NCBI GenBank assembly: GCA_902769705.1
Contig: CACXPX010000006.1
Span: 53,127-117,126 of the forward strand
Origin: an uncultured Prevotellaceae bacterium
GTDB taxonomy: Bacteria; Bacteroidota; Bacteroidia; Bacteroidales; Bacteroidaceae
Reading direction: 5' to 3'
DNA length: 64,000 nucleotides
The translations under genes and the position numbers were made by a program. The notes beneath the pieces are model-generated. The model did no database searches, was not told the DNA's origin, and worked only from the letters and a program-made list of their open reading frames with translations. The stretch's first letter is position 1; each line of letters starts with the position of its first letter. Below, one piece after another: positions 1-64,000 of the stretch.

Positions 1-863
1 AACTCGATGGAAACGTCGGCAATAGAAAGGGCATTATTGGCAGGGTCTAGACACACCACTTTTTGTCCCGCATTGTTTGTAATGATGTCATGAAAGCGCG
101 TGTGGTCGTGTCCGAATAAAACGATATCGAAGCCAGGAACCTCTTTTGCCACTTTGATTGAAGCGTCTTCATCGTATTCTGATGTGGAGATACCGCCCTC
201 TTTACCACTATGGAAAAGCCCGATGACAATATCGGGATGTTCAGTTTCCTGAACTTGTTTCATCCAATATTTAGCCGAAGAAACCATTTCCTCGAAACGC
301 ATTCCACTCCAAATGTTGGTTGAAAGCCAATTGGGAATGGCTGGTGTCAACAATCCAATAACGGCAATCTTGATGCCTTCACGCTTGAAAATAGCATATG
401 GTTGTAAGTATGGCTTACCCGTTTTCGTGTCTATGACATTAGCTCCAAGCATGGGGCATTTCACTTCACGAATCCACTTATCGTACACATCATGTCCAGG
501 TTCAACGTCGTGGTTTCCAATGGTTTGTGCGTCATATTTCAAGTAATTGATTACCTCGGCGGCAATGTTGGTATGGTCGGTGTCGATGAAGTTGGAATAA
601 TAACAAGTGGGTTGTCCTTGAAGAATGTCTCCGTTGTCCAAGAGAATTAAGTTCTCACCGTATTCTTCACGCGCCAACTTCACATAATGGCTGACACGTG
701 CCATTGTGCCAGCCTTAGGTTGGCGCGTGATGAAGTCGTATGGAAAGAAAGACCCATGCACATCGCTGGTTTCAATCACTTTGATTCGGATAGTCTTTTG
801 TTTGGCCATTGTCGGAATTGTCATACAGAGCGCGACAAGGCACACTGCAAATGCTTTTTTCAT
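1..863 (-). CDS. 5'-nucleotidase / cyclic phosphodiesterase family metallophosphoesterase, 3' part missing
   Basis: The gene begins at ATG 861-863 and runs off the left edge, leaving 287 codons of the N-terminal half. A signal peptide (MKKAFAVCLVALCMTIPTMA) is followed by the calcineurin-like metallophosphatase motifs in order: SDVHGS, LDNGDILQG, GNHDVE and, near the edge, GHDHTRF. This is the dinuclear-metal core of the UshA/CpdB/YfkN family, which removes phosphate from extracytoplasmic nucleotides. The usual C-terminal substrate-specificity domain lies outside the window, so nucleotidase and 2',3'-cyclic phosphodiesterase cannot be separated. A TATTTTTG -7 element on the minus strand (884-891) lies 20 nt upstream of the start. 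The gene is divergent from the J-domain gene. Family is confident, exact substrate is not. Confidence 0.9.
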   Translation of the reverse strand, partial: MKKAFAVCLVALCMTIPTMAKQKTIRIKVIETSDVHGSFFPYDFITRQPKAGTMARVSHYVKLAREEYGENLILLDNGDILQGQPTCYYSNFIDTDHTNIAAEVINYLKYDAQTIGNHDVEPGHDVYDKWIREVKCPMLGANVIDTKTGKPYLQPYAIFKREGIKIAVIGLLTPAIPNWLSTNIWSGMRFEEMVSSAKYWMKQVQETEHPDIVIGLFHSGKEGGISTSEYDEDASIKVAKEVPGFDIVLFGHDHTRFHDIITNNAGQKVVCLDPANNALSIADVSIE

Positions 864-953
864 GAGATTTGTATTTTATTTTGCAAAAATACGAAAAAGT
901 TTGCATTAGGCACGAATTTTGCTGTTCAATTTTTAAAAAAGGAGGAAAAGATT

Positions 954-1616
954 ATGGCATTTATTGATTACTACAAGATTTTAGGAGTTGACAAGAACAT
1001 TCCGCAAAAGGATGTTCGTGCGGCTTACCGTAAGCGTGCTAAGATGTATCACCCCGACTTGAATCCTAATGACGCTAAAGCTAAGGCTAAGTTTCAGGCT
1101 TTGAACGAGGCTTATGACGTGATTGGTGACCCAGAGAAGCGAAAGAAATATGACCAATATGGAGAGCATTGGAAGGAAGCCGGGGATTTCCAAGAACGTC
1201 AAGGTGGCTTTAATTGGGATGGAGGTGGTTCGCCTTTCGATGGTTTCGATTTCAGTAACCTCTCAGGTGGCGGATTCTCCTCATTCTTCCAAGAGTTGTT
1301 TGGCGGAGGCGGTAGAAGTCGAGGCACAAAGAATACCACAAGGCAAAACGTTGGTGAGATGACGGCAAACGTCAACATCGATCTATACACGGCTTTGCTT
1401 GGTGGTGAGGTTATTGTGCAACTGAGTAGTGGGACGAAGTTGAAGTTGAAAATCAAGCCCGAAACCCAACCTGGCACAAAGGTTCGTATTCGTGGAAAGG
1501 GCTACAATCGTGGAGATGGCACATTTGGCGATTTGATTATCACTTATAATGTCACTCTGCCAAAGAATCTGACAGAAAGGCAGAAGAGCCTTTTACAACA
1601 GATGCGTAATGGTTGA
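954..1616 (+). CDS. Short J-domain co-chaperone (CbpA/DnaJ type II-like)
   Basis: The 220-residue protein has an N-terminal J domain (about residues 4-70) with HPD at 33-35, the motif that stimulates the ATPase of DnaK. A glycine/phenylalanine-rich linker (about 78-130) and a single C-terminal substrate-binding domain follow. No CxxCxGxG zinc-finger repeats are present, so it is not a canonical DnaJ. At 220 residues it is shorter than E. coli CbpA (about 306), because only one of the two C-terminal beta domains is recognisable. ATG 954 is preferred over an upstream in-frame extension because GGAGG lies at 941-945 and homology starts here. It probably delivers clients to cytosolic DnaK. The next gene starts about 43 nt downstream. 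Confidence 0.88.
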   Translation: MAFIDYYKILGVDKNIPQKDVRAAYRKRAKMYHPDLNPNDAKAKAKFQALNEAYDVIGDPEKRKKYDQYGEHWKEAGDFQERQGGFNWDGGGSPFDGFDFSNLSGGGFSSFFQELFGGGGRSRGTKNTTRQNVGEMTANVNIDLYTALLGGEVIVQLSSGTKLKLKIKPETQPGTKVRIRGKGYNRGDGTFGDLIITYNVTLPKNLTERQKSLLQQMRNG

Positions 1617-1659
1617 TGATTTAGTCAAATGTCAACGTCAAAAGATATCTGGTGAGAGA

Positions 1660-2511
1660 ATGAAAATAGGATTGGTATTAGAGGGAGGTGCATTGCGTGG
1701 AATGTTCACGGCTGGCGTTCTTGATGTGTTGTCGGAGCAAGGAGTAAGCGTCGATGGCGTGATTGGTGTGTCGGCTGGTGCTTGTTTTGGATGCAATTAC
1801 AAGAGCGGGCAAGTGGGCCGAGCCGTGAGATATAATACTCGTTTTGCACGTGATAAGAGATATTGCAGCTTGTGGTCGTGGTTGACTACAGGCAATCTTT
1901 TCAATGCCAAGTTTGCCTACCACACGGTTGCAGAAGAACTCGATATCTTCGACAATGCCGCTTTCTTAGCCAATCCTATGGAGTATCATCTGGTGGCAAC
2001 CGATGTGTTGACGGGCTGCCCTGTCTATCAACAAATGGTTAAGGGAGGTGCTTGGCTATACGAATGGCTTCGTGCTTCTTCGTCAATGCCGATTGCATCG
2101 AGAGTGGTTGAGGTTGACGGTTATAAATTACTTGATGGAGGCATCAGCGACTCAATTCCGCTTCGACATTTTGAGAGCATCGGATATGAGCGAAACGTGG
2201 TGGTGTTGACCCAACCATTGGGGTTCAAGAAGAAGCCGATGCGTGGGATGTGGCTGATGAAACTATTGCTTCGGAAATATCCCAAATTGGTGGAGGCGTT
2301 GGAGAACAGGTGGAAGATGTATAATGATGAGCTCGACTATATAGTTCAACGGGCTGAGAGTGGTCATTGTCTCATTATCGCTCCTGATAAGGTTTTGCCA
2401 ATAGGCCGCATTTCGCATGATGCGGAGAAGATGTGGGAAACACACGGAATGGGAAGGAAGGCGGCAGAAGAGCGTTTGGAAGAAATCAGAACTTTCCTGA
2501 AGAAAGACTAA
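1660..2511 (+). CDS. Patatin-like phospholipase (YjjU type)
   Basis: The 283-residue protein carries the patatin catalytic dyad: an oxyanion loop GGALRG (9-14), nucleophile elbow GVSAG with Ser38, and DGG (159-161) supplying the aspartate. The length and the C-terminal region after the DGG block match YjjU-like cytosolic patatins rather than secreted ExoU-type toxins. The predicted activity is lipid acyl hydrolysis; the natural substrate is unknown. An upstream ATG at 1609 overlaps the end of the J-domain gene, but ATG 1660 puts the first beta strand (MKIGLVLEGG) at the N-terminus as in relatives and is preceded by a GGTGAGAG purine stretch. It is probably co-transcribed with the J-domain gene. 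Confidence 0.85.
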   Translation: MKIGLVLEGGALRGMFTAGVLDVLSEQGVSVDGVIGVSAGACFGCNYKSGQVGRAVRYNTRFARDKRYCSLWSWLTTGNLFNAKFAYHTVAEELDIFDNAAFLANPMEYHLVATDVLTGCPVYQQMVKGGAWLYEWLRASSSMPIASRVVEVDGYKLLDGGISDSIPLRHFESIGYERNVVVLTQPLGFKKKPMRGMWLMKLLLRKYPKLVEALENRWKMYNDELDYIVQRAESGHCLIIAPDKVLPIGRISHDAEKMWETHGMGRKAAEERLEEIRTFLKKD

Positions 2512-2541
2512 AGATGAATTGTAAGACATAAAAGAAACGGA

Positions 2542-2590
2542 CTCCACCCTTATTGATGACAATAGAGTGGAGCCCGATTTGTTTTTGAAG
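2542..2590. terminator. Bidirectional terminator-like hairpin
   Basis: CTCCAC and GTGGAG form the base of an imperfect stem (2542-2572) with TATTG/CAATA at the top, placed between the convergent patatin and uxaB genes. On the plus strand a T-rich stretch follows (about 2577-2586). Confidence 0.55.
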
Positions 2591-2598
2591 GATAGAAT

Positions 2599-4077
2599 TT
2601 ACAAGATGGTCTTGACGGCTTCGAGCATTCCTTTTTCTTGAATGAGGTCGAGGTCTGTCTTCACGAGTTCTGCCAAACCTTTCACACCGTGGAGATCTTC
2701 GCCCCAAATGAACTCAGCAGAGAGAACGCCATCGGTGACCTTCTGAGTGTCGCCTGTTGCCCAAAGTTCTTTGAGCAAGTCCATAATCTTCGGATCGTCG
2801 TTGGGAACAATCTCAGCGCCATCTCTGCGCACACCACCCTTATAATATGTGATGATGGCGGCAAGACCGAACACCAGTCCTTGAGGAAGTTCGCCCTTAC
2901 GCTCCAAATAAGTCTTCACGCCAGGCAGGTCGCGAGCTTGGAATTTGGGGAACGAGTTGAGCATGATGCTTGTCACTTGATGGTCGACGTATGGATTGTT
3001 GAAGCGCTCGAGCACATCAGAAGCAAACTGCTTCAGCTCGTCCATCGGGAGGTTGAGCGTTTCCATGAGTTCCTCGAATTGCACTTTGTGGATGTACTTG
3101 CCAATGACGGGATGGTTGCAAGCATCGCGCACGATGTTGACTCCGCTGAGGTAGGCGACGGGAGAGAGAACGGTGTGAGGACCGTTTAGCAAAGTCACCT
3201 TGCGCTCGTGATAAGGCTTTTCGCTCTCAGCGATGAGCACATGAAGGCCTGCTTTCTCAGCAGGGAATTCAGCACGAAGCTCATCGCAAGTCATGTTCTC
3301 AGCTTTCTCGATGACCCAGAGGTGGAAGATTTCGGCTTGAACCACCAGATTGTCCTTGTATCCAATCTTCTCCTGAATCTCTTTGATTTCCTTGCGTGGG
3401 AAACCAGGAACAATGCGGTCGACAAGCGTTGCACACACATAGTTATAGTTGGTGAACCACGCCTTGAAGCCTTCATAGTCGGCTCCAAAGTCGTCTTTCC
3501 AAAGTTCGATATACTTGTAGATGCACTCCTTCAAGTGGTGTCCGTTCAAGAAAATCAGTTCGCAAGGCATGATGATGAGACCTTTCTTGGGGTCGCCATC
3601 GAAAGTCTTATAGCGATGGAAAAGCAACTGAACCAGCTTGCCCGGATATGAAGAGGCAGGAGCATCGGCAAATTTGCAAGTGTCGTCGAAGGCGATACCA
3701 GCCTCGGTGGTGTTTGAGATGACAAAGCGTATTTCGGGTTGTTCGGCCAATGCCATGAAAGCCGCATTTTGGGAATAGGGATTCAAGGCTCTGCTAACAA
3801 CATCGATGCGCTCAAGTGTGTTGACGGCCTCTCCATTCAGACGCCCCTGAAGATTGACATGATAGAGGCAATCCTGCCCATTGAGCCAATCAACCATTCC
3901 TCGCTCGATGGGTTGGACGATGACAACTGAACCATTGAAATTGGTCTTCTGATTCATGTTCCACACAATCCAATCAACAAATGCACGAAGGAAGTTTCCT
4001 TCACCAAATTGGATGATTTTCTCCGGCATCACACTCTTGGGAGCGGTGCGCTTGTTCAACGATTTCAACTGTTGCAT
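2599..4077 (-). CDS. uxaB: Tagaturonate reductase (altronate oxidoreductase)
   Basis: The 492-residue protein belongs to the polyol/mannitol dehydrogenase family. Its N-terminal nucleotide-binding block (IQFGEGNFLRAFVDW, about 22-36) and LLNGPHTVLSP region near residue 294 are characteristic of UxaB. It reduces D-tagaturonate to D-altronate with NADH, the second step of galacturonate catabolism after UxaC, in the cytosol. Length matches E. coli UxaB (about 483). The other uronate genes are not in the window, so it is a detached pathway gene. A minus-strand TATCTTTG -7 element at 4122-4129 gives it its own promoter, and the preceding gene ends in a terminator. Fructuronate reductase is the alternative, but the overall match favours UxaB. 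Confidence 0.9.
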   Translation of the reverse strand: MQQLKSLNKRTAPKSVMPEKIIQFGEGNFLRAFVDWIVWNMNQKTNFNGSVVIVQPIERGMVDWLNGQDCLYHVNLQGRLNGEAVNTLERIDVVSRALNPYSQNAAFMALAEQPEIRFVISNTTEAGIAFDDTCKFADAPASSYPGKLVQLLFHRYKTFDGDPKKGLIIMPCELIFLNGHHLKECIYKYIELWKDDFGADYEGFKAWFTNYNYVCATLVDRIVPGFPRKEIKEIQEKIGYKDNLVVQAEIFHLWVIEKAENMTCDELRAEFPAEKAGLHVLIAESEKPYHERKVTLLNGPHTVLSPVAYLSGVNIVRDACNHPVIGKYIHKVQFEELMETLNLPMDELKQFASDVLERFNNPYVDHQVTSIMLNSFPKFQARDLPGVKTYLERKGELPQGLVFGLAAIITYYKGGVRRDGAEIVPNDDPKIMDLLKELWATGDTQKVTDGVLSAEFIWGEDLHGVKGLAELVKTDLDLIQEKGMLEAVKTIL

Positions 4078-4121
4078 GATTTTGATTTATTTAAAATAAG
4101 GTCATTTTGATTTGTTTGGTG

Positions 4122-4129
4122 CAAAGATA
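4122..4129 (-). promoter_or_regulatory. Bacteroidota -7 element for uxaB
   Basis: TATCTTTG on the minus strand, 45 nt upstream of the uxaB ATG. No clean TTTG -33 box lies at 19-21 nt spacing. Confidence 0.6.
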
Positions 4130-4227
4130 GTAAAAATCTTCATATGATGGTACACGAATCCTGTAAAAATTTACGAAAACCTTTACATATTTTTTTCTTG
4201 CTTGCCAAACACAAAATATAATCGTCA

Positions 4228-4272
4228 ATAAAAAAGAAAACACGGATGAATCATCAATATATCCATCCGTGT
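4228..4272 (-). terminator. Rho-independent terminator after the rhodanese/UlaG gene
   Basis: Perfect stem ACACGGATG / CATCCGTGT (4240-4248 and 4264-4272). Read on the minus strand it is followed by a T-rich run. It lies 28 nt after the stop codon at 4301. Confidence 0.85.
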
Positions 4273-4300
4273 AATCTATTGGTTTTGATTTGTTGAATCC

Positions 4301-5362
4301 TCACTCGTAGTGCCTCACTCTCACTTCGATGTTGTCAGCCTTCAACAGTTCGGGCGTCTTGCTTACATCGGTCTGCCCGTAATGATAGGGGAACATCACG
4401 CGAGGCTTGATGGTGCGTGCGGCACGAAGAAGTTGGTCGACCGTCATCGTGTAGGGTTGGTTGCATGGAAGGAAAGCGATGTCAATGTCCTTGATGTCGG
4501 CCATTTCGGGGATGTCCTCGGTGTCTCCGGCAATGTAGATGCGAAGCCCGTCGATGGTGAGAATATATCCGTTGTCACGACCTTTGGGGTGGAATTGGGT
4601 GCGCCCTTCAGAGATGTTATAGGCAGGAACGGCTTGAATAGAGATGTCTTCGGCCAATTGTCGTTGGTCTCCATTCACCATTGTTTCGCCTTGCCCCAAC
4701 ATGTCTGCGCAACGTTTGTTCATGATGATGTGGGTGTCGTTGTTGGAGAGTTGGGCGATAGCGGCTTTGTCAAAATGGTCTCCGTGTTCGTGAGTGACCA
4801 GCAGATAGTCAGCCTTCGGTATCGATGTGTAGTCGATGGTGCGGTTGCCGAGTTTGCCTACTGGGTCGACCATGATTTCCTTGCCGTCGTAATCTATGCG
4901 TATGCTGGCGTGAACAAGCGCATGAAACTTGACGGTTTTGCCACTTTTGGTCTTGAAGATGTCCACTTCGTAAGCATCGCTTGTGACGGGCATACCTGCT
5001 TCTTTCCAAGCCACAATGCCACCTTTAAGGTTCACGACGCTAAAGCCAGCCGAGGTGAGTTGGTTGGCTGCGTCTACCGAACGCCTTCCACTTCGGCAAT
5101 AGACGGCAACACGCTTGCCAGCGTTAAGTTTTTCCTTTGCGGATTGGATGAAGGAACTCGATTTGACATCCATGTTCAGGGCGCCCTCGATGTGACCTTC
5201 GGCAAATTCTTCACTTGTTCGGACGTCCACGAGCTGGACATCGGGATTGTTGGCATACTCGGCAAACGCTTTCACGTCGGCGTTCTCGAATGCTTGTTGG
5301 CCGCATGCAGAGGTGACGTTGATGCCAAGCATGGCCAATAGGAAAGCAATAGTCTTGTTCAT
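4301..5362 (-). CDS. Exported rhodanese domain fused to UlaG-like metallo-beta-lactamase domain
   Basis: The 353-residue protein has three parts. An N-terminal export signal (residues 1 to about 22) ends TSAC, so it may be a lipoprotein, although the lipobox is weak. A rhodanese domain (about 28-125) has the active-site loop CRSGRR with Cys89. A metallo-beta-lactamase domain of the UlaG/YtnP type (about 145-353) has HEHGDH at 191-196, and further His and Asp ligands are likely in VTHEH, IAGDT and PYHYG. Rhodanese domains transfer sulfane sulfur; the UlaG fold hydrolyses phosphodiester or lactone bonds. The fusion suggests periplasmic handling of a sulfur- or thiol-linked compound, as in persulfide dioxygenase fusions, but the hydrolase half is not the ETHE1 type. 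Function is open. A minus-strand TATATTTG (5412-5419) with ATTG 20 nt upstream is the probable promoter. Confidence 0.82.
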   Translation of the reverse strand: MNKTIAFLLAMLGINVTSACGQQAFENADVKAFAEYANNPDVQLVDVRTSEEFAEGHIEGALNMDVKSSSFIQSAKEKLNAGKRVAVYCRSGRRSVDAANQLTSAGFSVVNLKGGIVAWKEAGMPVTSDAYEVDIFKTKSGKTVKFHALVHASIRIDYDGKEIMVDPVGKLGNRTIDYTSIPKADYLLVTHEHGDHFDKAAIAQLSNNDTHIIMNKRCADMLGQGETMVNGDQRQLAEDISIQAVPAYNISEGRTQFHPKGRDNGYILTIDGLRIYIAGDTEDIPEMADIKDIDIAFLPCNQPYTMTVDQLLRAARTIKPRVMFPYHYGQTDVSKTPELLKADNIEVRVRHYE

Positions 5363-5411
5363 ATCTGTGTTTGATTAAATGTTCAAAGCGTTAATAGTTG
5401 CGTATCGCCTA

Positions 5412-5443
5412 CAAATATACAACATTTCTTCGTGTCATGCAAT
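5412..5443 (-). promoter_or_regulatory. Promoter of the rhodanese/UlaG gene
   Basis: Minus-strand TATATTTG (5412-5419) with a 3-of-4 -33 box ATTG (5440-5443) at 20-nt spacing, about 50 nt upstream of the start. Confidence 0.6.
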
Positions 5444-5577
5444 TTTCGAGATTGATTTCTTCTATTGCCGCCAAGAAATACTTTGGAATGGAAACGGGAG
5501 ACGTGCAAAACTGGCGAATAACCTTTAATAATATATAATAATGAAATCGCACATGGGCGGGGAAACAATATTTTTAG

Positions 5578-5585
5578 TATATTTG
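5578..5585 (+). promoter_or_regulatory. -7 element of the adh-GH9 transcript
   Basis: TATATTTG on the plus strand, 45 nt before the alcohol dehydrogenase ATG at 5631. It lies downstream of an in-frame ATG at 5541, which supports the later start. Confidence 0.6.
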
Positions 5586-5630
5586 CAGAAATGTTTAAAC
5601 ACAAAACACAAACAACAACAACTATTTATT

Positions 5631-6812
5631 ATGAAAGACTTTGTTTATTATGCCCCAACGGAAGTGGTGTTTGGCAAGCACTCGGAAGAACAAGTGGCTG
5701 CGTTGGTAAAGAAGTATGGCGGAAGCCGTGTGTTGGTTCACTATGGCGGACAAAGCGCCAAGAAATCAGGCCTGCTCGACAAGATCATCGGATTGTTGGA
5801 CGAGGGTGGAATCAGCTTCATCGAATTGGGAGGCGTTGTTCCCAATCCGCGTCTTTCGCTCGTGAAAAAAGGCATCGAGCTTTGCCGTGAAAAAGGCATT
5901 GACTTCATCTTGGCCGTTGGTGGCGGAAGCGTGATTGACTCAGCCAAAGCCATTGCCTACGGCGTGAAATATGACGGCGACGTGTGGGATTTCTATCTTG
6001 GAAAAGCCCAAGCCACCGATTGTCTGCCCGTTGCATCGGTGCTCACCATCCCGGCAGCTGGAAGCGAGATGAGCGAGTCGAGTGTCATCACCAACGAGGA
6101 TGGCGGCGTGAAACTCGGCTATTCCAACAATATCAGCCGACCCAAGTTTGCCATCATGAACCCCGAACGCACCTACACGCTTCCTCCATATCAGACGGCA
6201 GCTGGTGTGACTGATATCATGATGCATACGATGGAACGCTATTTCACACACGACGATGATATGACCGTTACGACAGCTCTTGCCGAAGCTTTGCTTCGCA
6301 CGATGAAAGACTCAGTGTTTGCCGTGCTGAAGAATCCTAACGACGAGCGCAACCGCACGCAAATCATGTGGGGTGGAAGCCTTGCCCACAACGGTTTGAC
6401 GGGATGCGGAATGCAAGACGACTGGGCAACACACCAGTTGGAACACGAGCTGAGCGGTATGTTCGATGTCACTCACGGAGCCGGTCTTGCCGCCATGTGG
6501 CCGAGTTGGGCACGCTATGTGTACAAGGAAAATGTGAGCAGATTCGTGCGCTTTGCCGTCAACGTGATGGGCGTAGAGAACGATTTCACCGCTCCCGAGG
6601 AGACCGCTCTGAAAGGCATCGAGGCGATGGAAACCTTCTATCACGCCATCGGAATGCCCATCAACATCCATGAATTGATTGGCCGTGAAATCACGGACGA
6701 GGAAATCGCAGAGATGGTTCGCAAATGTAGTAGAAACCATACCATCACGACTGGCAGCTTCAAGGTGTTGTCGGCCGATGACATGATGGCAATTTACAAG
6801 ATGGCAAAATGA
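5631..6812 (+). CDS. Iron-containing (NADPH-type) alcohol/butanol dehydrogenase
   Basis: The 393-residue group III alcohol dehydrogenase resembles YqdH/BdhA. The dinucleotide-binding GGGSVIDSAKA and the metal ligands in GVTDIMMHTMERYF and DVTHGAGLAAMWP are visible. It reduces aldehydes to alcohols in the cytosol, disposing of fermentation reductant. Start ATG 5631 is chosen because the protein begins with the family's typical N-terminal strand and the promoter -7 box lies inside the longer alternative. Its stop codon overlaps the GH9 start (ATGA at 6809-6812), so the two are translationally coupled, which is unusual for a cytosolic oxidoreductase and a secreted cellulase. Confidence 0.92.
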   Translation: MKDFVYYAPTEVVFGKHSEEQVAALVKKYGGSRVLVHYGGQSAKKSGLLDKIIGLLDEGGISFIELGGVVPNPRLSLVKKGIELCREKGIDFILAVGGGSVIDSAKAIAYGVKYDGDVWDFYLGKAQATDCLPVASVLTIPAAGSEMSESSVITNEDGGVKLGYSNNISRPKFAIMNPERTYTLPPYQTAAGVTDIMMHTMERYFTHDDDMTVTTALAEALLRTMKDSVFAVLKNPNDERNRTQIMWGGSLAHNGLTGCGMQDDWATHQLEHELSGMFDVTHGAGLAAMWPSWARYVYKENVSRFVRFAVNVMGVENDFTAPEETALKGIEAMETFYHAIGMPINIHELIGREITDEEIAEMVRKCSRNHTITTGSFKVLSADDMMAIYKMAK

Positions 6813-8536
6813 AAGCAAGACTCTTTGGCGCAATAGCCCTGATGATGGCATCTCTCCAGGTCAATGGTGCCACACCAGTGAAAATCTACTTGAATCAGGT
6901 GGGGTATTATCCTGACGAGGAAAAAGTTGTGGTGCTTGAAGGCATCGATGAGAAGGCAAAGCTGACCGTGAGCAACTCGAAGGGAAAGGTGGTGCTGAAG
7001 CCGAATGTGGCAAGGAAAGCCGTTTCTCCCTGGTCGGAAAAGACACGCTTCATCGTAGACATCAGCAGCCTGAAGACGCCTGGCCGATACACGATTGCCT
7101 GCGAGGGTGAGAAGAGTGAATTCGTGATTGCCAAAAACGCCCTTCACGACCTCTCGGTGGCATCGCTGAAGCTGTTCTACCTGATGCGCACGGGCGTGCC
7201 AATCGAAGCTGCCTACGCGGGAAAATACGCCCGTGGAGTGGGGCATAGCGACATGCATGTGCTGATTCACCCATCGGCAGCATCGCCTGGCAGGGAAGCC
7301 AACAGCGTGATTAGCTCGCCGCTGGGTTGGTATGATGCCGGCGACTACAACAAATATGTGGTCAACTCAGCTTTCTCCATCGGCATGATGCTGGCTTGCT
7401 ACGAGCAGAACAAGGACTATTTCAAGAAGCTCTCTACGAACATTCCCGAAAGCCGCAATGCCACGCCCGACATTCTCGACGAGATGATGTTCAACTTGAA
7501 GTGGCTGCTCACGATGCAAGACCCTGAAGACGGCGGCGTGTATCACAAGCTGACCACTCCCAACTTCGAGGGTTTCGTGATGCCTTCCGAATGCAAGCAG
7601 CAACGCTATGTGGTGGCCAAGAGCGTCACGGCAGCGTTGGATTTTGCGGCTGTGATGGCTCAGAGTGCCCGACTCTTGAAAGGCAGCAGCGACTATGCTG
7701 GATTCGCCTCGCAAGCAGAGACGGCAGCCAAGCGAGCCTACGAGTGGGCGAAAGCCAATCCTAACGCGTTCTATAACCAATTCAAGCTGAGCCAGGACTT
7801 CAAGCCTGCCGTCAACACCGGCACCTATGGCGACATGAACGCGCGCGACGAGCGTTTCTGGGCGGCTACCGAACTCTATAAGCTGACCGCAGACGGCAGC
7901 TATCTGGAGGATGCAAAGGCCGTGAAGCCTGCACGTTTCAATGCTCCCACATGGGGCAACGTGGCCGGACTCGGTGCATGGGCGTGGATAGCACAGGAAG
8001 GTTCCGAGCTCCATTCGGAGATGCTTGCCCAGCTGAAGGATTATTGCGATGCTCTGGTGGCGAATGTAGACACTTCGTCGTTCCAAGCTCCCTTTGGCGA
8101 CAAGAAGAGCGACTTCGGATGGGGTTGTCTGGCTGAGGGGGGCTGCGCCAATGGAGTGGCCCTGATGTTTGCCGACCGTTATCTGGAGCGTGGCAAGTAC
8201 ATGCGCTATGCGTTGGAGAACATGGATTATATCCTTGGGCGCAATGCCACGGGCTATTGCTTTGTGACGGGCTTCGGCACGAAGAGCCCCATGCATCCCC
8301 ATCATCGCCTCTCGTCGGCCGATGGTATTGATGAGCCGTTCCCGGGTATGCTGGTGGGTGGTCCCAATCCCGGTCAGCAGGACAAGCGTGACGGCAACTT
8401 GGTCTATCCTTCGAATCTGCCAGATGAGTCGTATATTGACGTGGAGGGGTCGTATGCGTCCAACGAGATTGCCATCAACTGGAATGCCTCGCTCGTGGCG
8501 TTGGTCTGCTGGATTGACGCGCTCAAGGGAGCGTGA
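6809..8536 (+). CDS. Secreted GH9 endoglucanase with N-terminal Ig-like domain
   Basis: The 575-residue protein has a signal peptide (1-20), an N-terminal CelD-type immunoglobulin-like domain (about 24-108) and a GH9 (alpha/alpha)6-barrel catalytic domain (about 115-575). The catalytic base aspartates are in WYDAGD (Asp176, Asp179). HPHHRLS supplies substrate-binding histidines, and the acid/base glutamate is in SNEIAINWN (about residue 553). GH9 enzymes of this architecture hydrolyse beta-1,4-glucans such as cellulose, lichenan or mixed-linkage glucan by inversion. There is no cellulose-binding module and no obvious T9SS tail, so a periplasmic or cell-associated role on imported glucan fragments is possible. 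It starts inside the stop codon of the dehydrogenase gene. Confidence 0.93.
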   Translation: MKARLFGAIALMMASLQVNGATPVKIYLNQVGYYPDEEKVVVLEGIDEKAKLTVSNSKGKVVLKPNVARKAVSPWSEKTRFIVDISSLKTPGRYTIACEGEKSEFVIAKNALHDLSVASLKLFYLMRTGVPIEAAYAGKYARGVGHSDMHVLIHPSAASPGREANSVISSPLGWYDAGDYNKYVVNSAFSIGMMLACYEQNKDYFKKLSTNIPESRNATPDILDEMMFNLKWLLTMQDPEDGGVYHKLTTPNFEGFVMPSECKQQRYVVAKSVTAALDFAAVMAQSARLLKGSSDYAGFASQAETAAKRAYEWAKANPNAFYNQFKLSQDFKPAVNTGTYGDMNARDERFWAATELYKLTADGSYLEDAKAVKPARFNAPTWGNVAGLGAWAWIAQEGSELHSEMLAQLKDYCDALVANVDTSSFQAPFGDKKSDFGWGCLAEGGCANGVALMFADRYLERGKYMRYALENMDYILGRNATGYCFVTGFGTKSPMHPHHRLSSADGIDEPFPGMLVGGPNPGQQDKRDGNLVYPSNLPDESYIDVEGSYASNEIAINWNASLVALVCWIDALKGA

Positions 8537-8648
8537 AGAGAGGAAAGATTCTTTTAGTCGGCTGTAGCCTTTGGATTACTAGCTTGCCAGCCTGAGCACC
8601 TGCGGAGCGCAAGAAAAGCGTCCTTAGGCCGAGCGGAAGGGTTTAAAG

Positions 8649-8664
8649 GCTGAAAGATTTCAGC
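8649..8664 (+). other. Small hairpin after GH9
   Basis: GCTGAAA-GA-TTTCAGC is a 7-bp perfect stem 112 nt after the GH9 stop. No T-run follows, so intrinsic termination is uncertain. Confidence 0.4.
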
Positions 8665-8678
8665 GCCCTTGCCCTTAC

Positions 8679-8765
8679 ATGTGGTCTTTAAGTTTGCTAT
8701 ATGAGGCTTTTAACCTCGCTATATGTGGCCTTTGACCTCGCCATTTGGGCTCTTTGCTCACATTA
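8679..8765 (-). repeat. 22-bp-period tandem repeat, locus A (about 4 units)
   Basis: Three contiguous 22-bp units (8679-8700, 8701-8722, 8723-8744) share ATGTGG or ATGAGG followed by a CTTTGACCTCGCTAT-like stretch, with a decayed fourth unit after them. Unit 3 closely matches one unit of the array after fbp (core TGTGGtCTTTGACC). On the minus strand the units read GCCACA, the orientation of the other loci. The array lies between the convergent GH9 gene and the 9439 hydrolase gene, about 140 nt past the GH9 stop. Confidence 0.75.
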
Positions 8766-8777
8766 TTGGTGGCATTA

Positions 8778-8866
8778 GGGGGGGGCACTTGTGTTTTTTG
8801 CGGTGCTGGAGATGTTTTTCTTCGCCCAGGAGATGGCGTAGGGGGGGGCATGCATTTCCCAATGCA
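8778..8866 (+). repeat. Two G8 tracts in a TAGGGGGGGGCA direct repeat, plus a hairpin
   Basis: TAGGGGGGGGCA occurs twice, with the G runs at 8778-8785 and 8841-8848, 63 bp apart. TGCATT-TCCC-AATGCA (8851-8866) follows the second. No gene is present. The G runs could slip during replication. Confidence 0.6.
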
Positions 8867-8916
8867 CATTAAAAGGTACAAATATTAATAAGGGTAAGGC
8901 CCCCTGGAGAAATGAA

Positions 8917-9125
8917 AGCTGACAGTTGACAGTTGACAGTTTTTTAAATGTCAAGTTTTTGGGGAAAAAGAGGGTATTGTTAGTAAGGGTTTAATAATAA
9001 TAAATATAATATTATAATAATATATATAATATATGTTAATTATATATTACTTTATTCCTGTAGTTGGACAAGAAAAAGTGGGTTGTTATGGTAAAAAAGA
9101 AACTGTCAACTGTCAGCTGTCAGCT
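8917..9125. repeat. 209-bp inverted-repeat element with heptamer arms and an A/T core (MITE-like)
   Basis: Arms of 25 bp at 8917-8941 and 9101-9125 are inverted copies with one mismatch. Each arm is itself a heptamer repeat (GTTGACA units). A T-run follows inside each arm. The core (about 8990-9050) is almost pure A/T. No coding capacity is convincing. It could be a miniature transposable element or a structured spacer; no target-site duplication was recognised. Confidence 0.6.
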
Positions 9126-9307
9126 CGAATTTTCTATATGATTGATAATCAACGTTTTACATTATATCATAATGACAAATATGACAGTTTATATCATATA
9201 GAGGCTAAAAAATGGGGTGAAATAGTGGGCGCAAGTGGAGTTTGTGGGTACTTCAGCACTAAATCTTCATCATTTTCATGAGGTTAATGGTAACTTTGAG
9301 CAAAAGA

Positions 9308-9340
9308 AAGGGAGACGCAAGTCTCCCTTATTGTTAAAAG
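9308..9340 (-). terminator. Terminator of the 9439 hydrolase gene
   Basis: Perfect stem AAGGGAGAC / GTCTCCCTT with a 4-nt GCAA loop. Read on the minus strand it is followed by TTCTTTTG, about 110 nt past the stop. Confidence 0.75.
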
Positions 9341-9438
9341 TTGTATATAGGTGAATTAACTTTCATTAATAGCCAAAATGCGCTGAATAGCATAGAAAAC
9401 AACGTTTTCTCGATGTTTTTTCACTTTTTGTGCGTTTT

Positions 9439-10362
9439 TCACTTCACTTTGTCGTTCTTTTGGAGCGTCCAGTCGGGGCGTTGCAGGATGGCAGGCTTGT
9501 CGCCTACGAACATCTTCGAGGCTTCCTTGTCGCCCTTGAGCTGCCAGTCGAGCCATGCACGTGCCACAATGGCAAACTCGCCGCCATGAGGCTGGTTGTA
9601 CGTGCCACCATGTCCCACCGGCAGGTTGACAGCGATGGCAGGCATATGGTCGATGCGTTTGAAGTCGTCCATGCCGTTGTTATAGGCAATGTCGGTTTCA
9701 CCGCCGAGGATGTAGATGATGGGGCAGTGGATTTCCTTCAGTTTGGCCTTGGGAACGCTGGGCATTCCTGGCATACGCCGTGCACCAGTTCCACCGTCCT
9801 CGGGCTGTTCGAAGAGGCCGCTATTGCAGATCATGATGGATGTGACACGCTCGTCGAAGCAATTGAAGAGAGCTTGCAATCCGCCGCACGACATGCCTGA
9901 GATGCAGATGTTCTTCGTATCTATTTTCTGATAGAACGGGCTGTTCTTGTCGGCATTTTGTGCAAAAGCGAAGTCCATCGACTCCACCTGCTGCTCAGAG
10001 CGCGACTGATTGCCTCTGCCCATGCCAGGGCCTCTTGGAGCATCTTCCTTGGGCATGATGCCTGTGGCGAGCACGATGTAGCCGTAGGAGGCAATCTCGT
10101 TGAGGAACTTCTCGTGGCCGCGTGGCGAGTTGGCGCATCCTCCGTTGCCCCATACCAGCACGGGCAGCGGTTTCTTGGCGTTGAAAGCAGAGAGGTCTTT
10201 GGGAGCGAAAATGGTGTGCTCGGCAAAGCCTTCCACTTCGTACATCACAGCCTTGTAGGGGCCAGTGCCTCCGTCTTCGAGCACGGTTGTGGCGGGTTGT
10301 GCAAACGTGCTTGCACTCATGGCGAAGGCAAGCGATAGGGTAATGAACAGTTTCTTTTTCAT
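9439..10362 (-). CDS. Secreted alpha/beta hydrolase (dienelactone hydrolase / cutinase-like)
   Basis: The 307-residue protein has a signal peptide (MKKKLFITLSLAFAMSASTFA) and a dienelactone-hydrolase-like alpha/beta fold. The nucleophile elbow is SGMSCGG, the acid is probably in ILGGETDIAY and the histidine in PVGHGG. An oxyanion-forming WGNGGC block lies after the first strands. Members of this group found near polysaccharide genes act as acetyl or feruloyl esterases, and some relatives hydrolyse polyesters; the substrate here is unknown. A minus-strand TAAATTTG (10439-10446) with TTTTTG 22 nt upstream is the likely promoter. It is transcribed alone and ends at the hairpin at 9308-9340. Confidence 0.82.
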   Translation of the reverse strand: MKKKLFITLSLAFAMSASTFAQPATTVLEDGGTGPYKAVMYEVEGFAEHTIFAPKDLSAFNAKKPLPVLVWGNGGCANSPRGHEKFLNEIASYGYIVLATGIMPKEDAPRGPGMGRGNQSRSEQQVESMDFAFAQNADKNSPFYQKIDTKNICISGMSCGGLQALFNCFDERVTSIMICNSGLFEQPEDGGTGARRMPGMPSVPKAKLKEIHCPIIYILGGETDIAYNNGMDDFKRIDHMPAIAVNLPVGHGGTYNQPHGGEFAIVARAWLDWQLKGDKEASKMFVGDKPAILQRPDWTLQKNDKVK

Positions 10363-10438
10363 AAAGGTAAATGGTTTTTAGTGTTGTATGAATAGATAAG
10401 TTGTTTAGATTTCGAGCTTCATCTTGCTTCTTTGCCTG

Positions 10439-10473
10439 CAAATTTACTAATTATTTCCGATATCGGTGCAAAA
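10439..10473 (-). promoter_or_regulatory. Promoter of the 9439 hydrolase gene
   Basis: Minus-strand TAAATTTG at 10439-10446 with a TTTTTG -33 region about 22 nt upstream. The leader is about 77 nt. Confidence 0.55.
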
Positions 10474-10512
10474 AGGCTGTCGTTTTTTGCTTGCATTTAA
10501 TCCCACTTTTGT

Positions 10513-10600
10513 CACAAGATACATTTATGTGCGTCAGATGTGGCATATGAGGGGCTCAGATGTGGCATATGAGGAGCTCAGATGTGGCATATGAGCCAGT
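10513..10600 (-). repeat. 22-bp-period tandem repeat, locus B (3 near-identical units plus 1 decayed)
   Basis: Units at 10535-10556, 10557-10578 and 10579-10600 are almost identical, preceded by a diverged unit (10513-10534). Each contains CAGATGTGGCATATGAG, so the minus strand reads CTCATATGCCACATCTG. The array starts 7 nt after the stop codon of the minus-strand gene at 10608. In RNA, CTCATATGCCACATCTGAG can fold as a 7-bp stem with one mismatch and a 3-nt loop. Confidence 0.85.
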
Positions 10601-10607
10601 CGGGATT

Positions 10608-11297
10608 TCACTTTTTGTAGAACGTGATCCAATTTGTGCGGAAAGGGAAACTGAAGGATGACTTGCTCTCCGGGAAGCGCTCTTTTACTCGCCCTGAGTC
10701 GTCGCGATACCAAGCGTAGTTCCATCCGCTACCCATATCGAGATAGAGGGCGTGTGTGACCTTGTAGCCCGTAAGACAGCGCACGAACGACTCGTAGGTC
10801 AATACACGCTTGGTTTCGATGATGCACAGTCGTCCGTTCTTCTCGCAGAGGGCGCGGAAGATGTTTCGACGCGACTTCATTCTGGTAGAGAGCGGGCGTG
10901 CTTTGCCGTCTTTAACAATCAGCAGCTGGCAGAACCCCATGCTCCATCCGTTGGCGGTAGTGGGGTAGTCAACCTTGCGCACGAACTTCCAGCGGCCTTT
11001 TCTCCAGAGAAATCCGCCTGTGTTGGCCTTGCAACGATAGCCTTTCTTCATCACGCCGCCCGTGATGTGATTGTCTGCAATGTTCATGTGCTTGAACTCT
11101 GTAAGCAGTTCACCGGTGAAAGCGGCCTCGCAACAGAACTCGACATCTTTTTCTGAGGTCTTGGGCATCTTGCCGCACACGAGGTCTATGCGCGTGAAAT
11201 CGGGATAGTACACGTTCAGGTTGTTGGTGGTCTCCACAGTCACGGCATGGGCGTTCAGCGTGAAAAGGAGAAATAAACAGAGTAGGGGCTTGTACAT
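10608..11297 (-). CDS. Exported phosphodiester-glycosidase (NAGPA/DUF2233)-like protein
   Basis: The 229-residue protein starts at ATG 11295-11297, which gives a clean signal peptide (MYKPLLCLFLLFTLNAHA); the longer in-frame extension lacks one. After the signal, YYPDFTRIDLVCG, an interior LLIVKDGKARPL segment and a late HALYLDMGSGWNYAWY segment resemble the fold of phosphodiester glycosidases such as NAGPA, whose hallmark is a LDGGGS loop. Here the loop is LDMGSG, so catalysis is uncertain. It follows the small CxxC protein by 56 nt. A run of 22-bp repeats begins 7 nt after its stop. The family call is tentative. Confidence 0.6.
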   Translation of the reverse strand: MYKPLLCLFLLFTLNAHAVTVETTNNLNVYYPDFTRIDLVCGKMPKTSEKDVEFCCEAAFTGELLTEFKHMNIADNHITGGVMKKGYRCKANTGGFLWRKGRWKFVRKVDYPTTANGWSMGFCQLLIVKDGKARPLSTRMKSRRNIFRALCEKNGRLCIIETKRVLTYESFVRCLTGYKVTHALYLDMGSGWNYAWYRDDSGRVKERFPESKSSFSFPFRTNWITFYKK

Positions 11298-11353
11298 TTC
11301 TTCGAGGGTGTTTATGGGGGTGATGGGATGAATGGAAGTTATGAGAATGAGAT

Positions 11354-11641
11354 TCAAATGCCCAACTTCATTTTCACCCTCCAACGTACGCGATGGCAGA
11401 TGGGGCATTCGCTTCCGCATTTCTCTTTCGCGGTGATTTCCTGCCCCATGAGCTCTTTAGTGGCCCTGAGCGTGCTCTTCACGTTGTGCACTTCCCTGGC
11501 TTTCAGCACGTAGACATCTTCGTTTTTCAGGGGCTTGAAGCATATCAGCAGGCAGGCGATAGCGAGCGCACACGCAAGCATGGTGAGTACTTTCCTTGTG
11601 GTGTGCGTGGGCTTATTCTGAGTGTTCTTTTGTTTGTTCAT
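11354..11641 (-). CDS. Small single-pass membrane protein with C-terminal cysteine cluster
   Basis: The 95-residue protein has a basic N-terminus, one membrane segment (about 19-36, VLTMLACALAIACLLICF) and a C-terminal CGSECPICH motif that could bind zinc or form disulfides. I do not recognise the family. It lies 60 nt after the TPR/protease-like gene and 56 nt before the phosphodiester-glycosidase-like gene on the same strand, so it is probably the middle gene of a three-gene unit. The start gives an AT-rich leader typical of the phylum. Confidence 0.6.
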   Translation of the reverse strand: MNKQKNTQNKPTHTTRKVLTMLACALAIACLLICFKPLKNEDVYVLKAREVHNVKSTLRATKELMGQEITAKEKCGSECPICHRVRWRVKMKLGI

Positions 11642-11701
11642 TGTTAATTATATTATTGTTTACGCATGTGCGGTGTTGATTTTTAAAATGGTGATGTGGG
11701 G

Positions 11702-13381
11702 CTATTCGAGTTTGTATTTCTTGAGCATCTCCTCTCCACGTTCGTCGCCCAGTTCCTTGGCCTTCAGGAATGCTGCCTTAGCCTCATCCTTGCGGTTAAG
11801 GTTGTTGAGGGCAATGCCTTTCACGATGTAGGGGTCGGGATAATCAGGCTCAATTTGTAGGCACATGTCGCATGTGACGATAGCATCTTCGGGTTGGTTG
11901 ACACGTAGCTGCATGGAAGCCATCTCTGCGTAATAGAGCGACTCACCGCGATTGAGGAGTATGGCGTGGGCGATATCGTTGAGGGCTTGCTTGTAGAAGC
12001 GCACTTTCGACTCGCATTTGAAGCGGAGATAATAGAAATCGTGGCTGGCACGACCGAGCATCAAGGTGTCGTATTTGTTGTAGTCGGCAATGGCCTTGCG
12101 ATATTCTTCACCTTGGTCGTACATGCGTCCGCGAGCGAGATAGTAGGGCGCAGAGATACTCGATTCTGGGTTCACGTTGACGGCGCTGTCGAGCAGAGCC
12201 ATGATGGTTTCGCGTGGTGCGTTGAGTTTGCTTTGGCATTGGGCGGCCTCATAGAAGAATTCTCCGTTCCTTACGTCGCTACCAGCCAATTGCATGAATG
12301 CATCGTAGGCTGCTTGGTAGTTGCCGAGGCTGTAGTCCATCTGTGCCACCTGGTGCTTGTAGGTGGGGGCGGGGCTGATGGTATAGGCCTGCTGAGCCTC
12401 CTCGCGTGCTTTTTCAAAAGTCCACGGCTCGTAAGGTGCGTCGGACTTGATGATGAGCTTCTGCTGGATGAGTGTGGCATATGCAGAGTGTGCCTCGTCC
12501 TTGTTTGTTGCATTCTGGATGGCTTTTTGCATCTCAGCGTCAGCCTGCTCGAATTCGTTCTTGTCGACAAGTGTTCTTGCCTTGGCGGTGTAGCCGTCTA
12601 CTTCGTTGGGGAATTGGCGGATGAAGTCGTTGATGTATTTCTGATACACCATCGAGTCTTCACGTTCGTTCTTGTCGGCTGTCATCATGAGCGTCAGCCG
12701 TGCATTGTTCAGGTCGGAAGGCAGGGCTACAGGGATGTGTGTCTGCTTGAGCGAGGGATTGTTGAAAGTGAGTCCTTGGGGCTCGAAGGTGTTGATGAAA
12801 CGGGCATCGGTGGCATAGATTTCTTCACCATTCTTTGAATGCTGGAGAATGCCGATGAGTTCTCCATTTTGGTTGATGAAGGCGCTGCTGGTGGCATTCT
12901 CGGGCGCCTTGTCGCTGAAGATGTAGTAGGCATATTGCTCCATGAAGTTCTCAACGTTCTTAATGACATACTGTTTGAAACGTGCCTTCTTCATGGCGTA
13001 TTCGGCCAGCCACACCTTGTCGCCGCTCTTCATGGCCTTTTTTGCAAGGGCGACAGGTTGGGAGGTGCAGTCAACGCGGAATTTGCAGACATCGTAGAGC
13101 TCGTTAGCTCCGTAAATGGCGTCGATGTCATGCTGTTGGCCGTTGATGTCGACAACCACAGCCCGCGAGGCTCCCACGAAGGGACTCCACGTGCTGACTG
13201 CCTCGCCGTTCTTGCCCACAAACACACCGTGGCTGGAGGCCAATATCGTGCCGTCGGGGCGGAAGGTGGTGAGCGTGAAAATGGAGTTGGCGGCTCTCTT
13301 GACGGCGTCTGATTGTGCGTAGATGTTCAAGGCGAACATCGTGAGAAGAAGTGTCAGTATTGACGTTCTTATGAATTTCAT
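11702..13381 (-). CDS. Exported protease-like domain plus TPR repeats
   Basis: The 559-residue protein has a signal peptide (MKFIRTSILTLLLTMFALNIYA). A roughly 170-residue N-terminal region follows (SIFTLTTFRPDGTILASSHGVFVG... ELYDVCKF) that resembles a trypsin-like/HtrA barrel. The expected serine motif GNSGGP is not visible and is replaced by SSAFINQNGELIGI, so it is probably inactive as a protease. From about residue 240 there are TPR motifs (for example AYDAFMQLAGSDVRNGEFFYEAA). Pseudoprotease-TPR proteins of this layout are common in Bacteroidales and probably act as periplasmic scaffolds. It starts 24 nt after recN and may be read from the dnaN operon. Confidence 0.75.
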   Translation of the reverse strand: MKFIRTSILTLLLTMFALNIYAQSDAVKRAANSIFTLTTFRPDGTILASSHGVFVGKNGEAVSTWSPFVGASRAVVVDINGQQHDIDAIYGANELYDVCKFRVDCTSQPVALAKKAMKSGDKVWLAEYAMKKARFKQYVIKNVENFMEQYAYYIFSDKAPENATSSAFINQNGELIGILQHSKNGEEIYATDARFINTFEPQGLTFNNPSLKQTHIPVALPSDLNNARLTLMMTADKNEREDSMVYQKYINDFIRQFPNEVDGYTAKARTLVDKNEFEQADAEMQKAIQNATNKDEAHSAYATLIQQKLIIKSDAPYEPWTFEKAREEAQQAYTISPAPTYKHQVAQMDYSLGNYQAAYDAFMQLAGSDVRNGEFFYEAAQCQSKLNAPRETIMALLDSAVNVNPESSISAPYYLARGRMYDQGEEYRKAIADYNKYDTLMLGRASHDFYYLRFKCESKVRFYKQALNDIAHAILLNRGESLYYAEMASMQLRVNQPEDAIVTCDMCLQIEPDYPDPYIVKGIALNNLNRKDEAKAAFLKAKELGDERGEEMLKKYKLE

Positions 13382-13405
13382 TTGCGTTTTGTTGTTGTTT
13401 TGTTT

Positions 13406-15073
13406 TTATTTGTTTCCGCACTTCAATAGTGCTTTGGCATTACTTATGGCAGCATCCGTAACTTGGCTTCCACTAAGCATTTGCGCTATTTCATTAATTC
13501 TTTCCTCTTGAGTAAGAAGCGTCATGTGGCTGAGGGTACCGTTGGCAGTTTCTTCCTTCGTCACCCGATAATGGGCGTTGCCCATCGCGGCGATTTGCGG
13601 CAGGTGAGTGATGCTGATGACTTGTCGGCCTTCGGCTCCCATCTCGTGCATGATTTCAGCCATCTTCTCGGCCACTCGCCCGCTGACTCCTGTGTCGATT
13701 TCGTCGAAGATGATGGTGGGAAGCTTCACGGCTCCGCTTATCATGGCTTTCAACGAGAGCATCACACGCGAGATTTCACCGCCCGAGGCTACTTGGCTGA
13801 CCGGTTGCAGAGGTGTGCTCTTGTTGGCGCTGAAGAGGAAGGAGACTTTGTCGGTACCATCGGCTGCAAGCGGTTTAGGACTCGTTTGAACTTGGAAACG
13901 CACATTGGGAAGCCCCAGAGGCATCAGCCGTTGTTGCATTTCCTGTTCTATGTCTTTGGCTGCTTTCGCACGTGTCTTGGTGAGCGCGTTGGCTTTCTCT
14001 ACGCATGTGGCGCTAAGCTTAACGACAAGGTTTTCGAGTTCTTGAAGTTCGTCATCGCTATTCTCTATTTGTGCCAGCGTGTGTTCCATCTGGTTGTGAA
14101 GGTCGATGAGCTCATCGACGGTTTCCACATGATGTTTCTGCTGGAGTGAGTAGATGGTGTCGAGCCGCTGGTTGATTTCATCTTGCAGGCGCGGGTTGAA
14201 ATCCACTTGCTCCAACTTGCGGCTGAGCTCTTGTGCGATATCTTTCAGTTCGATGTGAGTGCTTTCAACACGTTCGCTCATCTCGCTGGCAGCTGGGAAG
14301 ACGTCGCTGATGCTTGAGAGTTGGGAAAGCACAGAGCGCAACTGGCCAACGATGCCGTTCTGCTCGTTGTTTAATGCATTTTCGGCAGCATAGAGTGCGC
14401 TTTTGATGTCTTCGGCATGAGCCATCATCTCGCTTTGTAGCTCTAGTTCTTCTTGTTCTCCGCTCTTGAGCGAGGCAGAATGCAGTTCGTTATATTGGAA
14501 GCGAAGGAAGTCTTTGTTGGCCTTGCTTTTCTCGATGTCAGCCTTTAATTCTTCCAGTTGTTTGTTAGCGGCCTTGAAGTCGTTAAAAGCCTTTGTGTAA
14601 GCGTCTTTCTCCTTCGTGTTTTGCGCAATGATGTCAAGCGTTTTCAACTGGAAGTCTTCCTTGTTGAGCAGCAAGTTCTGGTGTTGGCTGTGAATATCTA
14701 CCAACCGGTCGCCCAATTCGCGCATTTGTGCAAGCGAAACAGGGGTGTCGTTGATGAAGGCACGGCTTTTCCCGTTGCTGCTGATTTCGCGCCGTAGGAT
14801 ACAGTCGTGGGCGTCATAATCGATATCGTTGTCGGTGAAAAAGGCTTCGAGGTCATATTTCTCGAGGTTGAAGTGGGCTTCCACCACGCACCTATCTCTG
14901 TCTGCTTTGATGAGTTTGGTGTCGGCTCTGTTGCCTAAGAGCAGGCTGATAGCCCCTAGCATAATGCTCTTTCCGGCTCCTGTCTCACCCGTGATGACCG
15001 AGAAACCTGAATCGAAGTCTGTAGTTTGCTCGTCTATGAGCGTGAAATTCCTGATATAGAGTTGTTTGATCAT
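13406..15073 (-). CDS. recN: DNA repair ATPase RecN
   Basis: The 555-residue SMC-like protein has a Walker A GETGAGKS at residues 29-36, a central coiled coil (about 150-370) and a C-terminal half with SGGEISRVMLSLKAM followed by Walker B IIFDEIDTGVSG. RecN binds double-strand-break ends and promotes sister-chromosome cohesion during recombinational repair. Length matches the family (about 550). Only 3 nt separate it from porD upstream. The gene order dnaN - exonuclease - coaBC - porD - recN is a known Bacteroidetes arrangement, so its expression is tied to housekeeping replication genes; no LexA-type operator was seen at its own start. Confidence 0.95.
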   Translation of the reverse strand: MIKQLYIRNFTLIDEQTTDFDSGFSVITGETGAGKSIMLGAISLLLGNRADTKLIKADRDRCVVEAHFNLEKYDLEAFFTDNDIDYDAHDCILRREISSNGKSRAFINDTPVSLAQMRELGDRLVDIHSQHQNLLLNKEDFQLKTLDIIAQNTKEKDAYTKAFNDFKAANKQLEELKADIEKSKANKDFLRFQYNELHSASLKSGEQEELELQSEMMAHAEDIKSALYAAENALNNEQNGIVGQLRSVLSQLSSISDVFPAASEMSERVESTHIELKDIAQELSRKLEQVDFNPRLQDEINQRLDTIYSLQQKHHVETVDELIDLHNQMEHTLAQIENSDDELQELENLVVKLSATCVEKANALTKTRAKAAKDIEQEMQQRLMPLGLPNVRFQVQTSPKPLAADGTDKVSFLFSANKSTPLQPVSQVASGGEISRVMLSLKAMISGAVKLPTIIFDEIDTGVSGRVAEKMAEIMHEMGAEGRQVISITHLPQIAAMGNAHYRVTKEETANGTLSHMTLLTQEERINEIAQMLSGSQVTDAAISNAKALLKCGNK

Positions 15074-15076
15074 GTG

Positions 15077-15979
15077 TCACTCCTTGATTTTCTGCCAGGC
15101 GTTGTTTTGGCTGGCATTGATGCCGAAGAGAATGTCGTAGACGGATTCTTTTTCTTTCTGAGTGCCTTTTCCCTGATAGATGCTTGCGAGTTCGTCGCGT
15201 TTGTAATCTGTCCAAATCTGCGGGAGAAGGCTTAGAGGCTTGTCTTCGTGGCACTTCTTCAGGTCGTTCTCTATGGCGGTGGTGATGTTCGTGCGACCTC
15301 GCTCAGCGTTGTTGGCCATCTCATCGAGGCCTGTGCGATAGTAGTCGTATTGCAGTTGGCGGAATGGTTGCATACCTCCGTCGAGATAATCGTTGATGAA
15401 AGCAAAACGGTTGCGGTCGTTCTCGAATGCCTTCCACCCCGTGTAGTTCAGGTTCTGGGCGTTGTTCGTCAGGTTCATGCACCGTTGCAGGACGTCTTCG
15501 CCTCCCATTGGTGAGAACGAATCGAGGTCGAGTCCGATAATGAGGAAGGCGTAGTAGGCGAAGAGCGCTGTCAGTTGGTTGTCGATGACTTCCTCATTCC
15601 ATTCCAGTTGGTCGTATTGCGAGAATTGGAAATTGAAGTCGTTGTCCTTATTATTTAACAAGGTTGTAGTGTAAGCCGAATTGTAAACAGGACGGTTTGC
15701 TTGAATGAGCGCGTTACAAGTGAAAAGGTTGTTTTCCTTGTCGTATTTGGTAACAGTAATGTTGAAATTGCACACGATGCGCTCATTCTTCTGGAATTGC
15801 AGGTTTGTCCACTGACGGTCGTTGACAAACTGCTCGAGTGTTTGTTGAAGACTCTCGAACACGTCGTTGTCAGTTCCCTGAATCTGCTTGTGGTTGATGG
15901 TGATTTTTGCCTGAAGTTCTTGAGCTTGGCTTCCCATCGCAAATGCCCACATGAGAATGATGCAAAGGATGTGTTTCAT
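15077..15979 (-). CDS. porD: Type IX secretion system protein PorD (DUF4835)
   Basis: The 300-residue protein has a signal peptide (MKHILCIILMWAFAMGSQA) and then the DUF4835 sequence: ELQAKITINHKQIQGTD near the N-terminus, an aromatic and charged middle with FNFQFSQYDQLEWNE, and DLDSFSPMGGE. PorD is needed for assembly of the type IX secretion machinery that exports proteins with C-terminal sorting domains. ATG 15979 is chosen because it begins the signal peptide; a GTG at 16003 overlapping the coaBC stop (GTGA) is an alternative that would couple translation. It sits between coaBC and recN. Confidence 0.88.
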   Translation of the reverse strand: MKHILCIILMWAFAMGSQAQELQAKITINHKQIQGTDNDVFESLQQTLEQFVNDRQWTNLQFQKNERIVCNFNITVTKYDKENNLFTCNALIQANRPVYNSAYTTTLLNNKDNDFNFQFSQYDQLEWNEEVIDNQLTALFAYYAFLIIGLDLDSFSPMGGEDVLQRCMNLTNNAQNLNYTGWKAFENDRNRFAFINDYLDGGMQPFRQLQYDYYRTGLDEMANNAERGRTNITTAIENDLKKCHEDKPLSLLPQIWTDYKRDELASIYQGKGTQKEKESVYDILFGINASQNNAWQKIKE

Positions 15980-15999
15980 ATCGTGTCGTTTTATGGTTT

Positions 16000-17208
16000 T
16001 CACGCTTTTCTCTCCAGTTGTTTGAAGAGTTCGTCGATGATGTCAGCAGCCACTTCCTGTTTGCTCTTTCGGGGATAACCCTGCATGTTGTCTTTGCCGA
16101 TGATGCAAATCTGATTGTCGTCGCTCTGGAAGCAGGTGCCCTTGTTCTTGAGGCTGTTTAGCACGATGAAGTCAAGGTTTTTCTTTCCGAGCTTCAGTCG
16201 TGCGTTGGCTTCCTCGTCATTGGTCTCCAATGCGAAGCCCACCAATACTTGTCTGTCGGTTTTCATTTGGCCCAGACGAGAGGCTATGTCGTGTGTGGGT
16301 TGCAGTCGGACGAGCAATTCGTCGCCTTCGCGCTTTATTTTTTGTTCAGCTATGGTTGCAGGGCGGAAGTCGGCTACGGCAGCACACAACATTGCAGCGT
16401 CGGATTTCGGAAATTCGCTGATAGCAGCTTCGTACATCTCTTCACAACTCTCTACATCAATGCGATGAATGTTAGCATAAGAGGTTTTAAGCGCAACAGG
16501 ACCGGCAATAAGGGTCACATCTGCACCTTGGCGGGCGCATTCTTCAGCAAGAGCGAATCCCATCTTCCCGCTCGAATAGTTGCCGATAAAACGCACAGGG
16601 TCGATTTTCTCGTAGGTGGGGCCAGCCGTTATGAGGATTCGCTTTCCATTCAGGCGTTGGCGGTTGGGCGAGAGGGCTGCATCGAGAGCTTCTACAATGC
16701 GTTCAGGTTCCTCCATACGTCCTTTACCTTCAAGTCCGCTTGCCAAGAATCCGCTTTGTGGTTCTATGATATGGTTGCCGTAAGAAATGAGTTTCTCCAT
16801 ATTTGCCTGTGTGCTGGGGTGAGCATACATGTCGAGGTCCATTGCAGGAGCGATGAACACAGGGGCTTTCATCGAGAGATAGGTGGTAATGAGCATGTTG
16901 TCGGCAATGCCGTTGGCCATCTTTCCCAAAGTGCTGGCTGTGCACGGAGCAATCAACATGGCGTCTGCCCACAAGCCGAGGTCAACGTGTGAGTTCCACG
17001 TTCCGTCTCGACCAGAGAAAAACTCGCTCACTACGGGTTTGCGCGTCAGCGTGGAGAGCGTCAACGGAGTGATGAATTCCTTACCGGCAGGTGTGATGAC
17101 CACTTGAACCTCAGCGCCTTGCTTAATTAGCAGGCGTATGATGAAGCAGGCTTTATAGGCGGCTATTGAGCCTGTGATTCCCAATACTATTTTCTTGCCT
17201 TTCAACAT
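16000..17208 (-). CDS. coaBC: Phosphopantothenoylcysteine decarboxylase / phosphopantothenate-cysteine ligase
   Basis: The 402-residue bifunctional coenzyme A enzyme has two halves. The N-terminal HFCD flavoprotein domain (about 1-180) has GSIAAYKA, PCTASTLGKMANGIADNML and the PAMDLDMYAHP substrate clamp. The C-terminal CoaB ligase domain (from about 190) has AGPTYEKIDPVRFIGNYSSG. Together they convert 4'-phosphopantothenate and cysteine to 4'-phosphopantetheine in the cytosol. Length is typical. It begins 21 nt after the exonuclease gene and its stop overlaps the potential GTG start of porD. Confidence 0.96.
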   Translation of the reverse strand: MLKGKKIVLGITGSIAAYKACFIIRLLIKQGAEVQVVITPAGKEFITPLTLSTLTRKPVVSEFFSGRDGTWNSHVDLGLWADAMLIAPCTASTLGKMANGIADNMLITTYLSMKAPVFIAPAMDLDMYAHPSTQANMEKLISYGNHIIEPQSGFLASGLEGKGRMEEPERIVEALDAALSPNRQRLNGKRILITAGPTYEKIDPVRFIGNYSSGKMGFALAEECARQGADVTLIAGPVALKTSYANIHRIDVESCEEMYEAAISEFPKSDAAMLCAAVADFRPATIAEQKIKREGDELLVRLQPTHDIASRLGQMKTDRQVLVGFALETNDEEANARLKLGKKNLDFIVLNSLKNKGTCFQSDDNQICIIGKDNMQGYPRKSKQEVAADIIDELFKQLERKA

Positions 17209-17229
17209 GATGTCGGATAAATTACATTG

Positions 17230-18081
17230 TTAATGGTTGTAATTCTTCAGTCGGATACGAGTAAGCACTTGCTTGGTGTTGCCTGTGAACTCACTCGTCA
17301 TAATCCAGTTGTAGTACCCAGGGTCGCTATTGAGAACATCGATGACGGCACGACCTTTGTATTTCCCGAAATTGAAGAATTCCTGACGTATAGGTTTCCC
17401 TTCGTTGTCTTTCAGAGGGTTGCCGTTTTTGTCGGTCAGTTCTTTCCAGATGATTCTTCCGGCAAAGTCGACATTGTCGTTCGTCTTCGAGAAGGCAGCT
17501 AACGTGTCCATATCGTTGGCCAGATGACGGTCGGGCTCAGGTTGTGTTGCGGGGTTATACATATCGAGTTGCCCCATCAGCACGCGATAAGTGGCTTCTG
17601 TGTCTTGGTCGGCGCGATGGGCTTCGAAGTCTTCCTCCATCTTCCGTCCGCAATAGAATTTGTAGGCGGCAGCCAGATTTCGACGTTCCATCTTGTGAAA
17701 GATAGTTTGTGCATCGATGAGCCGACAACGGGAGAAATCGAAATCAACGCCCGCCCTCAGAAACTCCTCGGCCAGCATGGGAATGTCGAAATGGTTGGAA
17801 TTGAACCCAGCAAAGTCGCATCCTTTAAATTTCTCGTTGAGGGTAGGGGCGAGTTCCTTGAATGTTGGTGCATTCTCTACGTCCTCATTGGAAATTCCCG
17901 TCAAGGCAACAACCTCGGCAGGGATGGGCTTTTCCGGATTCACAAACAGGTTTTCCCTTTCTTCCTTTCCATCGGGGTAAACCTTGATATATGAGAGTTG
18001 TATTACCCTGTCGTTAACAAGATCAAGCCCGGTAGTCTCCAAGTCGAAGACCACCAGGGGCTTTGTCAGATTCAATTTCAT
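17230..18081 (-). CDS. DEDDh 3'-5' exonuclease (DnaQ/ExoX-like)
   Basis: The 283-residue protein has Exo I FDLETTG (Asp13, Glu15), Exo II in GFNSNHFDIPML and Exo III in HRADQDTEAT, giving the DEDDh set of DnaQ-like exonucleases. A C-terminal extension (about 205-283) carries FNFGKYKG and NWIMTSEFTGNTK, matching the ExoX-like/DUF3820 tail. It lies 7 nt after dnaN, which fits a proofreading or repair role beside the sliding clamp. It could be the epsilon subunit or a stand-alone ExoX; in Bacteroidetes the replicative proofreader may reside in DnaE or PolC, so the name is left open. Confidence 0.88.
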   Translation of the reverse strand: MKLNLTKPLVVFDLETTGLDLVNDRVIQLSYIKVYPDGKEERENLFVNPEKPIPAEVVALTGISNEDVENAPTFKELAPTLNEKFKGCDFAGFNSNHFDIPMLAEEFLRAGVDFDFSRCRLIDAQTIFHKMERRNLAAAYKFYCGRKMEEDFEAHRADQDTEATYRVLMGQLDMYNPATQPEPDRHLANDMDTLAAFSKTNDNVDFAGRIIWKELTDKNGNPLKDNEGKPIRQEFFNFGKYKGRAVIDVLNSDPGYYNWIMTSEFTGNTKQVLTRIRLKNYNH

Positions 18082-18088
18082 AAGTTGT

Positions 18089-19213
18089 TTAATCGTTTAA
18101 GAGCATGGGCATGATGAGCATCAGCACATCTTCGTTCTCGGGTTGCTCGGCAGGCACGATGATGCCAGCACGGCTGGGGTCTGCCAGTTCGATGACGACC
18201 TCATCACCTTCCAGATTGTTGAGAATCTCAGTGAGCGAGCTACCCTTGAAGCCGATGTTCATAGATTGTCCGTTGTATTCGCAAGTGATGACTTCCTTTG
18301 CGCTGGTGGCGAAGTCGATGTCTTCAGACGAGAGTTCCAGTTTTCCGGCTTCCAAGTGGAAACGGATGAGTTGGCTACTTTCGCTTGCGAAAGGCAACAC
18401 ACGGCGCAATGCTCCCATCAGCGAACGGCGGTCGATGGTGAGCTGGTTGGGGTTGTTTTGCGGAATCACAGAGTTGTAGTTGGGGTAGCGGCCGTCAATG
18501 AGTCGGCAAGAAAGACTGCCCTCGGCAAATGTGATTTCAGCGCTACGGTCGTTGAACTTGATAACTACGTCGCCGCCGTCTTTCGCCAATACGTTCTTCA
18601 GCAATGTAGCGGGTTTCTTGGGAAGGATGAACGAAGCGGGCGAGTCGCTCTTCACGGCGAAGTTCTTGTTGCGCACTAGCTTGTGTCCGTCGCTTGCTAC
18701 AACGGCCAAGCTCTCTGAAGTCAAGTCAAAGAAAATGCCGTTCATCACAGGACGAAGCTCGTCTTGAGCGGTGGCAAAAAGCGAACGCGAGATGTTGTTG
18801 CTGAGGGTTGCCGAGTCAAGAGTGATGACCGTTGCACCATCGGCAATCTGTTGTACGCGCGGATATTCGGCAGCATTTTGAGCCGTGAACTTGTACACAC
18901 CATTCTGATAAGCGATAGTGATGGTGTAGTTGTCGGTGTTCACATCGAAAGTCAACGGCTGCTCAGCCAACTCTTTCACGGCGTCGAGCAAAGTGCGGTT
19001 GGGAACGGCAAAACTGCCCTCACCATCGCACTCGTCGAGGGCGAGCGAAGACTTCATCACGTTTTCGCTATCACTGGCGGTGATGAAAATCTGCTGGTCG
19101 TGTACTTCGAAAAGAAAACTATCAAGGATGGGCAGAGAGTTTTTGCTGTTGATGACTCTTGCCAAGGTTTGAAGACGGCTGCTCAAAGCAGTGCTGGATA
19201 ATGTAAATCTCAT
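18089..19213 (-). CDS. dnaN: DNA polymerase III beta subunit (sliding clamp)
   Basis: The 374-residue protein has the three tandem clamp domains. Recognisable blocks include NSLPILDSFLFEV near residue 30, NGIFFDLTSESLAVVASDGHKLV in the middle, RLIDGRYPNY, and the C-terminal LMLIMPMLLND. It forms the dimeric ring that tethers polymerases. It is first in the operon dnaN - exonuclease - coaBC - porD - recN. A strong promoter lies on the minus strand at 19256-19287. No dnaA gene is beside it. Confidence 0.97.
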   Translation of the reverse strand: MRFTLSSTALSSRLQTLARVINSKNSLPILDSFLFEVHDQQIFITASDSENVMKSSLALDECDGEGSFAVPNRTLLDAVKELAEQPLTFDVNTDNYTITIAYQNGVYKFTAQNAAEYPRVQQIADGATVITLDSATLSNNISRSLFATAQDELRPVMNGIFFDLTSESLAVVASDGHKLVRNKNFAVKSDSPASFILPKKPATLLKNVLAKDGGDVVIKFNDRSAEITFAEGSLSCRLIDGRYPNYNSVIPQNNPNQLTIDRRSLMGALRRVLPFASESSQLIRFHLEAGKLELSSEDIDFATSAKEVITCEYNGQSMNIGFKGSSLTEILNNLEGDEVVIELADPSRAGIIVPAEQPENEDVLMLIMPMLLND

Positions 19214-19255
19214 CAGTGTTTATTTATTTAAGTTTATATTTGCGCTATTATCCCA

Positions 19256-19287
19256 CAAAAATACAAAAAAGCATTGTGCTAAACAAA
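19256..19287 (-). promoter_or_regulatory. Promoter of the dnaN operon
   Basis: Minus-strand TTTG (19284-19287), a 20-nt spacer, then TATTTTTG (19256-19263): the canonical Bacteroidota primary promoter, giving a leader of about 37 nt. Confidence 0.8.
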
Positions 19288-19394
19288 AAATAACGCGAAA
19301 AGTTTTTCTTTTTAGAACATTTTTTATTAATTTCGCAAACGAAAAGAGCCAAACAAGGCAGAATATACTATAAAACATTAATATATCGACTACA

Positions 19395-19811
19395 ATGGAT
19401 TTACAAGGAAGAGTTATTGCCGAGACGCCTGAAAGAAGTGGCACATCGGCTCGTGGCGAATGGAAAGCCAAGGATTACGTGATTGAAACACATGAGAATT
19501 TCCCCAAGAAGATGGTCTTCTCTGTATTTGGTGAAGAAAACTTGAAGCTTTTCAACGTACAAGTGGGACAAGAGGTGCTCGTGTCATTCGATATCAACGC
19601 ACATGAGTATAATGGTCGTTGGTTCAACAGCATTCGTGCTTACAAAGTGCGTCAGGTTGACCCCGCACAATATGGTGCTGCCCAAGCCGGCCCCGCTCCT
19701 CAGGCATTCGGTCCTGCTCCGATGGCACAACCCGATGCTGCGGGTCAGGCACCGTTCCCTCCCGCCCAGCCAGCTGAAGGCGGTGAGAGCACAGACGACC
19801 TGCCATTCTAA
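19395..19811 (+). CDS. DUF3127 OB-fold-like protein
   Basis: The 138-residue protein matches the DUF3127 pattern: an N-terminal beta-rich region (GRVIAETPERSGTSARGEWK, KAKDYVIETHENFPKKM), the FNVQVGQEVLVSFD core and NGRWFNSIRAYKV. A low-complexity Pro/Ala/Gln tail (about 96-138) ends in TDDLPF, closely resembling the acidic C-terminal tip of single-stranded DNA-binding proteins (DDDIPF). This supports a small OB-fold nucleic-acid binder that recruits partners through its tail. It is divergent from dnaN and is followed by a terminator. Confidence 0.8.
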   Translation: MDLQGRVIAETPERSGTSARGEWKAKDYVIETHENFPKKMVFSVFGEENLKLFNVQVGQEVLVSFDINAHEYNGRWFNSIRAYKVRQVDPAQYGAAQAGPAPQAFGPAPMAQPDAAGQAPFPPAQPAEGGESTDDLPF

Positions 19812-19859
19812 ATCCTCAATTCCTCGAAAAAGGAATCTCTAATCAGCCTGATTAAGATA

Positions 19860-19898
19860 AACGCCCTGCTTTTCTTGTTGAAAGGCAGGACGTTTTAT
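19860..19898 (+). terminator. Terminator of the DUF3127 gene
   Basis: AACGCCCTGC (19860-19869) pairs with GCAGGACGTT (19885-19894) with one mismatch, then TTTATTATTG. Confidence 0.75.
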
Positions 19899-19978
19899 TA
19901 TTGTTTGTAAGTATTTGATATATTGAGAAATAATAATATTTTCTCAACTTATTCTTTAGCTATTGTTCTTTGAGTTCA

Positions 19979-20088
19979 TCATAAAGCCTCTTTGAGTTTG
20001 TCATTGATGGCAAATGAGCGTGTCATTTGTGGCTAATGAGGGCGTCATTTGTGGTCTTTGACCGCGTCATTTGTGGCTAATGACAATT
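19979..20088 (-). repeat. 22-bp-period tandem repeat, locus C (5 units)
   Basis: Contiguous units begin at 19979, 20001, 20023, 20045 and 20067. On the minus strand, the sense of fbp, the best units read TCATTAGCCACAAATGA. The array begins 4 nt after the fbp stop codon (20093-20095). Units that depart from consensus often stay self-complementary: GGTC-AAA-GACC in one, TCATT-N7-AATGA with a different loop in another. Confidence 0.85.
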
Positions 20089-20092
20089 GCAC

Positions 20093-22078
20093 TTATTTCT
20101 TTCCTTCGCTCTCCTTGATGAACCCGTGACGGTAAGCGTAGAGCAATTCTTGAAGGTCGGCAATCTGTTGGCGCAGTTCGTCTCCTCGGTCGGTGTCGGC
20201 CACAAGCATGCGATGGTTGGCCATTTCAACGATTTGTGTCGTGCTTTTGATGTCGGTTCCTCTGAGAATGGCGTCTCGAGTGCTGGTAAAAGGCTCGTGT
20301 TGCACAAGTTCGAAGCCTCGACTATGATAAACAAGCGTGTAACCAGCGATTCCAGTTTCTTTATGGTAGGCTTGTGAGAATCCGCCGTCGATGACCATCA
20401 GCCGACCTCCTGCTTTGATGGGGTTCTCTCCACTTGCCACATGCACGGGCACATGACCGTTGATGATGTGTCGGTTGGGATCGTCAATGCCGAAAGCATC
20501 GAGTATCTTTTCGGCAATAGCTTGGTTGTCGCGCAAACGGAAGTAATTGCCTTTTTCCTCGTGCCAAGTTTCGCGTTCGTTGATGAAATAGCGTTCGAAA
20601 GTCGCCATTTTCGACTTGTCGAAGAGTGGGCTTTCAGGGCCGCACCAGAGGTAGAGGAAGTAATCGATGGCGTATTGTCGCTCATTGGCTTCGGTGTCGC
20701 TTTGGAAAGCCGAGCGTATGAGCATTCCCGTATGATGGAAGAGGTCTTTTCCGCTATATCGCCGACCGGGATAGATTTCAACTTCGCGCAAGGTTCCGTC
20801 TTCGTTGAGTGGAACGGCCGCATGGAAGAGCAAGTTGCCGTTGTAGACGGCGTACATGCACCCGTGTCGAAGAATGTTTCGGATGTGTTTGCGCAACTTC
20901 TCGCTCACCATGAACGAATGGTGAAGCTTCTGCATGAGGACGGTTTCTTCCTCGGTCAGGCTATTCGGGTCGTCGGGATTGATGGTTGGGAAGTGGTTGC
21001 TGAGCAGCTGATAGTCTTTCCCATCGAGATGAATTGTGCCTTTTTCGTAGTCAATCATGCTAAAGAGCTCTCTTCCTTGCATGTTCCACTCGGGGTGGCG
21101 GTTGAAGATTTGCGCTTCCAGTTTGAACTGAATGACGGCGATAGCTTTGTGCATGAGTGCCGTCAGGCGTTTGGTTTTTTCGTCAATGTTCTCGGCTCCG
21201 CCACTCAAACTGGGTTGAAATTCTTTGCATGGGTCGTCGCCATAGGTTTCCATTGCGAATGTGGCAAGGGGAACGAGGTTGATGCCATATCCGTCTTCGA
21301 GAGTTGTGAGATTGGCGTAGCGCAACGATAGGCGTATGACATTGCAGATGCAGGCATCGTTTCCAGCACAAGCGCCCATCCACAGGATGTCGTGATTACC
21401 CCAAGTGATGTCCCAGTTGTGGTAATGGGCAAGTGTGTCCATGATGATGTGTGCACCAGGCCCTCTGTCGTAAATGTCGCCAAGAATGTGAAGTTGATCG
21501 ATGGCGAGGCGTTGGATAACTGTTGATATGGCGATGATGAAATCATCAGCACGTCCCGTTGAGATGATGGTGTCGATGATGACGTTCACATATGCTGTCT
21601 TATTGGCGTCTTCTGTGCGTTCGTGAAGCAGTTCCTGTATGATGTAGCTGAAGTCTTCGGGAAGGGATTTGCGAACTTTCGAACGTGTGTATTTGCTGGA
21701 AACATCACGGCAGATGGCCACAAGTTGGTGAATGGTGATGTGGTACCAGTCGTTGATGTCTTCTTCTTTGGCTTTCACCAGTTCGAGTTTCTGCTCGGGA
21801 TAATATATGAGTGAGCAAAGTTCGCGGATTTCTGTTTCGCGAAGCGTGTTTCCATAGAGTTCGTTGACTTTTCTCTTGATGTTTCCCGATGCATTTTTCA
21901 ACACGTGCTGGAAAGCTTCGTGCTCACCGTGAATGTCTGCAAGAAAGTGCTCGGTGCCTTTCGGCAGGTTCAAGATGGCTTGCAGGTTGATGATTTCGGT
22001 GCTTGCTTCGGCGATTGTTGGGAACGATTGTGCCAACAATTGCAGATAGTGCATGTCTTTATCGATGTTATAACTCAT
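20093..22078 (-). CDS. fbp: Fructose-1,6-bisphosphatase class III
   Basis: The 661-residue protein belongs to the class III FBPases found in Firmicutes and Bacteroidetes, built on a metallophosphatase core: LADIHGEHEAFQ (about 43-54), LGDIYDRGPGAH, WGNHDILWMGA and, late in the sequence, NGHVPVHVASGENP. It dephosphorylates fructose 1,6-bisphosphate for gluconeogenesis and is manganese-dependent in characterised members. Length fits the family (about 640-670). No U-rich terminator follows the stop; instead the 22-bp repeat array begins 4 nt later. It is the last gene of a long minus-strand run, with about 46 nt to the preceding gene. Confidence 0.96.
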   Translation of the reverse strand: MSYNIDKDMHYLQLLAQSFPTIAEASTEIINLQAILNLPKGTEHFLADIHGEHEAFQHVLKNASGNIKRKVNELYGNTLRETEIRELCSLIYYPEQKLELVKAKEEDINDWYHITIHQLVAICRDVSSKYTRSKVRKSLPEDFSYIIQELLHERTEDANKTAYVNVIIDTIISTGRADDFIIAISTVIQRLAIDQLHILGDIYDRGPGAHIIMDTLAHYHNWDITWGNHDILWMGACAGNDACICNVIRLSLRYANLTTLEDGYGINLVPLATFAMETYGDDPCKEFQPSLSGGAENIDEKTKRLTALMHKAIAVIQFKLEAQIFNRHPEWNMQGRELFSMIDYEKGTIHLDGKDYQLLSNHFPTINPDDPNSLTEEETVLMQKLHHSFMVSEKLRKHIRNILRHGCMYAVYNGNLLFHAAVPLNEDGTLREVEIYPGRRYSGKDLFHHTGMLIRSAFQSDTEANERQYAIDYFLYLWCGPESPLFDKSKMATFERYFINERETWHEEKGNYFRLRDNQAIAEKILDAFGIDDPNRHIINGHVPVHVASGENPIKAGGRLMVIDGGFSQAYHKETGIAGYTLVYHSRGFELVQHEPFTSTRDAILRGTDIKSTTQIVEMANHRMLVADTDRGDELRQQIADLQELLYAYRHGFIKESEGKK

Positions 22079-22124
22079 GGTCGTTATGGTGTTTCGGTTT
22101 GAATAAGGTTTCGTTCTTATATTA

Positions 22125-22943
22125 TTAATAACGTGTGATACTCGATTTTATTTTGTCTGCCACGCGGTCTTCAATCATGGGAATGGGCATGAATCCTTCA
22201 GTTAGATTGGATTCGGTAGCCATAACGCATTCCAGTCGGGCGAAGAACTTGCTGATTCTCATGTCGTCAAGCAATTGTTCGAAATGGTCTTCATCGATGT
22301 CGCTTTTCGTGAGGTGGCTAGAGAGATTGTCGAGTGTCAAAGAAGGCAATCCTCCTCTGTGCAGCTGGTAACGTGCGTAAAGAATCTCGCGCAACAAAGA
22401 ATTGATGGTTTCATCGTCTTCTTTGACTTCAGAAACTCTTTTGGCGATGTCTTCCTTTATTTTAGTGTCGTGACTATTGATGGTTTCTTCATATAAGTCA
22501 AGGAGTTGACCAACCATCTCGTCTTCGGTGATGTCGTTGGAAACGACGGGGCTCTCTATGATTCGTACGTTTGAGTTCCATTTTTTCCTCGTGATGCTTT
22601 TGTGTTCCATTTCCCCGCACACGTGAACGACAGCTGCCTCTTTAGTCAGCTGACGTTGGAATGCAAGAATTTGTGTGTGCTTGGAAAGTTTATGTTCATC
22701 AATTTCCCAAGGTTGCAACCCTCCGAGTGGTGAGTATACATATGGAATCATGCGGCGTCTGATGTTGGTTGCAGCATGAGCCATTCGCATGTCCCAACAT
22801 CCAAGAAAATGAACGATGTCGGGATTCTCGTCGGTAACAACATGGCCGGCAGCAGATTCCAACAGACGCAAAAGCGTTGTCACCAACTTGTTATTGATGT
22901 CAACGCTTTTCGCTTTTTCTGATATGTATAGTTGTATTCTCAT
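22125..22943 (-). CDS. Glycosyltransferase-4-like protein, lacking the C-terminal donor domain
   Basis: The 272-residue protein resembles the N-terminal (acceptor-side) Rossmann half of GT4 enzymes: VDINNKLVTTLLRLLES, NPDIVHFLGCWD, IPYVYSPLGGLQPWE and HVCGEMEHKSI. A normal GT4 needs a second domain with an EX7E motif. Here the C-terminal half (from about residue 150) is a charged helical region instead, ending in FMPIPMIEDRVADKIKSS. It may be a non-catalytic partner of the GT2 gene 32 nt upstream, or a degenerate enzyme. I do not recognise a named family. No secretion signal is present. Confidence 0.65.
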   Translation of the reverse strand: MRIQLYISEKAKSVDINNKLVTTLLRLLESAAGHVVTDENPDIVHFLGCWDMRMAHAATNIRRRMIPYVYSPLGGLQPWEIDEHKLSKHTQILAFQRQLTKEAAVVHVCGEMEHKSITRKKWNSNVRIIESPVVSNDITEDEMVGQLLDLYEETINSHDTKIKEDIAKRVSEVKEDDETINSLLREILYARYQLHRGGLPSLTLDNLSSHLTKSDIDEDHFEQLLDDMRISKFFARLECVMATESNLTEGFMPIPMIEDRVADKIKSSITRY

Positions 22944-22975
22944 GGACTTATCTCGCGGTTAAAACTTGCGATTCG

Positions 22976-24196
22976 TCATAACTTATGACTGGTGAAGTCG
23001 TATTTGTCGGCCAGCCAATACCTGATTTGATGGGCAAGTTTGTGCCAAATAGTACTGATTTCGTAAGGAACAATACACCATGCAGAGATGTCTTCATCAA
23101 AGTGGTTGATGACCATCTTTCCGAAGATGGTTCTCAAGGTTATCGTGATGATGAGAGCCAATGCGGCCGCACCTGTCAGAATCCAGTTTTGAACAACGAT
23201 GGAGTAGGCGAGAGCTGCTACAATCAAAATGTAGTTCAAATGAAGCAACAAGTTGTCTGTATTGAACAACAAACGCATGGGGAAACGACGTTTCAAGTGT
23301 TTCCGCGTGTGCATATAAAACATCTGCTTGTTCCGCCATGCTTTTTTTGTCGGTGCATCATCAATAATCCAGCCGTTTTGTTCGAGCATTACTTCAGTTT
23401 TTCCTTTGCATGCGTATTTGTTGACCAGAAAGTCGTATTCGCCACGAATGACTTCCAAGTTCCCGCGATAGCCGTCTTGTTCGATGTATTCGCTCTTGCG
23501 GAATGCCACCAAAGTTCCGTTTGTACGGAAAGCAGTAGCGCGCATAGCTTTGCGCAAGAGGTAACACGACGTTTGTAGGCGCTCGAAACGGTAATAGGAT
23601 TTCGCTTCGTTGTCGTAGTTGCTATAACCAATCAGCAGATTATGTTCCTCTGAACAATGGCTTGCTATTGTCTTAAGCCAATTATCGGAATAAGGCGTGC
23701 AACATGCGTCGGTCAATATAATCCATTCGTTGCGTGCGGCTTTCACTCCCAATGTGATGGCCAGTTTCTTACGGCTCATGTATCTGGAGGAGTCGGGGAT
23801 GAAAGTGTAATACAAATGCTTGTCGGCAATGTGCCTTTTCAGCACATCCTCGGTTTCTCCATCTCCTTTTTCCGCCACTACGATGATTTCGAAGCCTGGC
23901 TCGTATACTTGTGAAAGAAATTGGGGTAGGTGGCGTTCTAATTCAGCTGCATTTTCATGAGCTGTTATCAGCACCGTGATAGGTTGGCCAGTTACCTTTT
24001 CCTTTGTGGGTTCATCCCCATCTTCATGGTTCTCATCTGACTCGGTTTGCCCTTCACTTTGTTCGTCATCTTCAGGCGCTATGTCTTTGTTGGCATTGGC
24101 TTTCCTGAACCGGAAGAAAGGGTTCACGAATGGTGTGATAATCGCCATGAGTATCACCACCGAACTTAGAATGATGGTTATTGAGTTGAGTATCAT
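22976..24196 (-). CDS. Membrane-anchored family 2 glycosyltransferase
   Basis: The 406-residue protein has an N-terminal membrane segment (about 4-24), an acidic linker rich in Glu, Asp and Ser (about 35-75), and a GT-A catalytic domain starting at VTVLITAHENAAELERHLP-like sequence (about 73). Nucleotide-sugar motifs are DACCTPYSDNW (about 168) and the later GEYDFLVNKY. Two C-terminal membrane helices lie around 322-362. It would transfer a sugar at the cytoplasmic face of the inner membrane, for a surface glycan or glycolipid; donor and acceptor are unknown. It lies 37 nt after lysA and 32 nt before the GT4-like gene. Confidence 0.82.
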   Translation of the reverse strand: MILNSITIILSSVVILMAIITPFVNPFFRFRKANANKDIAPEDDEQSEGQTESDENHEDGDEPTKEKVTGQPITVLITAHENAAELERHLPQFLSQVYEPGFEIIVVAEKGDGETEDVLKRHIADKHLYYTFIPDSSRYMSRKKLAITLGVKAARNEWIILTDACCTPYSDNWLKTIASHCSEEHNLLIGYSNYDNEAKSYYRFERLQTSCYLLRKAMRATAFRTNGTLVAFRKSEYIEQDGYRGNLEVIRGEYDFLVNKYACKGKTEVMLEQNGWIIDDAPTKKAWRNKQMFYMHTRKHLKRRFPMRLLFNTDNLLLHLNYILIVAALAYSIVVQNWILTGAAALALIITITLRTIFGKMVINHFDEDISAWCIVPYEISTIWHKLAHQIRYWLADKYDFTSHKL

Positions 24197-24233
24197 CCTT
24201 ATCTTTATCTTTTGTCAAGCGACACGAAACGAC

Positions 24234-25394
24234 TTACAAGTCTTCGGTCATATATCCCTCGGGCAATTTTCGGCAGTTGTATTGACTGGCCATGATTTCT
24301 CCATAAGCTCCTGCACTACGAATAGCCAGTAGGTCGCCACGATGACAAGCATTCAGGTCAATGGCCTTAGCAAACACATCACTCGACTCACAGATTGGCC
24401 CCACAACATCGTAAGTGTCTTCCGCTTCATCGCTTGAAATGTTCTCTATACGATGGAAAGCATTATAAAGTGCCGGGCGTATCAAGTCGGTCATTCCTGC
24501 ATCGACAATAGCAAATTTCTTGGCGGCTCCTTGTTTCACGTAGAGCACCTTTGTGATGAGCGAACCACATTGAGCTACAACGGCACGACCGAGTTCGAAG
24601 TGGAGTTTTTGTCCTTCACGCAATTTCAGTTTCCGTGAATACGTTTCGAAATAGTCTTTGAAATCAGGGATAGGAAGATGGTTGGGATGGCCATAATTGA
24701 TTCCAAGTCCGCCACCAACATTGATGTTCTCAATTTTGATGTGATGGCGTTCAAGCTCGTTTTGTAGGTCGTTGATGCGATTGCAAAGAGCTTCAAAATC
24801 GCCCATATCAAGGATTTGCGAACCGATGTGGAAATGAAGTCCAATGAACTTCACATTCTTCATTTTCTGTGCTTCTTCAATGACCGATTCCATATCGCGC
24901 ATGGCAATTCCGAATTTGTTCTCGGCAAGTCCTGTTGTGATGTTGGCGTGAGTATGTGCGCCCACATTCGGGTTTATACGAAAACAAATCTGTGCCACTT
25001 TCCCCTTTTTCTCAGCCAACTCATTGATGACTTCAAGTTCGGGTATGCTTTCAACGTTGAAACAGAAGATGTCTTTATCAAGTCCCAAATTGATTTCCCA
25101 ATCGCTCTTGCCCACACCAGCATAAACAATTTTGCTGGCGGGGAATCCGGCTTTGAGAGCGGCACGAATCTCGCCCCCACTCACACAGTCGGCTCCCAGT
25201 CCTGCCTGACAAATCACATTAAGCACTTTGGGGTTTGCATTGGCTTTAACCGCATAATGCACCTCAAATTGCTCGTGTTTGTTTGTTTCGGCGTTGATGG
25301 TTTGAAGCGTTTTTCGAAGAAGATTGGTGTCGTAATAGTAGAACGGCGTCTCAATCTGCTTGAATTTATCAACGGGGAAGTTTCCTTTTATCAT
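24234..25394 (-). CDS. lysA: Diaminopimelate decarboxylase
   Basis: The 386-residue PLP enzyme of fold type III has a PLP-lysine in HYAVKANANP (about residue 50), the glycine-rich phosphate loop GGGLGINYG, HIGSQI, and the C-terminal barrel with CGSLITKVLYVK, GMTDLIRPALY and GPICESSDVFA, where the CESSD cysteine belongs to the partner active site. It converts meso-diaminopimelate to lysine, the last step of the pathway that begins with aspartate kinase, encoded 24 nt upstream. Length is slightly short for the family (about 400-420) but all catalytic blocks are present. Confidence 0.96.
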   Translation of the reverse strand: MIKGNFPVDKFKQIETPFYYYDTNLLRKTLQTINAETNKHEQFEVHYAVKANANPKVLNVICQAGLGADCVSGGEIRAALKAGFPASKIVYAGVGKSDWEINLGLDKDIFCFNVESIPELEVINELAEKKGKVAQICFRINPNVGAHTHANITTGLAENKFGIAMRDMESVIEEAQKMKNVKFIGLHFHIGSQILDMGDFEALCNRINDLQNELERHHIKIENINVGGGLGINYGHPNHLPIPDFKDYFETYSRKLKLREGQKLHFELGRAVVAQCGSLITKVLYVKQGAAKKFAIVDAGMTDLIRPALYNAFHRIENISSDEAEDTYDVVGPICESSDVFAKAIDLNACHRGDLLAIRSAGAYGEIMASQYNCRKLPEGYMTEDL

Positions 25395-25418
25395 TTCAGT
25401 TGTGTCTGACTATTCCGT

Positions 25419-26747
25419 TTAATTATTCGAGTTGTTGAACAGCATGTCGCTGAGGTTTTGCAAAGCGCGTTTCTTGTCACTGCCTTTAATGAGGAATGAG
25501 ATGTTGTAATTGCTTCCGCCGTACGAGATCATTCTTACAGGAATATTCTTCATTGCCTCTGTGGCGAGAGTCTCAAATCCCAAGTTGCTCCAATCAAGGT
25601 CGCCAACTACACAGATGATGGTCATGTTTGTATCAACCGTAACGGTTCCGTATTTCTTCAGTTCGTTTACGATGTCAGTCAGATGGTCGTCTTTGTCAAT
25701 ACTCATGGAAACACCCACTTCTGATGTTGCAATCATGTCGATGGGAGTTTGATAGCTTTCAAAGATCTCGAAAACTTTGCGGAGGAAACCTGTAGCCAAC
25801 AACATGCGTGAAGACTTAATCTTGATAGCTGTAATGTTGTCTTTGGCAGCTACAGCCTTAATCTTTCCTCTGACGATCACGTTGTCGATGATGGTTCCAT
25901 CGGCTTGAGGGGCCATGGTGTTTTTCAACCGAACAGGAATCCCAGCATACTTGGCAGGTTGCACACAAGTGGGGTGAAGAATCTTTGCTCCAAAGTAAGC
26001 AAGTTCGGCAGCTTCCTCGAAATTCAGTTGGCGCACGGCTTCTGTCTTGTCAACAACACGAGGGTCGTTGTTGTGCATTCCGTCAATATCAGTCCATATC
26101 TGTATTTCCTCAGCGGGAAGAGCGGCACCAATAAGAGATGCGGAATAGTCGGAACCTCCACGTTGGAGATTGTCAACTTCTCCGTAAGCGTTACGGCAAA
26201 TGAACCCTTGTGTGATGTAAATTTGGTAGCCTTCATTATCGTTCATGATGGCTGAAAGTTTTTCCTTGATGTATTGAGGATCGGGCTCTGCATTCTTGTC
26301 AGTACGCATGAAATCGAGAGCTGACAGCAACACAGCCTTGACGCCAATCTCCTGCAAGTAGTTGGTCATCATGTTAGTGCTTATGATTTCTCCTTGCGCA
26401 ACGATGCTCTTCTCTTCGAAGCTCGTGAAAATATCTTTTGTGAACGAACGAAGGTAATCGAACTCGCTATGAAGGAAATCAATGCTTTTCTGCTTGTATT
26501 CGTCAGTAGAGTAGAGTTCTTCTACATGTTGCATGTATTTCTTTTCGAGATTATTGATGATCTCATTAGCACCCTCGGGGTTTTTCTTGTAGAGATAATC
26601 GGAAATCTCAACGAGTGCATTGGTGGTTCCACTCATAGCAGAAAGAACGACGAATGTAGGTTCACCAGAATCAGTGATTAATTGTGCAACGCTTTTCATG
26701 CGTTCGGGAGAGCCAACAGAAGTGCCTCCAAATTTCATTACTTTCAT
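25419..26747 (-). CDS. lysC: Aspartate kinase, monofunctional, two ACT domains
   Basis: The 442-residue enzyme has an N-terminal amino-acid kinase domain (about 1-295) beginning KVMKFGGTSVGSPERM, with LQRGGSDYSASLIGAAL and TDIDGMHNNDPRVV nucleotide and aspartate-binding motifs. Two C-terminal ACT domains (about 310-442; SYGGSNYNISFLIK near the end) usually sense lysine. It phosphorylates aspartate to start the lysine, threonine and methionine pathways. No homoserine dehydrogenase domain is fused. The neighbour lysA completes lysine synthesis, which makes lysine feedback plausible. No lysine riboswitch is visible in the 30-nt gap from ftsE. Confidence 0.95.
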   Translation of the reverse strand: MKVMKFGGTSVGSPERMKSVAQLITDSGEPTFVVLSAMSGTTNALVEISDYLYKKNPEGANEIINNLEKKYMQHVEELYSTDEYKQKSIDFLHSEFDYLRSFTKDIFTSFEEKSIVAQGEIISTNMMTNYLQEIGVKAVLLSALDFMRTDKNAEPDPQYIKEKLSAIMNDNEGYQIYITQGFICRNAYGEVDNLQRGGSDYSASLIGAALPAEEIQIWTDIDGMHNNDPRVVDKTEAVRQLNFEEAAELAYFGAKILHPTCVQPAKYAGIPVRLKNTMAPQADGTIIDNVIVRGKIKAVAAKDNITAIKIKSSRMLLATGFLRKVFEIFESYQTPIDMIATSEVGVSMSIDKDDHLTDIVNELKKYGTVTVDTNMTIICVVGDLDWSNLGFETLATEAMKNIPVRMISYGGSNYNISFLIKGSDKKRALQNLSDMLFNNSNN

Positions 26748-26777
26748 TTTCGTAATATTTTTAGTTTCTATTTTATT

Positions 26778-27500
26778 TTATTCTTGAGTCTCTTCTTTAT
26801 AATCAGACAAGTTCATTTTGTTGAATTCTTTGGTCACATCAGAAATGTGCCCGTCTTTGCATCGATAGACAATACCAGGATATTTGTCAAGCATGGGGAT
26901 ATTATGTGTAGACATCACTACAGCAGTTCCCCTTTGAGTGATTTCTTTTAAAAGACCGACAATGTGGCTGGCTGTTTCGGGATCAAGATTGCCAGTAGGC
27001 TCATCGGCAATGATGATTTTAGGGTTGTTCAACAACGACCTGGCAATCGCCACTCGCTGTTGTTCGCCACCAGAAAGCTCATTAGGCATCTTGTCCTTTT
27101 TTTCAATCATACCTACAGCGTTCAGCACTTCGTCAATGCGATCGGAAATCTCTTTCTTATTTTTCCATCCTGTTGCACGAAGCACAAATTTCAGGTTCTG
27201 GCCGACGCTCTGGTTGTGCAGCAGTTGGAAATCTTGGAAAATGATTCCCATTTCTTTTCTCAAGGCAGGTATTCCTTTCCGCTTTAACGTCTTCAAGTCT
27301 CTTCCAAGTACTTCAATTTTTTCGGCATCATCCTTGTCAATGTCCAACTCACAATACATGGTCTTCAACAAAGAACTCTTTCCAGAGCCTACTTTGCCAA
27401 TGATGTAGATGAATTCGCCTTCGTCAACATGAAAGTCTACATCTTGGAGAATCTGGGTGTCGGCTTGATATATATTAGCCTTTTGGTAATCAACTAACAT
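26778..27500 (-). CDS. ftsE: Cell division ATP-binding protein FtsE
   Basis: The 240-residue ABC ATPase has Walker A GKVGSGKSS, Q-loop FQDFQLL, signature LSGGEQQRVAIARSLL, Walker B IIIADEPTGNLD and H-loop STHN. Length and sequence match FtsE, the ATPase that with FtsX controls peptidoglycan hydrolases at the septum. FtsX is not beside it: the neighbours are hisIE (26 nt upstream) and aspartate kinase (30 nt downstream). LolD-type lipoprotein exporters are similar, but the short P-loop spacing and genome context favour FtsE. Confidence 0.88.
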   Translation of the reverse strand: MLVDYQKANIYQADTQILQDVDFHVDEGEFIYIIGKVGSGKSSLLKTMYCELDIDKDDAEKIEVLGRDLKTLKRKGIPALRKEMGIIFQDFQLLHNQSVGQNLKFVLRATGWKNKKEISDRIDEVLNAVGMIEKKDKMPNELSGGEQQRVAIARSLLNNPKIIIADEPTGNLDPETASHIVGLLKEITQRGTAVVMSTHNIPMLDKYPGIVYRCKDGHISDVTKEFNKMNLSDYKEETQE

Positions 27501-27526
27501 ATGCTGTATTTTTTTAGTTTATGATT

Positions 27527-28171
27527 TCAAGCGCCCTTTTGGCTTTTTTCCATTCTGCGTTTCTTGTCCCAATCAGGGTCATGCCGTTTTTGCAGTTCAG
27601 TTGCAATGTCTTCGATCCGAAGTCCTTTGCTAGTGAGCAGAACGAGAAGATGATAGAACATATCAGACACCTCGTAGATCAATTTCTCGTCAGTTCCGTT
27701 CGTGGCTTCAATGACCGCTTCCAAAGCTTCTTCTCCCATTTTCTGAGCCATCTTGTTGATGCCTTCTTTGAACAATCTCGTGGTGTACGAACCTTCGGGC
27801 ATCTCTTCGTGGCGTTTCTCGATGAAGTTTTGCAACTCGGTAAGGAAAAGTAATGGGTTCTGGGTATTCTCCTCGCCCCAACAAGTGTCTGTACCCGTGT
27901 GACAGGTAGGCCCTATGGGATTGACTTTCACAAGCAAAGTGTCGTTGTCGCAATCGTTCTGAATACTTACAAGATTAAGGAAATTTCCAGATGTTTCTCC
28001 TTTTGTCCACAATTGGTTGCGTGAGCGACTCCAAAAGGTCACTTTTCCTGTTGCAAGAGTCTTCTCGTATGCCTCTTGGTTCATGAAACCCAACATCAAG
28101 ACATTCTTCGTCTTGGCGTCTTGTATGATTGCAGGGACAAGCCCTCCCATTTTTTCAAAGTCTATTGTCAT
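27527..28171 (-). CDS. hisIE: Phosphoribosyl-AMP cyclohydrolase / phosphoribosyl-ATP pyrophosphatase
   Basis: The 214-residue bifunctional histidine enzyme has a HisI half (about 1-115) with metal-binding VNPIGPTCHTGTDTCWG and a HisE half (about 120-205) with the EEALEAVIEA helix that binds magnesium. It performs the second and third steps of histidine synthesis. ATG 28171 (MTIDFEKMGGLVPAIIQD) is chosen because relatives start at this point; upstream ATGs at 28198 and 28213 would overlap hisF. Confidence 0.95.
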   Translation of the reverse strand: MTIDFEKMGGLVPAIIQDAKTKNVLMLGFMNQEAYEKTLATGKVTFWSRSRNQLWTKGETSGNFLNLVSIQNDCDNDTLLVKVNPIGPTCHTGTDTCWGEENTQNPLLFLTELQNFIEKRHEEMPEGSYTTRLFKEGINKMAQKMGEEALEAVIEATNGTDEKLIYEVSDMFYHLLVLLTSKGLRIEDIATELQKRHDPDWDKKRRMEKSQKGA

Positions 28172-28184
28172 GTCTGTTTGTTTT

Positions 28185-28949
28185 CTATAATCTAACATTG
28201 ATGCCCTCTTCATGCAAATATGCTTTCAGTTCCTGGATGGGTATTTCTCCAAAATGAAACACGCTGGCAGCAAGGGCAGCATCTGCCTTTCCGATGGTAA
28301 AAGCATCTCGGAAATGTTCTTTTGCGCCAGCGCCACCGCTTGCAATAATAGGAATGGAGAGCGTTTCGGCAAGTGTGGCAAGAGCTTCGTTTGCGTAACC
28401 TGTCTTCACTCCGTCATGGTCCATGCTTGTGAAGAGGATTTCCCCTGCACCGCGATCTTCCACCTCTTTTGCCCACTCGAAAAGCCCGCGTTCCACTCTT
28501 TCGCGTCCGCCTTTCACGTAGCAATGCCAACCATCAGGGTCGAACCGCGCGTCAATGGCGCACACGCATACTTGGGAACCGAACTTTGAGGTTATCTCAT
28601 TGATGAGTTGGGGACGTCGAATGGCTGCTGAGTTGACGCTAACCTTATCTGCTCCTGCATACAGTAGCCGCTCTACATCTTCAAGCGCATTGATTCCACC
28701 GCCAACTGTAAACGGGATGTTGATTTCCCGAGCTACACGAGTGACCATCTGCGTGAATGTCTTGCGTCCTTCGAAGCTGGCCGTAATATCAAGGAACACC
28801 AATTCATCGGCACCTGCCTGACTGTAAGCCTTGCCAAGTTCGACAGGGTCGCCTGCCTTGCGCAAATTGACAAAGTTGGTCCCTTTTACGGTTTCGCCAT
28901 CTTTGACGTCAAGGCATGGGATGATGCGTTTTGCCAATCCTTTACTCAT
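28185..28949 (-). CDS. hisF: Imidazole glycerol phosphate synthase, cyclase subunit
   Basis: The 254-residue TIM barrel has the HisF catalytic aspartates in [11 protein letters not shown] (near residue 14) and VCAIDARFD, with phosphate-binding GGGINALED and [11 protein letters not shown]. It pairs with HisH to make imidazole glycerol phosphate and AICAR. A single nucleotide separates it from hisA, and 13 nt separate it from the chosen hisIE start. Confidence 0.97.
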
Positions 28950-28950
28950 G

Positions 28951-29676
28951 TTATTCCTTGTTTTCCAAATTCAATTTTCCAATATCTATTCTTCCTTCAT
29001 AGAAGGCCTTTCCGAACACAACAGCTGGAATACCAGCGCTTTCGAGCGCCTCAATATCATCGTTCGACGAAACGCCTCCGCTTGCTATCAAGTGCAAATC
29101 GGGGTATTCTTTCATGATTTCTTGGTAAAGACCGATAGCGGGACCTTGCAAGGTTCCGTCTTTCGAAATCTCCGTGCAAAGCACATTCTTCACACCTTTT
29201 ATTATATATTTGTGAAGGAAAGGCAGAAGAGGCTCTGCAGAGTCTTCTTTCCAGCCATTCACCGAAATCATTCCATTTCTCACATCAGCTCCCAATATCA
29301 TGCGGTCAGCTCCATACTTGTCGAGCCATTCCAAGAACAGTTGTGGCTGTTTCACGGCAATACTCCCTACGGTTACCATTGAAGCTCCTCCCTCAAAAGC
29401 CAGCTCGATGTCTGCACTTGTCTTGATGCCTCCGCCAAAATCCACTATCAGAGATGTCTTTTCGGTAATCTCTTTGAGCACATCTATGTTAACTATATGC
29501 TGCGACTTGGCACCATCGAGGTCAACCACATGCAAATGCTTGAACCCCAACCGTTCGAATTCACAGGCCACCTCAACAGGATTCTCGTTGTAGATCTTCT
29601 TCTGTTTATAGTCGCCTTTGGTCAATCTGACACATTTCCCGTTAATCAGGTCGATGGCAGGTATCTGTTCTATCAT
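28951..29676 (-). CDS. hisA: ProFAR isomerase
   Basis: The 241-residue TIM barrel starts [18 protein letters not shown], with the catalytic Asp in PAIDL and a second in ILGADVRNG, plus [10 protein letters not shown] and [11 protein letters not shown] phosphate loops. It isomerises ProFAR to PRFAR in histidine synthesis. A GTG at 29682 overlapping the hisH stop (TAGTG) could add two residues; the ATG at 29676 matches relatives better. Either way translation is coupled to hisH. Confidence 0.95.
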
Positions 29677-29681
29677 GCTCA

Positions 29682-30281
29682 CTACAGTTCTTGTTCGATG
29701 AAATTCTTGATAATCCGTTCGCCTATGCTTCCACTCTTTTCGGGGTGAAATTGCATTGCCCAGAAATTGTCTTTATGAAGAGCGGCCGAATAGGGGAGTA
29801 TGTAGTCGGCTTGGGCAATGGTCCATTCGCACAATGGCACATAGTAGCTATGTACGAAATAGACGTATGGGTGTTCGGGAAGTCCATTGAAAATAGGATC
29901 TTCGTGTGGAAACGTCAGTTCGTTCCATCCCATAGCCGGCACTTTATCCTCGTGTCTGGTTGGTTGGAATCGCCTCACGTCAACGGGGAAAATGCCTATG
30001 CAATTGGCGTCGCCTTCCTCAGAGTGCTTGCACAACAGCTGTTGACCGACGCATATTCCAAGTACAGGCTGCTTGAGGTCACGAATGATGTCGTCAAGTT
30101 TGTGTTCCCGCAGGTAGGCCATCGTTGTGCTGGCCTCACCTTGTCCAGGAAACAACACTCGGTCGGCCGTCATCAGTTCCGTTGCATCGTCTGTGATGAT
30201 AGGTTCGATATTCAGGCGGTTCAAAGCATTCACCACCGAATAGATGTTGCCTGCGTTGTACTTAACAATTGCGACTTTCAT
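29682..30281 (-). CDS. hisH: Imidazole glycerol phosphate synthase, glutaminase subunit
   Basis: The 199-residue class I glutamine amidotransferase has its nucleophile in LGICVGQQLL (Cys about 79) and His-Glu in QFHPEKSG near the C-terminus. It supplies ammonia to HisF. Its ATG overlaps the purU stop as TAATG (30279-30283), so purU and hisH are translationally coupled. The remaining his genes (G, D, C, B) are not in the window. Confidence 0.96.
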   Translation of the reverse strand: MKVAIVKYNAGNIYSVVNALNRLNIEPIITDDATELMTADRVLFPGQGEASTTMAYLREHKLDDIIRDLKQPVLGICVGQQLLCKHSEEGDANCIGIFPVDVRRFQPTRHEDKVPAMGWNELTFPHEDPIFNGLPEHPYVYFVHSYYVPLCEWTIAQADYILPYSAALHKDNFWAMQFHPEKSGSIGERIIKNFIEQEL

Positions 30282-31144
30282 TAACTGAATATGATGGTCT
30301 TGTTGTGATAAGTCAGAATCTTGCGTTCAATATGTTTTTGAACGGCTCTCGAGAGCACAATCTTTTCAAGGTCCTTACCCTTCATCACCAAGCTTTCGGG
30401 TGTGTCTTTGTGGCTGATGCGCGTCACATCCTGCTCGATGATAGGACCAGCGTCGAGTTCAGCAGTCACATAGTGGCTAGTGGCGCCAATAATCTTCACT
30501 CCGCGCTCCCATGCCTGATGATAGGGCTTTGCGCCTATGAAAGCCGGGAGGAACGAGTGATGAATGTTGATGATGTGATGAGGGTATTCTTTGATCATGT
30601 CGTCACTGATGATTTGCATGTAGCGTGCTAACACAATGAAAGTGATGCGCTTCTCTTTGAGCAGTTCCATTTCGGCTTGTTCCACCTCGGCTTTGTTTGA
30701 ATGGTCCTTTTTGATAGACCAAACGTAGTAGGGAATGTCGAATTGTTCGGCAATGTAGCGCAGATCTTCATGGTTGCTCACGATGCAAGGAATGTCCACA
30801 TTCCATTCGCCAGCCTTGTATCGGGCAAGCAAGTCGTAAAGACAATGACTCATTTTGCTGACAAAGATGGCCATGCGCGGTCTCTCGTCAGTAAAATAGA
30901 GGTTGAATGTCATTTGGTAACGCGTGGAATAGAGCGTTTCAATGTATTCCTTGATTTTCTCGCGCGGTATCAAGAACAGTTCCAATTCCCATTCAATACG
31001 CATGAAAAAAATACCATCTTCGCGATCAACATATTGGTCGAGATAGATGATGTTTCCTTTGTTGTCAGTGATGAACTTAGTCACTTCCGATATGATGCCG
31101 GGTTTGTCGGGGCAGTGCAGAAGCAATATAGCACTTGGTTTCAT
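30281..31144 (-). CDS. purU: Formyltetrahydrofolate deformylase
   Basis: The 287-residue protein has an N-terminal ACT domain (about 1-80; LLHCPDKPGIISEVTKFI) and a C-terminal formyltransferase-like domain with NIHHSFLPAF and IIGATSHYVTAELDAGPII, the PurU catalytic histidine and aspartate regions. It hydrolyses 10-formyl-THF to formate and THF, balancing one-carbon units against purine synthesis. Placing it at the head of hisHAF makes sense because HisF releases the purine intermediate AICAR, whose recycling consumes 10-formyl-THF; that link is inference. Its promoter is at 31183-31217. Confidence 0.95.
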   Translation of the reverse strand: MKPSAILLLHCPDKPGIISEVTKFITDNKGNIIYLDQYVDREDGIFFMRIEWELELFLIPREKIKEYIETLYSTRYQMTFNLYFTDERPRMAIFVSKMSHCLYDLLARYKAGEWNVDIPCIVSNHEDLRYIAEQFDIPYYVWSIKKDHSNKAEVEQAEMELLKEKRITFIVLARYMQIISDDMIKEYPHHIINIHHSFLPAFIGAKPYHQAWERGVKIIGATSHYVTAELDAGPIIEQDVTRISHKDTPESLVMKGKDLEKIVLSRAVQKHIERKILTYHNKTIIFS

Positions 31145-31182
31145 TCTCTATAAATCTGTCAATGTTTTTAAAAACGTTGGCA

Positions 31183-31217
31183 AAGTTACTAATTTTTTAG
31201 GAAATAACCACAAAACC
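31183..31217 (-). promoter_or_regulatory. Promoter of the purU-his gene run
   Basis: Minus-strand TAACTTTG at 31183-31190 with a TTTTG -33 box (31213-31217) at 22-nt spacing. It is the only clear promoter for the run from purU down to lysC. Confidence 0.6.
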
Positions 31218-31297
31218 ATGCGATTTATTTATGATATAATATAATAATGTGAAATATTGTGGCATTTTGTCAGCATTCTGAAAGCAGAAGGCGTTGC

Positions 31298-31741
31298 TTA
31301 TTGTTTGGCAAAACGTACCACGATGTTTTTGTTTTTCAGCAGATACACTCCTGTGTTCAACTGGCTGAGGTCCAGTTTCATAGAACTGTCTGATACATAG
31401 GTTTCCATCCTCTTGACACCACAGAAGTCGTAAATGGTGAGCGAAGAGTTGGGAATGAGGCCGTTTAGCCGCACCACGTCGTTATAGATGCCGTTAACAC
31501 AATGGATTCGAGCTTCGTTGATTCCTTCTGTCGAAGCCAACTCGAGCATCAGCCGGGCCATACCGTTGTTCATGGTTGTGTTGTCGCTCCAATGCAACAC
31601 AACGTCATCTCTGTCATATGAAACCATTACAACAGTACGCCAAGGTTTCGTCCCATTAAAAAGAATCACGTTGTCGTTTGTTCCGGCAAATGTCGAAACA
31701 ACTGATAACACCACGAAACAGATGGTTAGAATGATTCTCAT
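31298..31741 (-). CDS. Small exported protein with a T9SS-like C-terminal sorting domain
   Basis: The 147-residue protein has a signal peptide (MRIILTICFVVLSVVSTFA), a short unrecognised segment (about 20-75) and a C-terminal region with the type A sorting-domain pattern: SSLTIYDFCGVKRMETY, then LDLSQLNTGVYLLK and a basic, hydrophobic VVRFAK end. Such tails direct export through the type IX system, whose PorD gene is in this window. The passenger is only about 55 residues, unusually small. It lies between the purU promoter and the TonB receptor gene. Function unknown. Confidence 0.68.
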   Translation of the reverse strand: MRIILTICFVVLSVVSTFAGTNDNVILFNGTKPWRTVVMVSYDRDDVVLHWSDNTTMNNGMARLMLELASTEGINEARIHCVNGIYNDVVRLNGLIPNSSLTIYDFCGVKRMETYVSDSSMKLDLSQLNTGVYLLKNKNIVVRFAKQ

Positions 31742-31888
31742 AAAGGTTAGTATTTAAAACGCAGCAAATTTAATAAAAAATTAAGTCGCAAGCAAAGGGA
31801 TTGCGACCATTAATGTTGGCAATTAGAATATTTTAACGTTTGGCGTCTGTTGTGTGTTTAAAGTAGCTTTTGTCGCTTATTTGGCAGC

Positions 31889-34309
31889 TTAAAACTCGAA
31901 CAAAACCCTTGCATTGATTTCCCTTCCCGTCAGATAGTTAGGAACTGCGTATTGGTGGTTGGTGACATCAGTAATCCAATAGTAGCTGTTCACATTGTTG
32001 ATACCAAATAAATTCAGACAATCCACTCCGAGCCAAATGTTCCGGAATGGGCCTTTTTTCAGGCGTGTTTCGTTATCGAGCAGACGATAGCTCATACCAA
32101 TGTCTGCACGCTTGTAGGCAGCGGCTCTGAACGAGTGGTTCTCCAGTTCCTGGTGGGGTGCTGAGAAAGGAAGCCCATCGGCGAAAGCCAGTTTTAACGA
32201 CATCTTCCAACGGTCGGTACCAGGGAAGTAGTCGGTGAAGAACAGGTTGAGCGAATAGCGTTGGTCGGTGGGAAGCGGAATGCTTTTTCCGTTTAGCTTC
32301 ATACGAGTGTCCATGACCGAAAGGCTGATCCACGAATCTGTTCCCGGCACAAACTCACCATAAAGCTTCAGGTCGATTCCTGCAGCATGGCCGCTCGACT
32401 CGTTGTCACCATAATAAACCACCTTCACATTGCTCACGCTATAGGGCACAAGGTTTGCCAACAGTTTATAGTAGGCCTCGGCGGTGAACTTGAAAGGCCG
32501 GTTGTTGAGGTTGAACCGATAGTCGTATCCCGCGATGAAATGAATGCTTCGTTGGCTTTTGATTTTCTTGTTGAGTGTTGCGAGTGTGATGCCGTTGACG
32601 GTGGAAGTGTCGCGCAACTCCTTGAAGAACGGGGCCTGATAATACAATCCGGCAGCGAAACGCATGGTGACGTTCTGGTTCCACGAGGGAATGATGCCGA
32701 GCGAGACACGAGGGCTGACTATGGATTCGCGGTTGAAGTTCCAATGGGCGAAACGCACTCCATAGTTCAGCGTGTATAGTGTGGGCTGGTAGTCAGGGTC
32801 TTCAGGATCACCACCCGACGTGAATCGGTAGGTGTCTTGCAGATAGGTCTCGAATCGGTTGGCGTCGAGCTTGTTCTGAGCTTTGAGCGAGTAGATCATC
32901 AGGAGGTCTTTGCCCGTATGCGGAACGCTATAACCCGCTGAATCTCGCATCTCGTATTCAATGCTGTTTTCCTCAATTTGTTCCATTTTGAAGGTCAGAG
33001 CGCCTTCTACTTGATGGTGCTGGGACTTGTGTTTCAGCATCAGTTTGAAGCTCTCAACATTTGCCTTCAAATAGTTGCGGGCGTGCTCGAAATAGGTTCC
33101 TACGGCCAGATTCTCGCTAGTCTCGGTTTGCGTCAGCCAATATTGCCCCTGAATGTCGAACTTTTCCTGCTCGCGCGTGTTATAAGCCGAAGCCAAAAGG
33201 CTGATGTCGGTGTTACCGCTCAGGTGATGCGTCAGATTGAGCGAGCCGAAATAGGTGCGGAACAAGTCTTTTTCTTCACCGTCGAAATACACTTTGAATG
33301 CCTTCACGTTCTCCAAGGTTCCAAAAGAAGTCTCGCGGTCGTGAGGCTTGAAGTTGTAGTGGTTGTCGGAGATGTTGCCGATGAAGTCGAGGGTCCAGCG
33401 TTTGTTGGGCGAGAAACTCAAATAGGTCTGATAGTCAAGGAAATTGGGATTGTATTCACCTTTCTCCTGAAGCGAACCGAGCAGATAACGCGTAGTCTTG
33501 TAGCGCACGCTCGACAGCCACGAAAGCCGCTGCGTTCCGATTCCGAAATAGGCTCCGCCACCCAGTAAACTTGCAGAAACTGAGCCCTCAACGGCCGTTT
33601 TCTTCCCTTCGCGAGGCTTCAGACGCTTGTAGGTGATGTCGAGCACTGACGACATTTTGTCGCCGTATTTGGCCTCAAAACCACCTGTCGAAAAGCCAAT
33701 CTTCTCCACCATTTCGGGATTGATGACCGACAAGCCTTCTTGCTGACCGCTCCTCACAAGATAGGGGCGGAACACCTCCTGGTTGTTGATGTAGACGCTG
33801 TTCTCGTCGAACGAGCCACCTCTGACGTTGTATTGCGACGACAATTCGCTATGGGTTGACACGCCGGCTTGTGCCTGAATCATCTCTTCAACGGCGTTAC
33901 CCGTTGTTGAGGGCAAGTGCTTGAGGTCTTCTTTCCTTAGTTCTTGCGTCTGTCCGGTTTGTCGTTTCATCTCGGTCACCTGCACTTCTCCCAACTGATA
34001 GTCTTCCTCGAAAAGCACCACTTGCAACGTTTGTTTTCCGCGTGGATTTCGAAGCACTCGGCTCTTTGATTTGTAGCCAATCATCGAGAATGTAATTACA
34101 ACGCTATCAGCTGATTGCAACTGCATGTTGAATTCTCCCTTTAACGATGTGAGCGTGGTCTTTCCTTGCTTCACACAACTGACCGATGCCAGCTCCACTG
34201 GGTTCATCTTGTCATCGGTCACCCGGCCTTGAAGCGTAAAAGATTGGGCGCTGACATTCAAGCAGACTGCCAGCAATATGAGGATGATACAAACCGTTTT
34301 CTGTTTCAT
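31889..34309 (-). CDS. TonB-dependent outer membrane receptor
   Basis: The 806-residue receptor has a signal peptide (MKQKTVCIILILLAVCLNVSA), a carboxypeptidase-regulatory-like beta-sandwich (about 24-108; FTLQGRVTDDKMNPVELASV), a plug domain (about 118-225; EMIQAQAGVSTHSELSSQYNV-like block) and a large beta-barrel ending in aromatic ARVLFEF. There is no SusD-like gene next to it, so it is not a SusCD pair; a metal, cofactor or peptide substrate is more likely than a polysaccharide, but nothing here decides it. An upstream ATG at 34318 adds three residues; 34309 is the better signal peptide start. Confidence 0.9.
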   Translation of the reverse strand: MKQKTVCIILILLAVCLNVSAQSFTLQGRVTDDKMNPVELASVSCVKQGKTTLTSLKGEFNMQLQSADSVVITFSMIGYKSKSRVLRNPRGKQTLQVVLFEEDYQLGEVQVTEMKRQTGQTQELRKEDLKHLPSTTGNAVEEMIQAQAGVSTHSELSSQYNVRGGSFDENSVYINNQEVFRPYLVRSGQQEGLSVINPEMVEKIGFSTGGFEAKYGDKMSSVLDITYKRLKPREGKKTAVEGSVSASLLGGGAYFGIGTQRLSWLSSVRYKTTRYLLGSLQEKGEYNPNFLDYQTYLSFSPNKRWTLDFIGNISDNHYNFKPHDRETSFGTLENVKAFKVYFDGEEKDLFRTYFGSLNLTHHLSGNTDISLLASAYNTREQEKFDIQGQYWLTQTETSENLAVGTYFEHARNYLKANVESFKLMLKHKSQHHQVEGALTFKMEQIEENSIEYEMRDSAGYSVPHTGKDLLMIYSLKAQNKLDANRFETYLQDTYRFTSGGDPEDPDYQPTLYTLNYGVRFAHWNFNRESIVSPRVSLGIIPSWNQNVTMRFAAGLYYQAPFFKELRDTSTVNGITLATLNKKIKSQRSIHFIAGYDYRFNLNNRPFKFTAEAYYKLLANLVPYSVSNVKVVYYGDNESSGHAAGIDLKLYGEFVPGTDSWISLSVMDTRMKLNGKSIPLPTDQRYSLNLFFTDYFPGTDRWKMSLKLAFADGLPFSAPHQELENHSFRAAAYKRADIGMSYRLLDNETRLKKGPFRNIWLGVDCLNLFGINNVNSYYWITDVTNHQYAVPNYLTGREINARVLFEF

Positions 34310-34348
34310 AACCAACATAAAAACGAAGGAATCGCCGAATTATTGCAC

Positions 34349-35323
34349 TTATTCCCGATAAAACCAAGACAGCAGCCGGTTAATCCACGGGAAAGTGAAC
34401 CTGAACCAACGGTATTTGGCCACAGGTTTCCCACCGAAACTGAGGATGAACTCGCGGTATTGGTTTTTGGGGTAGGGAAGTCCCACGTCGATGAAATAGA
34501 TGTGGCGATAGTGTTGGTCATGGGCATATTTGATGGCGTGCCACACGGTCATTCTTTCGGGGTGGAGATGGGGGAACGACTTTCGTTTCGAGCCCATATA
34601 CCACAGGTAGGCATTGGCATCGGAGTAGACACATGCACTTCCGCCGATGATTTTGCCATGATACAACGTCACGAAAAGGCGGGCGTTGCCTTGCTTGTTG
34701 AGTTCTTCGAACAGCTCTTTAGGTGGCATGAAGCGGCGAATCTTCGTTCTGTAGAAGTTTTTCAGCAGACGATAGAAGCCGTCGAGCTCTTGCTCGTTCT
34801 TGATTTCGCGAGTCTCCACACCGTTTGCATAGGTCCTCTCAATGCGTTGAAGCATCTTGTCGGCCAACCGCTCTTCGGGTGGGGCGCTATGGAGCGAGTT
34901 GTGCACCTCCTGCCAGTTGATGGGGAAGTATTTGTTGCGGCGGAAATGTCGGTAGCCGAACATTTTCTGGCTCATGTTGCTGAACTCCACATAGAGGCAC
35001 AGACGGCGCACAAACTTGGCGGTGATGGCGTCGAGCATTAGTCCGAAAGCCTCGTCTTTGTCAACATCGGCATCGTATTCGCCTTCGCCATAGATGCGCC
35101 CTTGGGTGAACAAATAGGGTGGAATCCACGAGCCACGTCGGCGGATGGTGGCCAGCAGATGGGCAGCTACTGTTCCGTCTTCCCTTTGGGCGATGGCCAT
35201 GAAGGGGGTGAAGCCGGGCGTCTTCTCTGCAATCCGAAACATTTTCGTGCTGTGGAAGAAGTCCCTGCATTCCATCTGTGGCAGCTCTTCGCTCTTGGAT
35301 ATGATGCTAACGGTGAGATTCAT
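34349..35323 (-). CDS. GNAT/FemAB-like acyltransferase
   Basis: The 324-residue protein has a peptidoglycan-bridge (FemAB)/BioF2-like layout: two GNAT-fold lobes, the second (about 180-310) with LFVTLYHGKIIGGSACVYS, AYLWYMGS and a late ECG-like IYFIDVGLP. FemAB-type enzymes add amino acids or acyl groups to cell-wall or lipid acceptors; no acceptor is indicated here. ATG 35323 is used because the canonical promoter (35350-35381) lies upstream of it and inside the longer in-frame alternative. It is on the left arm of the strand switch near 35.5 kb. Confidence 0.75.
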   Translation of the reverse strand: MNLTVSIISKSEELPQMECRDFFHSTKMFRIAEKTPGFTPFMAIAQREDGTVAAHLLATIRRRGSWIPPYLFTQGRIYGEGEYDADVDKDEAFGLMLDAITAKFVRRLCLYVEFSNMSQKMFGYRHFRRNKYFPINWQEVHNSLHSAPPEERLADKMLQRIERTYANGVETREIKNEQELDGFYRLLKNFYRTKIRRFMPPKELFEELNKQGNARLFVTLYHGKIIGGSACVYSDANAYLWYMGSKRKSFPHLHPERMTVWHAIKYAHDQHYRHIYFIDVGLPYPKNQYREFILSFGGKPVAKYRWFRFTFPWINRLLSWFYRE

Positions 35324-35349
35324 CAAGGTAGAGTTATATTTGGCGAATA

Positions 35350-35381
35350 CAAAGATACAACAAACTATTGCAATTTCCAAA
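35350..35381 (-). promoter_or_regulatory. Promoter of the FemAB-like gene
   Basis: Minus-strand TTTG (35378-35381), 20-nt spacer, TATCTTTG (35350-35357): an exact match to the Bacteroidota consensus. Confidence 0.8.
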
Positions 35382-35457
35382 AAAAATAGACTTTATACGT
35401 TATAAAAATCTGTTAATGTGCTATTTTTCGCCAGAGAAGAGTGTAAATCCAACACCC

Positions 35458-35592
35458 GTACAGTATTACAGTTACAGTTTACTTTAATGTAATGTAATAG
35501 TGAGTTTATTTATATATATATAATAAATTATATATATATAAATAAAAATTCTTATACCACTTTTTCTCGATAAAAAAACTGTTATACTGTAC
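35458..35592. repeat. 135-bp nested inverted repeat centred on an A/T palindrome
   Basis: An inner perfect inverted repeat has 20-bp arms (35505-35524 and 35527-35546) made only of A and T with a 2-nt spacer. An outer inverted repeat, GTACAGTATTACAGTT (35458-35473) against its near-complement (35577-35592, 15 of 16), has the same centre, about 35525. A further palindrome GTACG-TT-CGTAC sits at 35589-35600. The element lies exactly where transcription diverges. Confidence 0.8.
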
Positions 35593-35622
35593 GTTCGTAC
35601 GCGTGTATAATCCACACTTATT

Positions 35623-35847
35623 ATGCTCGCAGATTTTCTGGACTTTTGTTTCGAGCATATGATGAAGGTCGATGAGTTTCCCGGCATTCAATCGCTTTGC
35701 ATGAAGTTCGCTTACCGCATGTGCCTATTCTATCCCGAACAGATGGACGAACTGAAACGTACCCTCGTAGCGATGGAAACCGACTATTACATACCAGCCA
35801 CCAAAGGCCTCAGAAGAAAAATCCTCAGCGGGAAAATGAAAGGATAA
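35623..35847 (+). CDS. Small hypothetical protein
   Basis: The 74-residue protein has no recognised family. It is helical and rich in Met, Lys and Tyr with no signal or membrane segment; the C-terminus is basic (LRRKILSGKMKG). It starts 30 nt after the outer arm of the nested palindrome and is followed by the longest 22-bp repeat array. Codon use looks coding, but it could be a fragment of a larger ancestral gene. Alternative starts at residues 13 and 14 exist. Confidence 0.45.
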   Translation: MLADFLDFCFEHMMKVDEFPGIQSLCMKFAYRMCLFYPEQMDELKRTLVAMETDYYIPATKGLRRKILSGKMKG

Positions 35848-35890
35848 AAGAGAGGCGGGAAGCCAATGCTTATTACCTCTCTTTCTTTTG

Positions 35891-36034
35891 TCATTAGCCC
35901 CTAATGGGAGTGTCATTAACCACAAATGAGCCTGTCATTAGCCACAAATGAGCCTGTCATTAGCCACAAATGGGCCTGTCATTAGCCACAAATGAGCGTG
36001 TCATTAGCCCCTTATGGGAACCTCATTTATCACG
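35891..36034 (+). repeat. 22-bp-period tandem repeat, locus D (6 full units plus 1 partial)
   Basis: Units start at 35891, 35913, 35935, 35957, 35979, 36001 and 36023 (partial), spaced exactly 22 bp. The consensus core is TCATTAGCCACAAATGA followed by about 5 nt (GCCTG). TCATT and AATGA are reverse complements around a 7-nt centre. Unit 1 changes the centre to keep CATTAG-CCC-CTAATG pairing. The array begins 43 nt after the stop of the 74-codon gene, in the same strand sense. Confidence 0.9.
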
Positions 36035-36294
36035 TTACACTTTTACATACAAAAGTCAACAAAGCGAGGATGTGGATTAAAAAAAAGAATGGAAGGTTGG
36101 AAATAGTAAAAAGTATAACATGTGTATATCTGTAACAAAAAAAACACCGGACTTAGGTTTCGTGGTGCAAAGAGAAGAAAAATAAACTGAAATAATATGT
36201 AAAAATCCCGCTTTTCCCCCGAAAAAGTTCATCTGTTCAGAAAAAGTTCTTATTTTTGCGGACGACTTATTATTAACTGTTTAATTACAATTTT
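36035..36294 (+). promoter_or_regulatory. Leader region of the TlpA-like gene
   Basis: This is AT-rich and holds no gene. TATTTTTG (36251-36258) is the probable -7 element. The decamer GAAAAAGTTC occurs twice (36221-36230 and 36240-36249), 19 bp apart start to start, immediately upstream, where an operator could lie. Confidence 0.5.
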
Positions 36295-37473
36295 ATGAAT
36301 GCATTTGTTTCGATTCTGGCGATTGCTGCCGCCATTCTTATGATAGCGGGATGGCGGAAAATGCGGTCTTACCAGAAAAAAGGTAAGAAGAGCAAAGGGA
36401 GTTATCTGTTGATTGCCCTCGGCACTGTGTTGATGATCCTTTATATCATTTTGGCAATCGGCCAAAGGAATCAGCCCATCGTCCAGGAAACTCCTGACGA
36501 GCGTTCCTGCATCATCACCGGAGACCTCACCGGGATAGATTTCCGGAATCCGGTGATAGAGGTAACAGATCACTGGCAGCGTGACAGTGTGCTGGCCAAA
36601 GCGAATGTCGAAAACGGGAAATTCACCGTAGTGGTGAAAGACGCGACCGCACCGACGCATGTTTATTTATATTGCTCGAACAGCGAAAATAACGTGCAGG
36701 TGAGGGACTTTCTGCTCGAACCGGGTGAAATCCATCTGACCGGCGATGTCAATAAGGATGAGGACATGGAGCGCCCCGTGAGTGGACTGCCCCTCAACGA
36801 CCGTTGGGTGAAACTGGAAACCGATTTATCCAATGCTGCCGACTCTGCTGCCAAGATGAATGTTTTCGAAACATTTCTGCAGGACAAACCTGAGGAAGCG
36901 TTGATTCTGATGGCATTGGAAAAACATATCAATAAGATTGCCCCCGACCGTGCCATGGAAGTCTTTGACAACATTCAGGGTCCCTTGCGCAACGCTGAAT
37001 ACGCACTGCTTTCTTTCAGGGAGAAGATACAGGAAATGATAAAAAGTAACAGCATTTTAGCGAAGGGAGCAAAATTCACCGACGTGGCAGGTCAGACACC
37101 GGAAGGCGACCTCGTGCGTCTTTCTGATCTTGTAGGCAAGGGAACTCCCGTGCTGGTGGACTATTGGGGAAGCTGGTGCGCCCCTTGTATCGAAGGACTG
37201 CCTGAACTGGCTGCCACGGCAAAAAAGTATGCAGGAAGACTGAAAGTCGTAGGTGTCAATGTAAGAGAAGGGCTGCGTGGAAAAAAACTGCAGGACTTCC
37301 TTCAAAAGCACGGCGTCGGCTGGGACATCATCGTTGACGTGAACGGACAGACCTCCGAATATATTAGGGCCGTCCCCCGTGCTGTACTGCTCGACGGTGA
37401 TGGGCGCGTCATCGTGCATGCCCACCCTCAAGAAATTCTCCCGATGTTGGATGAATACTTGTCTTCACGTTGA
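36295..37473 (+). CDS. TlpA-like thiol-disulfide oxidoreductase with N-terminal membrane anchors
   Basis: The 392-residue protein has two N-terminal hydrophobic segments (about 3-19 and 37-56), a DUF4369-like beta domain (about 70-170), a helical linker and a C-terminal thioredoxin-fold domain (about 250-392). The active site is WCAPC at about residues 294-298, and the cis-proline is in AVPRAVLLDGDG. Bacteroidetes use such proteins for periplasmic disulfide reduction, cytochrome maturation or heme and thiol stress defence. Two N-terminal helices instead of the usual single anchor are unusual. The gene stands alone between two repeat arrays (D upstream, E downstream). Confidence 0.85.
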   Translation: MNAFVSILAIAAAILMIAGWRKMRSYQKKGKKSKGSYLLIALGTVLMILYIILAIGQRNQPIVQETPDERSCIITGDLTGIDFRNPVIEVTDHWQRDSVLAKANVENGKFTVVVKDATAPTHVYLYCSNSENNVQVRDFLLEPGEIHLTGDVNKDEDMERPVSGLPLNDRWVKLETDLSNAADSAAKMNVFETFLQDKPEEALILMALEKHINKIAPDRAMEVFDNIQGPLRNAEYALLSFREKIQEMIKSNSILAKGAKFTDVAGQTPEGDLVRLSDLVGKGTPVLVDYWGSWCAPCIEGLPELAATAKKYAGRLKVVGVNVREGLRGKKLQDFLQKHGVGWDIIVDVNGQTSEYIRAVPRAVLLDGDGRVIVHAHPQEILPMLDEYLSSR

Positions 37474-37587
37474 AGGCATCTGTTAATTCTTGCCGATGAA
37501 GAGCGTGACAAACATGCCGCTGTCATTATTCTCAGTAAGCGTCTTGTTCATCTGCATAGCGATTTCCATAGGTGCCTGTTGCTGCCT

Positions 37588-37653
37588 CGATGCCACAAGT
37601 GAGACTGTTAGAAGCCACAAGTGACACGGCCAGATGCCGCAAGAAGAGCTAAA
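37588..37653 (+). repeat. 22-bp-period tandem repeat, locus E (3 diverged units)
   Basis: Units at 37588-37609, 37610-37631 and 37632-37653 share GCCACAAGTGA or a decayed form (GCCGCAAGAAG). They lie 115 nt past the TlpA-like stop in the same strand sense. The rest of the 306-bp gap to the xylanase gene contains no gene, but includes a TACCTTTG -7 box at 37722-37729. Confidence 0.7.
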
Positions 37654-37721
37654 AGGGGGATGCGGGTGAAATTTGAAGGAAAATTTTTCGTGATTTATGA
37701 AGGAATACGAAATAAAATGCT

Positions 37722-37729
37722 TACCTTTG
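37722..37729 (+). promoter_or_regulatory. -7 element of the xylanase gene
   Basis: TACCTTTG, 50 nt before the ATG at 37780. No TTTG -33 box is seen at the usual spacing, which would suit an activator-dependent promoter. Confidence 0.55.
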
Positions 37730-37779
37730 CATATAATTTATTATCAACTTGACCTAAACCAAAACTTAAACAATAAAGT

Positions 37780-40440
37780 ATGAAAAAAGATTTACTCAGT
37801 AAAGCATTGGGAAAGGCATTTGCTCCCGCTCTCTTTCTGACGTTGGGCATGATGGTTCCTACCACAAAGGCTCATGCACAGTTATCATCTAACCCGGACA
37901 AGTTCTTGGGTAACATCACCACTCGAGGCCAAGTAGAAGCTGGCGGCGGTGTAGCATCGTACTACACGATGTGGAACCAGATCACTTGTGAGAACGAGTC
38001 GAAGTGGCAATCGGTAGAGGGAACAAGAGGCAGCTACAACTGGGGTGGCGCTGACCGGGCATTCAACTATGCCAAGAGTCACAACTTCACCTACAAGTTC
38101 CATGCCTTCGTTTGGGGTGCGCAGTATCCCGATTGGCTCTCAGGCTTGTCCATCAAGGACCGCTACTCATCAATCGTGAAGTGGTTTGACGCCATTAAGA
38201 AGCATTATGACACGCTACCCCTCATCGATGTGGTGAACGAGGCTGTGGGTATGCACCAGCAAGGCAATCCCATGATGAGGGAATCGCTGGGCGGCGAGGG
38301 AAAGACAGGTTACGACTGGCTCGTCAAGGCTTTCGAAATGGCCCACGAGCGCTTCCCGAACTCCATCCTTATTTATAATGACTACAACTCGCTGCGCCAT
38401 GATGTGGACGCCTATCTCACATTGGTGCAGACGTTGCGTGACTATGGTGCACCTATCGATGCCTACGGAAACCAGTCGCACGATGTGAATGACATCAGCG
38501 CAAGCGAACTGAAAAGCGTGATGAAGAAGCAGCAAGATGCGCTGAAGATGCCTATGTATATCACCGAGTTGGACATCGACAAAGCTGATGACAACCAGCA
38601 AAAGAGACAATATGAGAGTATTTTCCCCATCATGTGGGAAGCCGAATATTGCGCCGGTGTCACTATCTGGGGGTATATTCATGGCTCTACATGGGTCGAC
38701 AACTCTGGTATCATCAAGAACGGCAAAGACCGTCCGGCAATGACTTGGCTGCGCTCGTATATGGAGTCAGATGCCGCCAAGAACGCCAAGAGTCCCTATC
38801 CAGGCATGAAGAAAGAGGCTTCCATCTATATCAAGCCTCGCGACTTGAAGGTGGCAAAGGGCGACAAGCTGCCCATCATGGTGCGCGCCAACTTGGCTAC
38901 GAAGACCATCGAGAAGGTGGACCTCTATGTTGGTGAAAACGTCAACAGCATGCAGCTTGTCAACACCATGACCGAGGCCCCTTATCTGACGGATTACACC
39001 GCTCCCACTACCACAGGTTGGAAGCAGTTGAAAGCAGTGGTCACCGCCACTGACGGCTCTACCTACGAGCGTTGGGGACGCTTCAATGTGCTCGCCAGCT
39101 CAACCCTTCGCGAACCCTTCAATGAGACGCCTGCCCAGTTGCCTGGCAACATCGTTGTGACCGAGTTCGACAAGGGTACAATGGGTGTCACCTACAACAA
39201 GGCTCAGCGCACGGAATCATCCTCTATGCAGACGGGCGGATGGATGGAATACACTGTCGACGTGCAGGAAGACGGACTCTACGCTTTCGATGCTGAGGTG
39301 GCCTCGGGAAAGACTGGTGCAACATTCCACCTTTCGGAATATGGATTCGACAACCTGACATTCTACACCGATATGATTGAGGTGCCCAACACAGGTGGCT
39401 CGCAAGAGTTCCGCAAGATTCACTGCATGTTTGTGAAGCCGCTGACCAAAGGTCGCCACATCCTCTGTCTGAACATTGACAACGGTGGATTCTACATGAA
39501 GAACCTCACCTTCGAGCGCTATGAGAAGAACACCGACATCTCCGTTCTGATTAATACAATCCGTCCTGCCACTATAGTTGTGGGCGACAAGACCACTATC
39601 ACAGCAACTGCTAAGACAAAAACGGAAAACAGTTCCATTAAGAGTGTGAGTTTCTATGCCAACGACATGCTCATTGGCACAGTCTCTGAAGAGCCCTATG
39701 CCTTGGATTTTGAACCCGCCACCAAGGGCAACTACTATATCACAGCCATCGCTACCGACTCTGAGGGCAAGGTGAATGTATCACCCCGCAAGGCGCTGAA
39801 GGTGAATGGCAGACGCTTGCCGTATTCTACTAATCCCGTTTCGCTTCCTGGCGTCATTCAAGCCGAGAACTTCGATAAGGGTGGCGAAGGTATGACCTTC
39901 CACGATTCCGACACCAACCGCGAGGGTGACACCCAATATCGCACCGACGGAGAGGGCGTTGACTTTGTGAAGGGTAATGGCGGCACTTGTATCGGTTATA
40001 CGGCTGCTAATGAGTGGCTGGAGTACAGCGTCAACGTGACAGAGCCTGGCAAGTACACATATGAGGCAACCGTCTCTTCGGGCACCACTGGCTCTGGATT
40101 CAACATCGGTTTGGTTAACGGTGGTAGTGTTACCACTCTCGCCAGCGTGAGCGTTCCGCAGACAGGCAACAGCGATTGGGGTTCTTACAAGGTGGTAACC
40201 GGAACGCTGAGCAGAGACTTGGCTGCAGGCAACCAGATTCTGCGCATCACCATTACGGGCGCCAGTTGCAACATCGATAAGATTGAGTTCAAGTGCGCTG
40301 AGAGTGCAGGGCTTGACTATCTGATTGTCGATGATAAGTCGCCAGCTTTGAAGCCCATGTTCAATGTCGCCGGCCAGCGCGTTAACTCGCAATATAAGGG
40401 CGTCGTCATTAAGAACGGCAAGAAGATCGTGAACAAGTAA
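37780..40440 (+). CDS. Secreted GH10 endo-beta-1,4-xylanase with Ig-like and CBM6-like modules
   Basis: The 886-residue protein has an export signal (about 1-34) and a GH10 barrel (about 38-345) with acid/base Glu154 (DVVNEAVG) and nucleophile Glu263 (ITELDI). Beta-sandwich modules follow: a first Ig-like region (about 350-440), a first CBM6-like module (about 445-585; QTGGWMEYTVDV), a second Ig-like region (about 590-680; NDMLIGTVSEEPY) and a second CBM6-like module (about 685-840; GVIQAENFDKGGEG, AANEWLEYSVNV). A short tail FNVAGQRVN...VVIKNGKKIV resembles the sorting tails of Prevotella secreted proteins. It cleaves xylan, and the CBM6 modules probably bind xylan or beta-glucan. Two carbohydrate-binding modules on one xylanase suggest action on insoluble plant wall. 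Confidence 0.93.
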   Translation: MKKDLLSKALGKAFAPALFLTLGMMVPTTKAHAQLSSNPDKFLGNITTRGQVEAGGGVASYYTMWNQITCENESKWQSVEGTRGSYNWGGADRAFNYAKSHNFTYKFHAFVWGAQYPDWLSGLSIKDRYSSIVKWFDAIKKHYDTLPLIDVVNEAVGMHQQGNPMMRESLGGEGKTGYDWLVKAFEMAHERFPNSILIYNDYNSLRHDVDAYLTLVQTLRDYGAPIDAYGNQSHDVNDISASELKSVMKKQQDALKMPMYITELDIDKADDNQQKRQYESIFPIMWEAEYCAGVTIWGYIHGSTWVDNSGIIKNGKDRPAMTWLRSYMESDAAKNAKSPYPGMKKEASIYIKPRDLKVAKGDKLPIMVRANLATKTIEKVDLYVGENVNSMQLVNTMTEAPYLTDYTAPTTTGWKQLKAVVTATDGSTYERWGRFNVLASSTLREPFNETPAQLPGNIVVTEFDKGTMGVTYNKAQRTESSSMQTGGWMEYTVDVQEDGLYAFDAEVASGKTGATFHLSEYGFDNLTFYTDMIEVPNTGGSQEFRKIHCMFVKPLTKGRHILCLNIDNGGFYMKNLTFERYEKNTDISVLINTIRPATIVVGDKTTITATAKTKTENSSIKSVSFYANDMLIGTVSEEPYALDFEPATKGNYYITAIATDSEGKVNVSPRKALKVNGRRLPYSTNPVSLPGVIQAENFDKGGEGMTFHDSDTNREGDTQYRTDGEGVDFVKGNGGTCIGYTAANEWLEYSVNVTEPGKYTYEATVSSGTTGSGFNIGLVNGGSVTTLASVSVPQTGNSDWGSYKVVTGTLSRDLAAGNQILRITITGASCNIDKIEFKCAESAGLDYLIVDDKSPALKPMFNVAGQRVNSQYKGVVIKNGKKIVNK

Positions 40441-40443
40441 ATT

Positions 40444-40479
40444 TTGACAATTGCTCATTGTCAATTGTCAATTGTCAAT
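40444..40479 (+). repeat. Heptamer repeat and hairpin after the xylanase gene
   Basis: TTGACAAT-TGCTC-ATTGTCAA forms an 8-bp stem 4 nt after the stop codon. The right arm continues as ATTGTCA repeated three times (40457-40477), the same 7-bp-period style as in the 8917-9125 element. Confidence 0.65.
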
Positions 40480-40480
40480 A

Positions 40481-40516
40481 GGAAATCAGGTGAGGCTAAC
40501 GTCTTGCCTGATTTCC
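40481..40516 (+). promoter_or_regulatory. 10-bp perfect hairpin in the ettA leader
   Basis: GGAAATCAGG (40481-40490) pairs perfectly with CCTGATTTCC (40507-40516), 20 nt before the ettA ATG. There is no T-run, so it may be a terminator remnant, an mRNA-stability element or a translational control hairpin. Confidence 0.6.
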
Positions 40517-40535
40517 ATTCAAAAAGGCAACCATT

Positions 40536-42248
40536 ATGGCAACAGTTGATGATAAGAAAGTGATTTTCTCGATGGTCGGAGTGAGCAAGACCATTCAACA
40601 GAACCAGAAACAGGTGCTCAAGAACATTTACCTCAGTTTCTTCTATGGTGCGAAAATCGGCATCATCGGTTTGAACGGAGCTGGTAAGTCGACGCTCATG
40701 AAAATCATTGCTGGCATCGACCAGCAGTATCAGGGCAATGTGGTGTGGAGTCCAGGCTATACCGTGGGCTATCTGCCACAAGACCCGCCGCTCAACGAGG
40801 AGAAAACGGTGAAGGAGAACGTGATGGAGGGTGTTCAGCATGTCTATGACGCATTGGCCGAATACGACGCCATCAATGTGAAATTCGGGCTTCCCGAGTA
40901 CTATGAGGACTCCGACAAAATGGACCGTCTGATGGCTCGTCAGGCTGAGTTGCAGGACATTATCGACGCCACAGATGCGTGGAACATGGACTCGAAACTC
41001 GACCGTTCGATGGCTGCCCTCAACTGTCCGCCGGGCGATTGGAGCGTGAAAAATCTCTCGGGCGGTGAGCGTCGACGTGTGGCACTTTGCCGATTGCTCT
41101 TGCAGAAGCCCGATGTGCTGTTGCTTGATGAGCCTACCAACCATCTTGACGCGGAGTCGATTGACTGGCTGGAGCAGCATCTGCAACAATACGAAGGAAC
41201 GGTGATTGCTGTGACTCACGACCGTTATTTCCTCGATGATGTTGCCGAGTGGATTTTGGAACTCGACCGAGGCGAGGGGATCCCCTGGAAGGGCAATTAT
41301 TCATCGTGGTTGGAGCAGAAGAGCCAGCGGCTTGCACTCGAGGAGAAGACTGCTTCGAAGCGCCGCAAGACACTTGAACGCGAGTTGGAATGGGTTCGCA
41401 TGGCCCCCAAGGCTCGTCACGCAAAGGGAAAGGCTCGTCTGAACTCCTACGAGACAATGCTCAATGAGGAGCAAAAACAAAAGGAGGAAAAGCTGGAAAT
41501 CTTCATTCCTAATGGTCCTCGGTTGGGCAATAAGGTTATCGAGGCTTGCCATGTGGCGAAAGCTTACGGCGAGAAAACGCTCTTCACTGACCTCAATTTC
41601 ATGCTGCCGCCTAACGGAATCGTGGGTGTGATTGGTCCCAATGGAGCGGGAAAGACAACGCTCTTCCGCCTGATTATGGGATTGGAGCAAGCCGATGCAG
41701 GAAGTTTCGAAGTGGGAGAGACGGTCAAAATCAGTTATGTGGACCAGCAGCATAAGGATATAGACCCCGAGAAGACTGTCTATCAGGTGGTGAGTCAGGG
41801 TAACGAGACAATACGCATGGGTGGTCGTGATGTCAATGTACGAGCCTATCTGTCTCGTTTCAACTTTAGTGGAGCCGACCAGGAAAAGAAATGTGGTGTG
41901 CTTTCTGGAGGTGAGCGGAACCGTCTGCATTTGGCCATTGCGCTGAAGCAAGAGGGTAATGTTTTGCTTCTTGACGAGCCCACTAACGATATTGACGTCA
42001 ACACGTTACGTGCATTGGAGGAAGGTCTTGAAGCTTTTGCCGGTTGTGCTGTTATCATTAGTCACGACCGCTGGTTCCTCGACCGCATTTGTACCCATAT
42101 TCTCGCTTTCGAAGGGGCTATGGGCGGCGATGAGGGCAGCGTCTTCTTCTTCGACGGGAACTATAGCGAATACGAAATCAACAAAGCCCAGCGTCTCGGA
42201 CTTGAAGAGCCTAAGCGCATACGCTATCGGAAGTTGATGGATGAGTAA
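40536..42248 (+). CDS. ettA: Energy-dependent translational throttle protein EttA (ABC-F)
   Basis: The 570-residue soluble protein has two ABC ATPase domains: Walker A GLNGAGKST and GPNGAGKTT, signatures LSGGERRR and LSGGERNR, and Walker B LLLDEPTNHLD and LLLDEPTNDID. A linker (P-site tRNA interaction motif region, about 260-320) rich in Arg and Lys lies between them. No transmembrane part exists. EttA binds the ribosomal E site and gates the first elongation steps according to ATP/ADP ratio. Length is close to E. coli EttA (555). Family identity is strong; antibiotic-resistance ABC-F proteins are shorter in the arm region. Confidence 0.94.
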   Translation: MATVDDKKVIFSMVGVSKTIQQNQKQVLKNIYLSFFYGAKIGIIGLNGAGKSTLMKIIAGIDQQYQGNVVWSPGYTVGYLPQDPPLNEEKTVKENVMEGVQHVYDALAEYDAINVKFGLPEYYEDSDKMDRLMARQAELQDIIDATDAWNMDSKLDRSMAALNCPPGDWSVKNLSGGERRRVALCRLLLQKPDVLLLDEPTNHLDAESIDWLEQHLQQYEGTVIAVTHDRYFLDDVAEWILELDRGEGIPWKGNYSSWLEQKSQRLALEEKTASKRRKTLERELEWVRMAPKARHAKGKARLNSYETMLNEEQKQKEEKLEIFIPNGPRLGNKVIEACHVAKAYGEKTLFTDLNFMLPPNGIVGVIGPNGAGKTTLFRLIMGLEQADAGSFEVGETVKISYVDQQHKDIDPEKTVYQVVSQGNETIRMGGRDVNVRAYLSRFNFSGADQEKKCGVLSGGERNRLHLAIALKQEGNVLLLDEPTNDIDVNTLRALEEGLEAFAGCAVIISHDRWFLDRICTHILAFEGAMGGDEGSVFFFDGNYSEYEINKAQRLGLEEPKRIRYRKLMDE

Positions 42249-42303
42249 GCATCTTCGATTATTTGAATTGTTAATTATATAATCATTCAATATTCATTAT
42301 ATT

Positions 42304-42384
42304 ATGCAGTGGTACAACATTCTTTTCGTCATTGTGTTGGTGATTGTAGGTATCATCGTCTACAAGAACAAGTCCAACGAATGA
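42304..42384 (+). CDS. 26-residue single-span membrane peptide
   Basis: ATG 42304 opens a 26-codon frame that ends at TGA 42382-42384: a short polar start (MQWYN), a hydrophobic helix (ILFVIVLVIVGIIVY) and a basic and polar tail (KNKSNE). The topology is ideal for a small inner-membrane protein with the positive end inside. It lies 55 nt after ettA and 66 nt before the esterase gene on the same strand. It is too short for usual gene calling and no family is recognised. Chance is possible, but the uninterrupted hydrophobic segment and compact charge pattern favour a real gene. Confidence 0.55.
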   Translation: MQWYNILFVIVLVIVGIIVYKNKSNE

Positions 42385-42450
42385 CCACCGATAATTTCCG
42401 TGAATCAACAAAAAATTAAGTTTTACTAAACAACACTATTCATTACGATT

Positions 42451-43899
42451 ATGAAAAAACTAATGATTTTGTGCCTGACGCTCCTCACGGTTTCGGTTCA
42501 GGCGCAAACAGCACGCAAGTTCACCATCGACTTGACCGAAGACGCTAAGGCGCAGATGGTGTGTTTCCTTCCCGCAAACCCCTCAGGGCAAGCTATTGTG
42601 GGCATTCCCGGTGGTGGCTATTCCATGCTGTCGAACACGCACGAGGGAACGCTGGCTTCTGGATGGCTTAATGAGCAAGGTATAGCCTATTTTGTGGTGA
42701 ACTACCGACTACCCAATGGCGACCGTACAATCCCGATAGGCGATGTGGAAAAAGGCATTCGCATTGTTCGCGATTCCGCAGCTATTTGGGGCATTAATCC
42801 CCACGACGTGGGCATCATGGGCTTCTCTGCCGGTGGACACTTGGCTTCGGTCATTTCTACGCACTCCGACTTCGATGTGCGTCCCGACTTCAGTATTCTT
42901 TTCTATCCTGTTATTTCAATGGACGAGCGCGTTTCTCATGTGTGGTCGTGCCGCAACTTCTTGGGCGAAGACCAGAAGAATCCCGAAATGGTACGTAGTT
43001 TCTCCACGCAGAATGCTGTGCGACGCCATCTCACACCTCCCGCCATCATCATCATGTCGAGTGACGACAACCTTGTGCCGCCAGTCACCAACGGCCTTGA
43101 GTACTATAAAGCCATGCGCAATGCAGGCAACGAGTGCTCTATGCTCGTTTATCCCTCTGGTGGTCACGGCTACGGTTTCGGCAATTGGTTTGCTTATCGC
43201 AACGAGATGCTCGCCACTCTTGGAAAATGGCTGAAAGCGCGCAAGGCTCCCAAGGTTGATGCCATTCGTGTGGCTTGTATCGGTAATAGCATCACAGATG
43301 GTCACGGTATTGATTTGGCAGAGCAGAATGGATACCCCGCACAGTTGCAGCGGGCGCTTGGCGAAGACTACTGGGTGAAGAACTTCGGTGTCAACGGTCG
43401 TACTATGCTCAACAAGGGCGACAATCCCTACATGAACGAAATGGCTTGGAAAGATGCACAAGCCTTCAAGCCCGACGTTGTGGTTATCAAACTCGGAACC
43501 AACGACTCGAAACCGCAGAACTGGAAGTATAGTGCTGAGTTCAAGCAAGATCTATGTCAGATGATCACCACCTTGCGCCCCGACCTCGCTCAACCAACCA
43601 AGAAGAAGGCTAAGAAAGGCAAGAAGGCTGCAGCAACACCTGAGCCCAAACCGCAGATTTTCCTCTGCACACCTATTCCTGCCATCAAGTCATCGTGGAA
43701 CATTAACGACTCCATCATTGCTTCTGGCGTTATTCCCATTCAACAAGAAGTAGCTCGCCAATACGGACTTCAGGTCATCGACTTGCATTCGCTCTTTGGA
43801 ACGGATACTGGCAATATGCAAAACGACGGTATTCATCCCAACGACAAAGGTGTACGTCGCATGACGCAAATCATAGCTGAAGCGCTGAAAGCAAAGTAG
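42451..43899 (+). CDS. Secreted double esterase: alpha/beta-hydrolase joined to SGNH domain
   Basis: The 482-residue protein has a signal peptide (about 1-19), an alpha/beta-hydrolase esterase domain (about 22-262) with oxyanion GIPGGGY, nucleophile GFSAGG (Ser126) and catalytic histidine in GGHGYG, and an SGNH/GDSL domain (about 270-482) with block I GNSITDG, GTNDSK and block V DGIHPND. Both halves look active. A Lys/Ala-rich insert (TKKKAKKGKKAAATPEPKPQ) interrupts the SGNH domain between its central blocks. Acetylxylan and feruloyl esterases of Bacteroidetes use both folds, so one chain could remove two kinds of acyl group from xylan. The xylanase gene lies about 2 kb upstream on the same strand. 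Confidence 0.86.
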   Translation: MKKLMILCLTLLTVSVQAQTARKFTIDLTEDAKAQMVCFLPANPSGQAIVGIPGGGYSMLSNTHEGTLASGWLNEQGIAYFVVNYRLPNGDRTIPIGDVEKGIRIVRDSAAIWGINPHDVGIMGFSAGGHLASVISTHSDFDVRPDFSILFYPVISMDERVSHVWSCRNFLGEDQKNPEMVRSFSTQNAVRRHLTPPAIIIMSSDDNLVPPVTNGLEYYKAMRNAGNECSMLVYPSGGHGYGFGNWFAYRNEMLATLGKWLKARKAPKVDAIRVACIGNSITDGHGIDLAEQNGYPAQLQRALGEDYWVKNFGVNGRTMLNKGDNPYMNEMAWKDAQAFKPDVVVIKLGTNDSKPQNWKYSAEFKQDLCQMITTLRPDLAQPTKKKAKKGKKAAATPEPKPQIFLCTPIPAIKSSWNINDSIIASGVIPIQQEVARQYGLQVIDLHSLFGTDTGNMQNDGIHPNDKGVRRMTQIIAEALKAK

Positions 43900-43911
43900 G
43901 GAGAGAAGATA

Positions 43912-44313
43912 ATGATCACTTACAAAGACATTCACCATTTCGACCAAGAGCAGTTACAAGACCTCTTTCTCTCTGTGGAGTGGTCGTCGGGGCATTTTCC
44001 TGAAAAGCTCGTTGTGGCTATGCAAAACTTTGAAACCGTCTACACCGCGTGGGATGATGACAAAATCGTGGGGTTGATCTGCGCTATGGACGATGGGATT
44101 ATGACTGCCTACGTGCATTATTTGCTCGTACGCCCTGAATATCAACATCAAGCCATCGGTCGCCGTCTTGTAGAAATGATGAAAGAGCATTATGCCGACT
44201 ATCTACGCATTGTCCTTGTGGCTTATGATGATGAACTGCAGTTCTACCAGTCTTGTGGTTTCAAGAAAGCCGAAGACGCAAGCGCCATGTTTATCACCAG
44301 CCTTTGGACGTGA
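43912..44313 (+). CDS. GNAT family N-acetyltransferase
   Basis: The 133-residue protein is a minimal GNAT fold: VGLICAMDDGIMTAYVHYLLVRP forms strands 3 and 4, followed by the acetyl-CoA loop PEYQHQAIGRRLVEMM (Q/RxxGxG/A type) and the C-terminal LRIVLVAYDDELQFYQSCGFKKAE. The acceptor is unknown. It starts 12 nt after the esterase stop and probably shares its transcript, ending in the terminator at 44363-44401. Confidence 0.85.
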   Translation: MITYKDIHHFDQEQLQDLFLSVEWSSGHFPEKLVVAMQNFETVYTAWDDDKIVGLICAMDDGIMTAYVHYLLVRPEYQHQAIGRRLVEMMKEHYADYLRIVLVAYDDELQFYQSCGFKKAEDASAMFITSLWT

Positions 44314-44362
44314 CCGTCACAGTGTGCAAAATAGAAAGCAAGTCTATAGTCGACAAACAAAA

Positions 44363-44401
44363 AAATCCGATGGAGCATTCACTTCATCGGATTTTCTTTT
44401 G
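44363..44401 (+). terminator. Rho-independent terminator
   Basis: AAATCCGATG (44363-44372) pairs perfectly with CATCGGATTT (44385-44394), followed by TCTTTT. It ends the esterase-GNAT transcript. Confidence 0.88.
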
Positions 44402-44466
44402 CTCACCAAATTATATATAAGGTTGGGGATAGGCTTTTGAGGGAAATGGTTAAACAAAACAAATAG

Positions 44467-44537
44467 AGCGGAATACGGGAGTCGAACCCGCCTCCGCGGC
44501 TTGGGAAGCCGCTGCACTACCGATGTGCTAATTCCGC
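44467..44537 (-). tRNA. tRNA-Gly (CCC)
   Basis: A 71-nt cloverleaf on the minus strand: acceptor GCGGAAT/ATTCCGC with discriminator U as expected for glycine, D arm GCACATCGGTAGTGC, anticodon stem GCGGC/GCCGC with loop TTCCCAA giving anticodon CCC, and T arm GCGGGTTCGACTCCCGT. CCA is not encoded. It lies 28 nt downstream of tRNA-Thr in the same transcript. Confidence 0.93.
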
Positions 44538-44565
44538 TTTAAATTGTAATGGGGAAGTTTTTCTA

Positions 44566-44641
<76 letters not shown>

Positions 44642-44683
44642 TTGTCTCCATGCATTCAGACTTAATGTTTCATTAAGCGAGTG

Positions 44684-44715
44684 CAAAAGTACATCATTTT
44701 TTCCAAAAAGCCAAA
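44684..44715 (-). promoter_or_regulatory. Promoter of the tRNA-Thr/tRNA-Gly pair
   Basis: Minus-strand TTTG (44712-44715), 20-nt spacer, TACTTTTG (44684-44691), about 43 nt upstream of the tRNA-Thr 5' end. This also fills most of the gap to tamB; no gene lies there. Confidence 0.8.
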
Positions 44716-44772
44716 TATTCCATGACTTTTTTGAAACAATTGTTCATAAAAACATGTGTTTGTGGCTGAAAT

Positions 44773-47700
44773 TCACTTTGTCGTAGTTGAATCTGCGGGC
44801 AGGATGTGGCTCTGCTTTTTGGGTTTGATGCCCATGAGATCGCCCAAACCATTGAAATCTTTTTTCAGGATAAGGCCCACTCCTTGCGTGTTGAGGGAGT
44901 TGCGGGTGAAGTAGCGGTCGTTGGTTTGGTTGTAGACCTTAATGGCCACATTTCCGTTGGGCAGAAGCAGATAACGAATGTCAAAATCACCAATAAAGGA
45001 ACTGGTGGCGTTGGGGTTGTCGCGATAGCCAAACTGGCCATTGATTTGGAGTCGGTTGTTGAGCAGTCGGCCTGAGAGCAATCCCTCGTATTCTGCATTG
45101 TAGAAACCTTGGTCGCCAGTGGAGATGTTTGCGCCAAAGTTCCAATTGTTATTGTTGACAACGCTCGACAACACCGAATTGATCTGCTGGCTGATGGTTC
45201 CACTCAAGATGCTCTGCATAGCCAGTGATGTCTGGCTTTGTTGCGCCATTCCATCGGAGCCTGCATTGTTAGTTCCTTGGTTATAGAATCGCCCTACTGC
45301 CAAAAGGTAGAGCACTTGTTGGTTCATCTCTTCTTCTGAGTTAATCAAGCTGAAAATCATCTGTTTGGCATCTGTGCCAATGGTCGGTAAGTCAAGGTCG
45401 AATTCCACGCGTGGCTGGTTGGGTGTTCCCGCAATGTTCATCAGGCAGTTCACACGTATGTTGTTGCTGGTGAACGAGCGCCCGATATTGAGGTCGGAGA
45501 GGGGGACGCCATTGACGGGGTAGAGTGCCTTCAAGTTGAGGGTTGCATTATAGGGGTCGCCGCCAAAGACGATGGTGCCGCCTTGTTGGAACTGGAAGTC
45601 TTTCTTAATGACATTTTGGATTGTGAGTTTGTAAATTCCGTGGTCGATAAGATAGTTTCCAAACATGTCGAACGAACCCTTATTATAATAGGTGGCACGA
45701 ATCACACCGTTTCCGTTGAGTGCAATGTAGTCGCCGCTACGTTCATCCATGATGAGTTTGAGCGTTGCATCAGGGTTGGCGTTTATGATAAAGTTCATTC
45801 GAATGTCTGTGGGAATGTCAACTTTCTCTTCTTTTTCATCGGTTTCATCGGGATGGTTGGCATTAAGTGCTAAGTTGGCGCTCTTCTTGTTGGTCCATTC
45901 AATGAACTCATTGTTGCCAATGGCGTCTGGTGAAGAAACATTGTAAAGTATTTGCGAATTCTTCTCAGGTGTCACATCAACGTCGATGGTCACTTCACCA
46001 CTACGTCCCTTGATTCTGCAGTCGCCTGTGCCATAAACGGTTCCACAGAAAGTGTCGTTGCCAAAATCCTTGAAATCGTAGGCCAGTAAGTTTTGGGCAT
46101 TCACGTCGATGTCGTATCTGAGGTTGGTCAGATGGTCGTGGTAAAGGCTGCCATTCACGATACCAATGTTTCCGTTGATGTCGTAGATGGTGTCGCTTTC
46201 AAAGATGATTTCATCGGGAATCAAATGAATGGTGTCGTTTCTCAACGCGTATGTGGTATTCAGTGGTGTGATGGTCACAAAGCCGTCAGCAATGCCCTCT
46301 CCGACAAGATTCATGTGACTGAGGGGACCTGAGAGTCGCAGGTCGGCATTTACCCTTACATTGATATCATTCATGAAACTACCGCAGAAGCTTTGCAGGA
46401 ATTCGGCATTCGAGTTGTGAGCAGCAATGGAGAGGTCAATAAAACTGCGTTGTGGCGATACATAACCATCGATGTATGTCTGCTGACCAGGTCCATCATT
46501 AGCAATAGCATGAATGTCAATTTGCTCGTCTTCGTGGTTCAGATGGGCATCAGCAGAGAGTACTCCCAAACGTCCGTCTTCGAAGGTAAACTTATTTACA
46601 GTCAGATGAGCCGAAGCTTCAGGCTTGTCGAACACATTCGAGGCGTAAGCCTTTCCTGTTACCAAACCTCCGAACTCGACAGAATGGAAATCCACAAGGT
46701 TGAGGATGTAGTTGACGTTCACGTCTTTCAGGTCAACAATGATGGAGTCTGTTGGGCTTTTTGTGGCCATTCCATTGATGATGACGTGCTGGTTGCCGTG
46801 CTTGATAGCCACATTATTAATTGCCAGATGGTTCTTGCTGTAAGTGATGTCGCCAGGCATTACGTTCCATATCGTATCTCCGATGACCACTTCCGAAGGA
46901 TTGATAGTCACATGGGTGGTGTTGTGTCCTTCCGACGACTTGAAGAACTCTGCGTCTGCAACAATCTTTCCCTTAAAAGGATGGCGTGAACGATTGATGA
47001 AATTAAGGTTTGTGGAGAGGTGGTTGTCTATAGCATTGGCATTCACATCTATGACGAGACGGTTTCCCCGCTCCATGATTTTGTTGATGTTGAGATGAGC
47101 CTGTAGTGTGTCATTGGGCGTGCTGACGGCAAGACGGGCATTTTCGTAAGGCTTCTCATCGTAAATGAAACTGGGAAGGGTAGCCAATAGGTCCATCTGA
47201 TGATTCTTGTCCGATATAGAACCTTCTATATGCATGGGTTCCCTAATGTTGAGAGGGATATCGAATAAATCTTGAAGCCAGTCGGTCTTTGTGACGTCGG
47301 CTGTCAATGTGAAATTGTTGTCGCGTTGCTGAGTTTGCTTGGGAAGTCCTGGAAGGGTGGGGAGCTTGCTTCCCAAGAGGTTCATGATGCTCTGCACGAT
47401 GGTGTTATAGTCGTATTCACCCTTGATTTCCATGTTTCCGAAATCACTGCTCAAAGAAAGGTGGTGCCCATCGGCATTATTGTCACCCTCTATTTCCAAA
47501 TTGTCAAGCAAGAATGTCTTATCGGGTGATTGCATAGAGAATGTGTTGAGCGAAATCTTTCCGTTGGCAGTGTTGATGTCTTTGCCCACCACATTCGCAT
47601 CTATGTTGAAACTGAAGGATGCTCCTGGCCATTTGTCGAGCAAATTGATGGCCGATGGTGCAATATGCCTGACCGTTGCAACGAGGTTGGCTGAAGGTGT

Positions 47701-49221
47701 TTTTCCCTGCAAACTCATTTCGCCTTTAGCCTCGACATTCACATTGGGGTCATCAATCTCAAAGTATCCGTCAAGAACTCCATCTTTCATCGTACCGTCA
47801 ACTTGTATATTCTTGAAAGAGTAGGAGTTATAGTCAAAATGTGAAATCTTTCCTTGAACATAGACATTGGGCTTGGAATGGGCAATAAATGATCCGTCTA
47901 CTTGAATATCGGTGCCTACTTCTCCGAATTTCTCATTGTCGAGAACTTGCCGGAGATTGAAGTTGTCGGTTTTGATGGTTCCCGAGAAATTCTTGTCGCT
48001 CAACGTGGCCACCATATTTACATCGCCAGCTCCGGTCTGCATAGTGCCTTTCACTCCCAACGTCTTTCCTTCTCCAGACAAGTCACCATTGAAGCGAATG
48101 GATTGAAGGCGCATCACTTCGTTAGGTATGTCAATGGAATTGGATTTCAGACAAGTTGCGAGAGCTTGCATTCCCGTCTCGTTGATGTGCATATCGCTGA
48201 CTTCTGCATTCCACTTCAATTGTCCGGAACGTTTAGACGCTTCTCCACGGGCGTGGAGATAAAGTTGTTCGTCATCGGAATATAAGAGCAGATTGTCAAC
48301 ACGCAGATGGTTGGCATTCCCGGCATAGGTGGATTTCAGGTAGAGTGTTTGAGGGTAGTCGCGCAACATAGGCAATAAAGCCGCTATATCATTGGTGGCT
48401 ATCTTCGAATAATTAATGTTGCCGAAGAAATCCAATGATTGCTTGTCGAACTTGCCTTCATTAAATTGGTAGGCTGCCCAAGTGCGGTCAATGAGCAATT
48501 CTGAATGGGGCATTTTCAATTGCAGGTCTTCGAGTGTGGCTTTTTCCTTGTTTGCCTGCAACTTCAATGCGAATGACTGAATGTCTATTCCCGAATTCTC
48601 TTTGAACGCCAACCTCTTCACATTCACATTCAGCGAGTCGTCTTTTAAGGCGTTGAGAATGATGTGGGCACTAATGTCATGGGTGTTGATGTGGTAGGGG
48701 GAAAAACGTTGAGGCGTTGTGGGAATGTCCAATCGATTGTAACTGATAGCACCATGACGGATAATCAAAGAATTGATTTTCAGGTCGAGTGGGGTATGCT
48801 TGGTGGAGTCTTTTGATGCAAGTGAATCTAACACAAACGCGAAATTTGGCTTTTCATCAGCGCTTTTCTGATACAAGGATGCTTTCAAACCAAACAACTG
48901 AGCGGATTTCACAACGATTCTTCCTTGAGAAAGAGCGAGAAAGTCTAACTTGGCAGATGCACGCGAAGCTGTCAGCATCTGCTTGCCCTCTTGGTCGAGC
49001 ATGCTGATGTCATCGATAATCACACGGTTGAAAAAGCCAAGGTCCACACGTCCGACATGGACCTCTGTTCCTAACTTTTCAGACAAAGCATCGCCTACAG
49101 AAGAACCAATAAAACCCTGTACCGCTGGCAACCGCAGCAGCACTAACAACGTGACAACAAGCCCTACCAAAGCCCATATCGCGCCGTTGACGATGTTTTT
49201 AACACTTTTCAAATCTGGCAC
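44773..49221 (-). CDS. tamB: TamB-like translocation/assembly protein (DUF490)
   Basis: The 1482-residue protein has an N-terminal signal anchor (about 10-32, IVNGAIWALVGLVVTLLVLL), a very long repetitive beta-rich body of AsmA/TamB type, and the conserved C-terminal TamB domain (about 1080-1450) with NLNIGRSFTSNNIRVNC, MNIAGTPNQPRVEFD and LLSGRLLNNRLQINGQFGYRD. TamB-like proteins span the periplasm as a hydrophobic groove thought to carry phospholipids to the outer membrane or assist outer-membrane protein insertion. Size is typical for Bacteroidetes. Translation starts at GTG 49221; no in-frame ATG lies nearby. No tamA gene is next to it. The start abuts a minus-strand TAAATTTG, leaving no room for a leader if that box is used. 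Confidence 0.9.
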   Translation of the reverse strand: MPDLKSVKNIVNGAIWALVGLVVTLLVLLRLPAVQGFIGSSVGDALSEKLGTEVHVGRVDLGFFNRVIIDDISMLDQEGKQMLTASRASAKLDFLALSQGRIVVKSAQLFGLKASLYQKSADEKPNFAFVLDSLASKDSTKHTPLDLKINSLIIRHGAISYNRLDIPTTPQRFSPYHINTHDISAHIILNALKDDSLNVNVKRLAFKENSGIDIQSFALKLQANKEKATLEDLQLKMPHSELLIDRTWAAYQFNEGKFDKQSLDFFGNINYSKIATNDIAALLPMLRDYPQTLYLKSTYAGNANHLRVDNLLLYSDDEQLYLHARGEASKRSGQLKWNAEVSDMHINETGMQALATCLKSNSIDIPNEVMRLQSIRFNGDLSGEGKTLGVKGTMQTGAGDVNMVATLSDKNFSGTIKTDNFNLRQVLDNEKFGEVGTDIQVDGSFIAHSKPNVYVQGKISHFDYNSYSFKNIQVDGTMKDGVLDGYFEIDDPNVNVEAKGEMSLQGKTPSANLVATVRHIAPSAINLLDKWPGASFSFNIDANVVGKDINTANGKISLNTFSMQSPDKTFLLDNLEIEGDNNADGHHLSLSSDFGNMEIKGEYDYNTIVQSIMNLLGSKLPTLPGLPKQTQQRDNNFTLTADVTKTDWLQDLFDIPLNIREPMHIEGSISDKNHQMDLLATLPSFIYDEKPYENARLAVSTPNDTLQAHLNINKIMERGNRLVIDVNANAIDNHLSTNLNFINRSRHPFKGKIVADAEFFKSSEGHNTTHVTINPSEVVIGDTIWNVMPGDITYSKNHLAINNVAIKHGNQHVIINGMATKSPTDSIIVDLKDVNVNYILNLVDFHSVEFGGLVTGKAYASNVFDKPEASAHLTVNKFTFEDGRLGVLSADAHLNHEDEQIDIHAIANDGPGQQTYIDGYVSPQRSFIDLSIAAHNSNAEFLQSFCGSFMNDINVRVNADLRLSGPLSHMNLVGEGIADGFVTITPLNTTYALRNDTIHLIPDEIIFESDTIYDINGNIGIVNGSLYHDHLTNLRYDIDVNAQNLLAYDFKDFGNDTFCGTVYGTGDCRIKGRSGEVTIDVDVTPEKNSQILYNVSSPDAIGNNEFIEWTNKKSANLALNANHPDETDEKEEKVDIPTDIRMNFIINANPDATLKLIMDERSGDYIALNGNGVIRATYYNKGSFDMFGNYLIDHGIYKLTIQNVIKKDFQFQQGGTIVFGGDPYNATLNLKALYPVNGVPLSDLNIGRSFTSNNIRVNCLMNIAGTPNQPRVEFDLDLPTIGTDAKQMIFSLINSEEEMNQQVLYLLAVGRFYNQGTNNAGSDGMAQQSQTSLAMQSILSGTISQQINSVLSSVVNNNNWNFGANISTGDQGFYNAEYEGLLSGRLLNNRLQINGQFGYRDNPNATSSFIGDFDIRYLLLPNGNVAIKVYNQTNDRYFTRNSLNTQGVGLILKKDFNGLGDLMGIKPKKQSHILPADSTTTK

Positions 49222-49347
49222 AAATTTACATGAATTTTGTCTTACATCGAAATAAAACGAGCATTTTTGTCCTCATTTTCCTAATTTTTCATTAATTTTG
49301 CATCGTTTTAGAGCTGAAATCAATTAAATTCTAATATTTTTGTAGTT

Positions 49348-50700
49348 ATGGCAAATGTAATCAAGTTACGTAAAGGTTTAGACGTAAACCTGAAAGGCAA
49401 GGCCAAAGAACAAAAAGTGGGCATTGGGAAGTGCGATGAATATGCGCTGGTTCCTGATGATTTTACTGGTATTGTTCCTAAGGTAGTAGTCAAGGAAGGT
49501 GATGCTGTCAAAGCTGGGGACGCCTTGTTCGTCAACAAGAATTGTCCCGAAGTGAAGTTTGCCTCGCCTGTTGGCGGCACTGTGAGTGCTGTTGTGCGAG
49601 GTGAGCGACGCAAAGTGCTATGCGTGAAAGTGAAAGCCGATGCTGAATGGCAGTATGCCGATTTTGGCAAGAAGGATGTGGCTTCTCTCGATGGTGAACA
49701 GGTGAAAGCCGCCCTCTTGGAAGCCGGACTTTTCGGCTACATCAGTCAGTTGCCTTATGCAGTGTCAACAACTCCTGACACTACGCCCAAGGCAATTTTT
49801 GTTTCTGCATTGCGCGACAAGCCATTGGCTGGCGATTTCGAGTTCGAGTTGAAAGGTAACGAACAGGCATTCCAGACAGGATTGACAGCCCTTTCAAAGA
49901 TAGCTAAGACCTATCTCGGAATTGGTGCAAATCAAACCGCTTCTGCTTTGACGTCTGCTAAAGATGTGGAGGTGAATGTGTTTGACGGACCTTGTCCTGC
50001 TGGTAATGTGGGTGTTCAGGTGAACCACATTTCTCCCGTCAACAAAGGTGAGGTGGTGTGGATTGTGGAACCCACTGCCGTGATTTTCTTCGGACGATTG
50101 TTTGATGAGGGCAAAGTTGATTTGACTCGTACTGTTGCTGTTGCTGGAAGCGAAGTCAACGACCCTGCTTATATGGATGCTGTTGTGGGTACTCCCATTA
50201 GCGCTATTCTTGAGGGTAAGCTGACTAAGACAGAAGGTGTGCGCATCATCAATGGCAATCCTCTCTCAGGAACCAAAGCCACGATGGATGATTATCTTGG
50301 CGCTCATACTTCTACGGTTTCCGTGATTCCTGAAGGCGACCATGCTGACGAGATGTTGGGATGGATTCTCCCGCGCTTCAAAGAGTTCTCTGCCAATCGC
50401 AGTTACTTCTCTTGGCTGTTGGGCAAGAAAAAGGAATATACGATTGATGCACGCGTGAAAGGTGGTGAACGTCACATGATCATGAGTGGTGAATATGATA
50501 ATGTGTTGCCGATGGACATCTATGGTGAATACCTCATTAAGGCCATCATTACAGGCGATATCGACAAGATGGAGCAATTGGGAATCTATGAGGTAAGCCC
50601 AGAGGATTTTGCTTTGGCAGAGTTTGTAGATTCCTCTAAGTTGGAGTTGCAACGCATTGTGAGACAAGGACTTGACATGCTTCGTAAAGAAAATGCATAA
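49348..50700 (+). CDS. nqrA: Na+-translocating NADH:quinone reductase subunit A
   Basis: The 450-residue first gene of the operon. NqrA is the membrane-associated quinone-site subunit; characteristic sequence includes KLRKGLDVNLKGKAKEQK at the start, NKNCPEVKFASPVGGTV and the RSYFSWLLGKK segment near residue 350. A TAATTTTG -7 element at 49293-49300 is the probable operon promoter, with TTTG at 49266-49269 (23-nt spacing). NqrB follows after 21 nt. Confidence 0.96.
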   Translation: MANVIKLRKGLDVNLKGKAKEQKVGIGKCDEYALVPDDFTGIVPKVVVKEGDAVKAGDALFVNKNCPEVKFASPVGGTVSAVVRGERRKVLCVKVKADAEWQYADFGKKDVASLDGEQVKAALLEAGLFGYISQLPYAVSTTPDTTPKAIFVSALRDKPLAGDFEFELKGNEQAFQTGLTALSKIAKTYLGIGANQTASALTSAKDVEVNVFDGPCPAGNVGVQVNHISPVNKGEVVWIVEPTAVIFFGRLFDEGKVDLTRTVAVAGSEVNDPAYMDAVVGTPISAILEGKLTKTEGVRIINGNPLSGTKATMDDYLGAHTSTVSVIPEGDHADEMLGWILPRFKEFSANRSYFSWLLGKKKEYTIDARVKGGERHMIMSGEYDNVLPMDIYGEYLIKAIITGDIDKMEQLGIYEVSPEDFALAEFVDSSKLELQRIVRQGLDMLRKENA

Positions 50701-50721
50701 ACCCTTATATTGATTACGATT

Positions 50722-51879
50722 ATGAGTTTAAGAAATTATATCGATAAAATAAAGCCCAACTTTGAGGAGGGTGGCAAACTTCATGCTTTCCGTAGCGTGT
50801 TCGATGGTTTCGAAACATTCTTGTTCGTACCCAACACGACTGCCAAGAGCGGAAGTCACATTCATGATGCCATCGACTCAAAGCGCATTATGAGTATGGT
50901 AGTGATTGCGTTGATGCCGGCAATGCTGTTCGGTATGTACAACGTGGGCTATCAGAACTATGCAGCTGCCGGAACGCTTGCCACAGCCAGTTTCTGGAGC
51001 ATTTTCTTCTATGGATTTTTGGCTGTACTGCCCAAGATTCTTGTTAGCTATATCGTAGGTCTTGGCATTGAGTTCATCTGGGCACAATGGAAAGGCGAGG
51101 AGATTCAGGAAGGTTATCTTGTAAGTGGAATCATCATTCCGCTTATCATCCCTATTGGTTGCCCGCTTTGGATGCTGGCTTTGGCATGTGCTTTTGCCGT
51201 CATCTTTGCTAAAGAGATTTTCGGTGGTACGGGTATGAACATCTTCAACGTTGCCGTTGCAGCACGTATGTTCTTGTTCTTCTCATATCCCTCGAAGATG
51301 ACTGGTGACACCATTTGGGTTGCCAACGAATCTATCTTTGGACTTGGAAACACGCTTCCTGATGGTTTGACTACAGCTACACCGCTTGGACAAATCGGAC
51401 AGGGAATGGATGTGACCTACACGCTGAACGACATGATAACGGGATTCATTCCCGGTTCTATTGGTGAAACCAGCGTCATTGCCATTGCTCTTGGTGCTAT
51501 CCTGCTTCTTTGGACGGGCATCGCCTCTTGGAAGACCATGGGCAGCGTCTTTGCTGGTGGCATTCTGATGGCTCTGCTTTTCTCAGCCCTCGACATGACT
51601 CCCATTTCATGGTATGAGCACATTGTGCTGGGTGGCTTCTGTTTTGGTGCTGTGTTCATGGCTACCGACCCCGTGACATCTGCCCGCACAGAATGCGGAA
51701 AATACATCTATGGTTTCCTGATTGGTGCTATGGCTGTCATTATCCGCGTGATGAACCCTGGCTATCCAGAGGGCATGATGCTTGCCATCTTCTTTGGCAA
51801 CATGTTTGCACCTATCATCGACCATTGCATCGTGGAACGTAATATTTCGAAACGTTTGAAGAGAGGAGGCTTAAAATGA
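50722..51879 (+). CDS. nqrB: Na+-NQR subunit B
   Basis: The 385-residue integral membrane subunit has about ten helices and carries covalently bound FMN; the flavin threonine lies in LTTATPLG. NqrB forms the main sodium channel with NqrD and NqrE. ATG 50722 (MSLRNYIDKIKP) is chosen over an in-frame TTG 12 nt earlier. Its stop overlaps the nqrC start (ATGA). Confidence 0.96.
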   Translation: MSLRNYIDKIKPNFEEGGKLHAFRSVFDGFETFLFVPNTTAKSGSHIHDAIDSKRIMSMVVIALMPAMLFGMYNVGYQNYAAAGTLATASFWSIFFYGFLAVLPKILVSYIVGLGIEFIWAQWKGEEIQEGYLVSGIIIPLIIPIGCPLWMLALACAFAVIFAKEIFGGTGMNIFNVAVAARMFLFFSYPSKMTGDTIWVANESIFGLGNTLPDGLTTATPLGQIGQGMDVTYTLNDMITGFIPGSIGETSVIAIALGAILLLWTGIASWKTMGSVFAGGILMALLFSALDMTPISWYEHIVLGGFCFGAVFMATDPVTSARTECGKYIYGFLIGAMAVIIRVMNPGYPEGMMLAIFFGNMFAPIIDHCIVERNISKRLKRGGLK

Positions 51880-52541
51880 GTAAGTTAAATACAAATTCGA
51901 ATTCGTACATTATTATTTATAGTGCGATTCTCGTGGTCATCGTTGCCTTCCTGCTGGCATTCGTCTATCAGGCACTCAAGCCGATGCAGGACGCTAACGT
52001 GGCCCTCGATGTGAAGAAGCAGATTCTCTATTCGCTCAACATCCGCAACCTGGATGGTGCAGAGGCCGAAGCAAAATATGCAGAGGTGGTGAAAAGCGAA
52101 CCAAGTGGTTCTGGCGAATGGGAAAAACCATTCTATGAATGTGAAGTTGATGGCAAATCAGTCCATGTTCTCCCTTTAAAAGGTATGGGACTTTGGGGTG
52201 GTATAAGTGGCTTTATTGCTCTGTCTGAGGATTATGAAACTGTCTATGGGGTTTATTTCAACCATGAAAGCGAAACCGCTGGACTTGGTGCAGAAATCAA
52301 AGACTCTCAGGCTTGGCAGGAGAAATTCATCGGTAAGAAAATCTGGGATGACAATGGTAATGTGATTCTCTCAGTAGTGAAGAAGGTGGATAATCCCGAG
52401 TCACAAGTTGACGCCGTAACGGGAGCAACCTTGACTTCTAATGGTGTAAGTGATATGTTGCAGGATTGTATAAACGCTAAATTAAAGAAAGCAAAAAAGT
52501 TTTGTCCTCCTGCAGTAACAGAAAACGATTCAATTCAGTAA
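51876..52541 (+). CDS. nqrC: Na+-NQR subunit C
   Basis: The 221-residue protein has one N-terminal membrane helix (about 10-32) and a periplasmic FMN-binding domain; the covalent FMN threonine is in VTGATLTSNGV (SGATLTS-type motif) near residue 190. It passes electrons between NqrF and NqrB. It overlaps nqrB by 4 nt. Confidence 0.95.
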   Translation: MSKLNTNSNSYIIIYSAILVVIVAFLLAFVYQALKPMQDANVALDVKKQILYSLNIRNLDGAEAEAKYAEVVKSEPSGSGEWEKPFYECEVDGKSVHVLPLKGMGLWGGISGFIALSEDYETVYGVYFNHESETAGLGAEIKDSQAWQEKFIGKKIWDDNGNVILSVVKKVDNPESQVDAVTGATLTSNGVSDMLQDCINAKLKKAKKFCPPAVTENDSIQ

Positions 52542-52544
52542 ACT

Positions 52545-53168
52545 ATGGCACTATTCAGTAAACAAAACAAAGAGGCTCTCACTAATCCGTTGAACCTCGA
52601 CCACCCGATTCTCATTCAAGTATTGGGTATATGTTCGGCACTTGCCGTCACTTCGCAGCTGAAGCCTGCCATCGTGATGGGTCTTGCTGTGACTGTGATT
52701 ACGGCTTTTGCCAACGTCATTATTTCTTTGATTCGCAACACCATCCCTAATCGTATCCGTATTGTGGTGCAATTGGTTGTGGTTGCCACTCTTGTGACTA
52801 TAGTATCGCAGATTCTGAAAGCCGTAGCCTACGATGTGAGCGTTCAGCTTTCGGTTTATGTCGGCTTGATTATCACCAACTGTATCCTCATGGGACGCCT
52901 CGAGGCATTTGCCATGCAGAACAAGCCCTGGCCATCGTTCCTCGATGGTATTGGCAACGGACTTGGCTATGCTATGATTCTTGTCATCGTGGGTGCATTC
53001 CGCGAGTTCTTTGGACGTGGTTCGTTGCTGGGATTCCAAATCATTCCCCAGTCGGTATATGACTTCGGCTATCAGAACAATGGAATGATGACCATGCCTG
53101 CTATGGCCCTGATTCTTGTTGGTTGCGTTATTTGGGTTCATCGTGCATACTTTTATAAGGAGAAATAA
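52545..53168 (+). CDS. nqrD: Na+-NQR subunit D
   Basis: The 207-residue, six-helix membrane subunit contains NCILMGRLEAFAMQNKPW and GNGLGYAMIL, the RnfE/NqrD signature with a conserved cysteine that helps hold the intramembrane iron centre. It starts 3 nt after nqrC. Confidence 0.95.
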   Translation: MALFSKQNKEALTNPLNLDHPILIQVLGICSALAVTSQLKPAIVMGLAVTVITAFANVIISLIRNTIPNRIRIVVQLVVVATLVTIVSQILKAVAYDVSVQLSVYVGLIITNCILMGRLEAFAMQNKPWPSFLDGIGNGLGYAMILVIVGAFREFFGRGSLLGFQIIPQSVYDFGYQNNGMMTMPAMALILVGCVIWVHRAYFYKEK

Positions 53169-53171
53169 GAT

Positions 53172-53798
53172 ATGGAACACGCAATAAGTTTATTCTTCCG
53201 GTCGATATTTGTCGACAACATGATTTTCGCTTTCTTCCTCGGCATGTGTTCCTATCTTGCCGTCTCGAAGACTGTGAAAACTTCTGTAGGACTTGGTTTG
53301 GCAGTTACGTTTGTGTTGCTCGTCACTGTGCCTGTCGACTATCTGCTGCAAACCAAAGTGTTAGGTCCCAATTGCCTTGCTGAGGGTGTTGACCTGAGTT
53401 ATCTCAGCTTCATTCTCTTCATTGCGGTCATCGCAGGTATTGTTCAGCTCGTTGAGATGGTGGTAGAGAAGTATTCTCCATCGCTCTATGCTGCTCTCGG
53501 TATCTTCCTGCCGTTGATAGCTGTGAACTGTGCCATCATGGGTGCATCTCTCTTCATGCAACAACGCATTTTGCTCGACCCGTCAAACACGCAAGCCATT
53601 ACTTCCATTTGGGATGCTATGGTTTATGCTGTGGGTAGTGGACTTGGCTGGACACTCGCTATTGTTTCGCTCGGAGCCATTCGCGAGAAAATGCAGTATT
53701 GTGATGTACCCAAGCCACTTCAAGGTCTTGGCATTACCTTTATTGTAGTAGGACTTATGGCAATGGCCATGATGTGTTTCAGTGGACTTAATATCTAA
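53172..53798 (+). CDS. nqrE: Na+-NQR subunit E
   Basis: The 208-residue six-helix paralogue of NqrD has an inverted topology. It contains [15 protein letters not shown] and [15 protein letters not shown], the cysteine-bearing helices. Its start lies 3 nt after nqrD. Confidence 0.95.
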
Positions 53799-53803
53799 AA
53801 CGT

Positions 53804-55072
53804 ATGGGACAGTTTATAGCATATAGCATAGGAGTATTCCTCATTCTTATACTCCTCTTGGTTGTAATTCTGCTTGTGGCAAAGAAATATCTTTCACCCA
53901 GCGGAAATGTGAACATTGAAATCAATGGCGACCGCACCATCAACGTTCCCCAAGGCAACAATCTGATGGCTACGCTCAACGAGAACGGCATTTTCCTGCC
54001 TTCAGCTTGTGGTGGTAAAGCCTCGTGCGGACAATGCAAGGTGCAGGTGCTTGAAGGAGGAGGGGAGATTCTCGATTCCGAGAAGCCTCACTTCAGCCGC
54101 AAGGAAATCAAGAACCATTGGCGCCTGGGTTGCCAGTGCAAGGTGAAAGGCGACTTGAAGATTCATGTGGACGAGTCAATCCTTGGTGTGAAGGAATACG
54201 AGTGCACCGTGATTTCCAACAAGAACGTAGCCACCTTCATCAAGGAATTCAAAGTGCAGTTGCCTGCTGGCGCTCACATGGACTTCCTTCCTGGTTCTTA
54301 TGCCCAGATCAAGATTCCTGCATTCGATTGCATCGACTACGATAAGGACTTCGACAAGTCCCTCATTGGTGACGAGTACTTACCTGCATGGGAGAAATTC
54401 GGTTTGTTCCCCTTGAAGTGTAAGAATCCCGAACCCACCATCCGAGCTTATTCAATGGCCAACTATCCTGCAGAGGGCGACGTGTTCATGCTGACAGTTC
54501 GTATTGCCACACCACCATTCAAGCCCGACAAGAGTGGTTTCATGGAGGTGAATCCTGGTATTGCCTCTTCGTACATCTTCTCTTTGAAGCCTGGCGACAA
54601 GGTCATCATGAGTGGTCCGTTCGGTGATTTCCATCCCCATTTCGACTCTAAGAAAGAGATGATCTGGGTAGGCGGTGGTGCTGGTATGGCTCCGCTTCGT
54701 GCACAAATCATGCACATGACGAAGACTTTGCACACCACAGACCGTGAGATGCATTACTTCTATGGCGCCCGTGCCTTGAACGAAGTGTTCTATCTGGATG
54801 ATTTCCTCGGCTTGGAAAAGGAGTACCCCAACTTCCACTTCCATCTGGCACTCGACCGTCCTGACCCCGCAGCTGATGCAGCAGGAGTGAAGTATACCCC
54901 GGGATTTGTTCATCAGGTGATGTACAACACTTATCTGAAGGACCACGAGGCTCCCGAAGATGTGGAATACTACATGTGCGGACCTGGCCCCATGTCGAAT
55001 GCCGTTGTAGGTATGCTTGATTCGCTTGGCGTGGATTCAGAGTCTATTATGTACGACAACTTCGGAGGATAA
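53804..55072 (+). CDS. nqrF: Na+-NQR subunit F (NADH-oxidising)
   Basis: The 422-residue protein has an N-terminal membrane helix (about 4-26), a 2Fe-2S ferredoxin domain with CGGKASCGQCKV (about 69-80) and a distal cysteine in GCQCKV, then FAD-binding (RAYSMANYP) and NADH-binding (GGGAGMAPLRAQI) domains. It oxidises NADH and feeds electrons to the complex, which pumps sodium. The operon ends in a terminator 28 nt after its stop. Confidence 0.96.
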   Translation: MGQFIAYSIGVFLILILLLVVILLVAKKYLSPSGNVNIEINGDRTINVPQGNNLMATLNENGIFLPSACGGKASCGQCKVQVLEGGGEILDSEKPHFSRKEIKNHWRLGCQCKVKGDLKIHVDESILGVKEYECTVISNKNVATFIKEFKVQLPAGAHMDFLPGSYAQIKIPAFDCIDYDKDFDKSLIGDEYLPAWEKFGLFPLKCKNPEPTIRAYSMANYPAEGDVFMLTVRIATPPFKPDKSGFMEVNPGIASSYIFSLKPGDKVIMSGPFGDFHPHFDSKKEMIWVGGGAGMAPLRAQIMHMTKTLHTTDREMHYFYGARALNEVFYLDDFLGLEKEYPNFHFHLALDRPDPAADAAGVKYTPGFVHQVMYNTYLKDHEAPEDVEYYMCGPGPMSNAVVGMLDSLGVDSESIMYDNFGG

Positions 55073-55099
55073 AGCCTCCACTTGTCTTACGACATCATC

Positions 55100-55143
55100 A
55101 ACGCTCAGGTGCCCGTTTTCTTTGTGCATCTGGGCGTTTTTCT
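55100..55143 (+). terminator. Terminator of nqrABCDEF
   Basis: AACGCTCAGGTGC (55100-55112) pairs with GCATCTGGGCGTT (55126-55138) allowing G-U pairs, followed by a T-rich run. Confidence 0.85.
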
Positions 55144-55160
55144 TTGGGAATGGAATCGTT

Positions 55161-55356
55161 GTTGGCCCTTTCGGATAAAGAGCGGCCTAAAAGGCCAACC
55201 CACTCATAGCCCAGGGCATCGCCCTGGGTGGGTAGGGCACATGAGAAGGACGCGCTGTAAGTGCAAAAGCTTTTGCCCCTATAGGGCGTTAGTTTGCTCC
55301 CAATTATCCCCCCAAGGCGCTGCCTTGGGCTGGTAGCTGTTGCCCCCTTCAGGGGC
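55161..55356. repeat. Array of short palindromes (REP-like)
   Basis: Within 200 bp the sequence holds: GTTGGCC...GGCCAAC (55161-55199), CCCAGGGCATCGCCCTGGG (55210-55228), GCAAAAGCTTTTGC (55263-55276), GCCC-CTATA-GGGC (55275-55287), CCCAAGGCGCTGCCTTGGG (55311-55329) and GCCCC-CTTCA-GGGGC around 55342-55356. No open frame here looks coding. The style resembles repetitive extragenic palindromes known in many Bacteroidetes genomes. No RAYT-type transposase is in the window. Confidence 0.75.
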
Positions 55357-55384
55357 GTTGGGGTCAACTGCTGTATCATCCCAT

Positions 55385-55423
55385 AAAAAAAGCTATGCTC
55401 TCGATGAAGAAAAGCATAGCTTT
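55385..55423 (-). terminator. Terminator of the zinc-ribbon gene
   Basis: AAAGCTATGCT / AGCATAGCTTT, an 11-bp perfect stem (55389-55399 and 55413-55423). On the minus strand it runs into a T7 stretch. Confidence 0.88.
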
Positions 55424-55481
55424 GGATGATTAACGAGTATTGTTGTTTCGTTTCAATACAAGGGAAAGAATCAAAGGCAGG

Positions 55482-56636
55482 TCATTCAGCCAGTTTTGTC
55501 ATATTGAATTCAGATATCTTTTGGTCGGTACTGATTTTCGAGCGGATTCTATACTTGGCTTCAGTTTCCTTTGTTTCGTCTGTGCGGTCAATCTTCTGCG
55601 AAGCGGTGAACTGAACGATGTATTCCATTTCTTCTCCCAGCGGTTTCTTTTCAATCTTGTAATCGTTCAGAATGCGCCAATTCATGTTCGTGATGTCGTC
55701 TTTCCACAGCTTGTACATGAACGAGACCACATCCGATTTTGATGCATCCTGCTTGCCCAAGAATGAAGAGAGATAATCGTTAACAGTTGAGGAAAGGGCT
55801 GCTTCGTCGCGCGAGTTGATGCTCTGGAAGAAACGACGGAACACGCTGGCAACCATTTCCTTCTCTTCGGGTTGAACAATCTTGATGTTCAGTTCCTGAA
55901 CCTTGTCGTTGGCTTCGTCAACATGCTCGCCATAGGGATGTTCTTTGGCGTATTCGTTGAATGCCTCAATCGTGTTCAGCGTTTTTGCCAAAGCCCAGTC
56001 GATAGAGTCTATCTTGCGCTGGGCCACCACCTTGTTGTGCGAGTTGGGATATTTCTTGATGTAATCCTCGAGCATTGCCTTCGAATTGCTTGCCACAGCA
56101 TTCTGCCAGTCGCGGTCAATCTGCTTGATGTAGTTGAGATGATGCTGGATGGAATCCCTATGCGCGCGCGGGCAATCTTTATAGGTGTCTAAGAAGCTTT
56201 GCAGCACCAGCGGGTCAGAACTCGTCATGGCGTATTCGTAAGCTTCGGTTTCCTTGGACGTCTTTGCCTGGTTGTAGAAGTAGAAACTGACGGCGCAGAT
56301 AATCAAAGCCAACACGAACGAAACGATGAGCGCTGCATGGCTTTTCTTCTTCGGAGCAGGTTGCTCTTGGCCCGTAGCACCTTGTTCTTGTGTTGCTGTT
56401 ACAGGAATGGCGGGGGGAACTGTATTGGGAGCTTGCGTGTTGGTTGTCCCTCGTGTTTCATGCGCCGAAAGATTGGCATGATTGCAATTGGGACACACGT
56501 CCTGGTCGCTGAAGTAAATCTCTCCGCATTGCGGGCAACGTGTGATTTTGCCGGCAATCTCAACCCCACATGAGGGGCAAACGGGTGCTCTGTCACTAAT
56601 CTGATGACCGCACTCTGGACATTTGATAATGGCCAT
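55482..56636 (-). CDS. Zinc-ribbon membrane protein with a periplasmic domain
   Basis: The 384-residue protein begins with two zinc ribbons (CPECGHQ...CPSCG, about 5-24; CPQCGEIYF...CPNCN, about 34-52). A Pro/Thr/Gln linker, one membrane helix (about 103-122) and a long helical region (about 130-250) follow; the helical region resembles tetratricopeptide-like spacing (VLQSFLDTYKDCP, MLEDYIKKYPNS, AFNEYAKEHPYG). The last 120 residues resemble a small NTF2-like domain. The family is not named here. It is last in the minus-strand set with GH25, FHA and HU/SPOR genes, which suggests an envelope-sensing or cell-division role by association only. Confidence 0.75.
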   Translation of the reverse strand: MAIIKCPECGHQISDRAPVCPSCGVEIAGKITRCPQCGEIYFSDQDVCPNCNHANLSAHETRGTTNTQAPNTVPPAIPVTATQEQGATGQEQPAPKKKSHAALIVSFVLALIICAVSFYFYNQAKTSKETEAYEYAMTSSDPLVLQSFLDTYKDCPRAHRDSIQHHLNYIKQIDRDWQNAVASNSKAMLEDYIKKYPNSHNKVVAQRKIDSIDWALAKTLNTIEAFNEYAKEHPYGEHVDEANDKVQELNIKIVQPEEKEMVASVFRRFFQSINSRDEAALSSTVNDYLSSFLGKQDASKSDVVSFMYKLWKDDITNMNWRILNDYKIEKKPLGEEMEYIVQFTASQKIDRTDETKETEAKYRIRSKISTDQKISEFNMTKLAE

Positions 56637-56700
56637 AATTCTATGTGTTATTTCTATATATAAGCTAAATGTTTATCGCAAAGCTGAGGGTAGGGGGGCG

Positions 56701-57405
56701 TCATTGGTGCCTGAACCTGATTTCCCTCAAACGGTGGCTGCCCATGAAACGGCTTTTGTCCACATATCCGTTCACTCCGTTTATGCGTCCCTTTGCTGAA
56801 TACTGCCACATGTCGATGTCTCGGTCATCACGCAATCGGGGTTCATAGTCGGTGTACTGGGCAATCATGAGTTTATAGTCGTCAAGCAATCCGCACAGAT
56901 AGTGGTCGTAGAAGTTGGCTCCGGTGTAGATGAGCGGCTTCTGGTGGTATGCCTTCTCCACTAATTTGAGGAATTTGAAGAGCGAGTCGCGGAACTCCTC
57001 TACGGGCATTCCGCTTCTTGTCTCTATATCTATCATGGGCAGGAGGTCTTGGTCGCTTGGCCGACATTGTGCCATGAAGTTGCGCAGCTGCTTCTGTTGC
57101 TCTATTTTCGGGCGATAGAAATGATACGACCCCACCTTCAATCCATAGCGATGGGCGAGGTCGATGTTCTTTGCATATTTGTCGTCGATATTGTCTCCTC
57201 CCTCTGTGGCTTTCAGATAGACATACGCCATCTTGGCATTCGCCCCGACAGCTTCCCAGAACACGTTGCCCTGATAGTGGCTCAGGTCGATGCCATGAAT
57301 GTGCTGGCATGTGTCCTCGCACTGGGCAAAACTGCTCTGTGCATGAAGACTGCTGCATGTGCCCATCGCCATGAAGGAGAATATGATAGTTATCAATCTG
57401 TTCAT
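56701..57405 (-). CDS. GH25 lysozyme-like muramidase
   Basis: The 234-residue protein has a signal peptide (MNRLITIIFSFMAMGTC region) and a GH25 barrel: GIDLSHYQGNV at the start supplies the first catalytic Asp, AYVYLKATEG the second strand, and LPMIDIETR the Asp-Glu pair. GH25 enzymes cut beta-1,4 MurNAc-GlcNAc bonds of peptidoglycan. ATG 57405 begins the signal peptide; an earlier ATG at 57441 overlaps the FHA gene. A cell-wall remodelling rather than toxin role is likely in this gene set. There is no binding domain. Confidence 0.9.
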   Translation of the reverse strand: MNRLITIIFSFMAMGTCSSLHAQSSFAQCEDTCQHIHGIDLSHYQGNVFWEAVGANAKMAYVYLKATEGGDNIDDKYAKNIDLAHRYGLKVGSYHFYRPKIEQQKQLRNFMAQCRPSDQDLLPMIDIETRSGMPVEEFRDSLFKFLKLVEKAYHQKPLIYTGANFYDHYLCGLLDDYKLMIAQYTDYEPRLRDDRDIDMWQYSAKGRINGVNGYVDKSRFMGSHRLREIRFRHQ

Positions 57406-57424
57406 CATTACATGTTGGTTGTTT

Positions 57425-57964
57425 TTAGGTGGCTTCGTCATCTTCTTCGTTGGTTCTCAGAATGATGCTCGTAGCACCTATCGTGAACAACGTCTCGTTC
57501 TCAATCACTCTTTTCTCGTGGTCGCCCAGAATGACATTGTCCACAAATGTTCCTGTATAACTTGGCCCGTCGCGCAACACATATTTCAGTTTGCCTTTCT
57601 TGTCGCGCGACACATTGATAATGCAATGGGTGATGTCAACACTCGGGTCGACAGTCTCGATAGGGCAGTTGGCAGCGCTTCCCTTCATGTATCTGCCGAT
57701 GATGTTGTCACCCATCTGGAGCGGAATCACCTGCTTGTAGTGGAACACGTTCTCGATGACCACTATAGAGCCGCATCCTTTCTCGTTGGCACCTTCGTCG
57801 GGGTTGTCCTCCTTTTGCGTGTTGTGGAGTTTGGATGTTCCCATCTTGATGCCAAACTGCTTGCCACACCGCTCACATTGGAACACCAACGACTGGCCAG
57901 CTTGATAGTTGGTCTCGTCGAAGATGATGTATTGATCGCATTTGGGACAACGTACTCGCTTCAT
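57425..57964 (-). CDS. Zinc-ribbon / FHA domain protein
   Basis: The 179-residue protein has an N-terminal zinc ribbon (RCPKCDQYIIF...FQCERCGKQF, about 4-37) of the zinc_ribbon/MJ0042 type and a C-terminal FHA domain (about 85-165) with NIIGRYMKG, the conserved DITHCIINV phosphopeptide-binding motif (SxxH replaced by ITHC) and YTGTFVDNV. FHA domains bind phosphothreonine, so a kinase partner is expected, but none is nearby. ATG 57964 is chosen because it starts at the ribbon and follows the HU/SPOR gene by 23 nt. Confidence 0.82.
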   Translation of the reverse strand: MKRVRCPKCDQYIIFDETNYQAGQSLVFQCERCGKQFGIKMGTSKLHNTQKEDNPDEGANEKGCGSIVVIENVFHYKQVIPLQMGDNIIGRYMKGSAANCPIETVDPSVDITHCIINVSRDKKGKLKYVLRDGPSYTGTFVDNVILGDHEKRVIENETLFTIGATSIILRTNEEDDEAT

Positions 57965-57987
57965 ACAATCTCTTTCAAAACTGATGC

Positions 57988-59079
57988 TCAGGGTTTCAAC
58001 TCCATTATCCAACCCTCGGCAAAATCCTTGTCGGTGTTCAAGCCGTTTAATGCCTGACGTGCTTCTGCCTCTGATTTATATGAACCAAATACGACTTTGG
58101 TGCTGCTTTTCTCTCTGACAAGTACGCGTGCCTCGGCAAAGCCTTTCCCATGCAGTTGCTCTACAAATGCATTGGCGTTCTTCATGCTCACATGGCTGGC
58201 CAGCACGATGCAGAAGCTTGGTGCTTGAGGCTCTTCGGCTGGCTTGGCCTGCTCTTCAGCCACAGCCTTTTCTGCACTTTCCGCTTGTTTCTCCACTTGC
58301 TCTTCAGGCAACGAGATGTTGGCCGATGCCAAGTCGGGCTTGCCCACGGTGATGTCTTTCGGCATCAGCTTCTGAAGCAACTCCGTGTCGATATGGCTGT
58401 GATACACGTTGGCACGGTCTTGATTGCCCAAGGTGGAGGGGAACAACAGGAAGGCGATGACAGCAATGCAGGCTGCTGCCAGGTTCCTGAGCATGCTCAC
58501 GCTGATGCTGATTCTGCGGTCTCCGTCGCCTTCAACCATAATCGGCAGAACCTTGGCACCCTCGCCATCGGCTTTTGCGGTTTGTTCTTCTTCAATGGGC
58601 GATGCCTCGCCTTCAGGTTTGAGGCTTGCAGTTTGCTCATTATTCTTCAACAACGCACCACTGAGGGGAGTCATCTCATACGCGCTGAGCCCATAGAACT
58701 CAGGTGTCAGGATGCCGGCTTCGCAGGGAGTGAACTCATACTTCCCATCCACGTTCTTGTAGATGGTGCCAATGTCGCTCATCTCGTATTCACCCTCGTT
58801 CTCAAGGTGCTGCCTCAGTTCCTCCACATCGCTCTCTATGCGCTTGATGGCTTCAGGATAGCTGATGTCGTAGGCCTCAACGTAAGATTGGGCCAGCAAC
58901 GAGTCGTTCATCTTCAACTGAGGGTTGAAGCCCAGCGTGCGCATTGGGGGAATAAACGAATTGTCATCAGCATCGAAGCGTGCATCGACGTGATGAGTCA
59001 TAAATCCGCCAAAATCAGGCACAATGACACAGTCATTGCTCAGCAATAATATCTCGATATGTCTTTCTAATCCAATCAC
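57988..59079 (-). CDS. HU-CCDC81-type DNA-binding protein with SPOR domain
   Basis: The 363-residue protein has an N-terminal HU-CCDC81-like pair of HU-related modules (about 1-150; LLLSNDCVIVPDFGGFMTHH, then GEYEMSDIGTIY). An acidic linker, a membrane helix (about 199-216; LAAACIAVIAFLLF) and an Ala/Glu-rich stretch follow, and a C-terminal SPOR domain (about 288-363; FCIVLASHVSMKNANAFVEQL). SPOR domains bind denuded peptidoglycan at the septum. A membrane protein with a cytosolic HU-like domain and a periplasmic SPOR domain could link DNA to the division site. This layout has been described in Bacteroidetes by comparative genomics. It heads the set FHA - GH25 - zinc ribbon. Confidence 0.83.
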   Translation of the reverse strand: MIGLERHIEILLLSNDCVIVPDFGGFMTHHVDARFDADDNSFIPPMRTLGFNPQLKMNDSLLAQSYVEAYDISYPEAIKRIESDVEELRQHLENEGEYEMSDIGTIYKNVDGKYEFTPCEAGILTPEFYGLSAYEMTPLSGALLKNNEQTASLKPEGEASPIEEEQTAKADGEGAKVLPIMVEGDGDRRISISVSMLRNLAAACIAVIAFLLFPSTLGNQDRANVYHSHIDTELLQKLMPKDITVGKPDLASANISLPEEQVEKQAESAEKAVAEEQAKPAEEPQAPSFCIVLASHVSMKNANAFVEQLHGKGFAEARVLVREKSSTKVVFGSYKSEAEARQALNGLNTDKDFAEGWIMELKP

Positions 59080-59162
59080 ATTGCAAAATTAACTCTTTTC
59101 CTTGAAAAACGCAAATGATTAAATGAAAAAAAGTGATAGAAAAAATAAAAAAATACTTTTGT

Positions 59163-59193
59163 TTTGTGGATTGAACGAAAAGTATTATCTTTG
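59163..59193 (+). promoter_or_regulatory. Promoter of rfbC
   Basis: TTTG (59163-59166), 19-nt spacer, TATCTTTG (59186-59193), 30 nt before the rfbC ATG: a near-perfect Bacteroidota promoter. Confidence 0.85.
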
Positions 59194-59223
59194 CCGATAA
59201 AAAGAGACTGCTAAATAATAAAG

Positions 59224-59772
59224 ATGAAATATACAGAAACTGAGATTCCCGGAGTGTACATCATCGAGCCACGCGTGTTCAATGACGCCCGCGGCTATTT
59301 CTTCGAAGCTTGGAAAAAAGAAGAGTTCGAGGCAAATGTTGGCAAAGTGGAGTTCATCCAAGACAACGAGTCCAAATCATCGTTTGGCGTGCTGCGCGGC
59401 TTGCACTATCAGAAAGGCGATGCCTCACAAGCCAAGCTGGTGCGCGTCATCAAGGGCCGAGTGCTCGACGTGGCTGTCGACATCCGCAAGAGTTCGCCCA
59501 CCTTTGGCCAGCACGTGATGGTGGAGCTGAGCGACGAGAACAAACGGCAGTTCTTCATTCCACGCGGGTTTGCCCACGGATTCCTGGTGCTGAGCGACGA
59601 GGCTGTCTTCACCTATAAGGTTGACAATCCCTATGCACCCACGCAAGAGGCTGGCATCCGCTGGAACGACGAGGAACTCGCCATCCAATGGCCCATAGAC
59701 CCGAAGCTGGTCGTCACGAGCGAGAAAGACTTGAACGCTTGCCGCCTTCGCGATGCCGAACTATTTGAATAG
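59224..59772 (+). CDS. rfbC: dTDP-4-dehydrorhamnose 3,5-epimerase
   Basis: The 182-residue cupin enzyme is of full length. It has the active-site histidine in LRGLHYQKG, the ARGYFFE-type N-terminal strand (DARGYFFEAW), AVDIRKSSPTFG and RGFAHGFLVLSDEA. It epimerises dTDP-4-keto-6-deoxyglucose on the way to dTDP-L-rhamnose for surface glycans. rfbA, rfbB and rfbD are not adjacent. A stand-alone promoter at 59163-59193 drives it. Confidence 0.96.
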   Translation: MKYTETEIPGVYIIEPRVFNDARGYFFEAWKKEEFEANVGKVEFIQDNESKSSFGVLRGLHYQKGDASQAKLVRVIKGRVLDVAVDIRKSSPTFGQHVMVELSDENKRQFFIPRGFAHGFLVLSDEAVFTYKVDNPYAPTQEAGIRWNDEELAIQWPIDPKLVVTSEKDLNACRLRDAELFE

Positions 59773-59841
59773 ACTTTAAATTTTCGTGCAAGTCGAATGC
59801 AAAAGAAAATGTTTCATTTTGCTAAGACGCCGCCGAAAATC

Positions 59842-59874
59842 ATCAACTGAGTTGATAACTTTGAACTTTGAACT
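59842..59874 (+). promoter_or_regulatory. Palindrome and heptamer repeat before the lipoprotein gene
   Basis: ATCAACT-G-AGTTGAT (59842-59856) is a perfect 15-bp palindrome, and AACTTTG is repeated twice (59857-59870) directly before the ATG at 59877. An operator is possible, or simply repeat-derived DNA. Confidence 0.45.
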
Positions 59875-59876
59875 AT

Positions 59877-60755
59877 ATGAAACGCTCTAACCTCTTTACA
59901 GCTTTTCTTTCTGGCCGGCGAACGGTAGGTTCCTCTGGCCGGAGGGTTCTTTGTTCTTTATTCCATTGTTCATTATTCTTTAGCGCAGCGCTGTTGCTCT
60001 TCAGTTGCAAACAAGGCAATCCCGAGCAGCCCGAGCCCTCTCGCGTGGAGGACAAGGAAGCAAAGCGCATGCTCGAAGGCATATGGATCAACGAAGACGA
60101 GCAGAGCGTGGCATTCCGAGTGAAGGGCGACTCCATCTTCTATCCCGACTCCACCAGCCTTCCCGTCTCCTTCCAGGTGTTTGCCGACACACTTGTGATG
60201 CATGGAGCCAGCGACATGAAATACGCCATCGTGAAGCAAGCCCCACACCTCTTTGTGTTCAAGAACCAGAGTGGCGACGAGGTGCGGCTCGTGAAGAGCG
60301 AAGACCCGATAGACAACTATGCCTTCAAGAACCCCAAGCCGCAAGCCATCAACCAAGACCTGCTCATCAAGCGCGACACCATCGTGATGTACGGCTCACA
60401 GCGCTACCATTGCTATGTGCAAGTGAACCCCACCACCTACAAAGTCATCAAGCGCACCTACAACGATGAAGGAGTGGCCGTGGACAACATCTATCACGAC
60501 AACATCATCAATCTGGCCGTCTATCATGGCGCCTCGAAAGTGTTCTCGAGCGACTTCCACAAGCAGGACTTCAAGAAATACCTAACTGAAGAAATACTCA
60601 AACAAAGCGTCCTTAGCGACATGATTTACAATCGGTTAGACGAGGATGGCATCCACTACGACGCCTTCATCGGCATCCCCGACAGCCCCAGCGGATATGT
60701 AGTCGACGTGCATGTGGGCTACGACGGTAAAGTCAAGTTCGAGATGTATAAGTAA
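59877..60755 (+). CDS. Lipoprotein of DUF4738 type with a repeat-extended signal peptide
   Basis: The 292-residue protein has an abnormally long N-terminal region (about 46 residues) before a lipobox LLLFSC. The mature part is mixed alpha/beta with charged blocks (DKEAKRMLEGIWINEDEQS, VFADTLVMHGASDMKYA) and fits DUF4738. The signal region contains DNA repeats: two copies of TCTGGCCGG and a 7-bp period TTCTTTG series (59947-59982) encoding a CSLF/HCSLFF stretch. The lipobox still places Cys in a workable context, so export is likely. ATG 59877 is preferred to an in-frame TTG at 59868. Function unknown. Confidence 0.7.
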   Translation: MKRSNLFTAFLSGRRTVGSSGRRVLCSLFHCSLFFSAALLLFSCKQGNPEQPEPSRVEDKEAKRMLEGIWINEDEQSVAFRVKGDSIFYPDSTSLPVSFQVFADTLVMHGASDMKYAIVKQAPHLFVFKNQSGDEVRLVKSEDPIDNYAFKNPKPQAINQDLLIKRDTIVMYGSQRYHCYVQVNPTTYKVIKRTYNDEGVAVDNIYHDNIINLAVYHGASKVFSSDFHKQDFKKYLTEEILKQSVLSDMIYNRLDEDGIHYDAFIGIPDSPSGYVVDVHVGYDGKVKFEMYK

Positions 60756-60808
60756 AGCCATACAGAACCGATTCGTAACTCTTCCCGAACACATCTTTAT
60801 TAAATAAT

Positions 60809-60854
60809 AACGGCCACCGAACTCACACGCTCGAGTCCAGTGGTCGTTTTTTTT
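60809..60854 (+). terminator. Terminator of the lipoprotein gene
   Basis: AACGGCCAC (60809-60817) pairs with GTGGTCGTT (60840-60848) with one G-U pair, followed by a T8 run. It could also stop readthrough from the convergent BspA-like gene. Confidence 0.85.
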
Positions 60855-60881
60855 ATTCTTTGGATAGAAAGAGTACTCAAC

Positions 60882-62309
60882 TCACTTCCCAAGAATGGCA
60901 TTCACCAGCGAGGTCACATCTGTGACAGTCAACTCTCCGTCGCCATCCATGTCACCCACTTGGGAAATGTTGACGGTCGTGGTGGCGGTATCTGAATCTG
61001 TATAGCCGTCGCGAGTTGCCTTAACGTTCACGGTGAACGATGTGCCGAGAGAAATCAATCCATCGGTACTCTGTCCCGTGTAACTAGCAGGAGTAATCGT
61101 ATAGACGTACGTCACGCCTTCAGTCTCGCATGTGCAGCGCACCTTTCCGTTTGCATAGGTGATGGTAGGCGTGGCGCATTTCTCAAGTGTAAAACCTACG
61201 ATGGTGCCAAACTTGCTCCATGGGGCGGTATTCTCGTAATCGGAAACAGAGCCTTCTGGCACATGCAATGTCGCAGATCGAATATAATCATAAGACGCAG
61301 ACCCCTCCTCATAAAAAGCATATGGATCGATTGTTGGAACAGTCTCTGCAAAGCAAAACACATCTTCTAATTTCGGACACCAAGCGAACGCACATACTCC
61401 TATGCTGGTCACAGAGTTGGGGATAGTGACGGAAGTGAGATCACTGCATTCACAGAACGCATAGTCTCCAATGCTGGTAACGGAGTTGGGGATGGTTACA
61501 GAGGTTGGGCCAGAGCAACCAGAGAACGCAGAATTGCCGATGCTGGTCACGCTGTTGGGGATAACCAGATCTTTCACTTCTTCACCATTCAAGTATAAAT
61601 AATGAGCATAGTATAGTGGACTGGCATAATAATTACTAAATGAAATGTTACACCATGCCTCTAGGTCGGATATCTGTACGGAGGTGAGGCCAGAGCACTT
61701 ATAGAACGCCGATTCGCCGATGCTGGTCACACTGTTGCCGATGGTGACGGAGGTCAGGCTGGAGCAACCCCAGAACGCAGAGCTTCCAATGCTGGTCACA
61801 GAGTTACCAATGGTCACGGAGGTGAGACTGGAGCAATCCTCGAAAGCACTCCATCCAATGCTGGTCACAGAATTGGGGATGGTCACGGAGGTGAGCCCAG
61901 AGCAGCCAGAGAAAGCACTCCCTCCAATGCTGGTCACACTGTTGGGGATGGTTACAGAGGTCATCTTGGAGCAAGACCGAAACGCAGATATTCCAATGTT
62001 GGTCACACTATTGGGGATGGTTACGGAGGTCAGGCCCGAACAACCAGAAAATGCACGCTCCCCGATGCTGGTTACATTACATGTCACACCATCGTATTCG
62101 ACGGTTTCAGGAATGACAACATCGCCAGAGTAAGAATTGTCATAAGGTTCATAAAGGGCATAATTTGCCCTTACCTCAGCCGTTTTATCTTCTGTGTTGA
62201 TGTAGTAGTTGATGTCATCAATCACGGCTGTTCCTGTGAATGCATTCGCCACCATAGGCATGAACATCAGCGCGGCGAGCAGAAGGAAAAAGGATTTCAT
62301 TCTTTTCAT
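60882..62309 (-). CDS. BspA-like leucine-rich-repeat surface protein with dockerin-like C-terminus
   Basis: The 475-residue protein has a signal peptide (about 1-23) and about nine 23-residue LRR_5/BspA repeats (LTSVTIPNSVTSIG ... SAF..CS), interrupted by a DLEAWCNISFSNYY segment near residue 215. A beta-rich domain (about 355-445) and an acidic DMDGDGELTVTDV half-dockerin, which resembles an EF-hand calcium loop, close the protein. BspA proteins of oral and gut Bacteroidetes bind host fibronectin or mediate co-aggregation. The nearly identical repeat DNA (69-bp period) allows copy-number change. Transcription starts from the minus-strand promoter at 62358-62389. Confidence 0.88.
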   Translation of the reverse strand: MKRMKSFFLLLAALMFMPMVANAFTGTAVIDDINYYINTEDKTAEVRANYALYEPYDNSYSGDVVIPETVEYDGVTCNVTSIGERAFSGCSGLTSVTIPNSVTNIGISAFRSCSKMTSVTIPNSVTSIGGSAFSGCSGLTSVTIPNSVTSIGWSAFEDCSSLTSVTIGNSVTSIGSSAFWGCSSLTSVTIGNSVTSIGESAFYKCSGLTSVQISDLEAWCNISFSNYYASPLYYAHYLYLNGEEVKDLVIPNSVTSIGNSAFSGCSGPTSVTIPNSVTSIGDYAFCECSDLTSVTIPNSVTSIGVCAFAWCPKLEDVFCFAETVPTIDPYAFYEEGSASYDYIRSATLHVPEGSVSDYENTAPWSKFGTIVGFTLEKCATPTITYANGKVRCTCETEGVTYVYTITPASYTGQSTDGLISLGTSFTVNVKATRDGYTDSDTATTTVNISQVGDMDGDGELTVTDVTSLVNAILGK

Positions 62310-62357
62310 TGCTTTATTGTGTTTAGTTGTTAACAATGGGTTAATAGATTTTCGTGG

Positions 62358-62389
62358 CAAAGATAATCAAATTCCAAATAAAAAGCAAA
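62358..62389 (-). promoter_or_regulatory. Promoter of the BspA-like gene
   Basis: Minus-strand TTTG (62386-62389), 20-nt spacer, TATCTTTG (62358-62365). Confidence 0.8.
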
Positions 62390-62426
62390 TGAGGAGGAAT
62401 TTTTTGTGGAATTTCTACGAGAAACG

Positions 62427-62458
62427 CTTGCCTTTTTCCCTAATTTTTTGTACTTTTG
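62427..62458 (+). promoter_or_regulatory. Promoter of the 62589 gene
   Basis: CTTG (62427-62430), 20-nt spacer, TACTTTTG (62451-62458). It lies 38 nt from the divergent BspA-like promoter and gives a 5' leader of about 120 nt, so the ATG at 62589 is the real start. Confidence 0.65.
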
Positions 62459-62588
62459 CAAAAACAAAGGAGATGGTTTTGCGAGTATGCTTGCACCACC
62501 CTTGACTATGATTCGCCTTCAAGGAGGCGGGTCGTTTTTTTGGCCAGTAGCCAAACAATTTATTAACACTATATATATACCTTTTTTT

Positions 62589-63329
62589 ATGACAGAGACG
62601 ATATTTAATCAGGAGAAGAGCGACGACCCTTTGCAGGAGGCGAAGGCTTTCGTGGCGGATTGGATGGCCCATTTGGGCAACATCCAGCAGATGATGACGG
62701 AGTATGAGCAGCTGAAGCAGCGCGTGGCAGCGCTGGAGAGGGAGAATGCGGCTTTGACCGACACGCTTGAGCAATGGAAGAACAACGACGAGTGGTCGAA
62801 CCGTGTGACTTATGAGAATGTGGTGGAACAGATTGCGTCGCTTGAGGACACCGCCCAGCGCGACAATGCCCGCAGACTGATTGAGCCGTTGTTGAAGCGC
62901 GGCCAGGTCAGTCAGCTGCGCAAGGACATCAAGCGTCGCGTGAAGGAGTTGAACGAGGAGGGCGATGGTTTCAGCGACAAGGAGGTGGCTCAGGTGCTGG
63001 AGGCGTGCGTGGGCAAAGGCTTGGTGGTCGACGCCAAATGGAAGTGGGTCGGCGTATATTGGTATCTGCGCTGGACGTGCAACTATCCTGTCGACGCCAA
63101 GGAGTTCTGTACGAAGATCAAGAGCCTCGACTTGGACATCCCTGCCGAGTATGAATGCAGCTATGAGAGCATCAGGAAGATCTGCACGCTCTCGTTCATG
63201 GACTACGACCCGAGGCGCATGGAATATGTACGGGTCAGCAAAAACGACCAGAACATGTTTTCCCAATGCAGGGAAATCGTGTTGAAAATAGCAACCGAAC
63301 TGGGAAAAACACGCCTCGCGCAAGAGTGA
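62589..63329 (+). CDS. Coiled-coil hypothetical protein
   Basis: The 246-residue protein has no recognised family. A coiled coil (about 25-65; MMTEYEQLKQRVAALEREN) is followed by a helical region with a conserved-looking EQIASLEDTAQRDNARRLIEPLL segment and an aromatic-rich C-terminal domain (WKWVGVYWYLRWTCNYP). No signal or membrane span. The upstream extension (from 62406) is rejected because the promoter lies inside it. It may be a small regulatory or DNA-associated protein. Confidence 0.55.
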   Translation: MTETIFNQEKSDDPLQEAKAFVADWMAHLGNIQQMMTEYEQLKQRVAALERENAALTDTLEQWKNNDEWSNRVTYENVVEQIASLEDTAQRDNARRLIEPLLKRGQVSQLRKDIKRRVKELNEEGDGFSDKEVAQVLEACVGKGLVVDAKWKWVGVYWYLRWTCNYPVDAKEFCTKIKSLDLDIPAEYECSYESIRKICTLSFMDYDPRRMEYVRVSKNDQNMFSQCREIVLKIATELGKTRLAQE

Positions 63330-63360
63330 GTTTCCCAATTCCTTCCCAAATCCTTCCCAA

Positions 63361-63391
63361 AACGTTCCAGGCCATCTGGGACGTTTTTTTT
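63361..63391 (+). terminator. Terminator of the 62589 gene
   Basis: AACGTTCCAG (63361-63370) pairs with CTGGGACGTT (63376-63385) with one G-U pair, then a T-run. Confidence 0.85.
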
Positions 63392-63396
63392 ATGCT

Positions 63397-63404
63397 TATC
63401 TTTG
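63397..63404 (+). promoter_or_regulatory. -7 element of the 63527 gene
   Basis: TATCTTTG directly after the terminator, 122 nt before the next ATG. The long leader includes CCGCCAAGTGCGAGCGGG, which could form a weak hairpin. Confidence 0.5.
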
Positions 63405-63526
63405 CCGTAGAATTCGATGCCCACGACGCTAACTGAGCACGGGTCGCGGGGACGGACAAGATGAAATCGCCGCTATGTCAGATGTCCGCCAAGTGCGAGC
63501 GGGTATTTCAAATACCTTATAAAAAA

Positions 63527-63913
63527 ATGACAAACAAAAGAAATGCCAACCTCGAAGGTTGGAACCGCAACACAGAGTTAGGCTGTGACGTTAAGACAAT
63601 CCTGCGCAACGACAGGCACATGAAAACCGGCAAGGCATATCAGGGCGTGCTCACACGCGACTCGGACGCCGACCTCGACGAGTTCCTCTGCATCGACGCC
63701 CACTTCACGTTCGTGGAGACTGCTCCTCAGACCATCAAGCGCAATCCGCGCGTCTTCGATGGCGACTTCGTAACGATCACCCGTCACGACGACGGCACCC
63801 TGCGACCGAACCTCAAACCCATGAGGGTGGACCGCTTCTTCAGCGTCGACAGCTATGCCCTCGCCGTGTGTAACGAACTTTGCATGGCACTCGAAGGCCT
63901 TGTAGAGAAGTAA
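63527..63913 (+). CDS. Small hypothetical protein
   Basis: The 128-residue protein has no recognised family. It begins MTNKRNANLEGWNRNTELG and contains a mixed alpha/beta core (AYQGVLTRDSDADLDEFLC, TFVETAPQTIKRNPRVFDGD). No signal peptide. ATG 63527 is chosen because it follows the -7 element and an A-rich leader; an in-frame ATG at 63461 adds 22 residues. Its promoter and upstream terminator indicate an independent transcript. The last 87 bp of the window hold no recognisable gene; AATTCCAATTCCAAT-like short repeats are present at about 63940. Confidence 0.5.
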   Translation: MTNKRNANLEGWNRNTELGCDVKTILRNDRHMKTGKAYQGVLTRDSDADLDEFLCIDAHFTFVETAPQTIKRNPRVFDGDFVTITRHDDGTLRPNLKPMRVDRFFSVDSYALAVCNELCMALEGLVEK

Positions 63914-64000
63914 GAGAGTATTAACCGTAAGGCGAGTCAATTCCAATTCCAATAATTCCAATTAAATAATGAGGGGTCATTCCTGTTTCTAAAGGTTATA

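Follow-up and report, generated by a model that had tools for sequence, protein, structure and literature searches.

Intergenic arrays with conserved 22-bp spacing and variable sequence in Prevotella: possible multi-site targets of a dimeric protein

Plasmid iterons and the TnsB sites at the ends of Tn7 are polar protein sites spaced by about 22 bp, with inverted sets at two sides. Within the Bacteroidales, the BrickBuilt MITE of Porphyromonas gingivalis has a 23-nt unit, is present at 19 loci and shows 0–6% indels within elements (passages of PMC4596501). For Escherichia coli, a gyrase motif has been described that is symmetric and has a 10.75-bp GC periodicity, with cleavage sites enriched in BIME-2 (passages of PMC6379681). 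Full-text searches of the open-access literature listed no title on 22-bp arrays of Prevotella, and the searched passages of PMC5771137 describe none.

A preliminary description of the window, by which we mean the whole 64,000-nt stretch of DNA that was analysed, had reported units in 22-bp register at five loci. All five arrays are present and could be printed in register, and Tandem Repeats Finder returned a period of 22 at each of them. Self-comparison of the window, with a threshold of 24 identical bases in 30, gave five clusters at a shift of 22 and two at 44, with none at other shifts from 12 to 43. The pattern TCA-N11-TGA-N5-TCA-N11-TGA has seven matches in the window, distributed over three of the five arrays, compared with none in 100 dinucleotide shuffles. 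At a looser threshold (23/30), an AT-rich palindromic stretch at 35505–35557, TTATATATATATAA, mimics a 22-bp repeat; as a 22-bp array it is taken as a false positive.

Array A (8675–8784) consists of about four to five degenerate 22-bp units, beginning TTACATGTGGTCTTTAA, CTATATGAGGCTTTTAA, CTATATGTGGCCTTTGA and CCATTTGGGCTCTTTGC. It occupies a convergent gap whose two neighbours are a gene for a family 9 glycosyl hydrolase and one whose PETase-like match is weak and below the cut-off. Array B (10534–10599) contains three identical 17-bp units, TCAGATGTGGCATATGA, and its end lies 8 bp from the stop codon of a minus-strand gene (10608–11408). Array C (19979–20088) has five units, also in a convergent gap, between a plus-strand DUF3127 gene and a minus-strand fructose-1,6-bisphosphatase (FBPase) gene (20093–22078). 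Array D (35891–36039) is composed of six good units of the form TCATTARCC..WATGR together with one decayed unit, separated by the spacers GCCTG, GCGTG, GAGTG or GAACC, and is located 43 bp past a short plus-strand ORF and ahead of a gene with a thioredoxin-like domain. Array E (37586–37651), with the three units CTCGATGCCACAAGTGA, TTAGAAGCCACAAGTGA and CCAGATGCCGCAAGAAG, the last of which is decayed, sits between two plus-strand genes. Each of the five arrays lies 3' of some gene. A search of the window and of four further stretches (L043, L045, L048 and L032) against Rfam yielded, at or above the gathering score, only two tRNAs, neither of them at an array. A single core common to all arrays, as originally proposed, did not hold up: TCATTAGCCACAAATGA occurs exactly in two of the five arrays, at positions 35935 and 35979 and, as the reverse complement, at 20023 and 20067. 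The three arrays without this core keep the frame only, namely outer triplets near TCA...TGA, 17 bp across, followed by 5 bp. Two other repeats are also present in the window. Tandem repeats of 69 bp (23 codons) at 61386–62076 lie within a minus-strand ORF (60882–62360) that we take to resemble a leucine-rich-repeat surface protein gene. TGACAGT-type 7-bp repeats in gene gaps, at window positions 8920–8941 and in a stretch from another species of the genus (L073), are a separate repeat habit unrelated to the 22-bp arrays.

The two-unit pattern, with up to three mismatches allowed, matched the whole source genome 56 times in the forward and 47 times in the reverse orientation, compared with 0 for the reversed control, bearing out a genome-wide family. 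A 464-kb sample of this genome, comprising the window and 20 further stretches, gave 31 clusters at a shift of 22, 18 at 44 and 6 at 66, with no other shift from 15 to 65 exceeding two; part of the sample was picked for holding matches, so that array density within it is not unbiased. In the intergenic DNA of the source genome, TCA-N11-TGA occurs as 143 words, compared with 15–32 for any other gap from N4 to N29. These words are spaced by 22 bp (72 pairs), 44 bp (52) or 66 bp (32), and no intergenic pairs were found at other distances up to 70 bp. Both the self-comparison and the spacing of the outer triplets show the period kept at 22 bp in this sample, and the outcome that would have refuted the preliminary description did not arise. 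The 22-bp observation is confirmed and is larger than first claimed.

A unit consists of 17 bp bounded by two-sided outer triplets, plus a spacer of 5 bp, and it is this geometry that is conserved, not a single core. Among 285 distinct units from 64 arrays of the source genome, chosen by a rule that required A3 and T15, the majority bases are T1, C2, G16 and A17, with weaker preferences for G7 and C11 and with few inner words. Complementarity within the unit is above expectation at pairs 1–17, 2–16, 4–14, 6–12 and 7–11, with no excess at 5–13 or 8–10, and the dyads are imperfect. Unlike units adjoin in unbroken register. At 18758–19021 of stretch L045, units of the types TCACTTGTGGC.. and TAAAATAATTTATTTTG are consecutive in one array with the 22-bp register unbroken. 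The short palindromes GTTCGCGAAC and ACTCGAGT are present at a 22-bp repeat in L143 (15550–15629) and L128 (265–326), with the DNA between copies inverted around the middle copy.

Three kinds of array were distinguished in the source genome. Kind (a) is dispersed, spans about 390 bp and is made up of a leader, an array of five to seven units and a tail (ten copies aligned). Kind (b) is centred on three to five, mostly four, units of the TAAAATAAATTATTTTA type (TAAAAT); three-unit matches to this type number 77 forward and 77 reverse, the type being palindromic and the two sets overlapping. Kind (c), assigned by inspection, has neither leader and tail nor central block, and includes all five window arrays. 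The flanks of 15 kind (b) arrays were analysed with units defined by register alone, without a content filter, and with the right side reverse-complemented. The second unit out has C2 in 28 of 30 cases, A3 in 30 of 30 and T15 in 29 of 30, and the first unit has G22 in 30 of 30. In the pooled flanks, T1 C2 A3, T13 and T15 recur as far as the third unit, and the spacer is approximately Y-G-T-N-G at the second and third units and Y-S-W-A-G beside the central block. The polarity is opposite on the two sides of these arrays: flank units are polar and point inward to the AT-rich centre.

The outer flanks of the 15 TAAAAT-centred arrays gave 0 cross-hits. Flank interiors compared within an array and between arrays gave values of 0.385 versus 0.368 ± 0.031 and of 0.464 versus 0.392 ± 0.033, the latter difference amounting to about two s.d. 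Adjacent units also share words in the wider unit set, and together with this one neighbour excess this shows that duplication or conversion is at work as well. In comparisons with other arrays, innermost flank units were closer to units of their own side than to those of the opposite side (9 of 500 label swaps), a bias that was absent at the second and third flank units; the two sides of an array are therefore not equivalent. On balance, the flank pattern fits sites under one motif better than it fits copies or folded RNA.

Arrays called in five sets were intergenic in 78 of 78 cases (36 of 36 in the source genome), in agreement with the location first described. For this test, an array counted as "genic" when over half of it overlapped a gene called by a simple purpose-made gene caller, and arrays containing N or of low dinucleotide entropy were dropped, as were single-locus genomes with less than 15 kb readable. 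Among gaps of at least 60 bp, arrays are held by 24 of 81 convergent, 35 of 322 co-directional and 12 of 102 divergent gaps (p = 7e-5 for convergent versus co-directional and 0.0045 versus divergent). When the source genome was left out, the corresponding p values were 0.025 and 0.12. In a 480-kb sample of G084, another genome of the genus, 27 arrays are in convergent, 32 in co-directional and 9 in divergent gaps, against totals of 45, 140 and 39 such gaps, respectively, with one array at an edge; a single AT-rich stretch accounts for two of the divergent calls. Terminator-like sites were detected at 16 of 26 convergent 3' ends with an array versus 21 of 38 without in the source genome, and at 28 of 52 versus 20 of 36 in G084, with about half of the convergent array 3' ends yielding no such site. 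Where a terminator-like site was found in an array gap, it precedes the array in 17 of 20 cases in the source genome and 38 of 45 in G084. In co-directional gaps of G084, such sites are commoner with an array (17 of 31) than without (29 of 108). The notion that arrays replace terminators was rejected, given that array gaps show no shortage of terminator-like sites.

A 22-bp peak formed by unrelated units was also observed in stretches of G016, G084, G076 and 20 other genomes of the genus (18 readable). Clusters at 22 compared with the mean of other shifts were 8 versus 0.22 for G016, 7 versus 0.02 for G084 and 6 versus 0.13 for G076; the set of other genus members gave 14 versus 1.61, with shift 21 reaching 10. 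Five further genus genomes (100 kb) gave six clusters at 22, one of them a GA run, and five at 14. Beyond the genus the peak is weak at best, with six clusters at 22 in 255 kb and one in 60 kb for other genera of the family, and two in 289 kb for other families of the order. At 80 FBPase loci (1.02 Mb), 20 clusters at 22, 11 at 44 and 6 at 66 were found, involving 16 of the 80 loci; the competing shifts of 14 (21 clusters), 16 (15) and 21 (16) at the same loci probably reflect other short repeats.

The exact three-unit TCA frame is present in 24 of 298 genus genomes, including the source genome, and ten of these hold it at five or more places (180 places in the source genome, 79 in G427, 54 in G141 and 32 in G038). 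The interiors within this frame differ among genomes where shown, and some of the remaining genomes have a single array of like copies. The reversed control, an AGT-N11-ACT frame, matched ten genomes (30 matches in G118, 15 in G032, 11 in G417 and fewer in the other seven), which looks like a further anchor dialect rather than noise. In G084, AAAA-N7-TTTT words are spaced by 22 bp (132 pairs) or 44 bp (67), with few pairs elsewhere. A stop-codon cassette, with TGA in shifting frames every 22 bp, was discarded as an explanation, given that by inspection the units of other species contain no TGA.

The nearest relative found is Prevotella sp. RGIG7546 (stretch L165; genome G326), with 94% protein identity. 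Its FBPase gap contains an array at the place of array C, in register. G326 has 278 two-unit places, and its TCA-N11-TGA words are spaced by 22 bp (53 pairs), 44 bp (36) or 66 bp (20), with one pair at each of five other distances; the favoured interiors of the source species and G326 differ. For 16 aligned units from three orthologous loci, identical bases numbered 84 of 96 in anchors, 86 of 176 in interiors and 44 of 80 in spacers, with the corresponding identities for unaligned unit pairs being 0.85–0.87, 0.39–0.40 and 0.31–0.38. The remainder of the FBPase gap is identical at 120 of 160 positions, and long gene-containing blocks are about 75–89% identical. Orthologous anchors are thus at the level of the family, with interiors retaining little ancestry and spacers more. 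Given that orthologous anchors (0.88) match no better than those of unrelated units (0.85–0.87), this comparison alone does not demonstrate selection on anchors: the pattern is expected from mutation under a held motif and also from unit replacement. At a fourth orthologous locus, an array was recognized by eye in both species, with the TAAAAT block present in the source species only. One further stretch (L037/L249), in which each species has a leader-bearing array and the gaps are not alike, was not counted.

Some arrays are apparently carried and spread by mobile elements. The kind (a) leader pattern has 26 matches in the source genome, whereas a search of 60 other genomes of the family returned none, and a similar leader-bearing element with other units is present in the sister genome G326. 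In G084 (480 kb, partly selected near matches), 64 of 69 arrays are made of exactly four units and are located within or close to a single kind of dispersed element, about 190 bp long and bounded by TGTAAA-like inverted ends, for which 56 left ends pair with a right end about 170 bp off. The arrays of G084 use three inner words in few orders. With 64 of 69 arrays being four-unit arrays in or near one element, a selfish element alone could suffice in that genome. Two possible orientation rules for G084 were discarded. Array orientation seemed to follow replication among the matches listed, but the sampled stretches hold both orientations, and the 20 of 29 oriented arrays that point one way relative to co-directional genes were not convincing. 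Viral contigs contained 11 stretches with the three-unit TCA pattern, 10 of which showed 22-bp self-similarity and at least two of which are, by eye, 11-bp tandem repeats. The three-unit string at position 1577 of viral contig IMGVR_UViG_2799112963_000010 (L266) is identical to one in genome G340, and this common string suggests that arrays may ride on or border prophages.

We favour, with a probability of about 0.42, the reading that the arrays are multi-site DNA targets of a putative dimeric protein and have been spread in part by MITE-like elements. Each 22-bp unit would be one dimer site with inverted outer half-sites, TCA and TGA in the source genome, 17 bp across, and successive dimers would occupy one helical face at intervals of two turns. 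The earlier suggestion that a protein on every unit could line up on one face of the DNA is supported. Anchors and register would be maintained, possibly by selection on the motif, with the inner bases loosely constrained and turning over by mutation or in-register unit exchange. In the best-resolved class, polar sites would face inward from both sides toward a central AT-rich block about four units long. Some of the arrays would be dispersed within MITE-like elements (about 390 bp in the source genome and about 190 bp in G084), and such dispersal would account for copy number and species-specific sequence. The role is likely to be at the level of the chromosome, such as local folding, supercoil handling or insulation of gene gaps, above all convergent ones. 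The register, the anchors matching a family motif, the free interiors, the inward polarity and the position mostly past terminator-like sites together point to protein sites in DNA. More tentatively, the arrays may constitute a class of chromosomal element across Prevotella with conserved spacing and variable sequence, whose dialect would change between species, presumably together with a fast-evolving putative host protein that organizes gene gaps.

The main rival is that the arrays are interiors of selfish, MITE-like elements resembling BrickBuilt from which the host gains nothing, the register being required by a transposase or recombinase or being a relic of in-register unit exchange. Such elements account for the dispersal, as seen in the leader-and-tail element of the source genome (26 leader matches versus 0 in 60 genomes), its counterpart with other units in G326 and the element with inverted ends in G084, and BrickBuilt itself provides a precedent (passages of PMC4596501). 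The finding that anchors at orthologous units are preserved no better than expected from the family motif also weighs down the dimer-site reading and raises the selfish one. The TAAAAT-centred arrays nevertheless keep a polar motif with outer flanks that are unrelated to each other, and arrays hold the same gap in register between species. Pairing of ends in the 480-kb G084 sample did not reveal a full-length parent with a transposase, and AAAA-N7-TTTT words are absent from the sole long end pair, which spans 1,516 bp in L164. We regard the selfish reading as somewhat less probable than the dimer-site reading.

A role as strong sites around which gyrase, a related topoisomerase or an HU-like protein wraps DNA, located where positive supercoils build up from convergent transcription, appears unlikely. 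Under this scheme, selection would act on AT/GC bendability alternating every 11 bp rather than on base-specific contact, which would explain free sequence at a fixed spacing. The 11-bp GC power indeed exceeded that of column-shuffled units in the source genome (5.63 versus 2.72), G016 (4.30 versus 1.81) and G084 (5.60 versus 1.95), and both the enrichment in convergent gaps and the two-sided inward polarity are consistent with such sites, for which the E. coli gyrase motif is a precedent (passages of PMC6379681). There was, however, no such excess in G326 (2.51 versus 2.40) or G076 (1.42 versus 2.04), and in two mixed sets (3.23 versus 2.21 and 3.49 versus 2.65) only 0.47 and 0.42 of arrays, respectively, beat their shuffles. 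Base-specific anchors that recur within a species are also not demanded by pure bendability.

Tandem 3'-end hairpins that terminate transcripts or protect mRNA are less probable still. Mean folding z values relative to shuffles of −2.98 for 39 source arrays, −1.55 for G016, −3.31 for G084, −1.20 for G076 and −3.72 for others, the complementarity excess at five symmetric pairs and the location of all five window arrays 3' of a gene are in keeping with such a role. Pairs 5–13 and 8–10 are nevertheless without excess, z is close to 0 or positive in several arrays, and mirror pairing in 51 arrays was null, with a mean z of −0.14 for units and 0.16 for spacers. Of 12 comparisons of a left flank with its own right flank, 11 fell within the control range and one, for positions 15–17 of the second unit, did not. 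These negative mirror and flank tests speak against a long hairpin spanning the array. Hairpins also need no exact 22-nt period. Given that the pairing tests failed and that most of the terminator-like sites found lie ahead of the arrays, the roles in transcript ends and in mRNA decay or stability raised in the preliminary description are disfavoured. Functionless minisatellites arising by replication slippage, with the period a historical accident, would suit the near-identical copies of some arrays (10534–10599; L067 of G076) but are the least credible explanation, given that several species share this period although their units are unrelated, that shifts from 13 to 69 other than multiples of 22 come nowhere near 22 in the source genome, G016 and G084, and that unlike units are adjacent in register.

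If the arrays are indeed targets of a dimeric protein, these chromosomes hold many helically phased protein arrays between genes, and conserved spacing combined with free sequence would be a sign of a multimeric protein-DNA assembly. The arrays could then serve as bait for fishing out the putative binding protein and as a test of how the specificity of a DNA-binding protein might change jointly with its numerous sites in the genome. Their polar spacing of about 22 bp with two inverted sides recalls plasmid iterons and TnsB end sites; they differ from these in occupying many chromosomal loci. The gyrase motif, as presented in passages of PMC6379681, is likewise symmetric, degenerate and helically periodic, whereas the present arrays have base-specific anchors and an 11-bp GC signal in some species only. 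REP/BIME sequences are nearest in style, being extragenic, many-copy, regularly spaced short palindromes with species-specific sequences (passages of PMC2817692 and PMC3733652), and the arrays could resemble them in working as gyrase or nucleoid sites. The arrays differ from REP/BIME, as characterized in those passages, in their strict 22-bp period and in having no fixed GTAG tag and no detected RAYT. Neither a GTAG nor a CGTC tag was apparent in base counts of 285 units and 120 flank units from the source genome, and a search of that genome (99.42% complete, 72 contigs) for RAYT (Y1 transposase, PF01797) gave no match, with 5 of 14 control genomes positive. BrickBuilt is nearest in kind: both are found between genes in Bacteroidales as tandem repeats with a unit of roughly two helical turns, and its leader and tail around the repeats, described in passages of PMC4596501, have parallels in the 390-bp and 190-bp elements. 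The source genome sample shows no 23-bp period of the BrickBuilt type, its period being 22. Compared with BrickBuilt as described in those passages, the arrays have a 22-bp unit, occupy many more sites, include some without leader or tail, among them the 15 TAAAAT-centred arrays, and combine unlike units in register with inward polarity.
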